64,000 nucleotides of DNA from contig WBVU01000019.1 in NCBI GenBank assembly GCA_009192285.1, positions 889,379 to 953,378 on the forward strand, given 5' to 3'. A program made the translations under genes and the position numbers. How positions within the stretch are numbered: position 1 is the first letter of the stretch; each line of letters opens with the position of its first letter. A model generated the notes under the pieces. The model was not told where the DNA came from and did no database searches. It saw only the letters and a list, made by a program, of their open reading frames with translations. Source of the DNA: Morchella semilibera. Taxonomy: Eukaryota; Ascomycota; Pezizomycetes; Pezizales; Morchellaceae. Shown here piece by piece: positions 1 through 64,000 of this stretch.

Positions 1-2433
1 ATAAATGTATTTACTGTGTAACCAGGAAATCGGGGAGCGGTATGACGCACGGGAAATGTTAACCGCTCGTTTGGCGTTCAGACGCCTCCTCCTCAAGCTA
101 ATGCCGATTATGTGGGTAAATATCCACGACCAGGCCTGGACCAGCTGAGGCCATTTGCTCTACAGATTATACTGCTCTGAAAGCTTCTTTGCCATATTGT
201 TTCCGCTAGATTAATTAAATCCTTGTGCTATGACGCACCACGCCATGAATTGAAAGTGCAGTATTTGTTTATGGTTTCTAGTCGATCATCAATACTGAAA
301 ATACTGCCTCACTTTGTGTCTAAAATGTGCAGAGTTCCTTCACAGTAATTTTGTACTAATAATCGTCAGCGGAAGGGTAACACTCTAATTACGAGATCAA
401 GAGGATAGAGTACTCGCGCGGCCGATTTAGAACTACCAGAAATGGCAGGAAGCGTGGTGGGCTACTTGGCAATCCGTAAGGACTCACGACGTGTATTTTG
501 CTACTCGGGTCAGGCAAGAAGAACCTAAACATCATTTTTCTAGTAGTAACCAATTTGACCCCTGCTAGCACTTTTTTATGTTCAAGTTCTTCTTACGTGA
601 CCCGAGTACACAGTTTCCCTCCTCCCACCCCCCTTTTAAAACGTGACTTCAGTCCGGCAGCGCGAGTAAGTCTTGTAATGTTGTGGCCTGGGAGTACCAA
701 TAAGTAATTCTTCGCCGATGCAACAACCCGCCCGTAGTTCAGGGTCATGTACGGTTCTAAATCGGGTGGAAAATCCGTAAAGCGATGTAATCACCGTATC
801 AAGGGAATCCTTAATTTCAATCGATTCGATTGATCAGTGGCATGCAGATAGGTTCCCAGGGGCAAGTAAGTTCAAGTTGATAGGCCGATATTGAAGGCTT
901 GACATTAAACAACCCGGGGAATTGAATGGCGACCGAGGACTCGGTAGCAGTACCTCCTTCGAGTCATGTTAGCAAGTATTTAAAGGTATTAGAGCCCATT
1001 CCACCTACCAAGTCAATCGAGCATGAGGACCTTAATTGAGGAGGCACGGAGTCATTCCAAAGATACTCGACCGATCGCCTACGAATAGCGAGCGATAGTC
1101 CCCTAAAGGAACCTCTGTCTAAATACCACCCCAGCGATGCGAGACCCCCATCGCTTTCGGGGCCGGTATTATATCCCCTCTGCTGTTTTCAAGGTCGTCT
1201 GGGTGCTTGCCACAAGGTCTCGGTGCCCCTAAAAGAATCGTACTGGTTGGAATTTATGCCCACAGGATTCCACCCTCGATTGCTCTATTATGAGTGACGT
1301 ATGACGTGACGCGTGAATGTGCGCACGTGCCCCGAAAAAAAAAATGTATGGTCGAAGTATGGAGGGGTGTGGGGCCGCGGGGCTGCGGGGTTGTAAGGCG
1401 TTGCAAACTTATGTCCGCCACCTGTTATCCAGAGCTACATACATGTAGTGATTCGGAGTTAATTTTCAACAGCCGTACTCTGTTTAACCAGGCCTACCAG
1501 TGTCAATAGACCTTTTAAAAAAAGATCGGCAAATAAAAAGATCAGCATCTACCAGCCGGAGTTAGTAGGTATGATATTTCCTATGCCACTCACAGAGGCC
1601 ACTATCATGGTATGTATCAAAAGTAAAACCTTGCGAGCATGGTTATTGACTGCGTTTACCTGATCATACCAACCAAGTATGGCAGGTAGAGGATTATCTT
1701 TTTTTTCGCCGATCTTTTTTTTCTACAAACGACGGTGGCTTAAAAGGTCTAATGTAGCCATTTACCTACACGTAATTACAAAAACCTTATTCACAAGATC
1801 AGAACGGTAAACCTTTATAGTTATGGCAATCGGAGGGAGTATGAAATACATATAAGTACTGCATTGGCACAGAGCACCGACTTGGATCGGAATATACTAC
1901 TACATGGCCATGAGATGGCCAGCCACAGGGAACTCTACCCGCTTCTCCGTGGGCTTGGGTTTCCCTATATATCAACCACCAGTATGATTCATCGACACCA
2001 TCTAATTTGCTATTATCGCCACTTATCAGAACTAGATCAGTACAAACTTAACTACGTTCATATGCGGAGGGTGAAGGAGGAGACCATACAAAAACAATAG
2101 TAATTAGAACTAACCGTATATATGGGCCCCTATAGAGTATAACTCCTTTAATATCGCTGGAGCAAAAAGATACCCCAGAAAGTTCTGTGGACGGCGCGGC
2201 TCTGCGTCTTATATGTTTTCTGGTTCGGATTCGAGCATCCCTTTGGTTAAACGTAGACACAAGCTAGCAAGATGGTGTAGAGTAGTAGGGAGGGGAGAGT
2301 AAGATATATATCGTCTTTTATTGCGCATTCATAAATGCGGTGACCAATATATTCACCGACATATGTCCGAGGAATTAAGTGGTATTACTCTAATGCAACA
2401 CTTTAATTTAAGTACTGTACTGGGTGTCGCAAA

Positions 2434-2482
2434 AAGTGATCAGAATCTGATAAGACAAACACTTATCAGATTCTGATCACTT
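2434..2482. repeat. Perfect 21-bp inverted repeat (hairpin)
   Basis: A 21-nt arm beginning AAGTGATCAGAATCTGATAA is followed by the 7-nt loop ACAAACA and an exact reverse complement. No gene is adjacent. It could be the end-to-end relic of a short MITE or a structured transcript. Confidence 0.9.
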
Positions 2483-3847
2483 ACCTACACACCCGAGTAC
2501 TGAATGTAGTTTAGCAGGTGGCCTTGAGATTTTGCGGTACATACCACCCCCTTCGTAACCCGACCCACTTCGCCTGGTGGGGTTACAGGTACTACTCTAC
2601 AATGTACCTACATGTACCTACATGTACTCGCTATCCACCATCAGAACCTGAAAATGCAGGTGCAAATATTTCTGTCTTTGTCGCTTGTGCATTGGTAGTT
2701 CGACGTTCCTGCATGCGCATGATCTACATATGCACCCGGTACAGATTTTTTTTCCTGATTTGATTTTGGATCACAGGTTTGGGAAAGATTGGTCCAGAGG
2801 TGTTTTTTTTTTATATTTTTTATTCAACTCAATGTCAACCGAACGGAGCCATCTTTTGTGCAGTGTGTCGATAGAGGTCTGTACCACTTAATATACGCGA
2901 AATTACAATCGGGGGGGGGGGGGGGTCATCGAGATATGGCGATCATAATTTCCACTGGAGGTCGAAATGTGGAAAGATGCGCAGTACTTAATTTAACAAC
3001 GATTTGGCTTCGGCTACTAACATACTCGGGGCAAGTAAAAAGTACCGGACAATAAGGGTTTTTGGTGCGAGTACGGCACTATTTACCTGAGTACATGCTT
3101 AGATGCATGTTGCCGTAACTCGAACCAATCAAAGTTCATTATTTCTTCCCCACTGCACCCGTGATCATGACCACCTGGCTAGTCCCAATTAAGCTTTCCG
3201 GATCCACAAAATACATGTAATTACAATGACATGTCGGGAGATCAATTATTTTGAACATCCCACTCTTCCTACGGTTCACCAGTACCGTTCCCATCCTGAC
3301 ACGTATCGATTGAACCACAGGGTATATGGAATCGAAACCTGACAAACAAAGTAGTATATTTCATGTGGTGGAAGTGTGCGTGCGCGCGCGGATTGGGGGA
3401 TTGATCGATTGATATTAACTCATCTTCTACTATGTACTAGATTATGAGAGTTGCGCGCGCTTTTTTCAGTTACCCTGCCTCCAGTCAGGTAGCATAGCAA
3501 CGGGTCACCCCACCAAAAAGAACACCTGGAACTGGAAGTAATTGAGCTGTAGACTAAACTATAGACTAAACTCTAACTATTCCAGCCCCACCCCCCCACA
3601 TATATACATATATGCAGATTGAAGAACTGTTGAAGAAAATGAACCTGGGGGATGGGGGACCAGAACTGTAAACTCAAAATTGAAGTGAACGGGGCCGGGG
3701 GACTCAGAGGGGGTGGATCGAGGGGAGGGGGGAGGAGAGAGGGGGGTGTAGGGCTCAATAATAGCTCTAGGGGCCTAGGAGGAGTGAATTTAATATCCAT
3801 AATTTAAGATAAAGAACTAACTCCCAAAACTAGGACAGATAGAAGCC

Positions 3848-3954
3848 CTCCGCTATTCAACCTGTCGCTATTCCCTCTAACCTATCGCTATTCCCTCTAC
3901 TGTCGCTGTTCCCTATACTATCGCTGTTCCATATACTTACCGCTGTTCCCTCAA
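3848..3954. repeat. Minisatellite, about 20-bp unit, six copies
   Basis: Six degenerate tandem units with the core CGCTATTCCCTC or CGCTGTTCCCTA, separated by TAACCTAT/TACTGT-type spacers. The units drift from CTATT to CTGTT from left to right. No open frame spans it. Confidence 0.85.
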
Positions 3955-5700
3955 TTGAAAGAGTAACAATAATATATTATTCGATCAACTCGCGGTCGCG
4001 AGCTGGCTACTGCTAGTACACATGTACTACCAATGCGTGTGCGCAACCCATAGGTTTTTTTCCATCCGTCCATAAGTCTCGGGGGAACGGAAGAGTGGGG
4101 GTAAAGGGGGTGTGGGGGTGAATGTCCAGGTGGTCTCACCCCAGCCCCTGACCTAAGCCCTCATGATTCCATATAGTATATCCACATGGCTTTATCCTCG
4201 AATTTGCATTGCATCTATCAATCAAACAGAAGCACAACGCACTACATCACGCAGCATCAGCACTAAAGTCAGATCAATATCAAGTGGAATTATCGAAGTT
4301 TTGCCTCCTTGCCTTCTTTCACTCGCTTCGCGGAGAGGATTGATTTCCCATTTCATGGACGGGAGTAATTCGGAGAAAAGGCCGTAACAGGTCGGCATTA
4401 ACTACATGTAATCCTCCGAATACCAGGTCTATCTCACATGACCGGACGCGAATCCCCCCGTCCTCAAACGGCGCCGTCCAGAACCCCACAACCTATGTTT
4501 GGGTCAGCGATCGACACACAGGTATCTATCCAACCAAACACTCATTATTACACCCAAGGAATAAGATCTTTACTAATACAGCCGCGTCCGCAAAGCTTTG
4601 GCACCCTGTAAAAACATCTGCGATTACAACAAACAAAATATTTCGGTCCCTCCATCGAAAGGTAGGGTTGCGAAGGGTTGTGATAGACGGCAGTATAGGG
4701 ATATGTAACTATAAATTGTCATTGCAGTCACTCTTATCTGGTTGTTTATATCACGGTTTGAACTCATGAGCTTCGAGACTGGGGGTGCCAAAACTTTGCG
4801 GACGCAGCTGTACATAGCCCATTACTTCGTTTATGCTAATTTCGGGTTTTATTAGTTATTATACATCCTAGCGGACACTAGATAGCGGGGTATTATGGAT
4901 AGAGAGACTACAATACTGGGTGTGCTGTTATTACAGGAGAATCCAGGCTGCAAAATAGTTCGATGGTGTACAGTCGCCCTCTGATGTAACGAATGCCACC
5001 ATACCGAATATTTGCTGTACCGAGCCACTTGCCCCAGCTTCTTTTTTTTTTTTCAGCAAAGAATTGAGTCTGCTATACTGAATAGTACCGAATAATCTGC
5101 TGTACCGAACGAAAAATAGCCCAATATGCACGTTCGTTATAGCGGAGGGAGACTGTACTCAATTCGCTATCGCCCTTTGCTCGACCTTGACAGAGCTTTT
5201 TAGAAGGTGGTTTTGTTTCATCAAAGTGAGAACTCCGAGAAAGATAACCATCTAACGGAGATTTCTCCGCCAATACTCCTTCAACAATCGAAGCGGGGTA
5301 TTGGATCCGGAGTGGAATGTCGATTACACTCAACTTCGTAATCACAGTCAGCACCAACTAGATCTCAGGACACTGCATGCTTACCACGGGCCCGGTCCAC
5401 CACGAGCGTTCTGCCAACACACTATTTAGTCATTACATCTGACATTTTCGCTCAAACATAGCCCCTTAGGGGGAACGTATACTGTCTGGTCAGGACCTAG
5501 TTTCAGCAGAGCTTTTTCTCCATTGACCAGTGCATGTGAATTCCCTTCAGTAGAACCGTTAGGAACTCAACATCAAATTAGCTGATAACCAGTCACCTCT
5601 AATTAGTAGAGCTAAATATACTGGATGCGGGTCTGTAATAGGTAATAGTATGTAATTGTTTAGATATATATGCGCTTCATTGGATGTCCAGTCGGATATG

Positions 5701-5875
5701 CTGTAGCCATACCTCGCTATAAAAAACGCCAAGCTGGCAAAAAAAAAAAACCCCTCCAAGTATTTCTCGTAGCAAGTAAAAATTTGGTGCGGAGTTCTTA
5801 GCGTGCACCCTGTGTGTTGCTTCTTACAATAAGGCTTTTCTTGTAGCGATGTTTCCTGTAGCGAGGTATGGCTGT
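5701..5875. mobile_element. MITE-like element with inverted ends
   Basis: The left end CTGTAGCCATACCTCGCTAT and the right end GTAGCGAGGTATGGCTGTA are inverted copies. The interior is AT-rich with an A12 run. A partial second copy of the right end (TTGTAGCGATG) sits just inside it. There is no coding capacity, so this would be a non-autonomous DNA transposon. Confidence 0.6.
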
Positions 5876-6809
5876 ACATGTACCTACATGTAATATGTTG
5901 AACTATGAGGCTAGCCATGCACAGCTCTGCACTGATGTTTCTGCCTACAACCTGGCGCTGTGCGCGCCACGGGCGGTACCTAGACCCACTGCTTTTAAGC
6001 CCACGACTAAACTTGGTTCTACTCGCTATGTAGTTATGTAAGTTCTTTTAGAACGATTTAGAGGATCTTCTAGGACGCTGAGGCTTCGTAAGAACAGTGG
6101 AAGGGATAGTGGGCTCTACCAATTAACTTTCGAAGCGTAGTATAGCTAGAGTCATCGGTTATATATATAAGTTTGTTGGGTAACGGAATAGTGCTTGACA
6201 TACCATAGCCTGTAATGAATGTACCAGACCAGAAATTGTTTTAGAGATACAAAACAAAATCTTGTCCTAGTTACATGATGATTGTGGGGGTGCGTAGTGA
6301 ACACGGATCCTGCCGACCTCTCACTTCAGTAAAATGTACCAATAATTTCTGGGGAAGTACTATTAACGAGAAAAGGACATTTTTGGTTAGGATACGGGGT
6401 CTATCTCTCCATATATTCCTTCTATGGTACAGTTTTAAGTACTCTAATGAGGGTTGTCTGGTCTTGCGGTAGCGAGAAAAAAAGGTTGCCCTATCTGATA
6501 GAATTTGCGTCGCCACTTTTGGGTTTGGCACGTGGCGTATAATGAACCTGAGCCGATTCAGAGATGCTTCGTTATGACGATAGCAGTTACCACTTGCATC
6601 ATTTTTTATGTTGTACTGAAAATTAGGTATCTATCGTTTTGTCTCGGACATGTGTCTTATAGTACAGTATGACCACCATGAGACAACATTCAGTTATATA
6701 TATATTGTGGGGTGTCGGAAATCAGCCCACAACCAAATTTTGGGCGTACCACCCTTGAGCCCATATTAAAACCCTAGAACTAGTCTCGTACCCAGACTGT
6801 GCAGATACG

Positions 6810-7147
6810 GCACAGTCTGGTGTATTAAGTCTTTTTCGTTTGGTGACTTATTTTCTCGGAGATATTAGCATCGGAGGGCTCTCGGGGGGGCTTTTCGGGG
6901 GTATTTTGTATGGCAAACTCGCAAAGAATTAAGGTTCACCGGAGATATTTAAGGTTCAGAAAACCTCCGCTAGCGTTCAAATTTTACGCTAGTTCGGGTA
7001 TTCTCGGGTGTGCTGATCCTATACAAAATACCCCCGAAAAGCCTCCCCGAGAGCCCCCCGAGAGCCCCCCGAGAGCCCTCCGACGCTAATATCCCCGAGA
7101 AAAATAAGTCACCAAACGAAAAAGACCTATTACACCAGACTGTGCAG
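6810..7147. mobile_element. Fold-back element with long inverted arms
   Basis: The left arm (about 6810-6911) and right arm (about 7021-7147) are near-exact reverse complements, running from CACAGTCTGG at the outer end to GGGGGTATTTTGTAT at the inner end. The right arm is longer because the unit GAGAGCCCCCC occurs three times there. The unique loop of about 110 bp contains no frame. This fits a non-autonomous fold-back or long-TIR MITE. Confidence 0.75.
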
Positions 7148-10100
7148 AAGGTCATCAACACAGGCTGGGCACGAGACTACCCTAGAACATATGTTGAAGT
7201 TACGTTCTCGTACAGATTTTGGTTGCGGCGGAGATTTCCGGTTATTTTTTGGCAACCAGCAGTACAACCACATGTACTCTATAGATCTATGCTAGCCAGG
7301 AAGCTCATAATTCATAACCAACCCACAAAACAGATGGTAGTGTAGCTAAACCTCAAGTAAATTTTTATGAGATGCTCCACTTGACAAGTCAACTTCTGCC
7401 GAGGAATTTTTATATGTCGGTTTGGAAAAGAAAATGTGCTATCACTCCTGAGACAAAAGTATTATATTGCGTGTAGATCATTGTATTACACTTTTGCTAT
7501 TTAGAGAATCTATATATATATTATATATATCGCACTAGATGTATTCCACGCAATAGCCAACTACGGAACTGGTTGAACGACGAACGGGTATTTGGCGGAT
7601 GAGTTAAAGCACAAGCGCTCAGGCAATTGCTTGATTGACTGAAACCTGTGCTTTCGTCGTTGCCCCAGGTTCCACTTCCCAATCTGAATCATGCCCATTG
7701 CTTCGAACCCTGATGCCACGGCGCAAAACCCCTCCTCACGATCAGCTGCCATGATCTAAGCCGTCATTGGAAAAACATCTTTCAGTCCTCAAAGCAACAC
7801 CCTCAACATGAACTCCTCCTATTCTGCCGCCTCCAGGCTCGACTGCCTTTGCTCACGATACAAAGAAGTGCGAAATTCTTCCTCGTGTAAGACTTGCACA
7901 TTCGGGTACCTGTTATCTGCAGCGAGTATAACGAACCTAGGCTGCATATTCCTAGCCCTATCACTTTTCATATGAAACTGAGGTTCGGATCACAAAAACC
8001 TGTTCGTAATAGCAGATTTAGTTGCGAGGTCTCTCTTATGCATTAGCGTGGCCTATGTAGGGGTGATGAACCAAAAGTAAAGTACCAATATGATCTACAA
8101 GTATTCTAAACAGAAAGCTGCTTACCCGGACGCTTTTGTAGCAAATACTCAAGATCACATGGAATTTATACATCCCCCGAGCTCGGTGAAACTTGCCCTG
8201 AAGGAAAATGCAACAGCCAATGGATCCAGGTCGACATCACCAAACCTGGGGGTCCAAATCTACTTGTATCACCAGGCCAGGATAACCCCCTCCGCTTCTT
8301 TCCTAGATAATGGGTATTGACGGATCCCACCAGAGAGAAACAGCCAAGCCCAGCTTATTTGCCAAAAAGCCCCTGTCTGTCAACACCAGTGAGTACGAGT
8401 GACAGTACTACGGGTGTACATAGGGGTAAGTCTAGGGTAGACACCTACTGCTGTTGCAACCACGGCCACTGTCTGACTACACTTATATATGTCATAGATA
8501 AGTTACCCTTATCCAACTTTGGTCCCACGCAATTTGTTCTTTGTAGGCAATATTTCCGGGGGTTATAGAAATATGCTCTCTCTCTCCCACTCACTATTGT
8601 CAAGGACGATCCCGGACTAGAGATTTACTGCGCTAATTACCGAGAGATAGTACCCAACCTCTAGGGTAGTAAACATCTCTATTAATTGGGCTCTCCAAAC
8701 CTTGCACCAAAACAGCATTATTTCAAGGCTGGCCAGATCTTAAAATTAAATCCACATCGCAGTTTTGGTATGTAGCACAGAAAAGTATCATTACCGGATT
8801 ATGTTTCAGTTAACATTGCAATTGCACATATACTTATATTAGCGGCGCACTTCTATTAGGTGATGGCGATGAAGGCTGCAGTCGGAGCGGGTAAAAGGCT
8901 GGTGGAGGCCTGTGGGCCTGGATGAAAACGTCGAGGGTTTGTTGCGACAGGCCTAGACAGCCCCCACCACCATTCCCCTAGTATAGGCAACGAATGTCTG
9001 ATCTTCTATTTCACGAGTTGCAAATGGATCGAGTGATATCCCATGATTAGACAATTGGAGATGGAGTCTCAAGTATCAACCTACCGTGTATCATTTACCG
9101 CAAGATGGGTTATCCTCGGGAAAGGTCGTTGACGAGTATTCTCACATTCAACCTTCCTCAAACATCATATGGGGGAGCGGAGTCGTTTAGAAAGCCAGGA
9201 AGATAGTTAAACCAGTCACTACCAACTTGATCAAGGCCCTGCTTACCGCACTTCTGCGCTTTATGCGATCGACTAGTCCCCCCGCGATTGTCCGAATTTA
9301 TTAACGGTTGTGGGAACTGGCCTCCACGGACATAGGTATCAGAGCCTAGACTTGAATACTTAAGCCGATTGGATTTATTGGCTTAGCCACATAGACCGGG
9401 AGCAGATACCAGTACATAAAGGAAGAAAGGTTTAAATAAGCGAAAGGAACTCCCTGCAATGTAATCATTTTACTGCTACATAGCCACTTTTGTCAATACG
9501 TAGAGTTTTTGACATATACACACACAAACGATCCAGTACGTTTACCGAAGAAAAGATTGTGTCATTGGTAGCTGGGTAGATACTCACCCGGGGTCATGAA
9601 TCCTCAAACGCGTATGGGAAACCTCCCCCTAACATGTGGGGTAGACAAAGGGCGCAAGTGTCGCAGATAGGGCGGTGCTTCCCGTACCGAGCTACTCTAT
9701 TTGTGGGGGTGAGGTGTTGTCAACCACACGAGGAAGTATATGCAGGTACGTACGCAGATTCAGGCGTGTTCAAATGTGCACTTTCCGGGCCACTTGGGTT
9801 TCACTTTTATGGTTGATTCCTGCGGGGCTGATGTCACTACTGCGACGTCGAATATCGTGCCATAGTAATCTTAATATTATTGTAGTAGTCACACACTAGC
9901 ATGATAGCACGTTCTATACAACCTCCTAGGTACTACAGCCGCTGGCTGTGGCGGAAATCAATATACCGAATCCCGCTGTCCCGTACGATCCTCTCTGGGA
10001 ATTCCACTTCTCCGCTGTCCCGTACGAACCTGGTGGAGTTTGTCCATATGGCATAGAGGCGCGACCACTGCCGCGCCATCGAGGACGCAAAACAGCACTT

Positions 10101-10604
10101 TTCTGCAGCCCCGCCAATGAATGGAGACTCCCATAACAATACCGAGCCGCAGTCTCATCTTGGGATACCACCTCTCCCCCGTTTCAGGTCGCGCCGGATT
10201 CAGGATCCAGTTGAGCGGGGATATCCTTCCCATGCTTGCCTGAAAATTTGGTGTTGCCCCTGTCGATCGCTGGTGCAGTGGGTGATGTCAGAGAGAGAGA
10301 GTGGACGGTACAATACGTGGAGTTTACCGGCTGTTGATAATACTGTATGGAAGACTCATCGGAAATGATACTTCCTCCTTCCTTTGAGACATGGTTGATT
10401 AATGGTAGGTGGGTGCGCGTTTACAAGGCTGGTGGTTATGTCCCCCAGGTGGAACTGTAGGCGGTATATTACTTTAAAATTCAGGTGCATGTGATTAACG
10501 TTAATGTCTGATTTAGACGGATGCGGCAGACACAGTGGATCACTCGCTGGTGTATGTACCCGCTAGCCACAAAGATCACTAGACTGTATTTGATTGTTAG
10601 ATAC

Positions 10605-10631
10605 CACCACACCACACCACACCACACCACA
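10605..10631 (+). repeat. (CCACA)n microsatellite
   Basis: About five units of CCACA in tandem, within non-coding sequence. Confidence 0.85.
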
Positions 10632-11026
10632 AACGGTACCAGAGTAGCAACAAACAGTCACCAAACTACATGTACATACAGCGGCGCAAGGCGTCGACAC
10701 AAGGCACGGACGGAATGCACGGAATGCAATGATCTACTCTTGGGGAAAAAAAGAATTGCTTTTGCTGCGATATTCAAGAAAAATAGATGTCGGGCGAGCG
10801 ACGACCGGTAGGTGGGGTCTAGTATCGATACATATAACATGTACATATACATATGTATACAAGCGCATCTGGTCTGGTCCAAAGATTCAAAAAAAAGGGG
10901 TAAAGGAGCGACAAGAAGACGTAAAAAAAAACCCATACATAAAAAACAAAACTCCCAAAATGACGCCGGGGACAAAAACAAAAAACTAGACATCCTCCCA
11001 AGAAACGAAAAAACAAAAAACCATGT

Positions 11027-12306
11027 CTAATTCCACGTAGCAGCGCTAGCGCCGGGGATGCTGATAAACGCCGTCGACTGCTGCGCCAGCTTGCCCGTGA
11101 CCGGGTCGCGCTCAATCAACTGCACATCCCGCTCTTTGAGTTTGCGACCGTGACGTACTCCTTTGCGCCGAGGGTGACGAACGAAAAGTGTCTTGGGTTG
11201 AGGCCGCCGGCGGGGGCGAGGCCAACGAAGCTCAGGGTGCCGTTGCTGCTGATGGTCCATTGCGCGAGCGAGTCGCTGCCGGTTCCGGAGGAGCCGACGT
11301 CGGGGAAGGAGACGTCTAGGCGGTTGGAGACGTAGAGGAATTTATTGTCGGACTGGGGGGGTTAGCTTATGTTCAGGTGGGTGGGTTAATAGGGTGCTTA
11401 CAGAGATTGCGATTTCGCCGGCGGCTGGCCCGCCAGTGACGACGGGGACCTTGTCCTTTGAGCCAAAGGTGCTGTAAGTGGCGACTGGAGTCATCTGTAG
11501 CGTGCCGGTACCATACGTGAGTGCGTACGCCGTGATCTCGTTGTTGAGCTCGGCAACGACAAAGAAGTGAGTTGCCTTCTGCCCCTCCTTGTTTGGCCAG
11601 AAGGCGCCGTGGCGGGGTCCGCTTCCCTGTGTCGCCGCAACGTCGGGGGAGCGGCGTCAGGTTGTTTGTGTAGGACGAGCCGGCGATCAGGTAGACGTGG
11701 AGGACGTCGCCGCCGAGGTCGGGGATCACGGCGAAGGATCCGGTGGGGTCGATGAAGACTCCGTGGGGGTGCGATTCGCCTTGGCGGTCTGCTACGATGG
11801 AGCTCACGTCGTAGGTGAATTGCTGGTTCTTTTGGAGTATTCCATTGTTGGTGACGAAGGTGTTGATGCCCTGGCCTCCGCTGGGGGGTGTTAGTATGGG
11901 TACGTTTGAGAGGGAGATTTGATTGGGGGGGTTACTATGCGGCGGTGATGAGACCCTTCTTGTTCTTTGTCACAGCGATATGCACAGGCCCCGTGAGCCC
12001 AGTCTCCTGGTCGATCTTTGTAAAGCTGCCATTCTCGACGGTGTACGATGTTATAGCGCCCGGGGTGGTTCCGCCAGACTCGGAGACGGAGTACATGATG
12101 TCGCCGTCGAACGACTGCCAGGTTGGCGAAGGGAAGGAGTCGTTCGTGGCGCTGATGGGCGCGAAGGAGGCGCTGTACGCGTCGAACGAGTAGGAGAGCA
12201 CCTCGGCGACGGCGGTGCCCACGTAGAGTGTTTTGCCCATCACGGACGAGCCAAAGAGGAGGGCGCCCATGGCCTGGGTGATTGCGGCGGGAGTGGAGTA
12301 TCTCAT
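11027..12306 (-). CDS. Lactonase-family (6-phosphogluconolactonase-like) beta-propeller protein, frame disturbed
   Basis: Three exons: 12306-11936, 11880-11402 and 11352-11027, with 55- and 49-nt introns (GTAACC...CAG, GTAAGC...CAG). The product, about 391 aa, matches the fungal lactonase/7-bladed propeller family by its YVGT start of blade one and by SHPHG, DPTG, VPDLGGD, GPRHGAFW, ELNNEI and the NPRHFSF strand. The first 24 residues look like a signal peptide. Family members hydrolyse lactones (6-phosphogluconolactonase or carboxymuconolactone type); the substrate cannot be told. Two single-base changes break the frame: a G5 run on the plus strand at 11645-11649 reads as one base too many, and a T3 run at 11135-11137 reads as one too few. 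They cancel in length, so total coding length is a multiple of three. Either sequencing indels or early decay. A TATA-like TTTATATATC lies about 50 bp upstream. Confidence 0.85.
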
Positions 12307-12356
12307 GATTGTTACTGGCGGTGGGGTGTGTTGTTAGTTGTGGTCACTCGATCCGA

Positions 12357-12366
12357 TATATAAAGT
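12357..12366 (-). promoter_or_regulatory. TATA-like box of the lactonase gene
   Basis: TTTATATATC on the minus strand, about 50 bp before the start codon. Assigned by sequence and position only. Confidence 0.4.
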
Positions 12367-12439
12367 CCAACACCGTAGCAAAGGGGGGCCTTGTGTGTGC
12401 GTGTTGGATCTGAAGGAGTGGGAAAGACGTCTCTATAAG

Positions 12440-13010
12440 TAATGTAAGGGGAGGGAGAGGGAGAGAGAGAGGGGGGGGGGGGGGCTGGCGAACAATCCAG
12501 TTCAGTTCAGTGTACCTCATGCAGGGACCCACCATCATCAAAATAGTTCCTCCCCCCCAAAAGCTGCGGTACTGGCCCCGTATGAGACAGGAGGCGTGAT
12601 AACAAAAGACCGAGACCACAGCAACCAATAGCACGTAGCCGCCACGTTTGTATCGACGGCGCTGACCTGGACTTGTCATCATCATCATGCTGAGTATTGG
12701 CCTACACAGGAAGCTGCCCTTCCGCTTCCGCTTTTGCTGCTGCTGCTGCTGCTGCGAGTCTATGGCATTGGTGGTGGTGGGTTCGTCTTTCGGGGGATTC
12801 ATCGTGGTGGGCAGAGGAGGAGGGAGGGATGGGTGATGGAGGGAGGTGTGCACAACGACGACGACGACGTCCATACCCGTCTTCATCAATTGCAAGAGCC
12901 CATGTATGTATATACCCATGTAGTAGTGACCCCATGTACCCATCCATCCATCATGTACCTACACTACTACTACTCTACAGTACTACTACTACCACTACCC
13001 GCTGCATCAA
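12440..13010. repeat. Cluster of microsatellites upstream of the lactonase gene
   Basis: (GA)n running into a G12 tract at 12450-12483, (TGC)n at 12735-12755, (ACG)n at 12856-12870 and (CTA)n near 12960-13000. Open frames here exist only because trinucleotide repeats lack stops; I do not call them genes. Confidence 0.7.
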
Positions 13011-13089
13011 CTCCACAAACAACATGCATACATGTACCCATGATACGATCCTCCCTCCCAAGAAAAGTAAAGTCTCTATCCAAAAAGAG

Positions 13090-13290
13090 GGGGAAAAAAA
13101 AAAGGTCACATCCCCCCAGTACACCAGCGGGACAAAAGAAACTGGTACACCTGGGATCACGGCTCAATCACCCAGGGACGTTCTCCACCCCCGGTTTGAA
13201 CCCAGGACCTTCAGTTGCCGGGGCCAAACACACGGTGTTTGGACCGGCAGCCCAAGTGTGATATCCACTCGGCCACCGGCCTTGTGGTGG
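13090..13290 (-). mobile_element. SINE-like element with tRNA-like head
   Basis: Read on the minus strand, it begins with a pol III A-box-like TGGCCGAGTGG (around 13271-13281) and, about 75 nt on, a B-box GGTTCAAACC (around 13191-13200). The anticodon arm does not fold into a working tRNA. The sequence continues about 100 nt and ends TGTGACC followed by a T10 run. A second copy with the same tail and the shared core AACACCGTGT lies at about 51,705-51,830. Together they look like a tRNA-derived SINE family with a pol III T-run end. Confidence 0.5.
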
Positions 13291-13299
13291 AAACTTCCC

Positions 13300-16200
13300 G
13301 CAACACGCATTTAAAGTTTATCTCACGACGTGGCAGCCAACGTTTTTGACCCTAACCCCAAACATGCGGACCGTGCAGGCCGTTCTATATTATTTTACCC
13401 AGCGGAAGCTAGCTATACTAAAGCAGAGTACCTAGAGTAGAGTAGAGCAGAGCAGAGTATGTATGTAGATCATATTGCCCGGACTGTGGGGTCTAGCTCT
13501 GCAGATCTGGTGGCTGTTTTACCCGACAAAGCGTTCCAGCGCACAACAGGGGCCCGGGGAGCAATTTGTTTATATGGGAGAGTTCTACCTACCTGCGAGA
13601 GCTTGTATACATACATGTATACATGTAGTACCTACAAAATACATATATCAAGCCCTGATCGCTACCCTACTCAGGTACTCACGATCTAAGCTAAATGTGG
13701 CTTAGCAGGCGGCCTTGGCAACCCGCGTGAAACACTAAGCTTAAATCAACCCTAACCCCCGCGTTGGCGTCTACTGACAGCCAGCCAATTGATGGCGGCA
13801 CCCAACCAGATGAAACATGCGATAAAAATAGTGTCTTTTTTTTTTTTTTTTTTTTAAAGCAAAGGCTGAAGAGTTACACCAATCGCTCTGCCAGAGTGTG
13901 TTGTCAACATAGGTACACATGTATGTACCCTAGTGTATTTCCATATACCTATGTACTCTACGAGTCTACTCTACACATCATCTACATGCATATCTGTGGG
14001 AAACTTTTCTAATCCTGACGCAACCTGGTTTGTAAGTTGCACCTACAGTTGCTTATTCGACTGGATTTCGTCAGGTCATGAATCAGCCAGCCACTTGCAA
14101 GGCCAGGGCGGGGTACAGTAGGTACCAAGGAACATTGCACAATTGCAAGAGATACTTTGAAATTGAGGTGCACGTGTGCCAGCTTCCCAAAAGCTTACCG
14201 GAACCTCAATCAAGTGAGCCGTTTTTTTTTGAGGGGGCTATAATTATGTTATGCGTCGATATAGACGAGCGACTAAGACCATCTTACTCAGGTAGCAGTA
14301 GGTCAGTAGACCGATTTGTGACTTCTGAAATATGTTGCTAGCAATGTTCTTGGCCCGTGTGACCTTCAAATCTTAGCATTCAATGCTTGCCTGCAGTCGT
14401 CAACACTAAAGCACAAAACTCTAGTTTGTGTCCGAATATTTCCCAATACCAGCCCCCATCCCTCCTCTTAACCAGGAGCACCTCTATATCCAAACCCGAT
14501 TCTTTCACCGGTATCGAGGCCAATACTTTCTTACCCGCATCCCCGAGCTACAAAGTTCCGAACATGCCCCCCCCCCCCGAGGGAAAAAAAAAAAACTTTA
14601 ATAAATTCGGCTTTTGCACCATCGATTCCTGCGGGGGCCTAGGCGACCTTATGGAGAGCACATATGCACTATGATATCAAGGAATCAATAAGCCACCAAG
14701 CTTTTGTGCAGGGGATATAATGTCGGCCTCCTGATCTGCTTTTCCAGCTACAATTCTTGTGCCGGCGGAGAGTTCATATAATTGACTAGAATTCCAGGAA
14801 ACGTGGGGCCGGACCGTTATCATCTCCTAATTTGGTTCAAGGCTGTCTGTTGCGTTCCAAGAAACACATAGTGTAATCTATGTACCAGCAGGGGAGTGTA
14901 ATAAATCCATAACAGTCATCGCTTTACAAGGATTTGTAATTAGTTAAAGGCTTGGTCCTAGGCCCCTTACGGCCCGGTATCCACTCTTATTGTCAGAGGA
15001 GTATGCCAGGGGTCAATGATCAGTAATCTACTATTCTCTAGTTTGTCAGCCCGTGGGTGCTCTGGGCACTCAACCCAATCCGTGGTTCACGGCTATGAAT
15101 AAAAAGTACCCAGCCCACACTCCCCAAGGTGGCCAAAATCGCAATACGGAGTTCTGCCCGGTTTTCAGAGAAACCAAAGGCTAAGTATAATGCCCATTCC
15201 CCACATTTATATTTTACCTGTGCGAAAACCCCGTAGCTCACCGGATACGTATCCATTTCTGTCAATGTTTCCATGTCCTCAACAGCTTTTCAGTATTGAT
15301 ATTTTTCTTCAACCGCGCGCGCTACTGCGAGAGGCTGGAAACAGCATATGTCCCCCACCCCCACGCGTATTCTGGCAATTCCACCCCGCATCCGGGGAAC
15401 GTCGGGCGGCTCGGAAAAAATTGGAGTTCTGCATGTGCGTTTTTTCCACCCATATTAATGCCCGCACGTTGTGCTCGGTATCCACGGCGTCTAAACTAGA
15501 GTAGGCATGTACCCTAACCCCGGATAAAACAATTTCCCCCACTAAAAATTGCGGCGGGCCCATGCTCGGGCTGATACCCCGACGATTCCATACCAAGCTG
15601 GAGAAACTCTTGGTAGGCTTCTCTTCGCTTGCTCGGCACAAGGCACCCGAACGCCATGGTTACCCCACCACGCCCTGGAGAGCATTGTATCCCTGTTACC
15701 GATTGGGCTTTCGGAGAATTCTTTTCGTCTTTCCCTGATCTGTGCGATAAAGGGAGGTGGTACACGTGATCGGCGTACTTTAAATTGCCTTGGGGGCGAG
15801 TGAGAGTCGGGATGCGTTGCCGTGGGTACGAAGGGCCTCCGAACCGACCCTTGGGCCCGTAATATACATGAATGTATTCCGGTGTTTCGTGTATACATGT
15901 ATATACGTAGTCTATGAGCATGATTGAGATAATTTTTTCGGCTTATCTACCCCTGGAATGTAGACTCAAAATATTAGATAAAGGAAGGGCCGAATCACAT
16001 CATTAGCACAGCAGGGAATGCAATTTACCTTCCACATTTCAGTATGGTACCTATCGTATACGATCCGTTCTCGGAACGTAACCCTTGCGAGTCAGTAAAC
16101 TGTCAGCGCACGAAATCTGATCCTTTGGTAATAGCAACAAGTATGAAATGATGCCCTGATGTGACATGTCTTTCTCAGTTCATGGGAGTGCGGTGATACA

Positions 16201-16970
16201 TATGGTTTCAGTGATGACAAAGGTGATGAGGATTACATGTATATGATGAAAAAGAGATGAGGGGAGGAGGCGGAGATCTAGAATGTATAAGACAGGTGGC
16301 CTTAATGATCTAGGATGTAGAATACATACATGTATATGTATACCCTTGGCGCAACACCATATCTGTTACCCAGCTCTACAGTTAAGCTTTTCTTGGCTCT
16401 ATCAAGCTCGGGCCCAAGAACGACCAGCGAGCCCAAACCCAATTGGGGCCGCTCGCTTGTCAAATATGTCTTTACCCCCAACCAGCGAAACACGCCAAAA
16501 ATCGAAGTTTTCAGCAACTCATAAAAAGCCCCATATTTCTACCCAAATGCCAACGGCCAAGTATAATGCCAATAAGGGAAATTCACGCTTCAAATTCTTG
16601 GGCCAATTCAGGTACAGGTAAAGGTGTAGCAAAAGGACCCCCTAGACACATTTCACATTCAGGGCTTATTCTTTGTAGATATGGCCTAAAAGCGGCCTTG
16701 ACCGCAGAGTCTTTTAGGTGTCCAGATGGAGGATGCATAATTTCAGGGGAGGTGGGAAAACCCTCAGGATCCTGCGTGCTCTGCTGGTTGCGCAACGTAT
16801 CTGATATGAGGGTATATGTGATTGTAATCATAGATTGTCACTCGGATGACTATTTGCTGATGATTAACAAGAAATAAACGACCAAAGCATTCCAAAGACA
16901 AAAAGCTCACAAACCCCAAAATAATAACAAATGAAAACCCAGTGAAAACCTCGACCTCTAGGAAACATAA
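13300..16970. other. Gene-free spacer
   Basis: No supported gene. It contains GAGTA/GCAGA-type short repeats near 13.44 kb, T-runs, several TACATGTA palindromes (13.61, 15.89, 16.23 and 16.32 kb) and overlapping frames on both strands near 15.3-15.9 kb without family resemblance. Confidence 0.5.
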
Positions 16971-16973
16971 TAT

Positions 16974-19493
16974 TCAACTAAACGCCAGGTAAGACACATC
17001 GGCTGAATATAGACTTGTGTTTTGTCCAGCAGAAATATGCCATGACATCCCCGCCTCCGTTATATCGAAAGAATCTGTACTAAAACATGGAAACATGTAG
17101 TTACGCGACTCTAAATCCAAAGAGCTAAACCCCATAATAACTCGAGGCGGAGATGCAAAATCGCCGCCATCAAAATTCGTATACCCGTCATCGCGCAGTC
17201 GAGGTCCCACATTCCACGGGCGGACGTCCGTGGTACCAAAGCTGCCCTTGAAGACACCGGGCCTATCCCCGGGATAGGCAACCCACGTGAAACTAGCCGG
17301 ACAGATGTTGTCGATGTTTGTCAGAATATTAATCTTGAAACCAGTCCTAGTGACATCGGTCACGTATGTCTCTATCCCAAGCCGTACTGTGATATTCGCT
17401 CGCAGGTCACCCGGGTTTATAGGGGCGAAGTCGGATAACCAAACCACAACGACTGGTATCACATCATACGGACGGGGAAACATAACGTACACTTCCTCAC
17501 TCAGTCGACGGTTGTTTGAGGGGGTTTCGCCATCGCGGATTTTCCCAAATTGAAAATCCAGATCGTTGGCGCCGATTTCTAGCCAGTTGATACCTATATC
17601 CACCGACTTAAAACGAGAAAGTAAGGTGCCAACTACGATGCTGTCGTTGGTGATTACGAGATCCCCACATTTATTAGGCCAGTTTGGTGGTACGCTTGTT
17701 ATGGTAATTGGTAGATCCGGCGCCGATGAATACTTGCCTACTAATGGTATTGTAGTGTCTTCGGGGTATGAGAATACAAGTTTAGTTGCGTCCCAATTGA
17801 ACGGAATCTGCTTTCTGAAGTTTCCAACGACCGGATTTCGGCGCCCCCCGTGCCCCACAGTAGAAATATTATGTTCAGTATTCACCGCTTTTCCAACTGC
17901 TGTTGCTATAGATGTATTAGTGAGTAAGTTATCATACGTATCTATCAGAGCTCTTGGAGAAAACCTTTGCCTTTATCTTTGCCTTTATCTTTGCCTTGAT
18001 CACTACCCTCCGGTCCTTCCCCCTGCACTTCCCTCACCACTTTCCTGGTTTTAGGTTTTATGACTATAGGTACATACGTACCTACCAAAGCTCTTGGAGG
18101 AAAACTTTTGCCTCTATCTTTGCCTTGATCATTACCCTCCGGTCCTTCCCCTGCACTCCCCTCACCACTTTCCTGGTTTTAGGTTTTATGACTATAGATG
18201 TATTAGTGAGTAAGTTATACATACGTATCTACCAAAGCTCTGGGAGGAAAACCTTTGCCTTTATCTTTGCCTTTATCTTTGCATTTATCTTTGCCTTGAT
18301 CACTACCCTCCGGTCCTTCCTCCTGCACTTCCCTCACCACGTTATCCCTATCCCGAGGCTTATGTTCAGTATTCACCACTTTCCCAAATGTTGTTGCTAT
18401 AGATGTATTAGTGAGTAAGTTATACATACGTATCTATCAAAGATCTGGGAGGAAAACTTTTGCCTTTATCATTGCCTTGAACACTACCCCCCGGTACTTC
18501 CCCCTGCACTCCCCTCCCCACGTTACCGAAATCCAAAATCCTATAATTAGTTTTCACCGCTTTCCCAACTGTTGTTACTATAGATGTATTAGTGAGTAAG
18601 TCATACATACGTATCTTTCAAAGCTCTGGGAGGAAAACCTTTGACTTCATCTTTGCCTTGATCACTACCCTCCGGTCCTTCCTCCTGCACTTCCCTCACC
18701 ACGTTATCCCTATCCCGAGGCTTATGTTCAGTATTCACCGCTTTTCCAACTGTTGTTGCTATAGATGTATTAGTAAGTAAGTCATACATACGTATCTTTC
18801 AAAGCTCTGGGAGGAAAACCTTTGCCTTCATCATCACTACCCTCCGGTCCTTCCTCCTGCGCTTCCCTCACCACGTTATCCCTACCCCGAGGCTTATGTT
18901 CAGTATTCACCGCTTTCCCAACTGTTGTTGCTATAGATGTATTAGTGAGTAAGTTATACATACGTATCTATCAAAGCTCTGAGAGGAAAACCCTTGACTT
19001 CATCTTTGCCTTGATCACTACCCTCCGGCCCTTCCCCCTGCACTTCCCTCACCACGTTATCCCGAGGCTTTCCCCTTTCTAATTCCAATCTCTTCGTCTC
19101 ACCGATGCACTTCTTGAGAGAGGCTTTATGTTTCTTACGCTCTATCTCAAGCGCAGCATTAAATACGTCCCTCAACTGATAGAAGTCAGCGTCTCCTGAT
19201 CCCAGAAAAAACGACTCCCACCTAACTACATACACTTGCAACCAGCCGCTCAAACACCAACTCGGGCGCCATCGAGACATACTGAAGGCCGTTTAAAAAC
19301 TCTGGGGACAGAACCGTTAATCATGACCAGCGGTGCATTGCAAAGCTAGGAACGAATACCCACCTTGAAACTCAGAGACGAGCTGTTCTGCGGTCAGAAA
19401 AGAGTCTGTGGTAAGATACTTTGGAGGAATGTATAGTGGGCGGTTGGATAGGGGATCTATGGTGATTAACTGACTGGCTGGTACTGCATCCAT
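16974..19493 (-). CDS. H-type lectin protein with exon-repeat linker
   Basis: Ten candidate exons: 19493-19364, 19301-19234, 19175-18964, then repeat exons 18881-18792, 18709-18611, 18540-18430, 18347-18225, 18172-18078 and 18044-17938, then 17814-16974. The last exon encodes about 280 aa with two H-type lectin domains. One runs from EEVYVMFPRPYDVIP to FTWVAYP, with the RTGFKINI strand; the other runs from SPPRVIMGFSSLD to ADVSYLAFS. Such domains bind sugars, classically GalNAc. The N-terminal 135 aa are unknown; they include LRDVFNAALEIERKKHKASL, which may form a coiled coil. Repeat exons encode units around VREVQEEGPEGSDQGKD, charged and probably disordered. All repeat introns are phase 2. 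The two repeat exons nearest the lectin are 95 and 107 nt, not multiples of three. Omitting both gives a continuous frame of 557 aa, and every other junction keeps frame. No signal peptide is evident. Confidence 0.7.
17815..18964 (-). repeat. Tandem exon+intron cassette, seven units
   Basis: Unit length is 140-205 bp, commonly 181 bp. Each unit ends on the minus strand at GATAC|GTATGT or GGTAC|GTATGT, followed by an intron containing CTCACTAATACATCTATAG in most copies. Units 1-5 (highest coordinates) keep open exons of 212 (including unique sequence), 90, 99, 111 and 123 nt. Units 6 and 7 have lost a base each, and the intron between them is only 33 nt. Internal expansion of the triplet-based motif GGCAAAGATAAA explains the longer unit at 18.25-18.29 kb. 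Confidence 0.85.
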
Positions 19494-19554
19494 GGTCATT
19501 GTTTCCAGATGTTGGTGTAGGATGGGTGAAGGCAGGTCAAGAGTAGGGTGAAGG

Positions 19555-19575
19555 CATATTATATTATAATGGCTA
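19555..19575 (-). promoter_or_regulatory. TATA-like stretch upstream of the lectin gene
   Basis: An ATTATAATATAATAT-type sequence on the minus strand, about 60-80 bp before the chosen ATG at 19493. An ATG two codons upstream (19499) could serve instead. Position-based call only. Confidence 0.3.
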
Positions 19576-20221
19576 CCTGAATTCAGGCGGTCAGTATTAG
19601 GCGGCTGAGGTGCCAAGGAGTGGTTTGCCACCTAGGCGCGCGCGTCTCACGTCAGGCGTGGACTGGAGTGGGACGCAGTCGTGGGACTTCTTGTTCAGTA
19701 TCCCTTGAACGGATGAAATCGTCAAATTCCCATGCATGGACAGTGCATGCACTAAGTTGGGTATATTCGTTGCTGATAAAAAACCATAGAGCAAATCAAA
19801 GATAGCTGTTAGCTGCCTGCTAATATTAGAGACTTTGCGCAAATGGAGCAGCTCTATACCTCGATTATCTGATTGGCAGGCTATGGGATCGGCGTCAACC
19901 ATGCCACCCGCGAAAAGTCTCAAAGAGGCAAGCTACGCCAAATTTGGCAATTTCATGTCTAAGGGATTAACCCCTACTCGTGTACGTGAACCAATCTATA
20001 TGTTTCGAGGAAGTAGAGTTGTTTCTAACCCAATACTAGATGACTTCCCATAGTCGTTGATCTAGATCTGGGTGTAATCAGCCTACTCGCAAATTCATGA
20101 CGTTTCCGAACACGGCCACCATTACAATATGCCATGCAATTAAGATGGCAGGGTTTTTCTGTGTATCCAATAACAGTGAAGTCCTAAAACGCTACGAAAC
20201 TACGAGTAGTACCACGGTGTC

Positions 20222-20290
20222 AAGGGTAAGTGAGTAGAACGTAGCAACGCAAACGTACACCGCACTGCCGCGTTCTACTCACTTACCCTT
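20222..20290. repeat. Perfect 20-bp inverted repeat
   Basis: Arms AAGGGTAAGTGAGTAGAACG and its exact reverse complement are separated by 29 bp. No gene is attached. It may be a short MITE or a deletion relic of a longer one. Confidence 0.85.
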
Positions 20291-22180
20291 CCCACCGGAG
20301 TATAGCTTAGGAGCCTGTGTAAGACAGTCTTTTATCCCGTGGACTGTCGAGTCAAATAGTAGTACATTTTCATTAGTCATTTAAAATCTCTGGCCCTATA
20401 AACATATATACCATGTGCTACAGTATATGATGTAGATACATGTGGTTTAACTGCATGTGTAGGCAAAAGTTCCAGGAAAATCCGAGAGGCGGCTGGAGGT
20501 GGGGAATCTCCCAAGATTATATCATTACATGTATGTTATATAAACCATGCATGGGGCCCATGGGGTCTTATAATAAGTTGTCATTCAGACTACCTTCTAC
20601 AGACCTGGATACATTCTAACCTGTCTGAATACATGTACACATACGGCCAGACCAACGGCCACGGGAAATCATACAAGCGAAATATGTCTATATATAAACG
20701 TAAATGCATGTATGTATCAGTCATTCTGGTATCGAAGACCTTGCCGTTGGCGTGTACGTTGTCGTGGCCGGTTGTAGGAGGAGTTTGCCGCTGCCTGGGC
20801 GGGTACGTACTAGAAGAGGTAGATAACAGCATGATATATGAACGTAGCCTGGGGTTGAACTAGATTGATTAGTTAAGAAGTGTAGGCGGGGGTCTTGCAA
20901 TGACATACTATTAGTAACCATTTCTGCTGGATGGATTTTATGGGTACCGTCCATCAAATTCCCGCAATCCATGTACCATGGCTATTATATGTACTGATTC
21001 TCTGTTGAAAGAATTAGGAAATTGACGGCTCGGTCCTAGCTGTCACGGTAGCAGAAATCGTTTTTTCATTTCTTTCCTCTAGTTATCTCTACTTCCCCCT
21101 TACCCATTATAACTATTCAACCGACCAATCAATTCTATTTACGAATTAGCAACAGTACGCGTGATCATGATATGATGACCATGAAGTATCAACCAGTCCA
21201 CAACAATTAACTGCTGGAACTATGTGCGAGCCTTAGAGCAATACTTGTGCGGGGCCTGGACCACGATTATTATATCACTACCACCATCACTATCACTGTC
21301 TCTCCTGCCAAGCACTACTATTATAAAAGGGCTACTATAAAAGGGCTACTAAACCCCCTCCTATAGTTATAAAGTATTTGGTCATGCCAAGACTTAATTG
21401 TCCGAGTGAGCACTGGTGTCCCACCCCATGATAATTCGCGGTACAGAAAAAGGATACCCCCAGGTAAGTTTCGACGGGCCCAGAAAAGTGCCGTGCCGCT
21501 GTCCCAGAGCAAGTCGTAGAGGCCAGTCATAACATCATCATGACCATGAAAAGAAGGAACTGTCAGGCGCGCGCGCTCACATTCATATATATATCCATAC
21601 TAGCCGTATGAGAAAACATGACAGGCTATATAAGATGTAGGTCTAGATGCGGGGGCTAGAGTATTCCTTGGGGCCAAATCCGCAGCCTGGACCGTCCACG
21701 CACTAGGTTAGGTATATATAATCGCTACTCCTAATAGTTGATAGTAACCATATATAGGGCTAATTAGAAATAGCTGTTAGGTGCTTGCTAAGTATTAGCT
21801 CGAAAGGGTAAGCCGCGAGTCTGAGGGCCTCATCCGTCCTTGCGAGGGATTCGATAATACTAGATCATCCTGTGAAAAGCCGTCTCATGGGACGTCGTCT
21901 ACTTGGTAAATAAAGATAAATAATTCTATGAAAGACTCAGTTTTTTTGAGGGGTGTGGTTAACCATATGTGCGGGGGAACTTGGAAACAGTCAACCCCGA
22001 TCGCGAGTACTACAACATTTAAACCACAATACGGAAAAAAAAGAAGGGTGAAATAAATTAAATCCCATTATCCCAATATAACAAAACTAGCCACAAAATC
22101 TACAACACCGAGCAGCCAACCCAGGATCTACAAATCCTTTTCTAGCACCACCTGTTATAATTAACAATGTACTCGTCCTT

Positions 22181-22284
22181 CCATGACGCCTCCGAACACG
22201 ACCAATATTGCATACCATACAGATAGGAGGACCTGGCACTTTTTCCTGTGTATGCAATACTGGCCGTGTTCGGAAACGTCATGG
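22181..22284. mobile_element. MITE-like element, 33-bp inverted ends
   Basis: The left end CCATGACGCCTCCGAACACG continues through ACCAATATTGCATA. The right end is its reverse complement with a few mismatches and closes with GTCATGG. The loop is about 37 bp. A relative at 20,096-20,180 shares CATGACGTTTCCGAACACGG and the internal TTTTTCTGTGTAT. Confidence 0.65.
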
Positions 22285-23019
22285 AATTAGTAGTACATAC
22301 GTTGGCCGTTCCACCCTCTGGGAGCCATCACCCCCCAATCATTACCAAAACCAATTTTTCCATCCTGCCGCATACAAACCCAAGACCCAAGACCCAAGAC
22401 GCAAGAAAAAAGAAAAAAAAAACATATCCCACGCCATTCATCCATAGAGTACTAGGCTCGTACCCAGCCCTCCTAACATTGCGACAGCCAGGCGCCACCG
22501 TCTAGAAGCAGCGGCCGGCCGCCGTGACGGCCCGCGGCGAAACCTACAGCCTACAGGTGCCGTCCGTACCCACAACTTCATAGTACAACCGCCCCCAGGA
22601 AAATGTAGTCTTGGCGGTTTTTTTTTTGTGCGTATGCAGTATTGGTCGTTATGAAATTGCAGGTAGATGTCTGTGGCAAGTTCCGGTCGTGTTGGTGGCT
22701 TGTTGGCTACGACCCTGACTTTTTTTTTCATGTAACGGCTTGGCTCATGGGTTCTCACTCGTGCCTTCTGCCCAGCCAAGGCCCGTCATGGTGTTATCAT
22801 GGGCACTCACTCGGTGCTTTACTGTATACGTTCTCCGTCACACTACATGTACCTAGGTGGCTGGGATGGGTTATGAACAGCGTCTAAGATAACGGACAAA
22901 AAGAAAATCTCAATCCAAAGAAAAGAACAAACACCGCTCTATCTATCTATCAATCAACTAATCTATCCTCCCTCTATCCAACACATTATACGCCTTCCCC
23001 CCACCACATCATCCACCAG

Positions 23020-24431
23020 CTACACAAACCCCCCCACCCCCACCCCCATACTCCCATACGTCGTCTCGACACTGCCAAACGCGCCCCTCCCCATCCCAAT
23101 CAGCGCCCCTGGATCATACACCACCTGCACGGGCTCGCCAATCCATCTGCCATACTCTGCCGCGGGGCGCATCATGATATCCTGCAGGTCAAAGCTCAGT
23201 AACATGCAGTAGCGGTCTAGGTCGAGGTTATTTGGTCCCGTGCCCCACGGGTTCTCGATCTCAAGGCCAACCTCGCTCAGCGCCATGAGCACATACGCCG
23301 TCACCATCGTCACCGGCACCGTCAGCCATCCGAGAGTGCGGAAGAGCTGCGAGGGCAGCACGAGAATGAACATCCACACGGCACGCGAGATGGCGATGTT
23401 GTAGCCGAGCGGGATGGGCGTGCGGAGGAGCCGCTCGCACGATGAGATACACGACGTCAGGCTGTCCATGTATAGGAGTAGGTGCGTGAAGACCTGGGTG
23501 TCGACGGGGCGCGTCTGCCGGAGGTGCTCGAGGTATGCCGAGATGTGGAGTGTGATCTGGATCGGGTGGTTTGCAGTATCATGGTGCAGGTGAAGCTGCT
23601 GGTACTATCCCCCCTTCATCATCAGCTCCACCATTCTCCCTCACGGGGGGCGGAGGGCGAAGAACAAAAAGATTACGTACAGCCGGCAAACCCTTCAGCA
23701 GTTCCTTCAGTTCCCCCAACTTCTCCCAGTCCCTTTCCCCCCTCAGATGAAACTTTAGCGCCACTGCAAACGCGTGTAGCAGCTCGATCGCCTCTTTCTT
23801 AACCTCCAGGTCTGACTTTTCCGACGGATCGTGGTCCGCTGCTGCCTTGAGCGTTGGGATGTGCAGCCAGATTGTGCGGGCAATGTTGCGCGTCAGCGCA
23901 CTAATCTTGTCCCATTCCGTGCGGCCCTCCCACCAACGGGAATAGGCGGACGTCATGCGAAAGCTAATCGAGAGACCGACAATGAACCTATTTGTTTGGT
24001 TTGTGCGTTAGAGCGAGAAGAAGAAGAGGGGGTAAACACAGGAGAGGAAAACAAACCCCCAGACGGGAAAGAGGATGGGTGTGTGAAGGGAGTATTGCTC
24101 GTTGACGACCGACGAGAGGTAGCAGATGAGCGCAGCAAACAGGCCCGCCCCGATAATCTACATATTATATGGCCACGATATATATCAGCATTCCGTTATT
24201 GCACCACCCCAGCCAGTGGGTATATATCTGCACGAGGATCGAGTATGTACATGTAGTACCAGGTATATACTACATGTATGCACGTACCTGGGGAAGATGT
24301 ATCCCGCCGCCATGGACACGGAGCGAGTAAGGCACCCAGGTCGTCTTATTCTTGCGGTCCTGCTGCAGCTTCATGCCGCGCCAATTGGCGTCATGGAACG
24401 ATCTGCGGGGATGGTGGTGGTGCGACCTCAT
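23020..24431 (-). CDS. Bestrophin-like anion channel
   Basis: Four exons: 24431-24288, 24157-24057, 23987-23681 and 23598-23020. They join in frame to 376 aa, with introns of 130, 69 and 82 nt. Bestrophin/RFP-TM signatures are present: VPYSLRVHGG before the first membrane segment; IIGAGLFAALICYLSSVV as helix one; FIVGLSISFRMTSAYSRWWE, the family's most conserved block, with the R/T/NSAY.R.WEGR pattern; and CERLLRTPIPLGYNIAISRA, matching the C.R...TPIP.AY motif. Then follow two hydrophobic segments (WMFILVLPSQLF, LTVPVTMVTAYVLMAL) and NPWGTGPNNLDLD, the acidic cluster that binds calcium in animal bestrophins. The family forms pentameric chloride or bicarbonate channels; fungal members are probably in the plasma or an internal membrane. 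The His-rich MRSHHHHPRR start is unusual. It looks intact; neighbouring genes give no functional hint. Confidence 0.9.
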
Positions 24432-25133
24432 GGCTAAGTACTGTTTAGTGCTTATATGTTTATATATATAAAAAAATAGAAAATGATCTATTCTATTTCT
24501 TATTCGGTATGGAATTTAGTGGTGGTGGTGGTGTATGCGGGCGCCGTGTTGGTGGTGGTGGTCGTGGTGGTCCTTAGGGATCGTACGGTGTCGGATGTCG
24601 AGAGGTGAATGTACCCATATATACATGTAATTAATGAACAGCTCTTGGCGCGGCACAGGATAGGTGACAACGGGCAAAAACATGGCAATATTAAGCAGAA
24701 TATCGGCAATAGGCCGTAAATTATATTATACTATCTAGCTGTGGCTAGAACTAGACTGTAGATACACCTTAGATCATCACCTTTTGTCTTTTCCTTTTCT
24801 TCTACACATACACACAATAGAGAGCAAAGCCTATTTTGATCGAGCATGAGCCCGTGCCTGATCAATTGCGGGTCAATATCTACTACGAACGAACGACAGA
24901 CAGGGGGTGAGTGCATTCAAATGCCATGTTATAATTATTTCTCTAACTTGGCAGGTTATCAGGCTGACTCGACTGCTACATAAGATAAGGTTACTTACGA
25001 GAACAGAGCTACCCGTTCGACGTAAATTACTCTTCGGATACGGTACTAGCGGTAGCAAGCAACGACGTTGATTTCATCATCACGTGTCAAGATGAGTTCT
25101 GGAAGTACTTTTGCCGCCGTCGCATTAGTGGTA

Positions 25134-25435
25134 CAGCGAAAGCTTGCTATAACGGTACCTTCTATAAGGGTAACCTCCCTATCCCTTAAACTGTTACGAA
25201 AGTGCTGACTCACCAAAAAAAATAATTTTTGGTGTGGCTTTACTAACAGCTCTTGTTATCTCTCTTATCAAATAATAGATCTCCAATACAAATCTAATCT
25301 CACTATTATAGGGGGTCAGCATATGACAGCTTAAGAGATAACGGTAGCACTTCTCGGTCCTTTCAGCACCAGCACCTCTAGCTCTTATATAAGGTAATCT
25401 CTCTATAAAGGTACCATTATAGCAAGCTTTCACTG
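25134..25435. mobile_element. Tc1/mariner-type MITE (CAGTG ends), TA target
   Basis: The ends CAGCGAAAGCTTGCTATAAC and its inverted copy (...GTTATAGC-like, closing GCTTTCACTG) are flanked on both sides by TA (25132-25133 and 25436-25437). CAG(T/C)G termini with TA duplication are typical of Tc1/mariner-related elements. The inside has no transposase; it carries a copy of a second MITE family at 25,182-25,338. Confidence 0.7.
25182..25338 (+). mobile_element. TCCCTTAG-type MITE, copy 1 (nested)
   Basis: TA-flanked, with ends TCCCTTAA and TTAAGAGA, sub-terminal GTGCTGACT / GGGGGTCAGCAT, and the internal block GTGTGGCTTTACTAACAG shared with the copies at 26.95 and 43.2 kb. Nested in the CAGTG element. 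Confidence 0.7.
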
Positions 25436-25631
25436 TAATAAGGTTGGCTAACGACGTGTTCTTGTGAAAGAGTTTATTCGCTCACTCGCTGAGCCAGGAC
25501 CGGCAAGCACTTTGATCGCTACTTCGGTCGGTGCCGGTGTTCCGTGGTCCAACTACAACGTCAAGCAAGAGATCAAAGCTTCGGTCAAAGCTTCGGGAAA
25601 GAAGATAGAAGCCCCGGGAAAGAAACTTCAG

Positions 25632-25760
25632 CCTGTCAGTAAAATGCTGACCCCCCCAGAAGAAGCAAGTTTTGTGTGGCCTTGCTAACAGATCCCCTTA
25701 TCAAATAATAGATCCTCCATTCCTCTACTATAGGGGGGTCAGCATCGACAGACTAAGGGA
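25632..25760 (+). mobile_element. TCCCTTAG-type MITE, copy 2 (left end truncated)
   Basis: Starts inside the left terminal repeat (CTGTCAGTAAAATGCTGACC) and ends GACAGACTAAGGGA followed by TA. It lacks about 13 bp of the left end. Confidence 0.75.
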
Positions 25761-26953
25761 TACGCCAAGATAACTTCTTGTTTTATCGAGCTGTGATGAA
25801 AGGTCTAAACGGCGACAAGAAGCCACTCTAAAAGCTTTTGGACCAATTTGAAGAGGCCTGCAAGAAGTCTGGAGGAAAGGACTGTTGGTTGAAAATGATG
25901 GGGTTTCGTTCTTACAGCATTGCTCTTACCGGTTTCAGGAGTTGTATACGGGCGGGACAAACAGAAGGCGTTACTATAGGTTGCCTCTTTTTCTTTTCTT
26001 GTACAATACGATACATTGACTGAGGATGATAGGGGCTTCTCTCACAAACAGAGGAAGGCGTTGTTTTAGGTTGCGTCTTTTTCTTTTGTATAACACGATA
26101 CGTTGATAAACATTGTTCCGCCGGATTCGGATGGATTCATTGTGTTTTCCCTTCTTGGAGGAGTATCGTGAGATTGAAGATTGGAGTAATGTGAAGAAGA
26201 TGAGGTTGAAAGGAGATGCACCGCGTCGGATTGTTGTGACGGCGCCGGGTGATGGTAGCAGTCGAACGATCAGGTTGTTTTCGATGAGGACGAAGCATAT
26301 TTGCGATAAGTATAAAGAAGTTGATGAGGTTGATGAGCGGCAGGTTCAGATATGGAAGCGACGGATGAGAATGATTTAGAAAGGAATATGGAGTGGATTG
26401 ATCAAGGAATGAGGTTTGTTTTTTTACTACATTTTATTTTATTAATATTTTTGATGTTTCTGTTATTTTATTGTTGAGTAAATTTCAGTGACATGAGAGT
26501 TAGTGTCACGTCATGTTCGATCCTAACTCTCCCTCCACCCTCTAACAAGCCAGCCAGCCCTGGTGTCCAGATGAATAAAACACCCAGCTGAGTACATGTC
26601 CAGGACCCCCTCCTCGATGATCAAGGCCAGGCCCGCAACTATGGCGCGGCGACTTAAAGGTGACATGTCGGCACTTCAGCTGGAACAAGCTTGGAATGCC
26701 TTTGAACCAATTAGAGCATTTGTAATCCAGCCAGAAACACGCAACTCTGTAATGAAGGTGTCCCTTGGACGCATGGGACATTTGGCTCAGAATCTCCCCC
26801 ATGCATAAACTTCATAGCGCATTCGGGCGTTTTCTAGAAACGACATGTACTCTGCTTACCAGGGTTCTCCAATGTCTCATGCGTCCAAGGGATAGTACTG
26901 TTCTACTTTACAAGATATCAAAAACCTATGATCTAAAGTCTTTGTCATACCTA

Positions 26954-27118
26954 TCCCTTAGTTTGTCAGTAAAATGCTGACCCCCCAAGAAGAAGCAAAT
27001 TTTGTGTGGCTTTACTAACAGATCCCGTGATATATTTATTTCCCTTATCAAATAATAGATCTTCCATACAAATTTAATTCTTCTGTTATAGGGGGGTCAG
27101 CATTGACAGACTAAGGGA
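26954..27118 (+). mobile_element. TCCCTTAG-type MITE, copy 3 (complete)
   Basis: Ends TCCCTTAGTTTGTCAG and GACAGACTAAGGGA, flanked by TA on both sides. Sub-terminal TGCTGACCCCCC / GGGGGGTCAGCA extend the inverted repeat to about 35 bp. Length 165 bp. This is the best-preserved copy. Confidence 0.85.
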
Positions 27119-27929
27119 TACCTACAATTTGGCTTCATAGAGATTCTTTGATATCCTGTCTGGCCGAAAAGTTATTCGCAATGCCGCAATAGCAATAATT
27201 TGGAATCAACAGCTATGATGTAGCTACATGTAGCTATAGCTACAGTACACTACCGAAACACAGCTGCAGACACTACATGTAGCTAGATCGACAGGCATCA
27301 AGAAACAAGTGCAGTGCTGCAATCAGAAATATTCCGACTAGCTCCTTGATTGAATGGCATGTGACAGACCCTCCTCTGTCGCGGCTGAAAACAACCCTTG
27401 GTGAGACTAACCCTGTTTAACACTAGCGTACCGGTCATGCAGTAGTGCAGTTCGGTGATAGAGTCTCTCTCTCTCTGTATATACAGCCATTCACGAACTG
27501 GGGTTGGGGCTAGCTAGAGGCATACGAGTCTACATGTACTTACTCTAGACATGTAGACTTGTGGACTGCATAGGTGCTTTACTTTATGTATGTACTCTAC
27601 TCTACTAGTACTCTATGAGCACAGTCAATGCGGTGATAGAGTTGGGAATGTCCATGCTATTGAAATTATCAGGTGTCCAATAGTTAGCAACTGATATGTG
27701 TATGGAGTCTAGACAAGTGTAATTCTCGGTTATCGTTGTTATTGCCCCCCCTCCCCCCATTCCCCATACGAACGCCACCCGACGGATAAACATTTGCGCA
27801 CTAACAAATTAGTTGTCACGAGAGCAGGCAGATATTCGCTTTTTAAAAGTTTCCCCCCCCCCTCCTCCAAATTGATGTATGTACTTACGCCCCCCTAACC
27901 AACCAAATGGTTCATGTTATCTTTCTCGA

Positions 27930-28390
27930 TCTAAGCCTCTCTCTCTCTCTCTCTCCCCCCCCCCCCCATTCTTACACATGGCCTAAAGGAGGTATGTAAT
28001 AAAGTGAGTGGCCTTTTTCGTCAGTCGGGTGTGGGTTGGCTAATAGGAAGAATTTAATGCACTTACTCCTGATCGATGGTGACGCTATGACCTTCTGGTA
28101 GCTTCGTCTATCTGCACCATTGGATCGATGGCATGGGGGGATGCGGATACCTACTTGGAATTGGGACGAAAAGGTGGAGAGAAGAGTAGGAGGAGGAGGA
28201 GGAGGAGGAGGGAGGAGGAGGAGTAGAAGATGGAGGAGCAGGAAGGGAGCCTCACGAATAAGTGCCTAAGTGAGTTGCCGACATATACTCGCCTCCTCCT
28301 TCTCCCTCCTCTTCCCCCCCCCCCCCCCCTCTCCAGCCCCCTTCTTCTTCTTCTTCTTCTTCTTCTTCCTCCTCTTCTTCTTTCTTCCTC
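27930..28390. repeat. Microsatellites upstream of the MFS gene
   Basis: (CT)n running into C12 at 27,938-27,967, (GGA)n at 28,189-28,222, C14 at 28,316-28,329 and (TTC)n at 28,343-28,370. They lie 300-700 bp upstream of the transporter start. Confidence 0.85.
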
Positions 28391-28673
28391 ACCTCTCCCT
28401 CTCTCTAGGCTCTCAATCCCCATCACTCGAGCCCCAAGTTATAGTCAAAACACTCAAACACTCGCTCTATCCCTGCACCTCATCTCCGGACATTTCTTTT
28501 TCCACTCCCGTTCGGACAGCCGTCGTAAGACCCGCGGAACCCAAAAAGGGGAGTGAAACAACACAAAATAAAACGTCTTTTTTATACAAAAAAGAAACCA
28601 ACTCTACAAACAACAGACACACAGACACACTCACGCCCTCACACACTCACACGAAAACAGCCAGCACGGCTAG

Positions 28674-30700
28674 ATGCCCAACATCGCGCGTGTACGGGAT
28701 GAGGTCTTTGAGACAACGCCTCTGCTGCTCAATTACAATGTCAGCAACAGCAGCACCAGCTACGTTAATACCCCGTCGGGGACGGGCTGTTGGAGGAGGG
28801 AGACAGAGGAGGATGTCGCGGAGAATCAAGTCGGAATTGAAAACATGACAATGGCAGTAGGAACAGGAGTAGCATCAGTAGCAGCAGACGAAAACTTTCC
28901 GACCGCGCAATTGTGTGTGCTGGGTATGTCTTTCCCTGGTGAATGTCTTTTTCCGGCGGTGGTGGTGTTTGCACAGAATATCACCCGGTCTGGATGTGCA
29001 AGTCAATTTAAATAGAAATATCCTTTTTTGTTTTTTTGTTCTAAGAAATAGAGGCTAACATTGACCCGACGCTCATAGCATTCGTTCGAATCATCGAGCC
29101 CATAACCTTTACATCCGTTCTTCCTTACATCTACAGCCAAACACACCACCTCCTCACCTCACCCAGCTCCCCTCATCCCACCGGCAGTATCGCCGTTTAC
29201 TCCGCGCTCCTCATCTCCTCCTTTGCCTTCAGCGAAACGCTCACCTCCCACCTTTGGGGAAAGCTCTCCGACCGTTATGGTCGCAAACCCATCATCATCA
29301 CCGGTCTCATCGGCTCCGCCGTCTCTCTCATCCTCTACGGCCTCTCCACAAATATCGCCCTCGCAATGACCGCCCGTATTGTCGGCGGTCTCCTCAACGG
29401 AAACGTTGGCGTCCTCCAGACAGCCGTCATGGAGCTGACTGGCGCCCGCGAGGACTGGCGCGCAAAGGGTCAGCTCGCCCTGCCATTTGTCTGGTGCCTG
29501 GGTAGTATCATTGGTCCTGCTATCGGTGGCGGCCTCGCCCCGAGCGGTCACGAGGGCGGAGACGGCGTGGGGCACATGCACCAAGCCGGTGCCGGAATCA
29601 CGCTCCTAAAGAACTTTCCATACCTGTTACCCAACATTGTGTGCGCTGCCGTGGCGCTGTCCGGCATCGTGTTGGGCTGGCTGTGGATGGAGGAAACGAA
29701 CGCAAAGGTTCTCGAGGCCTCAAGGGACGACTACGATAGCGGCCTCGCCCTCGGTCGATACATCCTCGGTTGGCCGCGGTCGGTCCTCGCACGACTCCTC
29801 AAGCTTGCCGACACCGCGCCCCCGCCAGAGGGCGACAGCAGCAAGGAGGCAGAGGCCGACGAGGGCACCGACAGCGCAAGCATCTACGAGTCGAACGCGC
29901 TGACGACCGCCAACCCCTCCTCCTCCACCTCTCTCTATGCCTCGCTCTCTGCCCTCGACTCCTCCAGCACGCTCCAAGCCCCGCTACCCAAGCCCGCCAC
30001 GCCCAAAAAGTCAATCTACACACCCCGCTTCTACTTGCTCATGGGCAGCTTCTTCATCCTGTACTACCACACGACAGCATTCGAGCACCTCCTCGCCATC
30101 TTCCTGCAGTCGTCGCTGCCGCCGCTGATCCCCGGCTTCTCCCGCGACGACGCACCACTCTCTCCCGGCCTCGGCTTCACCACGAACTCCATGGGCGTGC
30201 TTTTCCTAATCCAAGGTATCTTTCAGATGTGCATGCAGTTCCTCGCATTTCCGTTCCTGGCGCGGCGCTGGAGCAACATGACCATCTACCTCGCGACGCT
30301 GTCCCTATACCCGTTCCTCTACACCACCATGCCGCTACTGGTGCTGCTGCGCCCGCAGTCGACTGAGTTTTACGGCTGTCTGGCGGGGCTGCTGGTCGTG
30401 AAGGTGTTGCTAGAGATTACGTGCTACCCAGCGCTGTTTCTGGTGCTTTATGAGGTTGCGGTGGATGGCGAGAACGGCATGGGCGGCGTCTACGGGTTGA
30501 GTGCGGCGGTGGCGGGAGCGGCCAAGGGCGTGGGCCCCGTGCTGACGGGGTTGGTGTGGAAGGCAGGGATGGGGGGCGCGGGCGTGGGCGCGGCGTGGTG
30601 GGCGCTTTCAGCGGTCAGTTTGGTGGGGCTTGGGGGGGCGGTGGGGTTGGTGTTCGGCGGGAGGAAGGGCGAGGGGGAGGGGAAGAGTGGTGAGGAGTAA
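28674..30700 (+). CDS. MFS transporter, DHA1/TetA-like
   Basis: Two exons, 28674-28923 and 29079-30700, split by a 155-nt intron (GTATGTC...CTCATAG); 623 aa. The frame is intact. The first membrane segment is assembled across the intron: AQLCVL/AFVRIIEPITFTSVLPYIY. MFS motif A is seen as GKLSDRYGRKP at about residues 144-154, followed by a second signature, RIVGGLLNGNVGVLQTAVMEL. About twelve membrane segments are visible with a long central loop (about residues 275-395) rich in S, P, E and A. This arrangement fits fungal DHA1 drug:H+ antiporter-like carriers of the YCR023C/ZIFL-like type; the substrate is unknown. The N-terminal 60 residues are polar and cytosolic, and the C-terminus is Gly-rich and basic. 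High GC at third positions supports real coding. Promoter side is dominated by purine/pyrimidine microsatellites. Confidence 0.92.
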
Positions 30701-31367
30701 GAGTAGGTGTATTTAACTGGTGTTTTTTTTATTCTTGTAGATAAAAATGTTTGGAGTTTTCTTTTTCCTTTACTGGCGGGGCTTTTGGGGGGCGGGGGGG
30801 GCGTATTCGTCTTTGTTTGCTTCTTTAATGTCCTGTTAGGGTTGACTCTGTATCTAGGAAATACATATCCATGTAGAGTTTAGGTTTAGGGTACGGTTTT
30901 GCAATTGATGAGATTCAGGTCGATTCGTTCTTATTTACTCTGCTGTGGGTTAGGGTTCTGGCCTGTTGCTTTCCATCCAACGTACGGGTGATGGGACATG
31001 ACGCGACTTGACGGGTAGCAGACGGGCCTGCAGGACTCTTGATTTCGCCTATCGGATAAGTGCTAAATGGTCTGCTGTGCTGTGTGTTTAATCTTTCACT
31101 TCAGTACTATAAGTGCACGCATATATATACCACGCACTCGAGTTCTATATGTAACTATTCCTATTTCCATAGCCACCCAGCGCAGCTAGATATATAGATC
31201 CCAAGGGTCGCTGAGATGATGACAAGAAGATACCACTTAATCCCACGCGGACTTCAACCCTACCATCCGTGGTGCCAGAAACTTATGTAGGTATGCATGC
31301 ACCCGCGAATATGAACAAAATCCCCGGTCAAAGAAATAACGGTGACGGGAAAAAAAAGAAAGATAAT

Positions 31368-31439
31368 TGCTCCAGTAGAGATTTGAACTCCAGATCTTCG
31401 CATTACAAGTGCGACGCCTTACCCCTTGGCCACAAGAGC
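31368..31439 (-). tRNA. tRNA-Thr (UGU)
   Basis: 72 nt on the minus strand, no intron. The acceptor GCTCTTG pairs with CTGGAGC apart from one mismatch. The D arm is GCC/GGC, the anticodon stem TCGCA/TGCGA encloses loop CTTGTAA (anticodon TGT at 31407-31405), and the T arm is TGGAG TTCAAAT CTCTA. A-box TGGCCAAGG and B-box GTTCAAATC are present. The T-stem and acceptor mismatches leave a slight chance that it is a pseudogene. Confidence 0.85.
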
Positions 31440-31759
31440 ATGCAGGTGACAACGGCGTCCTCGCGGCTGTAACAAGGGCTAGCCCGGGAACGGAATAGCT
31501 GTGTCGGTCAAGCAAGACGACGTCTTGAAAAAACGAATCTCTCAACGAGCACCGTTTTCAAACTCGCTGCGGGGTTGGAGACGGGATGAATACATGTAGT
31601 TACCCCCCTAACATGGCCGGTATAAATAACATGCCGTCTCCTACCCCCCGGATTAATTCTTAATCCTCCCGCAGCTCATGTTCACCGGTATAGACTAAAC
31701 TTATAAGCTATATTATAAAACTAACCACCCACAGCTTAATCACAGCTTATCACCCACGT

Positions 31760-31791
31760 CCTCTCTCTCTCTCTCTCAAAAAAAAAAAAAA
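31760..31791 (+). promoter_or_regulatory. CT-repeat and A15 leader
   Basis: A (CT)n tract is followed directly by about fifteen A residues ending at the ATG of the next frame. Pyrimidine-rich promoters and A-rich leaders are common in fungal genes, so this supports the start chosen. Confidence 0.35.
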
Positions 31792-32088
31792 ATGCCATTC
31801 ACCCTCACCTGCAGATGCGCCATAGCGCTCGTGATGCAGCCCACCTACCTGCTCACGTTCGAGCCCGGCTGCGCGCGCTGCGCGGCCTGCGTCTGCGCCC
31901 CGTACGCCGAGCCCCCCGGGGGCGTCGGGGACCCGTGGCTCGAGTACCGCGCCCTTAACGCGGGGTGTAGATACTGCTATCCCGTTGGTGGCGCGGGGAG
32001 GGGGAGGGGTAGGGTGAGGCGCATTCTGGGGAAGCTGGGACTGAAGAGAAGGGGTGGCGGGGTTAGGGCGTTTGTGTATGCCTTCTAG
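31792..32088 (+). CDS. Small cysteine-rich protein
   Basis: 98 aa, single exon, strongly GC-biased at third positions, which argues for a real gene. Cysteines come in clusters: CRC near residue 8, CARCAACVC near residue 26-34 and CRYC near residue 57, followed by a basic Gly/Arg-rich tail (GRGRGRVRR, GLKRRGGG). The C-x2-C-type spacing could bind zinc, but I recognise no family and there is no clear signal peptide. The gene could extend by splicing; no strong donor is seen before the stop. Confidence 0.5.
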   Translation: MPFTLTCRCAIALVMQPTYLLTFEPGCARCAACVCAPYAEPPGGVGDPWLEYRALNAGCRYCYPVGGAGRGRGRVRRILGKLGLKRRGGGVRAFVYAF

Positions 32089-32282
32089 ATCTGATGGGGT
32101 GCGGGGTGGGGGGGAGGGGGTGTATGTACGTTAAGGGGTGCGAGTGGAATTGAACGGGGTTGGTTATGCCTTGGGCTTTTAGGTGTATGTGGGGGTGTGT
32201 GGGGCTCTGGAGGTTCTGTAGCTAGGTCTGGATGTTATCTGATGTTGAGCGAGTCTGGCAGGAATAGACCGAAGAATCCAAA

Positions 32283-32603
32283 TAGTGATGGGCACGAGAC
32301 AAGACAAGACAAGAATTGGACAGGTCTTGTCTTGTCTTATCTAATACTTTCCCACCCTGTTCCCAAAAGTCTTGAGACAATCGCCCAATCTCGAAACCCC
32401 ATTTGTCATGCTAGAAAAGGTGAGAAATATCAAATATATATACGGTGGCGATAACCCTAACCCTGAACTGGAAGTTTGCAATATCACTAGGGCTGGTGGT
32501 GTAAACCCCCCCCAAAAGTCTTGAAACCCTATGACTTGTCTTGTCTTATCCTTCTGCCCCCCTGATCCCGTCTTGTTTACCGAAGGTCTCGTGCCCATCA
32601 CTA
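32283..32603. mobile_element. hAT-like non-autonomous element
   Basis: The terminal inverted repeat TAGTGATGGGCACGAGAC is exact at both ends; TAG..(A/T)TGGGC is the usual hAT-type end. The sub-terminal region carries repeated ACAAG / CTTGT units in inverted arrangement. The interior, about 320 bp in all, has no transposase. It contains AACCCTAACCCT near 32,453. An 8-bp target duplication is not clear. Confidence 0.65.
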
Positions 32604-34490
32604 AATTATTCCAAATACATACCCGATTATAAAGGGTCAGGCAAACATTCCCTGAGGCCTAGCTTTAGAAAGTATAAGCAATAATATGCAAGCCTACCCC
32701 AATCCTCCCCCCCCATTCCGGCACTACAATCCTTTACTGTGAGTTTTAATTGTGTTCAGTGGCTGTCCTCGGTAGGTGGACTCACGAGGCAGGGAAAGAG
32801 CGGCAACTGTAGCAGTCGACCAGTTGGATCACCTCAGATCACTCGGCCCCCCCAACGGGAAGGAAAAAGAAAAAGAAAAAACCTCCTTAACTCTATTAGA
32901 AAAGATTTATCCTCACGTCTATAGCCTAAGGACTGCATGCATGTATGAAGTATAAATAAATAAATAATAAATTCTAAATTATCGCGCGGGGTACAGACAC
33001 ACACGCAAAAAAATGATCTTCGCTTCTATATATGGACAAGCCTATATAGGATCGGAGTGGACTTCTCAATTGCTTCAGGTCACCGGCATGAATTACAAAT
33101 TGTGGGACATGCTGCGGTAAATCAAGCTGTAGGTTTGGCCGGTAGCTTCTCATGGTGGTTATCTTACTTTCTTATGGATAGCCCTTAAAAATCAACCAAA
33201 GGAATCTGAAGGATCACAGAACGCAGGGGATTACATAGCCGTAGTCTTTCAGCGTGAAATTAAACCCTATATACCTTAACAACGCATGTTCGCACCCAAT
33301 CATGCCCAGTTGATTGCGGTCAGCTGTATGTACCGCCGTACGTTAGCCCGCCCGTCATTAGGCCAAGTCGCCGCGGGACGTTTGCCGCTGTATTGACTAG
33401 GGGCGGATCGGCGTGTGGATCTCCTGGATAGGTATTATGATATGATATTATTTATAACTATAGGGGGCTAAGCCAGTCAAGTAGCTATCTGATAGACGGT
33501 CAGTCCGAATTCCAACCCGAAACACTTAAACCCTTTATGACAACGTGATGAATATAACGCTCAATAAGTCTGAGCTGTAGTTTCCAGCATGCGTCATGAC
33601 AGTTTATGGCACTTTTTCAATTCTGTGCGGTTTTTATAGCACGGTTACTAGAAAGGGTTTAAGTGTCTCGTTGCCATTCGGACTGACCGTCTATCAGTAA
33701 CCATCGAGAGCCCTGCTTCAGTGGACGTTTCGTCTTTTTGGGGCCGACTAATAAGTCATTCTATAATACCATGTAATGCTGGAAGACTACCGCATGTCCT
33801 ATTACTAAATCGACCACTTTTAGCCTCTGATGAACAGGAAAGGCGGTCTGTTGCCCTTGGTCGAGTTCTGATTCTCATATATATGTCTCTCGCAGTTTGT
33901 GCATATATTAAATCTGGATTTTGTGACCTATAAATACATTCGGAGGGAAGATTTCACTAGTCATATACATTGCTTCTAATAAATGTTTCGGAGTATTGCC
34001 ATCTCGACCAACCGGGGTGCTGGTGGTCTACTATCACCGCGTTTTCCAGCCATACCTATCGAGTACTAGAGGTATGTTGGTCCCCCGAGAGCGAGGCTGT
34101 CTTTTTATGAGCCGAGTGATTGTACATGACGTGGTTCTCTTTTTAAGAGTAAAGGTTCAGAAACAACGGCCGCGGCACGTAAAGAGCCATGGGGAAGATG
34201 AGGTGTGGACTTATTGCGCACCTATACTCGATATTTTCTAGAATGCACATTTGCGTTCTTTCCTCGAGCGTTCATATAACTTCAGCGAGCTCTCAGCCAG
34301 TTTAGAAAGCCGCCGAATCGCACACACCAAAAAACCTCCCTATGGTCTCTGGTTGATATTATAGTAGCATAAAATAATATTTAATCGTTTCAAATACAAG
34401 TCCATAAGTCCTTTCAAGAATCTTGACGGCTTCAGTCATACATACGTACCTCCAAGCAAAGGGTAACGTAATAGCCAAATTGAAAACAAC
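32604..34490. other. Spacer
   Basis: No supported gene; short unrelated frames only. Holds the 209-bp MITE at 33,489-33,697, listed separately. Confidence 0.5.
33489..33697. mobile_element. Long-TIR MITE, 209 bp
   Basis: The outer arms CTGATAGACGGTCAGTCCGA and the reverse complement at the right end match; the inverted repeat continues with mismatches through ACTTAAACCCTTT / AAAGGGTTTAAGT, about 50 bp per arm. The interior includes CAATAAGTCTGAGCTG and TATAGCACGGTTAC, both found again at 37.9-38.05 kb. Non-coding. Confidence 0.8.
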
Positions 34491-34494
34491 GGAA

Positions 34495-35895
34495 CTAAAG
34501 TCCTTTGATTCCGTGCAATTCACTCTCGGTCTTCTTCCTCTTGATAGGTCTCCCAATTCTCCCTTCCTTCACACTTACCCTACGAGCTGTCTTTTTGGTG
34601 TCCAGTTTCCGCTTCTTGGTTTCCTTGATAATATCCATAAAGGACGCAATTCCTATCTCTGCCGTATTTCCACTATCCTGTAGTCTTTTCTTTACTGCCA
34701 CTTTTTCCTCCAGGATAATACCTTTGGCACCGGGCGGTTGCTTATAGATGCAGGTGTAGGTGTAAGTGCATTTTCCTTTTTTGATTTCTGCATTGGGCTT
34801 GATATTTGGCAACTCCTCACCGTTACCTATAAGCTTAGGGGTATCTTTACTGTTGGTTGACATTTGAATCGTATAGACCGGCACCCGTTTTTTCTTTTCT
34901 TTGCCCCCCTTCGTAACCAGACTTTCCCAGCCACATTCTAGCTCTTGAGCTGTAGAGACCAGGAGCCCCTTCCTTTGGAGTTCACTGTAGATTGGAAGTG
35001 ACAGCAACGTTGAACCCTTGCGATAAACCTTTGTAAACTGCCCATTGTAGTATCGGGTAACGCTTGGCGAGAATTCAAAAGCGTTTTTACTTGCCTTTCC
35101 CGCCGGAACCCTCCGACAATATTCCCGCGACTTGGCTATCTGAAAAAACGTTCTGATAGCTTTGAAAAGGCGGGCTCTTTCCTCCGAGCTGTTGAAAACG
35201 TCACTTGTTGCGGTTTCGGGGTGTACCCTGGCAAGATGCAGTATTTCTACAGCGTGCGAGGTACCAATGCCATTCCAGATATTGTTTTTGCTCGAGTCGG
35301 TCATTTCTTTGTAAATTCCAATCTTTCGGTTGGGAGAGGAGAGGATATGTTGGAAGCTTTCAAGTTTTTCCTCGTAGAGATCAGGTTCTCTGATAGGACA
35401 GGGTGCTAGCTTTGGGTCGTACCAGGGGATGGTGCCGCCAAGCGTGTCAATGGCTGTAAATGTCATAAGGCGGTTCCTAGAATTAATTGGTTAGATTTAA
35501 GGGTTAATATCTTCGGAAGGAATATCGTACCGATCAACAAATATAATGGTCATTTCCTCTCCAACAATTGCTGCAAAAATAGTTGTTTTGAACTCCGCTT
35601 TTGCACTCTTATCATCCCATGCATGAACCATAGACTTATATTCTTTAGTGGTTGCGGGAAGGGCATGCCCATGCAAAGCAAACTGCACTCTCAACCAAAT
35701 ACCACCACAGAGCGGAATACCTAAAGCCTTCCCCCAGTGCTCCACCATACCTCCAGAAAACTCAAAAGATCTGGTCCTCGAATCCTCAATAAGTTCAGGG
35801 TTAATCAGTGTTTTATTATCTGATCTAAACCACCTTGGATGTAGTTCAAGCTTATAGATTCCGGCAGGCACCTGTGCCTCGATCATCCTTTTCAT
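34495..35895 (-). CDS. Unknown basic protein with nuclear-targeting tail
   Basis: Two exons, 35895-35531 and 35476-34495, joined through a 54-nt intron (GTACGATATT...TTCTAG, CTAACC branch) to 448 aa in frame. I recognise no family. The N-terminal half is mixed hydrophobic and polar (GIYKLELHPRWF, GGIWLRVQFALHG, FKTTIFAAIVGEEMTIIFVD) and could be a compact beta-rich domain. The C-terminus is lysine-rich, with KETKKRKLDTKKTARR and GRIGRPIKRKK. The first looks like a bipartite nuclear localisation signal and the second like an AT-hook core (GRP flanked by basic residues). A nuclear or DNA-associated role is inference. The frame stays open upstream of the chosen ATG for about 70 nt without another ATG, so an additional 5' exon is possible (acceptor-like GGATATAG near 35,945). 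Confidence 0.6.
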
Positions 35896-37859
35896 GTCAT
35901 AGTAGGTTATACCTTCCCGGCATTTTATAGAAAAATAGTCTATATCCGGAAAATGGAGATGTTAGGTCAGAAAATCTTGTAGTTGGAGTTAAGGCAGGAT
36001 GATTTGTTTGCAAATCAAAAGGAAAAGACAATAAAGAAAGATAATATTACACTCTTTATATATACCAAAACATTAGCCTATCGATCGATGGGTTCTATAC
36101 CACACCACGACCCGAACGTCGACCCTATATTATACTATGAAGCTTTTAAGTATAATTATATTTGTGGATATAGCACGCACAGAGACAGTCCCTTAGGGGA
36201 TCTCGCCGCTAGTGCCGGATGAACTGTAGTGCATCTCTCGAGGCCCATGTATATATATAGAATGTGACCTGAAGCAGTCCGGCGACAACAAAGGTGCCTA
36301 GAATGTCAGTATGAACCCAAGGCTCGTAAACTCTTAATTATCAGGGATAACTATCATTCAATGGCATGTTCAATACGAGATATATAGAAGGCTAACATAC
36401 GCCAAACTCGGCATCCTTTGTACCCGTCTAACTGCCACGGTATATTTCCCGAATATTATTGTAGGAATAAGCCCGCCGACTAGTACTTTTTGGGAAGCTT
36501 CTGACCCCAAGAAGCTCTATTCCTCACGATTCCACCGTAAGGAACTCGGTGTTCATTGAGCCGTTGTGCATAGAATGATATTTCTACAAAATAAGTGTCA
36601 GTATTAATGGCGCTCGAGTCGCATCGGGTCGCAAGAGGTCAGCATTACTAACCTTGGACTAGCGATGTCGGCTCCGGTGGTGCCTATCTCTCTTTATCCT
36701 ACATTAGAATCGTATGTGCCCGGCCTCTGAGGGATATATGGTTCCGGAGTAGATAGCTTCCGTATATAACTTACTAGGACTACCCTTTGTCTTCCCCTGG
36801 TGACATGTTGAGCTTTCCCTATTTACCCCCGCACTTACCTCTTGAAGATGTCAGTGTTCAACCTTGTTTCCTGGGTCTCAAAAATGTTTCGCTGGCCAAG
36901 GAATATATAACGGATGGGGGTTAACGTTGAGAATTGGGGCTTATCTTATCTATACTGGGTCACGGAATATCACTCATTCTTCTTATTAGTAAAGTAAAAT
37001 TGATGTTGGTTTTAGACTTCAGGGGTGCGGGAAAGTCATTTAGAGTGACGTCCGTCAATGTGAGACTGTTTACCAACACATATATCATTACCATCATGAC
37101 ATTGTATGTTCCATTGGTATATAAGTTCAATCAGTCGGCGACCGCTTGCAGAGGAGTCCGCAAAAACGTACGGCCTGTTGTTATGGAACGCGAACAAATA
37201 ATCGTGGGTTATCATTAGCCAAATCCCGACCTCTGCTATCGATACCGTATACCAGAACTGAGCTTCGACAAGCAGGGCGGCCTTGGCGCCCCCATCCGGA
37301 TGTAGCCAAGCGTGCACAAATAAATGACGCTATTGTCACTGTACTGTCTTTCATGATGGCATCGCAATTGTCACATTATTTAGTACCGTGCGGGACCACG
37401 AAGGCCTCTGAAACGAGGGCGAAGCCTACACAACCGCTAGAACATCCTCAGGCTCATCCGGAATAAATCTTCTGGACCGGGCCGCTATATATTCGGCGTA
37501 TATAGAAGAGTCGGCATGTAATGCTACCGCTAGACCGACTGTGATAACTGATGTATAAGAGTATTACCATCACCGCTGTTGCTGAGCTATCATGGCCCTC
37601 CGGTTACGACAGTCCGGCTTCCGTAACTGTCACTTTCACTGTGTTTGATTTCCCAAACAGGCATTATGTTAATGCGGCCATGGCTACGAACCTGAGTGTT
37701 TAGATGGAAGGTACCCAGGGTCCAGTGTTATTACTTGCATTCATACATGTAATTAATCATGACGGCACAAGAAAGCCTCCAATACAGTGGTGGTCATAAA
37801 TTACAATCTGGACCGACCGGGATAAGACCTAGTCAAAAATGGCAAGTGCATCCTGATTA

Positions 37860-37925
37860 GTCAGATGGCCGAGTGGTCTAAGGCGCTATGTTAGGGACTT
37901 CGTTCTCTCGGCGTTGCAAGGTTAA
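37860..37925 (+). pseudogene. tRNA-Leu-like relic
   Basis: GTCAGATGGCCGAGTGGTCT followed by AAGGCGC matches the 5' half of a eukaryotic tRNA-Leu, including the A box. The anticodon arm does not pair, and the sequence runs into a MITE end (GTTAAACCC) where the T arm should be. No working tRNA can be folded. Confidence 0.5.
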
Positions 37926-38056
37926 ACCCTTTATGGCAACGTGATGAATATAACGCCCAATAAGTCTGAGCTGTAATTTCCAGCATGCGTGACAGTTTGT
38001 GACACTTTTTCAACTCTGTGCGCTTTTTATAGCACGGTTACGGGTTTGTCTCGTTA
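37921..38056 (+). mobile_element. Relic of the 209-bp MITE family
   Basis: About 135 bp closely similar to the core of the element at 33.5 kb (TTAAACCCTTTATGGCAACG, CAATAAGTCTGAGCTG, TATAGCACGGTTAC). The outer arms are missing at both sides, and the left edge abuts the tRNA-like relic. Confidence 0.75.
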
Positions 38057-39822
38057 CACTCCCACTCACTAGCGATACCGAGTTTGGCACCTATTTCGCA
38101 GTAGGATTCTCTTATCAGATTCTTCTTATTTACCCTCAACACCCTGTACCTTACCTATAGTCCTGTACCCTACCGATAGTCCGTTGAGACAACCCGAAGT
38201 CTTATTCCACAGCCTCTTGAAAGCGACTGTATTGAAAAAGGAGTATTGGGTGTAGGTACAAAATTATAGGTATTATAGAAACCCCGGTACGAATGGTGAA
38301 TATTCCTGATGAAGGGTATTATAAACGAATTTGACAGGTTTCTGGGGAACCGTGTCAGTCAACCACGCAAACAAAGACGGGTACGAGTTTATGCAACCAA
38401 ATTAACGGCCGTACTCGCTCGAGCAGACTAGAATAGATCGTCGTATTAATTCACCGATGATGTCTAGAGCAGGGGCCTAGGAGCGGCCGAACGCACGTAT
38501 ATATATATTCAACTCTTAATTGGCCAACAAGCCTCATATTCGCCATGCATCTTTACACAGTACAATATTAATCGCACTCAGTATATACCCGTAATATTTT
38601 GTTTTCTTGCCGCCTGATATATAATGTGTAATCTTCCTCTATCAGTTCTGGGCTCATTTCTCTCCCCTTTCGCTCTAAATTTATATAATGCAAACTAGCT
38701 AGGTTACTTGCCTCTCATAGATCGTGATTTGGTAGGATCCAAGTTGTTGAGGATCACATGTACCTACATGTACCGGGTGCGTGTAGTTTACAAATTAACT
38801 TGGGATATATATCATTCGCGGTACTCCGCGTATAGGCTCCAAACCCGAATTGGGTAAACGCCGCCTCTCACCTCCGGATCCTACTCCCGGAACGAACAAT
38901 ACCGGCACCGGCCTCCATAATCATAAATGAATATCAGCTAGACCGGCCGCGAGTGGATTGGTGCATCCACTAACCTATACATGTATATATTCACCCCCTC
39001 TCGAGAGCTTTCCCCGGATGGATACCCACACAAGCACCTCAAGAAAATAACCCAAACACCCTATAACTCGCTCTAGTCTAGCTAGTGGCCCTTTTATGAA
39101 CTTGATTCACCTACTTTGGAAACTTTTATTCGTTAGAAAGGATATATGTGGACTTGTTATGGAGGTCCTCATTCTCCATGCACCTTGCCTCTTTGAACAC
39201 TCCTGGCGGGTAAAAAAACAGCAAAAATTGCATTTCAAAAATAGTAGTACTAGTGGTTTATCTAGCCACTTAAAATGATTCCTTTCAGTTACTCTCTATA
39301 CCACCGGTCAACGAGCCGACCTGTCCGATTTGGGCCTCCATTTGACCTCCTCAACCTAATATTGGCCCCCAGGAATGTTTCTGATCTAATTAGCCTGGAG
39401 CACCGGCCTGATGAGTGATATATGGTGATTCGATTACACAATCAGCAACAACCGCTCACAGGTAATCACAGTCGATGTCTATATTTACCTACATTCCCCG
39501 ACGCTAGAAACCCTGAATTGGTTTTGTCTCTAACCGTAACTTTACTCTCCTCGTCTTCCGTAGTATATCCTCCAATCATGATGCTAAGTCACGGGCCGGA
39601 AGTGTGTTCCATGCCTCCCTTAACTTGGTACGACCAGGTTCTGCCCGCTCGGCTAATAGCCGAGAAGTGTGGGGGGGCTTAGCCTAAAGTCGGAAAGTGC
39701 ACTTAAGGTTCCTTTCCCCGCAAGGTGTCGGGGAGCGTCGGGGTCAGATGCAATGAGGTCGATGAGCGAGAATTGAAACGTGGGGTCGACAGTATAGAAG
39801 GTGGGGTGGGGGGGATCAATTG

Positions 39823-39834
39823 ATATATATATAG
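39823..39834 (+). promoter_or_regulatory. TATA box of the GH5 gene
   Basis: GATATATATATAGA lies about 75 bp upstream of the ATG and follows a GT/G-rich stretch. Sequence and position only. Confidence 0.45.
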
Positions 39835-39904
39835 AGATCGAATGTGAAGCATTAACCCCAATACATACACCACAGCCAAAACAACAACAACGAGATCACA
39901 GAAG

Positions 39905-41742
39905 ATGTTGGAAACAAAGTTCTCATTCCTGAAGGTTGACGGCGAGAAGGTTGTTGATGAGAGCGGTGAGAATGTGATATTGAAGGGTGCAGGCTTGGGG
40001 GGGTGGATGAAGTATGTCGTTCTTTCCTTCTCCGCTACTTAGATACTATTCTAGTTGTCCAAAGCTACTGTACCTAGCTCTGCCATGCCCCACCAGGCCC
40101 CCAAAGACCAAGCTCAGCTGACAATGTGCTCTTCACAGCATGGAGAACTTCATCACTGGATACCCCGGACACGAGCACCAACATCGAGCAGCAATGCTAG
40201 CCGTCCTCGGCCCCGAAAAGTACGAATTCTTTTTCGATCAATTCCTCACGCACTTCTTCAATGAAGCTGATGCCGCCTTCTTCGCCTCACTAGGCCTCAA
40301 CTGCCTCCGAATCCCATTCAACTATCACCACTTTGAGGACGACATGGACCCTCGCGTACTCAAGACCTCCGGGTTCAAGCACCTCGACCGCGTCATAGAT
40401 CTCTGTGAAAAGCATGGGATCTGGACAATCCTAGACCTGCATGCGGTCCCTGGGGGGCAGAATCCGGATTGGTAGGCGTCTCCTACTTGGATATCTTGGT
40501 GGGTTGGTTACTGGGTGCTAATTTGGGGGGTATATAACTTGCAGGCACTCAGATAACCCGACGAATGCAGCACTCTTCTGGGAATTTAAAGATTTTCAGG
40601 ACAGGGTAGTATGGCTGTGGGAACAGTTGCAGAGCGCTATAAGGACCGCAAGTGTATTGCTGGGTATAATCCTTTGAATGAGCCTGCGGATCCCCGTATG
40701 TCTCCTCAACCCCTTCCCTCAAGGTTGTGCTTCTCTAATGTATAAGGCAGAACACGTACGGCTCCCAAAGTACTATGAACGTATCGAGAAGGCGATCCGC
40801 AAGGTCGACCCGAACCATATACTTTGGCTCGATGGAAACACCTTTGCGATGGATTTCAAGGCGTTTGACAATGTCCTTCCTAACTCCGTGTACGCTATCC
40901 ACGACTACTCTGTAAGCCCCCCAGTCCATGCTTCATAGACCCTTCACCCGCAGGCCCACCATGAGGTCCCTTGCAAAGGTTTCACTGCTTGAAGTCTCGC
41001 TAATCCCTCTCCAGATGATGGGCTTCCCCGTCGGTACTCCATACACCTCTACCCCCGAACAAGATAGCAAACTAGAGTCACAGCTCCTCCGAAAAACAGA
41101 TTTCATGAGGGCCCACCATGTCCCCATCTGGAATGGTGAATTCGGGCCTGTCTATGCTCCGTCTTCCGATCCAAACTCAGATATAGTCAATTCGCAGCGT
41201 TACAATCTCCTCGGTGCTCAGCTGCGAATCTATGAGAAATACAATATCGGCTGGAGCATTTGGACGTACAAGGATATTGGTATGCAGGGGATGGTGTATG
41301 CGGACCCAGAGGGGCCGTGGATGAAGACACTACAGCCGTTTATCGACAAAAAGAAGAGAGTTCAGGCAGATATGTGGGGATATTGGCCGTCAGCAGAGAT
41401 TGATGCCATCTTTGACGTTAGTCTTCTTCTTTTATCCGCCTCTTTTGGTGCTATTGTGAGGGCGTTACTGAATATAAAGAGCAGCCCTTGACAGCATGGA
41501 TCACGAAGAACTCCCCCGAGGCGGGGCTGAAGTACCCTGATTCTTGGGACGTAAGGCGGCATCTATCGAGGCTGGTAAAGGAAACCTTTCTAAGTGAGAC
41601 GCTATCAGCAGAGTTTGCTAGATATTTTGAGGGCATGTCGATGGAGGAGCTGGGGGAGATGGCAAGGAGCTTTGCGTTTGAGAAGGTGGTACAGAGGGAC
41701 GGGCTAAACCGAATCCTGAGAGAACATGCAGCGTTGGTGTAA
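39905..41742 (+). CDS. Glycoside hydrolase family 5 (glucanase-type)
   Basis: Six exons: 39905-40011, 40139-40471, 40545-40695, 40751-40911, 41015-41416 and 41485-41742; expected product 470 aa. GH5 landmarks appear in order: LKGAGLGGWM at the start; LRIPFNY with the conserved Arg; DLHAVPGGQN; NPLNEP with the acid/base Glu; HDYS with the conserved His; WNGEFGP with the nucleophile Glu; and GWSIWTYKD with the substrate-stacking Trp. There is no signal peptide, so the enzyme is probably intracellular, unlike the secreted exo-1,3-glucanases. The extra C-terminal 130 residues, ending in a helical segment, fit fungal cytosolic GH5 proteins; the exact glucan or glucolipid substrate is open. In exon 3, near 40,627-40,629, one base is missing (single G after CAGTT where two are expected), shifting the frame just before the NEP motif. 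The rest is well conserved, so an assembly indel is likely. Confidence 0.88.
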
Positions 41743-43214
41743 AGGTCCTAGAGGTGGTCCGGCTTCTTGTAGTTGTTATAGAGCCAAACAGATATGGATC
41801 AAAAATCTAGCTAGAGGAAGACTAAGAAAGAGGAGGCCGGCCTATCTATTCAAACAATACGCGCCCCACAATAGAAGGGAATTTATTTACATATCTGCGA
41901 TAATATTATAACTTAACCTCTAGATATATAGACCACATACAAGTCTTTATATATATTTGTATAAATTAGCTCCACCATATATAATAGCAGCATACCCCAG
42001 TATATTCTCCAAAGTAGGTCTTACTACCTTGGTGGATGAACAAAAAAAGATTTTGCCATAATAAGGCTGCATACAATTAATGAATAAAAAAAAACCAGAA
42101 ATCCATCAAATAAACCCGAGTGATAACCCATGGACAAAATACCTTGGCTCAGAGCCTAGCTGTATGCATATGTACAATTGGGGTCGCGCCGCTAAACGGA
42201 GCCGATAGATTCTTACGTATACCTGGTAACCCAAAGGGACAGTTTTCCATGTGTATACAAGTGGAATGGCTTTTTGATCGCGGGGGACGTGAGCGGTTAA
42301 GTGTTTGCGCTCACTTCACAGTATAGAAGGAGGATGGTGAGGGCTGTCAATATATAGTTAATGTCCTTTGCAACTTAATTAATCTCCTGAGATAAACTAA
42401 TTAAGAGTAGGTTATAATCGGTAGATCCAAGCAGACGAGTGATAGAACATGATTCCCAGATTGCCTTATCCACAGTTACCAGTCCCTTTTCATTCAAAGA
42501 CGTATTTAAGGTACGTTGTTAATTCATCATCCTAACTGGGTTTGTCCGCATGCGCAGGGGACACATGCTCGGAGCAGGTATACGTAGGGAATATAGATAT
42601 CACCAAACGTTCCTACAAAGTACCTACAGATCATCCATGGCCACGCAGGGTGAGTGTTGCATCTTGCCCGCATGGAGGTATTCTCAATTTCAGAGAGTGC
42701 CAGTGATTCACCCACACGTAAGCTATGGGTGTGGCAATTTCACTAGACATAGGACGAAGGGAATCTAGTCGTAGCCCACTTTGTAACCTTACAGATATCG
42801 TCTGTGCTCCTCTCATTTTGGGAAAACAGCTTTCCGTGGGAGGGGGGGGGGGGTACGTCTCACGCTCTAGAGACAAAATAAAGTCCAAGAATCAGCCAAT
42901 ATTTGTGGAAATGGTATTGGGTTGCACGTTATTATTGAAACATGACCATGATATTTACGCTATGCCTATTATAAAATAAGAAGCTGGCACCCGTGATGAC
43001 AGTACTCTGGCATACTACGTGGCTGCGCACCAGCGGCCACCACGACCTAGACATGGAATCCTTAATTCTAAGACAACGCGAGATCGAGAGTCCGCTGTCT
43101 GTGTATTCCAAGAATCAGTTTCATGTGGCTGCACCTCATCGGGTCCTAATGCTTCCTCCTATTAATTCCCTACCTACACTAATGCCCACATTGAACGGAG
43201 GCACCGATTCACTA

Positions 43215-43371
43215 TCCCTTCGTCTGTCGGGGGTTGCTGCCCACCCAAAAAATCCGGTGTGGCTTTACTAACAGATCTCGTTATCCCTCTTATCAAATAA
43301 CAGATCACTCATACGTATATACAGATTTAACATTTCTATTATAGGGTGGGCAGCATCGACAGACGAAGGGA
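43215..43371 (+). mobile_element. TCCCTTAG-type MITE, copy 4
   Basis: Ends TCCCTTCGTCTGTCG and CGACAGACGAAGGGA, TA-flanked. It shares the internal GTGTGGCTTTACTAACAGAT and TCTTATCAAATAA with copies 1-3. Both ends carry the same TTAG-to-TTCG change, so the two arms changed together. Confidence 0.8.
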
Positions 43372-44082
43372 TAGCTAGACTTGGTTTTCCTCTGCCTCTG
43401 AAGGGAGGTACGATTTCACCATAACCTTCGGGTTGCATGCGTGTATGAAGTCCATTATATAAAAAATGAATAATACACCAGACTCCAGTTTTTTCAAAAG
43501 ACAGTTTTAGGGGAAAGGCACGCGTGGGGGCTTGAAAGTCGGGCTACCCTTTGTACTACATGTAGACCTCCTATAACTAGATCTAGACGGGAGAGCACCC
43601 TCGGGGGACAATGCTGGTAAAAGATAAAACTTGGTAGTTCCCGGGCAAATAAAGACCTATGTGGTTTTTTCCCGATATGTACAATATTCCACATACCACA
43701 AGTAGAAACAGATCGGTGGAGGTAATGAGTATCCATCTCGATCTCTAACAAACGGGGTCTTAGTTACAGTGCAGGAAGGACAACTCGCCTGACTCAAACC
43801 TATGAAAAAGAGTAAGAAACTGCACTTTGACCCCAATTGCAAATTCTACATCCAACAACTTTAATTTTCTAAATATTTATTGGCCTAGAAGGGATACTAC
43901 CAGCTTCGATGTCACTTAAAGGCGATTCCGATGCTGGCTTTATTTATCTGGGTGTTGGCGGGCATCGACTTTTGGCCAATAAAAGAAAAATAAACCAGGC
44001 TTTGTTTCTCTTTAGTGTGATATATCCGTCAACACCCAGTATCCATCATCAGTACCCGTGAGCGATAGTAACCTTGGTCCTA

Positions 44083-44229
44083 TCCCTTATGTTATTAATA
44101 CTAACCTCATATAACAGAGGGCTGGGATTTGTAGAGATTATATATTTGATAAGGGAGATAACAGGATATATCTGCTAGCAACTTCCTATTTTTCCTTGGG
44201 GTCAGCATTTTACTGACAGCTTAGGGGAT
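44083..44229 (-). mobile_element. TCCCTTAG-type MITE, copy 5 (inverted, degenerate)
   Basis: Lies in the opposite orientation: GGGGTCAGCATTTTACTGACAG is at its right side, with TTTGATAAGGGAGATAACAG inside. The left terminal repeat has diverged strongly beyond TCCCTTAT. Confidence 0.65.
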
Positions 44230-47200
44230 TGATGGATAAGCCTAATTAGCTATGTAATTGGTATAACGGCGATGCTAAACTTTTGAGCTCTACTCCGCTT
44301 TAGCTTCTCCCCCTCCGGAGAGCGGGAGGTAAGGTATTGTCATAGCCCACGGGCTGCATACATGTATGAAGTATCAATCAATCAATCGTCTCCCTCTCCT
44401 CCCCCCTCGTTTCACACGGAAGTCTGGACCTCCATTTTAATTAGTTCATCCCTCATCAAATTCCAAATTCCAAGGCTCAGGGAACTTGTTTGCGCACTCA
44501 TAAGTATGCACCCTTATACAGATAAAATAGCTAATTAATTAGGAAGAACTAACCAACGACCATCTCGGCATTCGTACACAAAAGAGACCTGGGTATGAAA
44601 GAATTAAGTCGGAGTTAGACTCCACCTAGTGCTGACGACAAAACCATCCCAAAGGCATACATTCCCATCCCTGATCTTGCTCTAGAGATCTAGGTGGTGG
44701 GCTGAAACATCTTGCTCCCAAAAGAATGGATAGTGCCCTAATTTTCCTCGTCCCGTCCTGGAACCGACCGACATCTCCAGCGATACAAATTGTGGGGCGC
44801 TCAAGCCAGGTGGACCCGATCCGTGTGGTTTGAGCGATCAAATCACGGCTCCCGGAGTTGCAAGTAAGTGAAGTGAGACATTTCATTGGCCAGTGTTCCC
44901 CCACCAGGTCTCATAAGTCTCTGTTGTCAAACCGCCACTTTGAAAGCCACACCTGTTAGCGCAATTAGGTATCCTTCCAATTGAATACGCGCATGTACCC
45001 AGAATACCTATCAGGTATCCCAAAGTCTCCCGGCACAGGAATATTATCTCTTTCTGACTTAGAAACCCTATTTTAATAAACAACTAATGGATTAACAATG
45101 GCAACAACCTATGTTAATGATAGGTGATCTAAACCCGAGTGATACCGCATGAATGACGAATCCAGGTTCTCCGGAAATCCGACATCGTCACAAAGATCAG
45201 CAGAAATGGGCCGCCAATCACTGATCTAGGAGGCGAATGACCGTGCATACTTAGCTTGGGCCTCTATAAGGCAATATAGTAGGAGTCCAAGTCTTTTCTG
45301 AACCCTATCAGTCTATATACATATTAAACAAGTAGACTAGCACAAATGATATCTTTCAACCCCCCCCCCCCACCGAAGGCTCCCTCGACAAAGCCCGAGA
45401 AACACCCCATCTAAGTTGACCCGTGCGCAACTACATGTAAATGTCTACACGCACGGTTAATAAGATTATAAACGTCACTACAACATGCACCTTATGCCAC
45501 CCTTGCCTCTGCTGAGCAAAGGTAAGTACGGATAACCAGTATTGGAATCCGCCGGAGATACTGTTTGAATGTTTGGACGTGGTGTCGACTGATAAGACCA
45601 AGATCCCTGCGCGGATCAGGGAGTGCTTCCTCCTGGGATTTGGAAACTGGGTAAGCCAATGTACCGTCTTATTCCACCAGAAGAGACCGGTCTCCTCGGG
45701 CAAGATTACAGCGCCGTAAGCCACTTCAAATGAATGCTAGTTTCTGTGGCTTACGCCGTGGAGAGCGTGATTGCCACTGGCCTCTTCCAGTGGAATAATA
45801 CGGTTTGTGGGGAAGTTTTGAGCTGGAGTGGTGGACCTTCCGACCTTGGGCGCGTATAGATCACCAAAAAAAAACCACACACATCCACGGATTTTTTGAA
45901 ATCTCTGGCAGTTGGCGGGTTATAGAAATGTCTGGGAGGTGAGTCAATGTCACTTATATGGTCCAAAAATTCATTCCTATAGGCCCAAGGCAGGCCTTAG
46001 CACTAGGCTCGAGAGGGAGCAAAGCAAATGTCGCAGTACTCCGCACCAAGGATTCTGTCACCATACGCGTCTAGAGCTGAATAGATGTTTGGATATGGCT
46101 ACTCTTAGCGAAATCATCACAAAGCCGACGAGGATTACGGGTGTTCGTGGAACTGCCCCAGAGTTTCGGCCAAAGTTTCGGCCAAAGTTATCACCCCCGC
46201 AGGTTCTGCTCTATTGACTACTAATGGGGACATGTAAAGCACTCTAGGCACGCACAAAAAGGACCCATCATATTTTATCAGGGTGGTGCATGTGTGTAGG
46301 ATATGGGAGAACCCAGGATAGAAACGAACCCGAACAGTGACCATACATGCATAAGGCCCCGACTATACATATACATATATTGACAGCAGCAGCAGAGGTA
46401 AGGTGAAAGCGACAGCGGTGAATATTATATTAACGACTCTAACACAATCTTAGTAGTACATGAATGCTGTTAACCTACATATCCCCGCATCTCCGGGATT
46501 ACTATTCAACCGCCATGTAGCTGCACATTAGAGCTCCAACAACCAGGATTGAATTTGTGGGGATCACCAGTATTCAATGGATCTTTCTTCTCGGGCCATG
46601 GCTTAATTGATATAGAGACCTGGTCACTCAAACTAGCCCTTTCACCGAGATTAGGAAATCAACTTGGGCATCTCCACCCGCGAAATCATCCCGTCAATAT
46701 GGCAGAATATTCATAACTGTTGGCTGATCGAGGAACACGGGGAAGGGCAGACTTGCATCAACAAATCAACCAGATACCAGCAACTTTACACTATTCTACC
46801 CAATAGTAAGCACTATAATCTTTTATCCCCAATGTATTCAGTGCCCCCGTTAAAACCTACAGCAACTTTAGCTAACACGCAACGAAATCAACAAAATCAC
46901 AAACACTCACCCGAAAATCTACGTCATCACCAGAAGTCACTCAAAGTACCTATACATCGACCCGGTCCATTGGTACCTTCTTCAACGCCGGTCTAAAAAG
47001 ACGCAAACGTGGGGGGTCCGCCGCCGCCTCCCCCTCGCACGTAGTGCGCACAGAATTATAAGCGATCCCGATACTCTGGCTCGTCACCCCCCACCTTCCA
47101 TCCCATCTGACAGATCTACATATCCAAAGTCTAGAATACTGCCTTGAGGGAAGGTACAGGCGTGCCTATAGAGATCATTTATCGTGTTTTATATATATAT

Positions 47201-47339
47201 GTAGCTGGTGGGGTGTCAACTTGATGTGCGTACGAGGCTGGCCAGCTCTCTGGCATTTTTATTGTTATCCCGTATAAAATTATTTGAATTTTGATGACCC
47301 TATATATACATGTACTTATATATCGAGTTGCAAGTATTA

Positions 47340-47469
47340 GAGTGATCTGGCCAATCCCTGTTTTTTCAAATTTTGAGCTCAAATTTTGAGTTCTTGGCGG
47401 GATTTTCACACCAAAAGCTATCGCCAAGAACTAAATATTTAGATTCAGAGGTTGTTGGCCAAATCACTC
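47340..47469. mobile_element. TA-flanked MITE, 130 bp
   Basis: Terminal repeats GAGTGATCTGGCCAA and TTGGCCAAATCACTC, flanked by TA on both sides. An internal repeated CAAATTTTGAG lies near 47,367-47,390. Non-coding. Confidence 0.75.
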
Positions 47470-48652
47470 TATTGCCCCCCTCTCCTCTGGTAACTTGCAG
47501 AGCATGAAGGCACGACATGTAGAGTCTGCAGAGCACGGACTAAATCAACCGTAGAACAGAAGCGGCATCAGGGAACATCCTTGACAAGTGGCGAAATAGA
47601 CTTTTTTAACGAAACGCCTTTAACGAAACGCCTCGTTCTTGGCAATACACACACACACAATCTGTGGGAATGATGGTGTATGGAGATCAAAGTAACAAAA
47701 TGCATACCGCTATTATTTGCGGAGGTAGAAGTGGGAAATGGGAATAGGAATTGCTTTAGTGGTTGGGGTACATTGAAATCATGGGGAGCTACATGCATCC
47801 ACATAATCTTCAAAAGAATTATTGAGGATGGGCCCCCCGCGGGGAGAGGAGGGGGGGGGGGAACGGGGGTATGTGTCCATGCATATGGTAAAGGGGACTG
47901 ATATGGTAAAGAGACCCCATGAGTTGTTGAGACGAGATTAGCTATCAGTGCTTCCTGTGGGCCACCAGAAGGTGAATCTGGGGTCTTGGCGTGCAACATG
48001 TAGCCTGTAATTCATGCTGGACCCACTCATAGTCCTATCATTCATCAAGAAAGGACTGAAAAACACAGATACAATAGAGAACAAAATAAATGGGGAAAAA
48101 CGTAGAGCCAAAGGAAAAAAAGAGACAATGGAATGCTGTACATAAAGCTTGATATATACATTTCCTTGAGTATATATTCAAAAAAGCTCTCTCAAAATAT
48201 AGATTATAAGGCAGGGGGATAATGGAGGAGGAATCCAGGAGTTATTAGAATAGCTTTTTTTTTTCATCCATACGTTTAACTATCGCGGTACCAATTATGT
48301 CCTTCGGTCGTTATTAGTGGTTGGCTTCCGTCCAGTCCAGTAGAATCTAGAAAAAAGCCGAATCGTTAGAGTGCATGTGGAGTAGGGCCGGAACAGGGGC
48401 CGTACGTTTTAAAGTATGCGTGGATCTCAGGGTTCGTTATTTCCGCGCGGAGCTTTCCATAGTATGCCTGGACTTCGGTACGATTCCACTATAGCGTTGT
48501 CAGATCTCCATTATGGGCAAGAACCAAAAGAAATTAGAGAAAGACGCACTCCCAGGTATCTGGTAAACAAAGCCGTGGTAAATCCGTCCTACAACCAACC
48601 AAGTTTTCATAAGCCCCGACCTCCCAAAAAGTCGAATAGGAAGATCATGATA

Positions 48653-50088
48653 TCATACCATCCCCTCCAAAATATTCAGCAAATTATATTTTCCAATCTC
48701 CCTTAACTGGGGATCCCTCTCCCATGGCCCGATCGGTGTCTTGTAGTACTTCTCCGTTATATTCTCGAACCCAGCGTCTACCACCCAGCCCTTAACCTTA
48801 TCCGTGATATCGAACGGCTTTCCAATCTCTTCCCCGGCCTCGATTGCCAAATCCGCCCACCGGTTCAGATAATTGTTTTCCGGCAGAGTTCCATCGTCGC
48901 AGTCATATGGTAGCTTCGCCTCTGTTATTTCGATCCAGCCACCGGGTGCAAGATGTCTGCGGGAATGTTAGTGGTGTCATTGGCGGGGAGGGGGGGGGGG
49001 TGGGGGTGATGGGCGGGGGTGGACGACTTATAGGCTTGCTCGATCAGTGCGGGCCAATCGGAGATAGCGCCAAAAAGACAGCGAATATGAATGTAGTCGA
49101 AAGAGTTCTCTTCGTATGTCCACTCGCTCTCTGCATCATCGATTTCGAAGCGAACATTCGGCGGAACCCTACCAAAGGTAATGGTTAGTTTTCTTGTTTG
49201 CGGTGTGGGACGGTTTAAATTATGGGGATTACCATTCAGGTTGAATGGGAGAGAGATCGGTTCCGATAACCTATTTCATTAAATTTTTTTTTAACTGATG
49301 CTACAGCAAGATGGGGTAATATTAAATGGAGAGGGGATGCGACAAACCTCAGCGCTGGGGAACTTGTCGGCCATGTCCATTACCCATCTTTCCCCCTCAT
49401 TAGTTTACGTTTCGTTCTCTATCATTGGCAGTACGCCGCTGTATTACTTACATTCCTGTCCCAGTGCCGACATCGAGAATTCTCTAATGGTATTACTTAG
49501 CAAGGTCGCCATAATTAATGAAGGGAAAAAGGTAGGATACCTTGGGCGTTTCCAATGGTGCAGTGAAAAGATTACCACCTAGTATGAGAAGGAAAATGTG
49601 ATGGCTACATTGATTGTATTACGTTAGAACCACGCGGAGTAGGAGTGGGAGAGAGGATGTGTTGAGGTTCCATACAATATGTCTAGTTGATTGTTTTGGT
49701 ACTATTTTTGTTCCATGTCAGCAGGTGAGCTCGAGCTTCTAGTCTTGTCAAGCGGGAGTTCAAGCTAGTTACATAGCTAGCTAGCTGGGTAAATATTCAC
49801 AGACATCATCATTTGGCGCATAATAGGCACCTGCAGTGCACAGAGTTAGCATCTACACAGAAGAGCTATAGGAAGAAACCCCAACATACCCTCTCTGAAC
49901 GCGTGATAGCGTCTCCCATTTTCATACCGGTAATTAAATATAGAAGAGGTTATCGAAAACGTTTCGTCATCGGTTGCAACGTATCTGCAAATATCAGCTA
50001 AAATTCTCCATGAGAGGTGGCAAGAAACATACCGATCATTCGCGTTATCTTTGGGAAAGACTCCCGAGATTCCTGAGTCTCCCGACTG
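48653..50088 (-). CDS. TAM-type SAM-dependent methyltransferase (5' end open)
   Basis: Ten exons: 50088-50033, 49984-49890, 49830-49805, 49701-49676, 49604-49541, 49483-49452, 49387-49348, 49270-49233, 49168-49028 and 48956-48653. Joined, they give 274 codons in one frame. The product follows the fungal TAM/LaeA-like methyltransferase pattern: SSIFNYRYENGRRYHAFREG; HHIFLLILGGNLFTAP; motif I ILDVGTGTGIWVMDMAD; VIGTDLSPIQPEWVPPN; FEIDDAESEW with ENSFDYIHIR; WPALIEQAYKHLAPGGWIEI; and C-terminal KGWVVDAGF...YYKTPIGPW. Such enzymes use SAM; many act in secondary metabolism or its regulation, but no biosynthetic genes lie nearby. Five exons are only 26-40 nt. The first coding exon is not identified: the frame runs back to an acceptor-like CAATTAG at 50,089 with no ATG. 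One donor, GTCGTC, is weak. Confidence 0.85.
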
Positions 50089-50099
50089 CTAATTGAAGC

Positions 50100-53000
50100 A
50101 AAAGTCTCCATCAGCATTGGTACTAACAGGGGGGGGGGGTATCTAGTGGTCAGGCGGAGCGGAGTGAGTGGTGCCTTGCCATTTTCTCCTCCGTTGCCCT
50201 TTGGGTCGAGTTTAAGGTTAATATTTTTGGTTCTCCAGTAGTAGCTGGGGTTGGTTGTTGTTGGATCGTGGTGGTGGATGAGGTGGTGGGGATGATGGTC
50301 TGCCAGTAGTGTCGGCGTGAAGTATGTAGCCGACCAAGTTAAAAGGCAAGATCGAAGTGCCTTTCTCTTTTTCTTTTCTTTTTTTTTTTTTTTTTTTTCT
50401 TCCCTTCTTCCCTTTTCTTTTTCCCCCCTCTCTCTCTCTTGTGGGTTTTCTCTTGTCGCTCCTCTTTATAGGTCCTCCGCAGGAATCTGATGATCAGTAC
50501 GGAGAAGTCCTAGTTGCAGGCCAAGCTCGGGCATTAAAGTCAAGAAGAAGAAGAAGAAGAAGAAGAAGGGCAGAAAAGAAGAAGCGTACACAAATGAGGG
50601 GGAGTAGATCAAATCTGGCTGGCGGGTGCTTTTTCTTGGGGGGGGGGGGGGGTGTCGTCGCTAGTTTGTATGGCTTAACTAAAGATGATAAACTACATGT
50701 ACATGTATGTAGGGACATGTATTACCTGGGTAGACAGGGATCACTTACATACGTTAAGCGCAATAGGAAAAGAAAAAAACTGTGATAGGGATTTTAATTC
50801 AGCTCAGCGCGATTGCCGGTGGGAACTGAGAGTGCCCACCTCAGCCAAATACATCTCGAATACATGTAGAGAGATATAGATGTCTACATGGCGCCATAGT
50901 CTAAGAGTATCTTGTGCGTATGCTGGCCAATTGCAATATCATAATATTCTTCTGTAATGTTATTCAGATGCCTGTCTTGCTTAAGTTTTCCGTAGGCGGT
51001 ACTTAGTATCCAAATCTATATTTTAATTACTAGGCTGTATCGAAAGCCCTACGGTACGATCACGGCGCATGCGGCTCTCCTCTCCAGGTAAGAAGTAATT
51101 GATCGTCTTCCTTACCCTAGTCTCTAGAATCCAGTCTAGCGGCATCTCCTGAGGTCCCGACCCCGCACTGGCAACACAGTTGACAATGACAATGGCGGCC
51201 TCTGCATTCGGGAAAGGGTTCCTTTTTTTTTTTATGCTCAACTTTTTTGAGGTTCCCATCCCATCACCTCACCCAGTCCGTCGGGTGGGTGGGTGGTGGT
51301 GGGTGGTGGTGTTTCCAGTATCTTGGGGTGCTATCCCTGCGCGGCTGCTGCACACCCCATCACGATTCACGGATCACGATATGGCATCCCTACACTTATA
51401 GAGTAGGCAAAATGGAGTAAAGTTAGGTAGAGCTATGAGGAGTTATTGCGCACTATCAGCTGATGAGACAAGCTAGCATAGGCTGAAATGAATGCTCCTT
51501 CCTTACTTGCACATCATCAAGCAACTCCAGCCATCTCTATCTCTGCTCTCTGGAGTACGTGCTCTAGCTATCATCAATTCACTTAAGAGTAAACCTGGGT
51601 TTCAAAGATCTACAATCGCTAGGCGTACGCCAATTGCAGCCCCATTAATTATGATCTATCAACCCAACAGGTACATCGTCATCTGTCCCAGGACCCTGGA
51701 TTGACAAACAAAAAAAAAAAAAAAGGGTCACACCCATACCCAAACCTCAAAAGCTCAAACCACGGATGGACATGCAGCCTGAACACGGTGTTGGGCCCTG
51801 GGCATCCCCACTACTAAGTTTATGACTTATGCCTGGTGATTCTATGGCACTTATCCACGAAGACTCTGATGGGATGAACACCATCAACAGGAGAATTCAG
51901 GTAGGTACGGGATAAAGTCAAACATTGGTGCCCGGGCCTACGAGATTAGAAACAAGGGTTGGTACGGCAAGGAACGATTAGGCTGTTGATTACACATTGA
52001 ATACCTCGAGCTTCTGCTTTTGATTGGTTCTAACCCATACTACAGGTTCGTTTTCGGCGTAGACATGCTTTGCGCCAAGGGTTTCAAGCCCCAGGAAGGA
52101 TAGTGATACCTAAATCACCGATAATTCTGGTCCGGCACAAAAGTAAACCCGTACGTGTCCTCATGATGTTTATGTTTTGAACGCGTAGTTTTACACTTTG
52201 TGACTGTAAACTCTCCAGCACCTGCATGATGGCCTCTCCAGGCCCGATAGCCATTCCGCTTACATGATTCTATATATTATACCGACTACATCCAAAATAT
52301 TTGGGGATGTAAGTCATAGATAGGCTTTGCATGAACTGGGTCAAATCGATCACATACTTTCCTATAATGCCCGATCGATCCCTACCCTCCGTTTTGGATC
52401 GCGCTCCCTTGTCTTCCGAGACGAGAATATGCTGTTTTAAAAAGCGCGCTAGGGGAACGAGGTATATGGTCATCATTTCTCTGGAGCTTCGTGCATCTGC
52501 ACGGTCTAGCTAGAGTACACGACCAAACTCTATCCACCTGTCATATCCTGTCGTTACGTTCCGAACCCGGACCCAGATATATATGTGAACCAGGCTGTCG
52601 GGACAGGCTGCATGAATTGCTTCCCAAGTAGAAGCGGTCTGTGGGGATCGTTTAAGACATTTAGGGCTTCGACGGCGAGAGTAAGCTCCAGTACGTGGGT
52701 TGACAGATATCACATCATGATATTATAACTGCAGAGGCTCTATTTGGCACTGGTCGTTGTTGTCACACCAGGAATTGTGCAAATGGGGGGCGGTACCCCG
52801 ATGATCGACATCAGGGAGGGACTAATTACCGCAATTGTACTACTATTTATTCTAATCTAACAAACAACTCATAGATCACCAAGCCCAAATAAGGGTTCAG
52901 TACCGGCTTCCGAACACCTCGTCGTAGGCGGTTGTGACCTAGCTAGAAACAACACAATATTGATTGCCAGGTGACCAAGTCGGGGACTCGGGATGTTTTG

Positions 53001-53400
53001 GATCGATGTAGGGGTAAGGTAAGGAGAGCTGTTTGGTTATGGTACGGGGGTAGAATTCATGGGGGTGTTGGTGTTTGGTGGGAACTAAATCGAGTGAGGT
53101 TTTGTGATCGATCTTCTACAAAACAATATCTTCGACTGTTGCGGCACTCATCCTACGCTATTATAGCTGCCTAGGACCCGGGACGATGCTAGTATATGGT
53201 CAAATCTATCATCTAGGTCTATTATTACTTATATTTGGTAAAAGGAAAACCTGATCTCTGGAAAGCAACGTTTCAGCGCCCGGGCACCCCGAAACCCCTC
53301 CCCACCCCATCAGCATCTTTCTATCCGCCTCCATTATTCTATAAGAATTTCTCATACAAATATTAACTAGAGGATCGTCATTCATTTACAAAAAGTCGAG
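50100..53400. other. Spacer
   Basis: No supported gene. Contains a T-rich/CT-rich tract at 50,365-50,440, (AAG)n at 50,541-50,568, G12 near 50,640-50,652, the SINE-like copy near 51.7 kb and overlapping TACATGTA palindromes at about 50,695. The 5' exon of the methyltransferase gene should lie within its first few hundred bases. Confidence 0.5.
51705..51830 (-). mobile_element. SINE-like element, degenerate second copy
   Basis: Read on the minus strand, it shares AACACCGTGT and the TGTGACC plus long T-run tail (T16) with the element at 13.1-13.3 kb. The tRNA-like head is largely lost. Confidence 0.4.
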
Positions 53401-53402
53401 CC

Positions 53403-54609
53403 CTAATATAGTGCGATCAGCGCTGCAGAGAGAAGTACCAACGCCCAAGCTGTATGAACGTTGGCCCGGACTAGACGCGCGGAGTTAGTACTTTCTCCCG
53501 TTACAATTTCAATATTCGCATCCGCCAATTCAAAGACTTCTTTATCCCAATCCACATAAATATACGTGTGGGATGACACGAAGCTCGACCCAAAAATCGC
53601 TTGAACCCCCGGGTTGTCCATCTTCACCTTCTCATCAAGCTCATCAATTCCTAGCAGATGGCTCATCGAAAATTGAGACTTTTGGGGGCCAACAACAACA
53701 GGGATTTTCAAGAGGTAACTTGGCACCGACAAAGTTGCCCCATTCGATAGCGTTACGTTCAAGACAAAATCGGTTGTCAAGGTCTTGCTGCTATCCCATC
53801 CAGGTTTACCATGGGTATCGCTACTGGCCGCTTGTCCACCGGTTATACTGAGAAAATTTTCCATCACGACTTGGGGTACGTAGCTTGGTCTCCCCGCCGA
53901 CAACCCCAAAGTTGCATTGAAGGGTCCAGATGTCCGCGTCATGAGGGATGTTTCACCGATTTTCATATCAACTACCGTGACTTGGAGACCGCCGAGATAG
54001 CCTGTGTTCTTGATGATAGGATATGGGTGTCTTTGACCAATGATACGAGACTCGTTAAAGCCGCCGATGTCGAGACTTGCCGCATACATTCCGAACGCGC
54101 GTGCTCCAATAATTCCCTTGTTTACCAAGCTATCGAGAAACCTGGAATTGTTTCCTAGGCCAAGTGTATTCTGCAGCGGTTGCCAGTTATCGGGAGAGGG
54201 CTGGTTCAGAACCGCTATCTCCATCCCCAAGTCCGAGAGGCTGGTATTTCCTGCCGGCGCCGATGTGAATTCGCCTTCCTCATATCCAAGCGTGTAATTC
54301 ACCTGACTGCCATTCCACCAGTCGAAGCCTCCGGAATCGCCGATAAGTACCTCTGCAGTGGGATCCCAAGTGCTGCTGATGGAGGAGCCCGCCCACCTGC
54401 GATGAACAGGAGCTGCAGGCGGCGGGCCCGACAAGAAATATTTCATCGTCGTTTACAGAGGCCACGAGGCCGACCTCCTGGCGCGGAGTTCCGACGGAGA
54501 GCTTGATGCCCATTCCCGCGATTTTGTTGGAGCTCTCATAGCTCAGAGAGAAGGTTGCGATGACTGTGTGAAACAATGGGGAAAGAAGGAGAAGAGTTGA
54601 TTTCGTCAT
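53403..54609 (-). CDS. Aspartic-protease-like secreted protein, probably GPI-anchored
   Basis: Single exon, expected 401 aa. The N-terminus MTKSTLLLLSPLFHTVIA is a signal peptide, followed by SVGTPRQEV as in pepsin-fold (A1) proteins. The position of the first catalytic DTG reads ASVNDDEIFLV, and the second (usually DS/TG) reads FNATLGLSAG, so both active-site motifs are gone. The ACSSC, SSTWDPT and GFDWWNGSQV blocks, the LGLG region and the C-terminal IFGSSFVSSHTYIYVDWD still follow the fold. Several N-glycosylation sequons occur. The tail ends in the hydrophobic WALVLLSAALIALY after small residues, which fits a GPI signal. The frame is broken once at a C3 run on the plus strand (54,388-54,390; one base more than expected), between CSSQVGG and SSISSTWD. 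Likely role: non-catalytic cell-wall or surface protein. Confidence 0.8.
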
Positions 54610-54663
54610 TTTGATCTTGGGGCGGTCGGTACGGGCTAATTTCCCCGGAGGACGGCAAAGGTT

Positions 54664-54672
54664 TATATATAC
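54664..54672 (-). promoter_or_regulatory. TATA-like box of the A1-like gene
   Basis: TATATATAAAC on the minus strand, about 55 bp upstream of the ATG at 54609. Confidence 0.4.
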
Positions 54673-54689
54673 CTATCTAATAGGCGTCC

Positions 54690-56080
54690 AGCTGTATATA
54701 GACTACGGGTGGGTATATTATCCTAGGGCTATGCCAGTATCCCCCCTCAGATTTCCAAAAGTCTTCATTATGTCACTAACAGGATTAACGTACTCAAAGC
54801 TTTGCGCTTTCCTCTGGTTAAGCTTTGTATGTAGGTACAACCTAATATAACGAAGCCCCCCTACGCCGCTGGTTAAATCCCCGTCGGATGATCGGGTAAA
54901 TAAAATAACCTTAAACATGATAGATACATGGAGGCGTAGCTTGCCTAGAATTTTGCAGGGGTAATTCTTTGAAGCCTCATGATATATGGGGGCGTGGTCT
55001 GAGTTTGACGTGTTGGCGAGAGTTGTGATATAGGAAATAAGATCATTACCCTTCCGCACGCTTATAAGGATGAATATTGTAGGGCCGTTGACGTTCCGAG
55101 GCAAGGATCCTCACGAAGGCATGAATTAGGCGGGGAGCGGTATTATGTCAATTAGGTGTATGTACTCGATTGTGGCAATGTAGGGCTCTGTTTCTGGGCA
55201 GGCGCAGCCTTATATTGTACCTCATATAAAAGATCACCCCCCTCCCAATTAAGACAAATCTCTTCAGGCTCTGGTCGTGAGATTGGTCATCTGTACCACA
55301 GATCCGCTGACTCTAGTTTTACAGGGTAATGGTGCTTCTTTAATCTACCAGAGAGCTCGAGGTCCAGGATCCGGAGTGAACATGGGTAACTACCAGCTGC
55401 AGGCCTAGGTGCTATGAGATTCATGCCGAATAAGGATTCTATACGGCATATTTACCAGGGTTTGTGTACCGAAAAGGCTATTCCCCATAGAGAAATAGGA
55501 ACCTGAAGATACTGAGCTTATCAGGGAGTCTAGGATATCCCGCACCAAATCTGGTATCGATAGATGATTTGTACCACAATGAATAACCTAGCGTAGGACC
55601 CCCAGCGAGTCAACTGAGAGCGGATTTCGAGGCCCCTCCTGCCAAGAAAGGGGGCTTAGACCGACCACGAGACAAGTTTATTTGTCTCCTTTGGCCCGGT
55701 TATTCCATGCTAGTGGTCGGGGCCCTCGGCCCGTTATATAAAGCGCTAGCTAGAACTCAATTCATAAAGTTTATCATACCCGACGTGGCGGCCTCAATAG
55801 CGGGGATTTTCCGTATTATTATATATATATGCATAAGCGATCTGATGACTGATGACTGTGACTTTCTGGATCCTGAAGGCTTTCTCGATAGAGTATGTTA
55901 TAACGCCTGACTAAGGTCGTTAAACGCATCACGGTGTTTTCTGGAATAATCTATTGATTTTTGGATGACTAGTCGAGTAGCTACTTCATCAAGCATAAAA
56001 TCACTTCACTTCACCCCCCCCCCCCCTAACAGGCTCACAAACTAATACATCTCCTAATCATCCAAAGCCTCAATCTCCAT
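54690..56080. other. Spacer
   Basis: No supported gene. Weak frames on both strands only; a C12 run lies near 56,016. Confidence 0.5.
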
Positions 56081-56087
56081 TGTGCTC

Positions 56088-56582
56088 CTACGAGCTACCA
56101 CCCCTTCTCCTGTTTGTAGAGTCTCTGCTTGATATCTCCGCTCTCTTCGCTCTAGCCTTCATTCTCCTCCTTTTTACCCACACAAGCTTTCTAATCCCAA
56201 AGTCTACTAACCTATCCAAATAGTCCTCCTGATTACCACCGTTACCTTGTCCGCGCGGGCCAATGAGACGCTGATCATCTGCTCGTGGAACCCCCGCAGG
56301 CGGGTGTGATAACCATATCTGGGCATCTTCGTGGAAGTACAAGTAGACAGCGTGCCTATAAAACGCCCCCACGCCCCCGCTATCCTGTTCAGGTTGTTCC
56401 GCTGAGGCTAGTACGTTGTCACCATCTTCATCAGTGGTATTGACCTCAACCTCGGTTTCGACCTCCTCCCCTTCAGGTATGAGGGAGAAATGGTAGTCGA
56501 GGAAATCGGCAAAGTCTACATCGTTTGAGTGCAGAATTTCTTGGATCTCTGTTGGTGTAGGGGAGCGGGGTCTAGTGGCCAT
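56088..56582 (-). CDS. Unknown small acidic/basic protein
   Basis: 164 aa, single exon. The N-terminus is MATRPRSPTPTEIQEILHSN, then an acidic stretch (EGEEVETEVEVNTTDEDGD). A more structured middle follows (GAFYRHAVYLYFHEDAQIWL), then YLDRLVDFGIRKLVW and a basic tail (KRRRMKARAKRAE, NRRRGG). Residue composition and the clean long frame argue that it is real, but I know no family. The basic tail could be a nuclear signal; that is inference. Confidence 0.55.
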   Translation of the reverse strand: MATRPRSPTPTEIQEILHSNDVDFADFLDYHFSLIPEGEEVETEVEVNTTDEDGDNVLASAEQPEQDSGGVGAFYRHAVYLYFHEDAQIWLSHPPAGVPRADDQRLIGPRGQGNGGNQEDYLDRLVDFGIRKLVWVKRRRMKARAKRAEISSRDSTNRRRGGSS

Positions 56583-59500
56583 TTTTGTATTAAAGTCGAA
56601 TTTAATGGCCCAAGCAGTGAGAGATTTTAGTTATTGTAAGTGTGGTTATGTTTCTACGTACGGTTAATCGGTGGTTGATGTGCATCTTATGGGGGGTTGC
56701 GCATCGCTTTTAATGGTTTGCAGAATTTCAAGACGGGTTATGAGGAATGTGGATATCATCCTATTGAAAGTGAGAATACTTGATGCGTGAAGAAAAATGT
56801 TCATCTTGGTTGGTTATCAGATTATTTCAAGTGCTGATTGTTGATTAGTTTGCTTATCTATGGCAATATGGGCAATTGCGTAAGGCTTATCTAGTGAGAA
56901 TCTTAGCGAGTGACCATCTATGAACCAGTCCAAGAAAACCAGCCACAATAATTGTAACACCACATTGCATTAGTAATCTACAAGATCAATTGCAATAATC
57001 ATATCATGATCAACAATAACTAAACAGTACTGTAATCAAGATATCCACCAACAACTAAGCTTAGCCAGGCTAAACTAGTGACGATATTTGTTTGATAGGC
57101 ACTTCGGCGCTTATGACGGTCCGAATTGGTACCTAGGTGGTTTTTCTCGTTTACAATTACAGGAAATTGATGACGAATTCTAGATGTGGTATATTCGGAG
57201 AACAGTTATTGATGAAATTGCCAGCAAAAGGTCGGTTACGAATCGGCCCTAAGAATAATCAGTAATAATAGGCCCTCTAGCGGATCTTTTGTCATAAAAG
57301 AATTTGTCTCGAGATGCTGGCACTGATATCTACTATATACAAATGGGGCCTGAAGAAGATCGGCATCGAGAGTACCCCCGGGAGTCCTCAAAGTGATGCA
57401 ACGGCGACAAAAACCACTAACTTCGCAGCTGCTGGCCACCATGCCCAAAGGTTGGGAAGCAATTCATATATGTCGAATTGCATCAGGCGGATCTATATAA
57501 TAGTAAATGGAAATACAAATGAAAAAAATTGACTAGGTCTAGCTTTGATGGTGGTCGCGACACCTGAATATTGAGTTTGTTGCATCACTTTAAGGACCCC
57601 CGGGGTATATGTAGCTTAGTTCGAGTGATACGTTGTGGTTAAGTTGCAACCGCTAGAAGTACTCTCACGTCTCAAGTCACACTGGTTGATTGATTGATAC
57701 ATACTTCATACATGCATGCAGCCCGTAAACCTTCCCCCCACTCACTGGAGGCAGGGTAAAACCTTGCTCGTCAAAAGAAAAACACAGAACCATAAATCGT
57801 AAGTCTCAAGTCACACTCGATACTAGCGTACGCCAAATAGGCAGTACTAGCTATCACCACAAGCCAAGTTAAATTTCTCGGTCGAATTGAGAGGTAGCTA
57901 CATATCGTATTCACCATGCCGTTATTTGGGAACAGTGATGTTGCAGTTTATGCGACGACTATCTACTCTACCATTGTTGGTAACAATAAATAAATAAATA
58001 ACTAGGCAAATCCTTCTGATACTCACTCGAGTGATATTTCATGAATACTTACCAAAAGCAAGGAAAAACCCTAGGGAAAAAAATATAGATCGGAGTGGTT
58101 TGAAACAAAAAACCTTGACTACCATGTTAAGAAAAATAATGGCGGCGAGATTCGAACTACGGTTTTGAGTACGTACATGTAGTCCCGACTGCGGTCGACT
58201 GTAGCCGACTACGCGAGCTGAGTCCTAGACAGTAGAAGAAGGACGGACTGTTTGGGCTGTAGGACTGCACCGGCCAAGTCTCGGCGAGCGAATGTCTGAT
58301 AGCCTCTGCTCGGCGAGCAAATATGTATCTTTCAAATGGTACCTCGCGCGGGGCAACATGCCGCGTGCGAGACCGCTTTTATTGATGCTATCTAAATCTA
58401 TGTACATTATCCGCCTTCCCGCGGATCTGCCCGCGTGCCTACCTCCCTACCTGTAGATGTGGTCATTTTGGGCGTGTCCTAAGCGTGGATTTGGGCATGT
58501 CCTAGGTGTAGTCTTCGGGTGTCCTAGGTGCAGGCTTCGGGGTGTCGGCTTCGGGGTGTTGTCTTCGGGGTGTCCTAGGTGTAGGCTCCGGCGTCATCTC
58601 GAGCGTGTCCTAAGTGTAAGCTTTTGAACATGTCCTAAGCGTCATTTTGACGACGTTTTGAGCGTGAATGGGAGCTCTTTTAAATGGCGAATGTCGGATT
58701 AATCCAACACCATATCAGGCAAAAGCTAGGAGCTACCAGAAGGAGAGTGTGTAAACTACTAGAATATTAGAGAGTCTATAAAGTAATAAACGTTAGAAAG
58801 TCTGTGGGGTGGTGGGTGTTGTGATATCGTTTTCTGAATCTCGTGCTTAACAATACGCTATTTGATAATTAGAGTACCATTCCTAAGAATTATCCTTTGC
58901 GAGTATTCCTCGTACTATGCATGCTAAGGCTTCTATAATGTATGCATTAGAGTCTTGGGTATTTTAATTTAGGGCTTGTTCGAACAGTCTAATAACCGCG
59001 ATTATTAACGATAATCAGACGGATTATAGAGGTGTTCGGGGGAATGAATCATCTATATTCTCTAACTTCTGCTTATTCAAATAATCTGCCAAGAAAATAA
59101 TTAGCTCGAGAGGTGATTATTTTTGTCTTTCTTCTTCCCTTCAACTACAGCGAGCTTCTCAACTATGAAATCGCCACATTGCGACGATGTACTGATATGA
59201 GATTATCCTCAAGTTCTGCCTATTTGAATTATTTCACCCACTCATTGATAGTCGACACTCTGGAATAATCCATCAATATAATCCGTGCCGGTCCGGACGG
59301 GCCCTTAGTGTTAACGACTATGGTGGTCGTTGGAGCCTAAAAGACCCCACTAAACCCCTCACCCTGGTCGGACACGGGCGTAGAGGTAAGTCTGTAGACA
59401 GTGGCCGTAGTAGACACTTACTGCTGTTGCAATTAACCACCTCCTGCGTCCCTTCAATTTCCCCGGATCACAGCTACATGTAGGAATATGGTGATTACTA

Positions 59501-61060
59501 ACGCTTGCGGTGAAATTAAGTATTGTCTCTCGCACACGATAGCACCGTGATAGTTCAAGTGGGATATAATTGTTTCTGGGTGGAAAGGTGGCTGTGGCTT
59601 GACTTTAATACACTCGGCTAAGCTATAGCTAGTGATTAATTATGATTCTATAGGCTATAGGGTCTCGAGTCTGGCGGGGTTGGGCGCAGTGTTGATAGTT
59701 AGGACGATACTTAATTTCACCCATTGTAAACTTTGCACACGGGATCATTGATTAACAAAAAGATCTCGGCCTGAAGATAACCCTCGCGACACACAACCCT
59801 AACCCTAAAGGGTCAATGATCTAGCTGCCCACCACATCTTGTGTCTTCCGATCATGGGTTGTCACGCTTTCTGGTATCTTGGCAGACGAGTGGACTATAG
59901 TCCTAATCGTGCGTTCATATCACTTGGGGAGGTCAGGCCCAAATGTAACTAAAGACCAAGAGTCAACCGTTTGCCGGCCAAATATACTTAGGTGTTCAGT
60001 AAAAGGTCGTGAAAAATTGACCCGTTGCAACGCCAGTTTTCGATTTAAAGCATTTGTCTGGGTATTTGAGCATCGGGGGTTCACTACAGGTAGCAGATAT
60101 CGCAGGATTGAGCTGTTTTTACTAGGCTCGAGCACGCTAGTATGGCATTTGGCCTGCAGACATTGTGGTACCAACATTACCCAATGATATGAGAGGGGTC
60201 GAAAATGTAGATATGCCATTGTATCGTGGTCTGGAGAGCACCATTAGGTGTCAATTGTAGATGCAAGTTCCATCAGTAAGCTGAGGGCTTGAGCTTGTGT
60301 GTCACAGCCTTGTAATTCCGGGGGCAGACGGATGTCAGGCCACGCTACTATAATTAAAAATGCGCAATGTGGCTTTTGGTAGAAGCTCGGGTAGTTCTTT
60401 ACCGCTCGCTCGGAGCTAGTGTATATATCAAAGTAAACTAAGCTGATCCTAAATGAATGTCGAATACATAAACAGTCAGCGTGGATACGTGCATGTACAA
60501 CCTGCATCAACCATTTATTATATATCCTTAAGAGAAGCAAGTGGAACTCTGTCGGTTTTTGTTGAAGCACAAGATTACGTGCCGCCACAAAGTGCGAAGA
60601 TGGGCATTTTGCCACCTCGTATGTTACGCCCCGGCTTATCAGCGTTAGGATCAGGTCCCCCTCGTATTAATATTGAGCCCGGCGTGTATTACTCGACCAC
60701 TTGGGTGATTTCCCGAGATATCTAATCAGCGGTATTATAAGTGTTAATATAATACCCTGTTTAGCTGACGTAGCAGACGTGCAGAGTATGCGCTGTGGCG
60801 ATTGTCAGAAGGTCGTGGCTGTTGCTTATGTCATTAGAATAGTAACCTGACGAAAGCGGATGGCGTTATGACCGTGGGGCGCCAAGATGCAGGAGTTTTC
60901 AGGGTTTCGGCACTACATGATTGGGAATGGACTCGGTCAAAGGTCAAAAGAGGGATCCACCAAGAACAACTACCTGGGAGACTTGGTTCTTCGAGTTCAG
61001 AATTTTAGTGTGTACTCTAGGCACCAAAACGAGTAACATGGAAATTTAATTAAATTATTG
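56583..61060. other. Spacer with tandem repeats
   Basis: No supported gene in 4.5 kb. Contains the 58.45-58.64 kb tandem repeat, a telomere-like AACCCTAACCCTAAAGGG at about 59,799-59,817, and a B-box-like GTAGTTCGAATCTC (minus, 58,150-58,163). A frame at 60,244-60,615 (-) has some protein-like stretches but no family. Confidence 0.5.
58452..58645 (+). repeat. Degenerate tandem repeat GTGTCCTAGGTGTAGGCTTC
   Basis: About eight to nine units of roughly 20 bp with the core GTCCTA(A/G)G(T/C)GT, varying between CTTCGGG and TTTTGA spacers. Non-coding. Confidence 0.8.
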
Positions 61061-61062
61061 TT

Positions 61063-61912
61063 CTATAATACCCAAACGCTCTCGCCATCCTCACTAGTCC
61101 AGGTTTCACCGAGCTCATCCTCCTCCCCCTCACTCCCGTCCTCACTCGACACCTCATCCTCCTCCAACCCGCCCAAGCTCGCCTCCACTATATCATCCTC
61201 CTCCTCAAGACCGCCTTCTCCACGGCCGGCATAGACAACCCACTGGTTCTCGCCCAGCGTGCCCTTATCAATCTTCTTGCTACTGAACCACCTAAAGACC
61301 ACCTTCCTAAATTGGACAGCATAGACCTGCTCCCCGGGGGCCTCAAACTGCCTCGTGAACTTACGAGAAAACTTATGATTTGTGTCGACTCCCGCCGTCA
61401 TATCCATCCCTTGACTGTAGGAAACCCCGTCGCATCAATGGGCGCACTGACCATCTGGCGGTCGGAGACGGTCTGAGTCCTACCCGTCCCGAACCGCGCA
61501 TCAACAACAGTATGGTACCCCACAACCAGATACACGTCCTCGCCGTCCTCGATGGCATCCTGCAGCCACCGGCGGATCTCGTGCCGCGCACACGCGGCCT
61601 TGAAGAAGGGCCCGCTGTTGCACAGCGCGTAGGTGTAGGCCTTTGTCGCGGTCAGGTCGATCTGCTTGGTTGAGCTGTGCTCGTAGGAGGCGCTGAGCAT
61701 CTGCGTGAGTCGCCCTCGCAGCTTGAAGGCGCTGGAGGCCGTGCGTAGCTCGCTGTAGTTTTGCTGGTGGTTCTTGATGATCTCGGGGGGGGTCTCGGTC
61801 GGTGGGTCTAGGTAGGCTTCGTGCGGCGCTTTTACATTCAGGTTAGGCGGCCGAGGTTTACGGCGGAGAGGGGGAGGAGGGAGGCTTGGAAGACGGAGGT
61901 TGCGCTGGGCAT
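61063..61912 (-). pseudogene. Interrupted gene, possibly gasdermin-like
   Basis: Protein-like sequence runs along the whole interval in more than one frame; about two breaks interrupt it. It begins MPSATSVFQASLLPLSAVNL. The middle has YTYALCNSGPFFKAACARHE and RRWLQDAIEDGEDVYLVVGY. The end is strongly acidic with EEEDD and GEEDELGE clusters. The middle region, with a helix followed by YLVVGYHTVVDA, resembles what I recall of fungal gasdermin-like (RCD-1/HET-Q1 type) cell-death proteins, which form membrane pores during allorecognition; this is from memory and uncertain. Otherwise it is an unknown fungal protein. A TATA-like sequence lies about 95 bp upstream, and a (TG)n tract directly precedes the start. 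Whether the breaks are real or sequence error is open. Confidence 0.5.
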
Positions 61913-61916
61913 TGTG

Positions 61917-61936
61917 TGTGTGTGTGTGTGTGTGTG
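61917..61936 (+). repeat. (TG)n microsatellite
   Basis: About ten TG units immediately upstream of the minus-strand gene start. Confidence 0.85.
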
Positions 61937-61939
61937 GTG

Positions 61940-63300
61940 TGCTTTAGAATGTGAGTTTTGTGTTCCTTGGAATGTGCTTGGGATTGTAGGTGGGGCTGTA
62001 GGGGAATATAAAGCAGGTGTTGCAGCTTATATGTATTACATGATCGCTGTGTGGCGTTGATTCACATGCAAGTACTTAATTATGTAACCTGGTTGAGGCT
62101 GTACCCATGGCCGGTGCATGTAATAGTGCAACAGGAAAAACACCATGCATGGCATATACATGTAACAATGGTATCAATAATACATTGAATAACTGCGGCG
62201 TTGTTATTTTGGGTATTCTTCAGCTGGTAGATCGGGACATGATGGTGATGTGAATATGATCGCACTGTTGGTGGGATACGTAACAGATCGATCAATACAC
62301 AAATAGATGTAATACATGCTCTCTCTCTCTCTGTTGGTATACCCTACACACAGTTATCAGTACTGCAACAAGCACTTTACAATGCCATGCGCTAATCTGC
62401 ACCCCACAGATGGTAACTCTCTAGTTACTCTTTCTTCCTATTTCAGTCCCACTCTCACCGGCTCGGACTGAAACGGCATGCAGGTAGGTAGAGAGAGAGT
62501 ACTCTACTCTAGAGAACCATCTACCCAGTCTGTATCACACGCTGCTACCTTACAACAAGAATTAATTACATAGTACCTCCATCTACTCCATGTACTACTA
62601 CTCTACTACTCTACAGGAATCAAAGCTGACTGTGTTGCGACAGGTATTGTACCCTGTAGATCCAGACAGATATAACATCTGATCAAGAAAGAGATCTAAG
62701 GGACCGATGGAAGGATTCGCCACTGTCTCCTGGAGTGCTTTTTACCAACGATCGCCGTCGATGACCGAGCAATGGTGTCAACCTTTTTCTTCGAAGGGCC
62801 TCCTTGTGTCAGCCTAGCTAGACTTTACTAATAGCTCCACGCCGAAAACTTGTCTCTTCCGTGAGGATTGGACACGATCGGCGGTTGAGGCTGATGCAGA
62901 TCATTGCCAGGTTCGATTCGGACAGATGTCGGTGAGAAGATCCAGTCGTCACGTCATGCACCATCGACTCAACTCTCTCCTGAACATTGCTTTCCAGATA
63001 AAGATATGATTTCTTTTGTTTTCTTTATCTGATGATTGTACGGATCCATTTCCTTTATTTCATCCATCTACAAAAATAGGGGCTTTACCCATAGACCGAA
63101 TAATCAACTCACTACTCTTTTCAGTAATCCTATGGACTATTAGGGAAGTCCAAATCCCAATATCAATCAGTATGTTTGTACTTCTACCCCCCCCCCCCAG
63201 CCAATCGATACCCCTTCTCCTCTCAACACTAGCATCGATTGCTGCTCAAACCACTATGCGGTACGGGGGCGGGGAGAAAACACAGCCACAATGTATACTT
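61940..63300. other. Spacer
   Basis: No supported gene. CT-repeat near 62,320, TACATGTA near 62,157, C12 near 63,187. At 63,308 a short frame MRLICLAAGVLAAGDVKGGQ ends at a GTAAGT donor-like site. It could be the first exon of a small secreted protein, but no acceptor joins it to the next frame. Confidence 0.4.
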
Positions 63301-63474
63301 ATCCCAGAATGAGGCTTATCTGTTTGGCTGCGGGGGTGCTGGCTGCGGGAGATGTAAAAGGAGGGCAGGTGCCAGTAAGTATCTTCACTTGATCATTATA
63401 GGACTTACCATACATTAGCCCACCCTCCCCCTCTCCCCCCAAAATACCCAAACACACAAACCCACGACGAGACG

Positions 63475-63894
63475 ATGGCACCATCATCAGACAAGCAACC
63501 CACCGAGGAGCGACCCATCGACACTCCCTACGCCGCGAACGACGACGACGAAGACGACGAAGATGAGGAAATGGGCACCGACACCATCCGCGGCACCCTC
63601 TCGTCCCAGTTCCTGCCCCCGCACACCGAGGACCCAGGGCGCCATATCCCGCCCTCGGATCCTGAAGAGCCCGAGAGCAACTCAAAGCTCGATATACACT
63701 TGCGTAACTTATCCGACGGTGACCGTTGGCGTAGCGAGGTCCTCATGTCCCTAATAATGGAGTCGGACAATATCAGGAAATCAAAGAATCTGGATATTCC
63801 GGAGCTGAAGAATGCGACGATCTCGTATAGGATGCCGGCGCTGTTGAGCTCGAAGGCGAAGGCGGGCCTAGGCCTAGAAGGGAAGGGGAAGTAG
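63475..63894 (+). CDS. Unknown small acidic protein
   Basis: 139 aa, single exon, start in good context (GACGATGGC). A run of acidic residues (NDDDEDDEDEEMGTD) partly comes from a GAC/GAA triplet expansion, so that part may be low-complexity. The C-terminal half (KLDIHLRNLSDGDRWRSEVL, ESDNIRKSKNLDIPELKN) looks like an ordered helix-rich domain. No family recognised; ends with KAKAGLGLEGKGK. Confidence 0.55.
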   Translation: MAPSSDKQPTEERPIDTPYAANDDDEDDEDEEMGTDTIRGTLSSQFLPPHTEDPGRHIPPSDPEEPESNSKLDIHLRNLSDGDRWRSEVLMSLIMESDNIRKSKNLDIPELKNATISYRMPALLSSKAKAGLGLEGKGK

Positions 63895-64000
63895 CACGAA
63901 TAGGAGGAGGAGAAGAAGGAGAAGAAGGAGGAAAGAGGACCACCTCTGAATTGAAAGTGGTATGTTGGAAAGCGGTCAGCCCCCTTCCTGAAATAGATGC

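Follow-up and report, generated by a model that had tools for sequence, protein, structure and literature searches.

Introduction

H-type lectins form a class of sugar-binding proteins with a beta-sandwich fold. Genes built from iterated exon-intron units are known from the flagelliform spider silk gene, whose units homogenise together; these units are far larger and encode an animal structural protein. The closest described system is that of Tetrahymena: thousands of its LRR genes hold tandem exons of exactly 90 bp with introns in phase 2, unequal crossing-over being proposed as their source and RNA-Seq evidence being named in a figure legend (PMC6564038). Introns can also arise by intronization, in which a coding stretch with a premature stop is rescuable by splicing it out (excerpts of PMC2586383 and PMC2740785), and a Cryptococcus survey found it to be rare, with five instances in 28,256 introns, and met with no de-intronization at all (PMC2740785). 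Coding repeats in variable number outside the sugar-binding domain are described for the prawn Rlec C-type lectins (PMC7536079, in part), and four H-type lectins are predicted in the nematode-trapping fungus A. oligospora (PMC3924618, in part). In the top-ranked titles and abstracts of the open-licence literature, we found no fungal lectin with an exon-intron array of this kind.

Here we describe such an array in a stretch of 64,000 nt of Morchella semilibera DNA (assembly GCA_009192285.1, contig WBVU01000019.1, positions 889,379 to 953,378 of the forward strand), referred to below as the window. An earlier note on this DNA had described seven consecutive units, each with a short exon and a complete phase-2 intron, that feed an H-type lectin. 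It was right in outline, but claimed too much as to how many introns work and how the units connect to the lectin. A repeat unit with its own intron, which it had called rare, is moreover not unprecedented, as judged from what the cited part of the Tetrahymena report describes (PMC6564038).

Like the Tetrahymena LRR genes, the lectin array would consist of tandem intragenic units of one short exon and one predicted intron in phase 2; unlike them, it is confined to one gene and has exon parts of 90-123 nt (in units U1-U4) in place of uniform 90-bp exons in thousands of genes, and two of its units have no working intron (PMC6564038, in the part drawn on). The arithmetic of exon plus phase-2 intron was found in U1-U4 and in the intron of U5, and was absent from U6-U7, splicing being predicted in every case; the exon parts (90, 99, 111 and 123 nt) are not uniformly 90 bp, and the three unit ORFs compared with Pfam had no match that would point to an LRR product. 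Intronization is expected to act on 3n pieces (PMC2586383, in part), whereas the pieces of the lectin array are 3n+1, and the array, in which splicing is predicted, would hold both states side by side (compare the excerpts of PMC2586383 and PMC2740785). The prawn repeats differ in that they measure 30/33 bp, lie all in exon 2 and belong to another lectin family, and in that their copy-number variation has been shown (PMC7536079, in part).

Results

An H-type lectin gene with plausible upstream exons

The lectin gene proposed before proved to be real: a 332-codon ORF matches PF09458 in two stretches (E 3.6e-22; 78.7 bits against a cut-off of 24, the bits being those of the 274-codon 3' part of the ORF). 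The first Met of this ORF is found only at residue 164 of 332, and the ORF must therefore join something upstream. Exons 1 and 2 are plausible and are joined to exon 3 through ordinary introns (Table 1); with introns 1 and 2 removed, the spliced translation of exons 1-3 is stop-free from MTMDAVPASQ... to ...FPLRALID. Structure prediction of the lectin with a single-sequence model gave a mean pLDDT of 28.1, which is too low to be of use, and its sole PDB match, 3wmp, was weak (E 0.18). Within the window, blastn detected no lectin paralogue outside the gene at E 1e-3, and tblastn returned four weak matches only (E 1.8-5.3). Neither the lectin nor the exact core pattern of the array had relatives in viral contigs, where a fungal gene is unexpected, and none of the 27 pattern-matching stretches in prokaryote genomes, where it is equally unexpected, was confirmed.

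Table 1. Parts of the lectin gene and of its tandem array (positions within the window)
Feature	Position	Strand	Remarks
Exon 1, lectin gene	19364..19499	-	starts ATG, MTMDAVPASQ...VSEFQ; spliced translation
Intron 1, lectin gene	19302..19363	-	62 nt, GTGGGT..TTAAC..CCCCAG; spliced translation
Exon 2, lectin gene	19234..19301	-	spliced translation
Intron 2, lectin gene	19176..19233	-	58 nt, GTATGT..CTGAC..ATCAG; spliced translation and motif scan
Exon 3, lectin gene	18964..19175	-	3' part (from ~19063) forms copy one of the repeated coding sequence
U1 intron-like part	18882..18963	-	82 nt in earlier model; acceptor never best
U1 exon part	18792..18881	-	90 nt, open in exon-3 frame
U2 intron-like part	18710..18791	-	82 nt; acceptor never best
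U2 exon part	18611..18709	-	99 nt, open in exon-3 frame
U3 intron-like part	18541..18610	-	70 nt, own ACTAAT and TATAG; frame-compatible acceptor best in 6/7 scorings
U3 exon part	18430..18540	-	111 nt, open; most divergent among U1-U4
U4 intron-like part	18348..18429	-	82 nt; acceptor never best
U4 exon part	18225..18347	-	123 nt, open; contains nested 12-nt repeats
U5 intron-like part	18173..18224	-	52 nt, acceptor ..CCTAAAACCAG, frame-compatible, best in 6/7 scorings
U5 exon part	18078..18172	-	95 nt; G run shorter by one base than that of U6, frame broken
U6 intron remnant	18045..18077	-	33 nt, branch motif lost; open if unspliced
U6 exon part	17938..18044	-	107 nt; near end one base shorter than other units, frame broken
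U7 partial unit	17864..17937	-	donor lost (GTATGA); in frame into lectin ORF
332-codon ORF with two H-type lectin stretches	16974..17972 (17972-16977 in other count)	-	ORF list and profile match

A tandem array between exon 3 and the lectin ORF

The array lies on the minus strand between exon 3 and the lectin ORF, and was delimited by TRF at 18277-19063 (period 181, 4.4 copies, 85% matches, score 1210). Its repetition is far beyond chance. A 32-nt core pattern (at most 3 mismatches) has five matches in the window versus none in 100 shuffles, and a donor-centred repeat family of 36 nt (D5) is present in seven copies. Measured from donor to donor, the units are 172, 181, 181, 205, 147 and 140 nt long and are followed by a partial seventh. 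Six donors read GTATGT on the minus strand (18963, 18791, 18610, 18429, 18224 and 18077), so the conservation of this motif holds for six units, and the seventh reads GTATGA (17937).

Over aligned bases, identity among U1, U2 and U4 amounts to 95-97% (166/172, 172/181 and 165/172), and U3 is more divergent (153/181 relative to U2). U5 and U6 resemble each other most (119/128) and have a 3' intron sequence of their own that is common to both, while U7 shares 72 of 74 aligned bases with U1 and is one base shorter. Nested tandem repeats of 12 nt occur within U4 (18253-18301, 4.1 copies) and U6 (17965-18001, 3.1 copies), so that the length of the array can change at two scales. None of the three unit ORFs tested had a Pfam match.

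Frame arithmetic holds in the first units and fails in the last

The four junctions named in the earlier note are in keeping with frame-preserving splicing, as the candidate introns of U1-U4 (82, 82, 70 and 82 nt) are each 3n+1 and in phase 2, and the exon parts that follow (90, 99, 111 and 123 nt) remain open when read on from exons 1-3. U5 has a candidate intron of 52 nt that is also 3n+1 and that had not been listed before. Beyond this point the units are damaged: the intron part of U6 measures 33 nt versus 52 in U5, the 19 missing nucleotides including the branch motif, and U7 lacks one base in its donor. Seven units are thus present, but a complete phase-2 intron in each of them is not, as the core is lost from U6 and the donor from U7. 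Likewise, exon lengths in multiples of three are kept by U1-U4 and not by U5 (95 nt) or U6 (107 nt), and acceptors at equivalent places are seen in U1, U2 and U4, whereas that of U3 lies 12 nt upstream and that of U5 in unrelated sequence. What stands in the way of a clean open chain is a length difference of one base in each of U5 and U6, which may be an assembly error.

These results bear on the model of the earlier note, that of a working coding minisatellite with an intron of its own in each unit and with a variable-length linker before the lectin domains as its product, which we regard as decidedly unlikely. As an in-frame coding repeat, the array is open in five exon copies (the copy at the end of exon 3, E3, and U1-U4) separated by candidate 3n+1 introns, and the six GTATGT donors and the intact lectin ORF also speak for such a model; U5 and U6 are broken in frame, however, and U5-U7 as a whole are broken or without introns.

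Splice signals are credible in U3 and U5

In each of U1-U5 a strong ACTAAT is found 21 nt from the donor and is followed 11 nt further on by TATAG. Use of this TATAG as acceptor, for an intron of 33 nt, would lead to a stop after 10 codons (U1-U4) or 4 codons (U5), and use of the next AG (42 nt), present in U1-U3 only, to a stop after 7 codons. The acceptor of the 82-nt introns lies 60 nt from ACTAAT, the only consensus motif, beyond three or four intervening AGs, and its alternative branch site is a weaker CTGAA.

As a reference we used seven introns placed by hand according to frame continuity and splice motifs (GH5 A-C, lactonase 1-2 and lectin 1-2); GH5 C was judged by eye, a fourth GH5 intron whose motif was not found was dropped, and further GH5 and bestrophin introns were left out. 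Their lengths span 49-127 nt; the branch motif is separated from the donor by 39-109 nt (by subtraction) and from the AG by 9-23 nt, one nearer AG being skipped in GH5 intron C. Since the reference introns are longer and their branch motif is farther from the donor, an intron of 33 or 42 nt would be unusually small, with its motif unusually near the donor. The distance of 60 nt in the 82-nt introns, set against the 9-23 nt of the reference, argues at the same time against a working minisatellite.

Acceptors were then compared in seven variants of a splice scoring whose weights follow the general splice-site consensus and were not fitted. The 82-nt acceptors of U1, U2 and U4 (18963/18882, 18791/18710 and 18429/18348) came out best in none of the seven, which again counts against the working minisatellite, while those of U3 (70 nt; once by a tie) and U5 (52 nt) each came first in six. 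The U3 acceptor was not best when the distance from branch point to AG was limited to 9-30 nt; when the length penalty was removed, the U5 acceptor was not best and that of U3 only tied. In simulations done after the fact, a frame-compatible best acceptor emerged in a fraction of 0.046 (0.027 with an open exon) when U2 was given random bases at the 28 sites at which U3 differs, and of 0.125 when U5 was given a random 19-nt insert; over the seven scorings the simulated fraction ranged from 0.000 to 0.246 (U2-based) and from 0.011 to 0.202 (U3-based). The predicted signals thereby lend modest, after-the-fact support to splicing of U3 and U5, and none to splicing of U1, U2 and U4. Scanning the whole window for intron lengths between consensus motifs revealed a weak excess (10 versus 3.2 in the 40-49 nt bin, and 6 versus 2.6 in the 30-39 nt bin, in which the five array cores are included); the scan was set aside as evidence.

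The intron-like stretch is also open in the frame of the next exon

In U1-U6 the intron stretch is stop-free in the frame of the exon that follows, so that the canonical unit minus one base is a continuous coding repeat of 180 nt. With its 19 nt missing, U6 is entered from U5 in one ORF, and in U7 the repeat tail, the former intron and the lectin ORF follow each other without interruption, the frame being open for 55 codons before IPFNWD, the start of the part counted as lectin. By chance, 159-nt noncoding stretches are open in a fraction of 0.080; with a further factor of 1/3 for frame agreement, the chance for U7 is ~0.08 x 1/3. Noncoding pieces of 81 nt are open by chance in a fraction of 0.27 and the unit copies are not independent of each other, and hence the evidence for a dual nature of the stretch is not strong.

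An array that was never spliced would account for several of these features, although we consider it unlikely. It would consist of an in-frame coding repeat of 180 nt in which an extra base in one unit was spread by unequal exchange; the gene would be truncated just after exon 3 (DTYV, then a stop) and the lectin exon would be a relic. The open intron stretch in U1-U6, the unit length of 181 as 180+1 and the reading of U7, which lacks the extra base, straight into the lectin ORF are as expected for such a repeat. The frequency with which 81 nt are open by chance, in copies that are not independent, weakens the first of these points, and the frame-compatible acceptors that were best in six of seven scorings in U3 and U5, together with the intact lectin ORF, are at odds with an unspliced array.

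Taken at face value, the reading frames suggest that one and the same sequence may be an intron in some copies and an exon in others, and this duality is the most interesting side of the array. That the stretch is a spliced intron in U1-U5 and a translated exon in U6 and U7, and so an intron birth or death in the act, strikes us as rather unlikely. We propose just as tentatively that the array could be a natural replicate series of intronization, with two ways of keeping the frame, as 3n+1 bases would be either spliced out or lost from the DNA. If so, a single gene would allow intronization to be followed in copies that lie next to each other.

Routes from exon 3 to the lectin ORF

Paths from exon 3 to the lectin ORF were searched with GT-AG introns, in one run with strong donors only and introns of up to 160 nt. 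An open chain to the lectin appears possible on paper, and no clean one was found. The open path with a score of 31.8, from the run with strong donors, takes the four junctions named before and the 52-nt intron of U5; what remains of U5 is read in a shifted frame, and the path then steps from 18085 to 17971, with GTAGGT as donor and an acceptor that ranks 13th for that donor (score -3.8). The six best paths from the array's own donors (scores 28.7-30.2) all start with the same four junctions, and each ends with at least one poor site: the AAAG acceptor at 18168, an acceptor in the exon of U5 (18114 or 18082), the GTATGA donor, or 17808/17815, which lack a branch motif. Hence the claim that the units feed the lectin exon agrees with an open path through the four junctions, as would the working minisatellite, but falters at the poor last step from 18085 to 17971. 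The top path overall (48.6) was discarded: it strings together weak donors that lie within exons, including one that splits exon 3, and its score is an artefact of the reward given to every additional intron.

Alternatively, exon 3 could be spliced directly to the lectin exon across one long intron, or with the array skipped, which would account for the missing constraint on the units (see below). A single intron of 1149 nt from 18963 to 17815 is formally open, but it scores -3.1 compared with ~30 for the unit-wise paths and greatly exceeds the seven placed introns in length (49-127 nt). The acceptor at 17815, at which the earlier note had let its range start, has no usable branch site (best -1.8), the branch motif being absent nearby. 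We therefore hold a single long intron to be very improbable.

Little constraint on the encoded units

Among the ten pairs formed by E3 and the exon parts of U1-U4, there are 0-2 synonymous versus 2-12 nonsynonymous differences, and six of the ten have no synonymous difference; U2 and U3 differ at 12 nonsynonymous and no synonymous positions. For the four pairs that involve E3, each with two synonymous differences, dN/dS is 0.39, 0.67, 0.68 and 1.68. In these small numbers there is no clear sign of purifying selection on the units, and the weak constraint on the amino acids is a further argument against a working minisatellite.

Codon scores in the exon frame range from -0.02 to -0.21. For comparison, noncoding pieces score -0.52, the training genes 0.25 and the lectin exon, itself one of the training sequences, 0.01. 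Caution is called for, as the antisense strand scores higher than the sense strand in four of the five copies (E3 and U1-U4) and ties in U3. Two antisense ORFs lie over the array on the plus strand (17554-18054, 166 codons; 17924-18418, 164 codons) and are taken as shadows of the purine-rich strand.

A tandem exon-intron duplication and its proposed partial decay

Unequal crossing-over would have amplified a short piece at the passage from exon 3 to the lectin exon, which comprises the end of exon 3, the intron-like stretch and the beginning of the coding part that follows, leaving exon 3's own copy and seven further copies. From exon 3 to U5, the protein would continue only if a 3n+1 piece were spliced from each unit, most simply from GTATGT, for which the predicted signals are credible in U3 and U5 and doubtful in U1, U2 and U4. 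According to the frame arithmetic, length changes (19 nt in U6, 1 nt in U7) would have destroyed the intron of the last two units such that the ribosome reads through, and this read-through may have been selected for. The one-base length differences in U5 and U6 would still break the exon frame. The lack of de-intronization in the Cryptococcus survey (PMC2740785) speaks against this reading.

The signals favour frame-keeping splicing in two units only, U3 and U5, and damage is seen in the last copies. With confidence that stands about midway, we read the array as most likely a tandem duplication of exon and intron that is recent, under loose constraint and partly decaying (or as one marred by assembly errors), and not as a maintained linker of variable length. 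If the array is only a decaying repeat, it would be ordinary. If its units are spliced, each gain or loss of a unit would be the gain or loss of an exon with its own intron, in a fungal lectin that would offer a compact parallel to Tetrahymena.

Other features of the window

Upstream of the lectin gene, a hairpin at 20210-20302 has two arms of 37 nt that are 84% complementary and 19 nt apart, and looks like a small inverted-repeat element. The gene at 39905-41491 on the plus strand, which contributed to the intron reference, encodes a GH5-type glucanase (cellulase) and has at least three short introns. Other genes in the window code for a lactonase-type propeller, a bestrophin and an MFS transporter. 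With its short introns and this gene content, the window has the look of fungal, ascomycete-type DNA. A tRNA-Thr (anticodon TGT) at 31367-31440 on the minus strand is the sole RNA gene that the Rfam and ARAGORN scans detected in the window.
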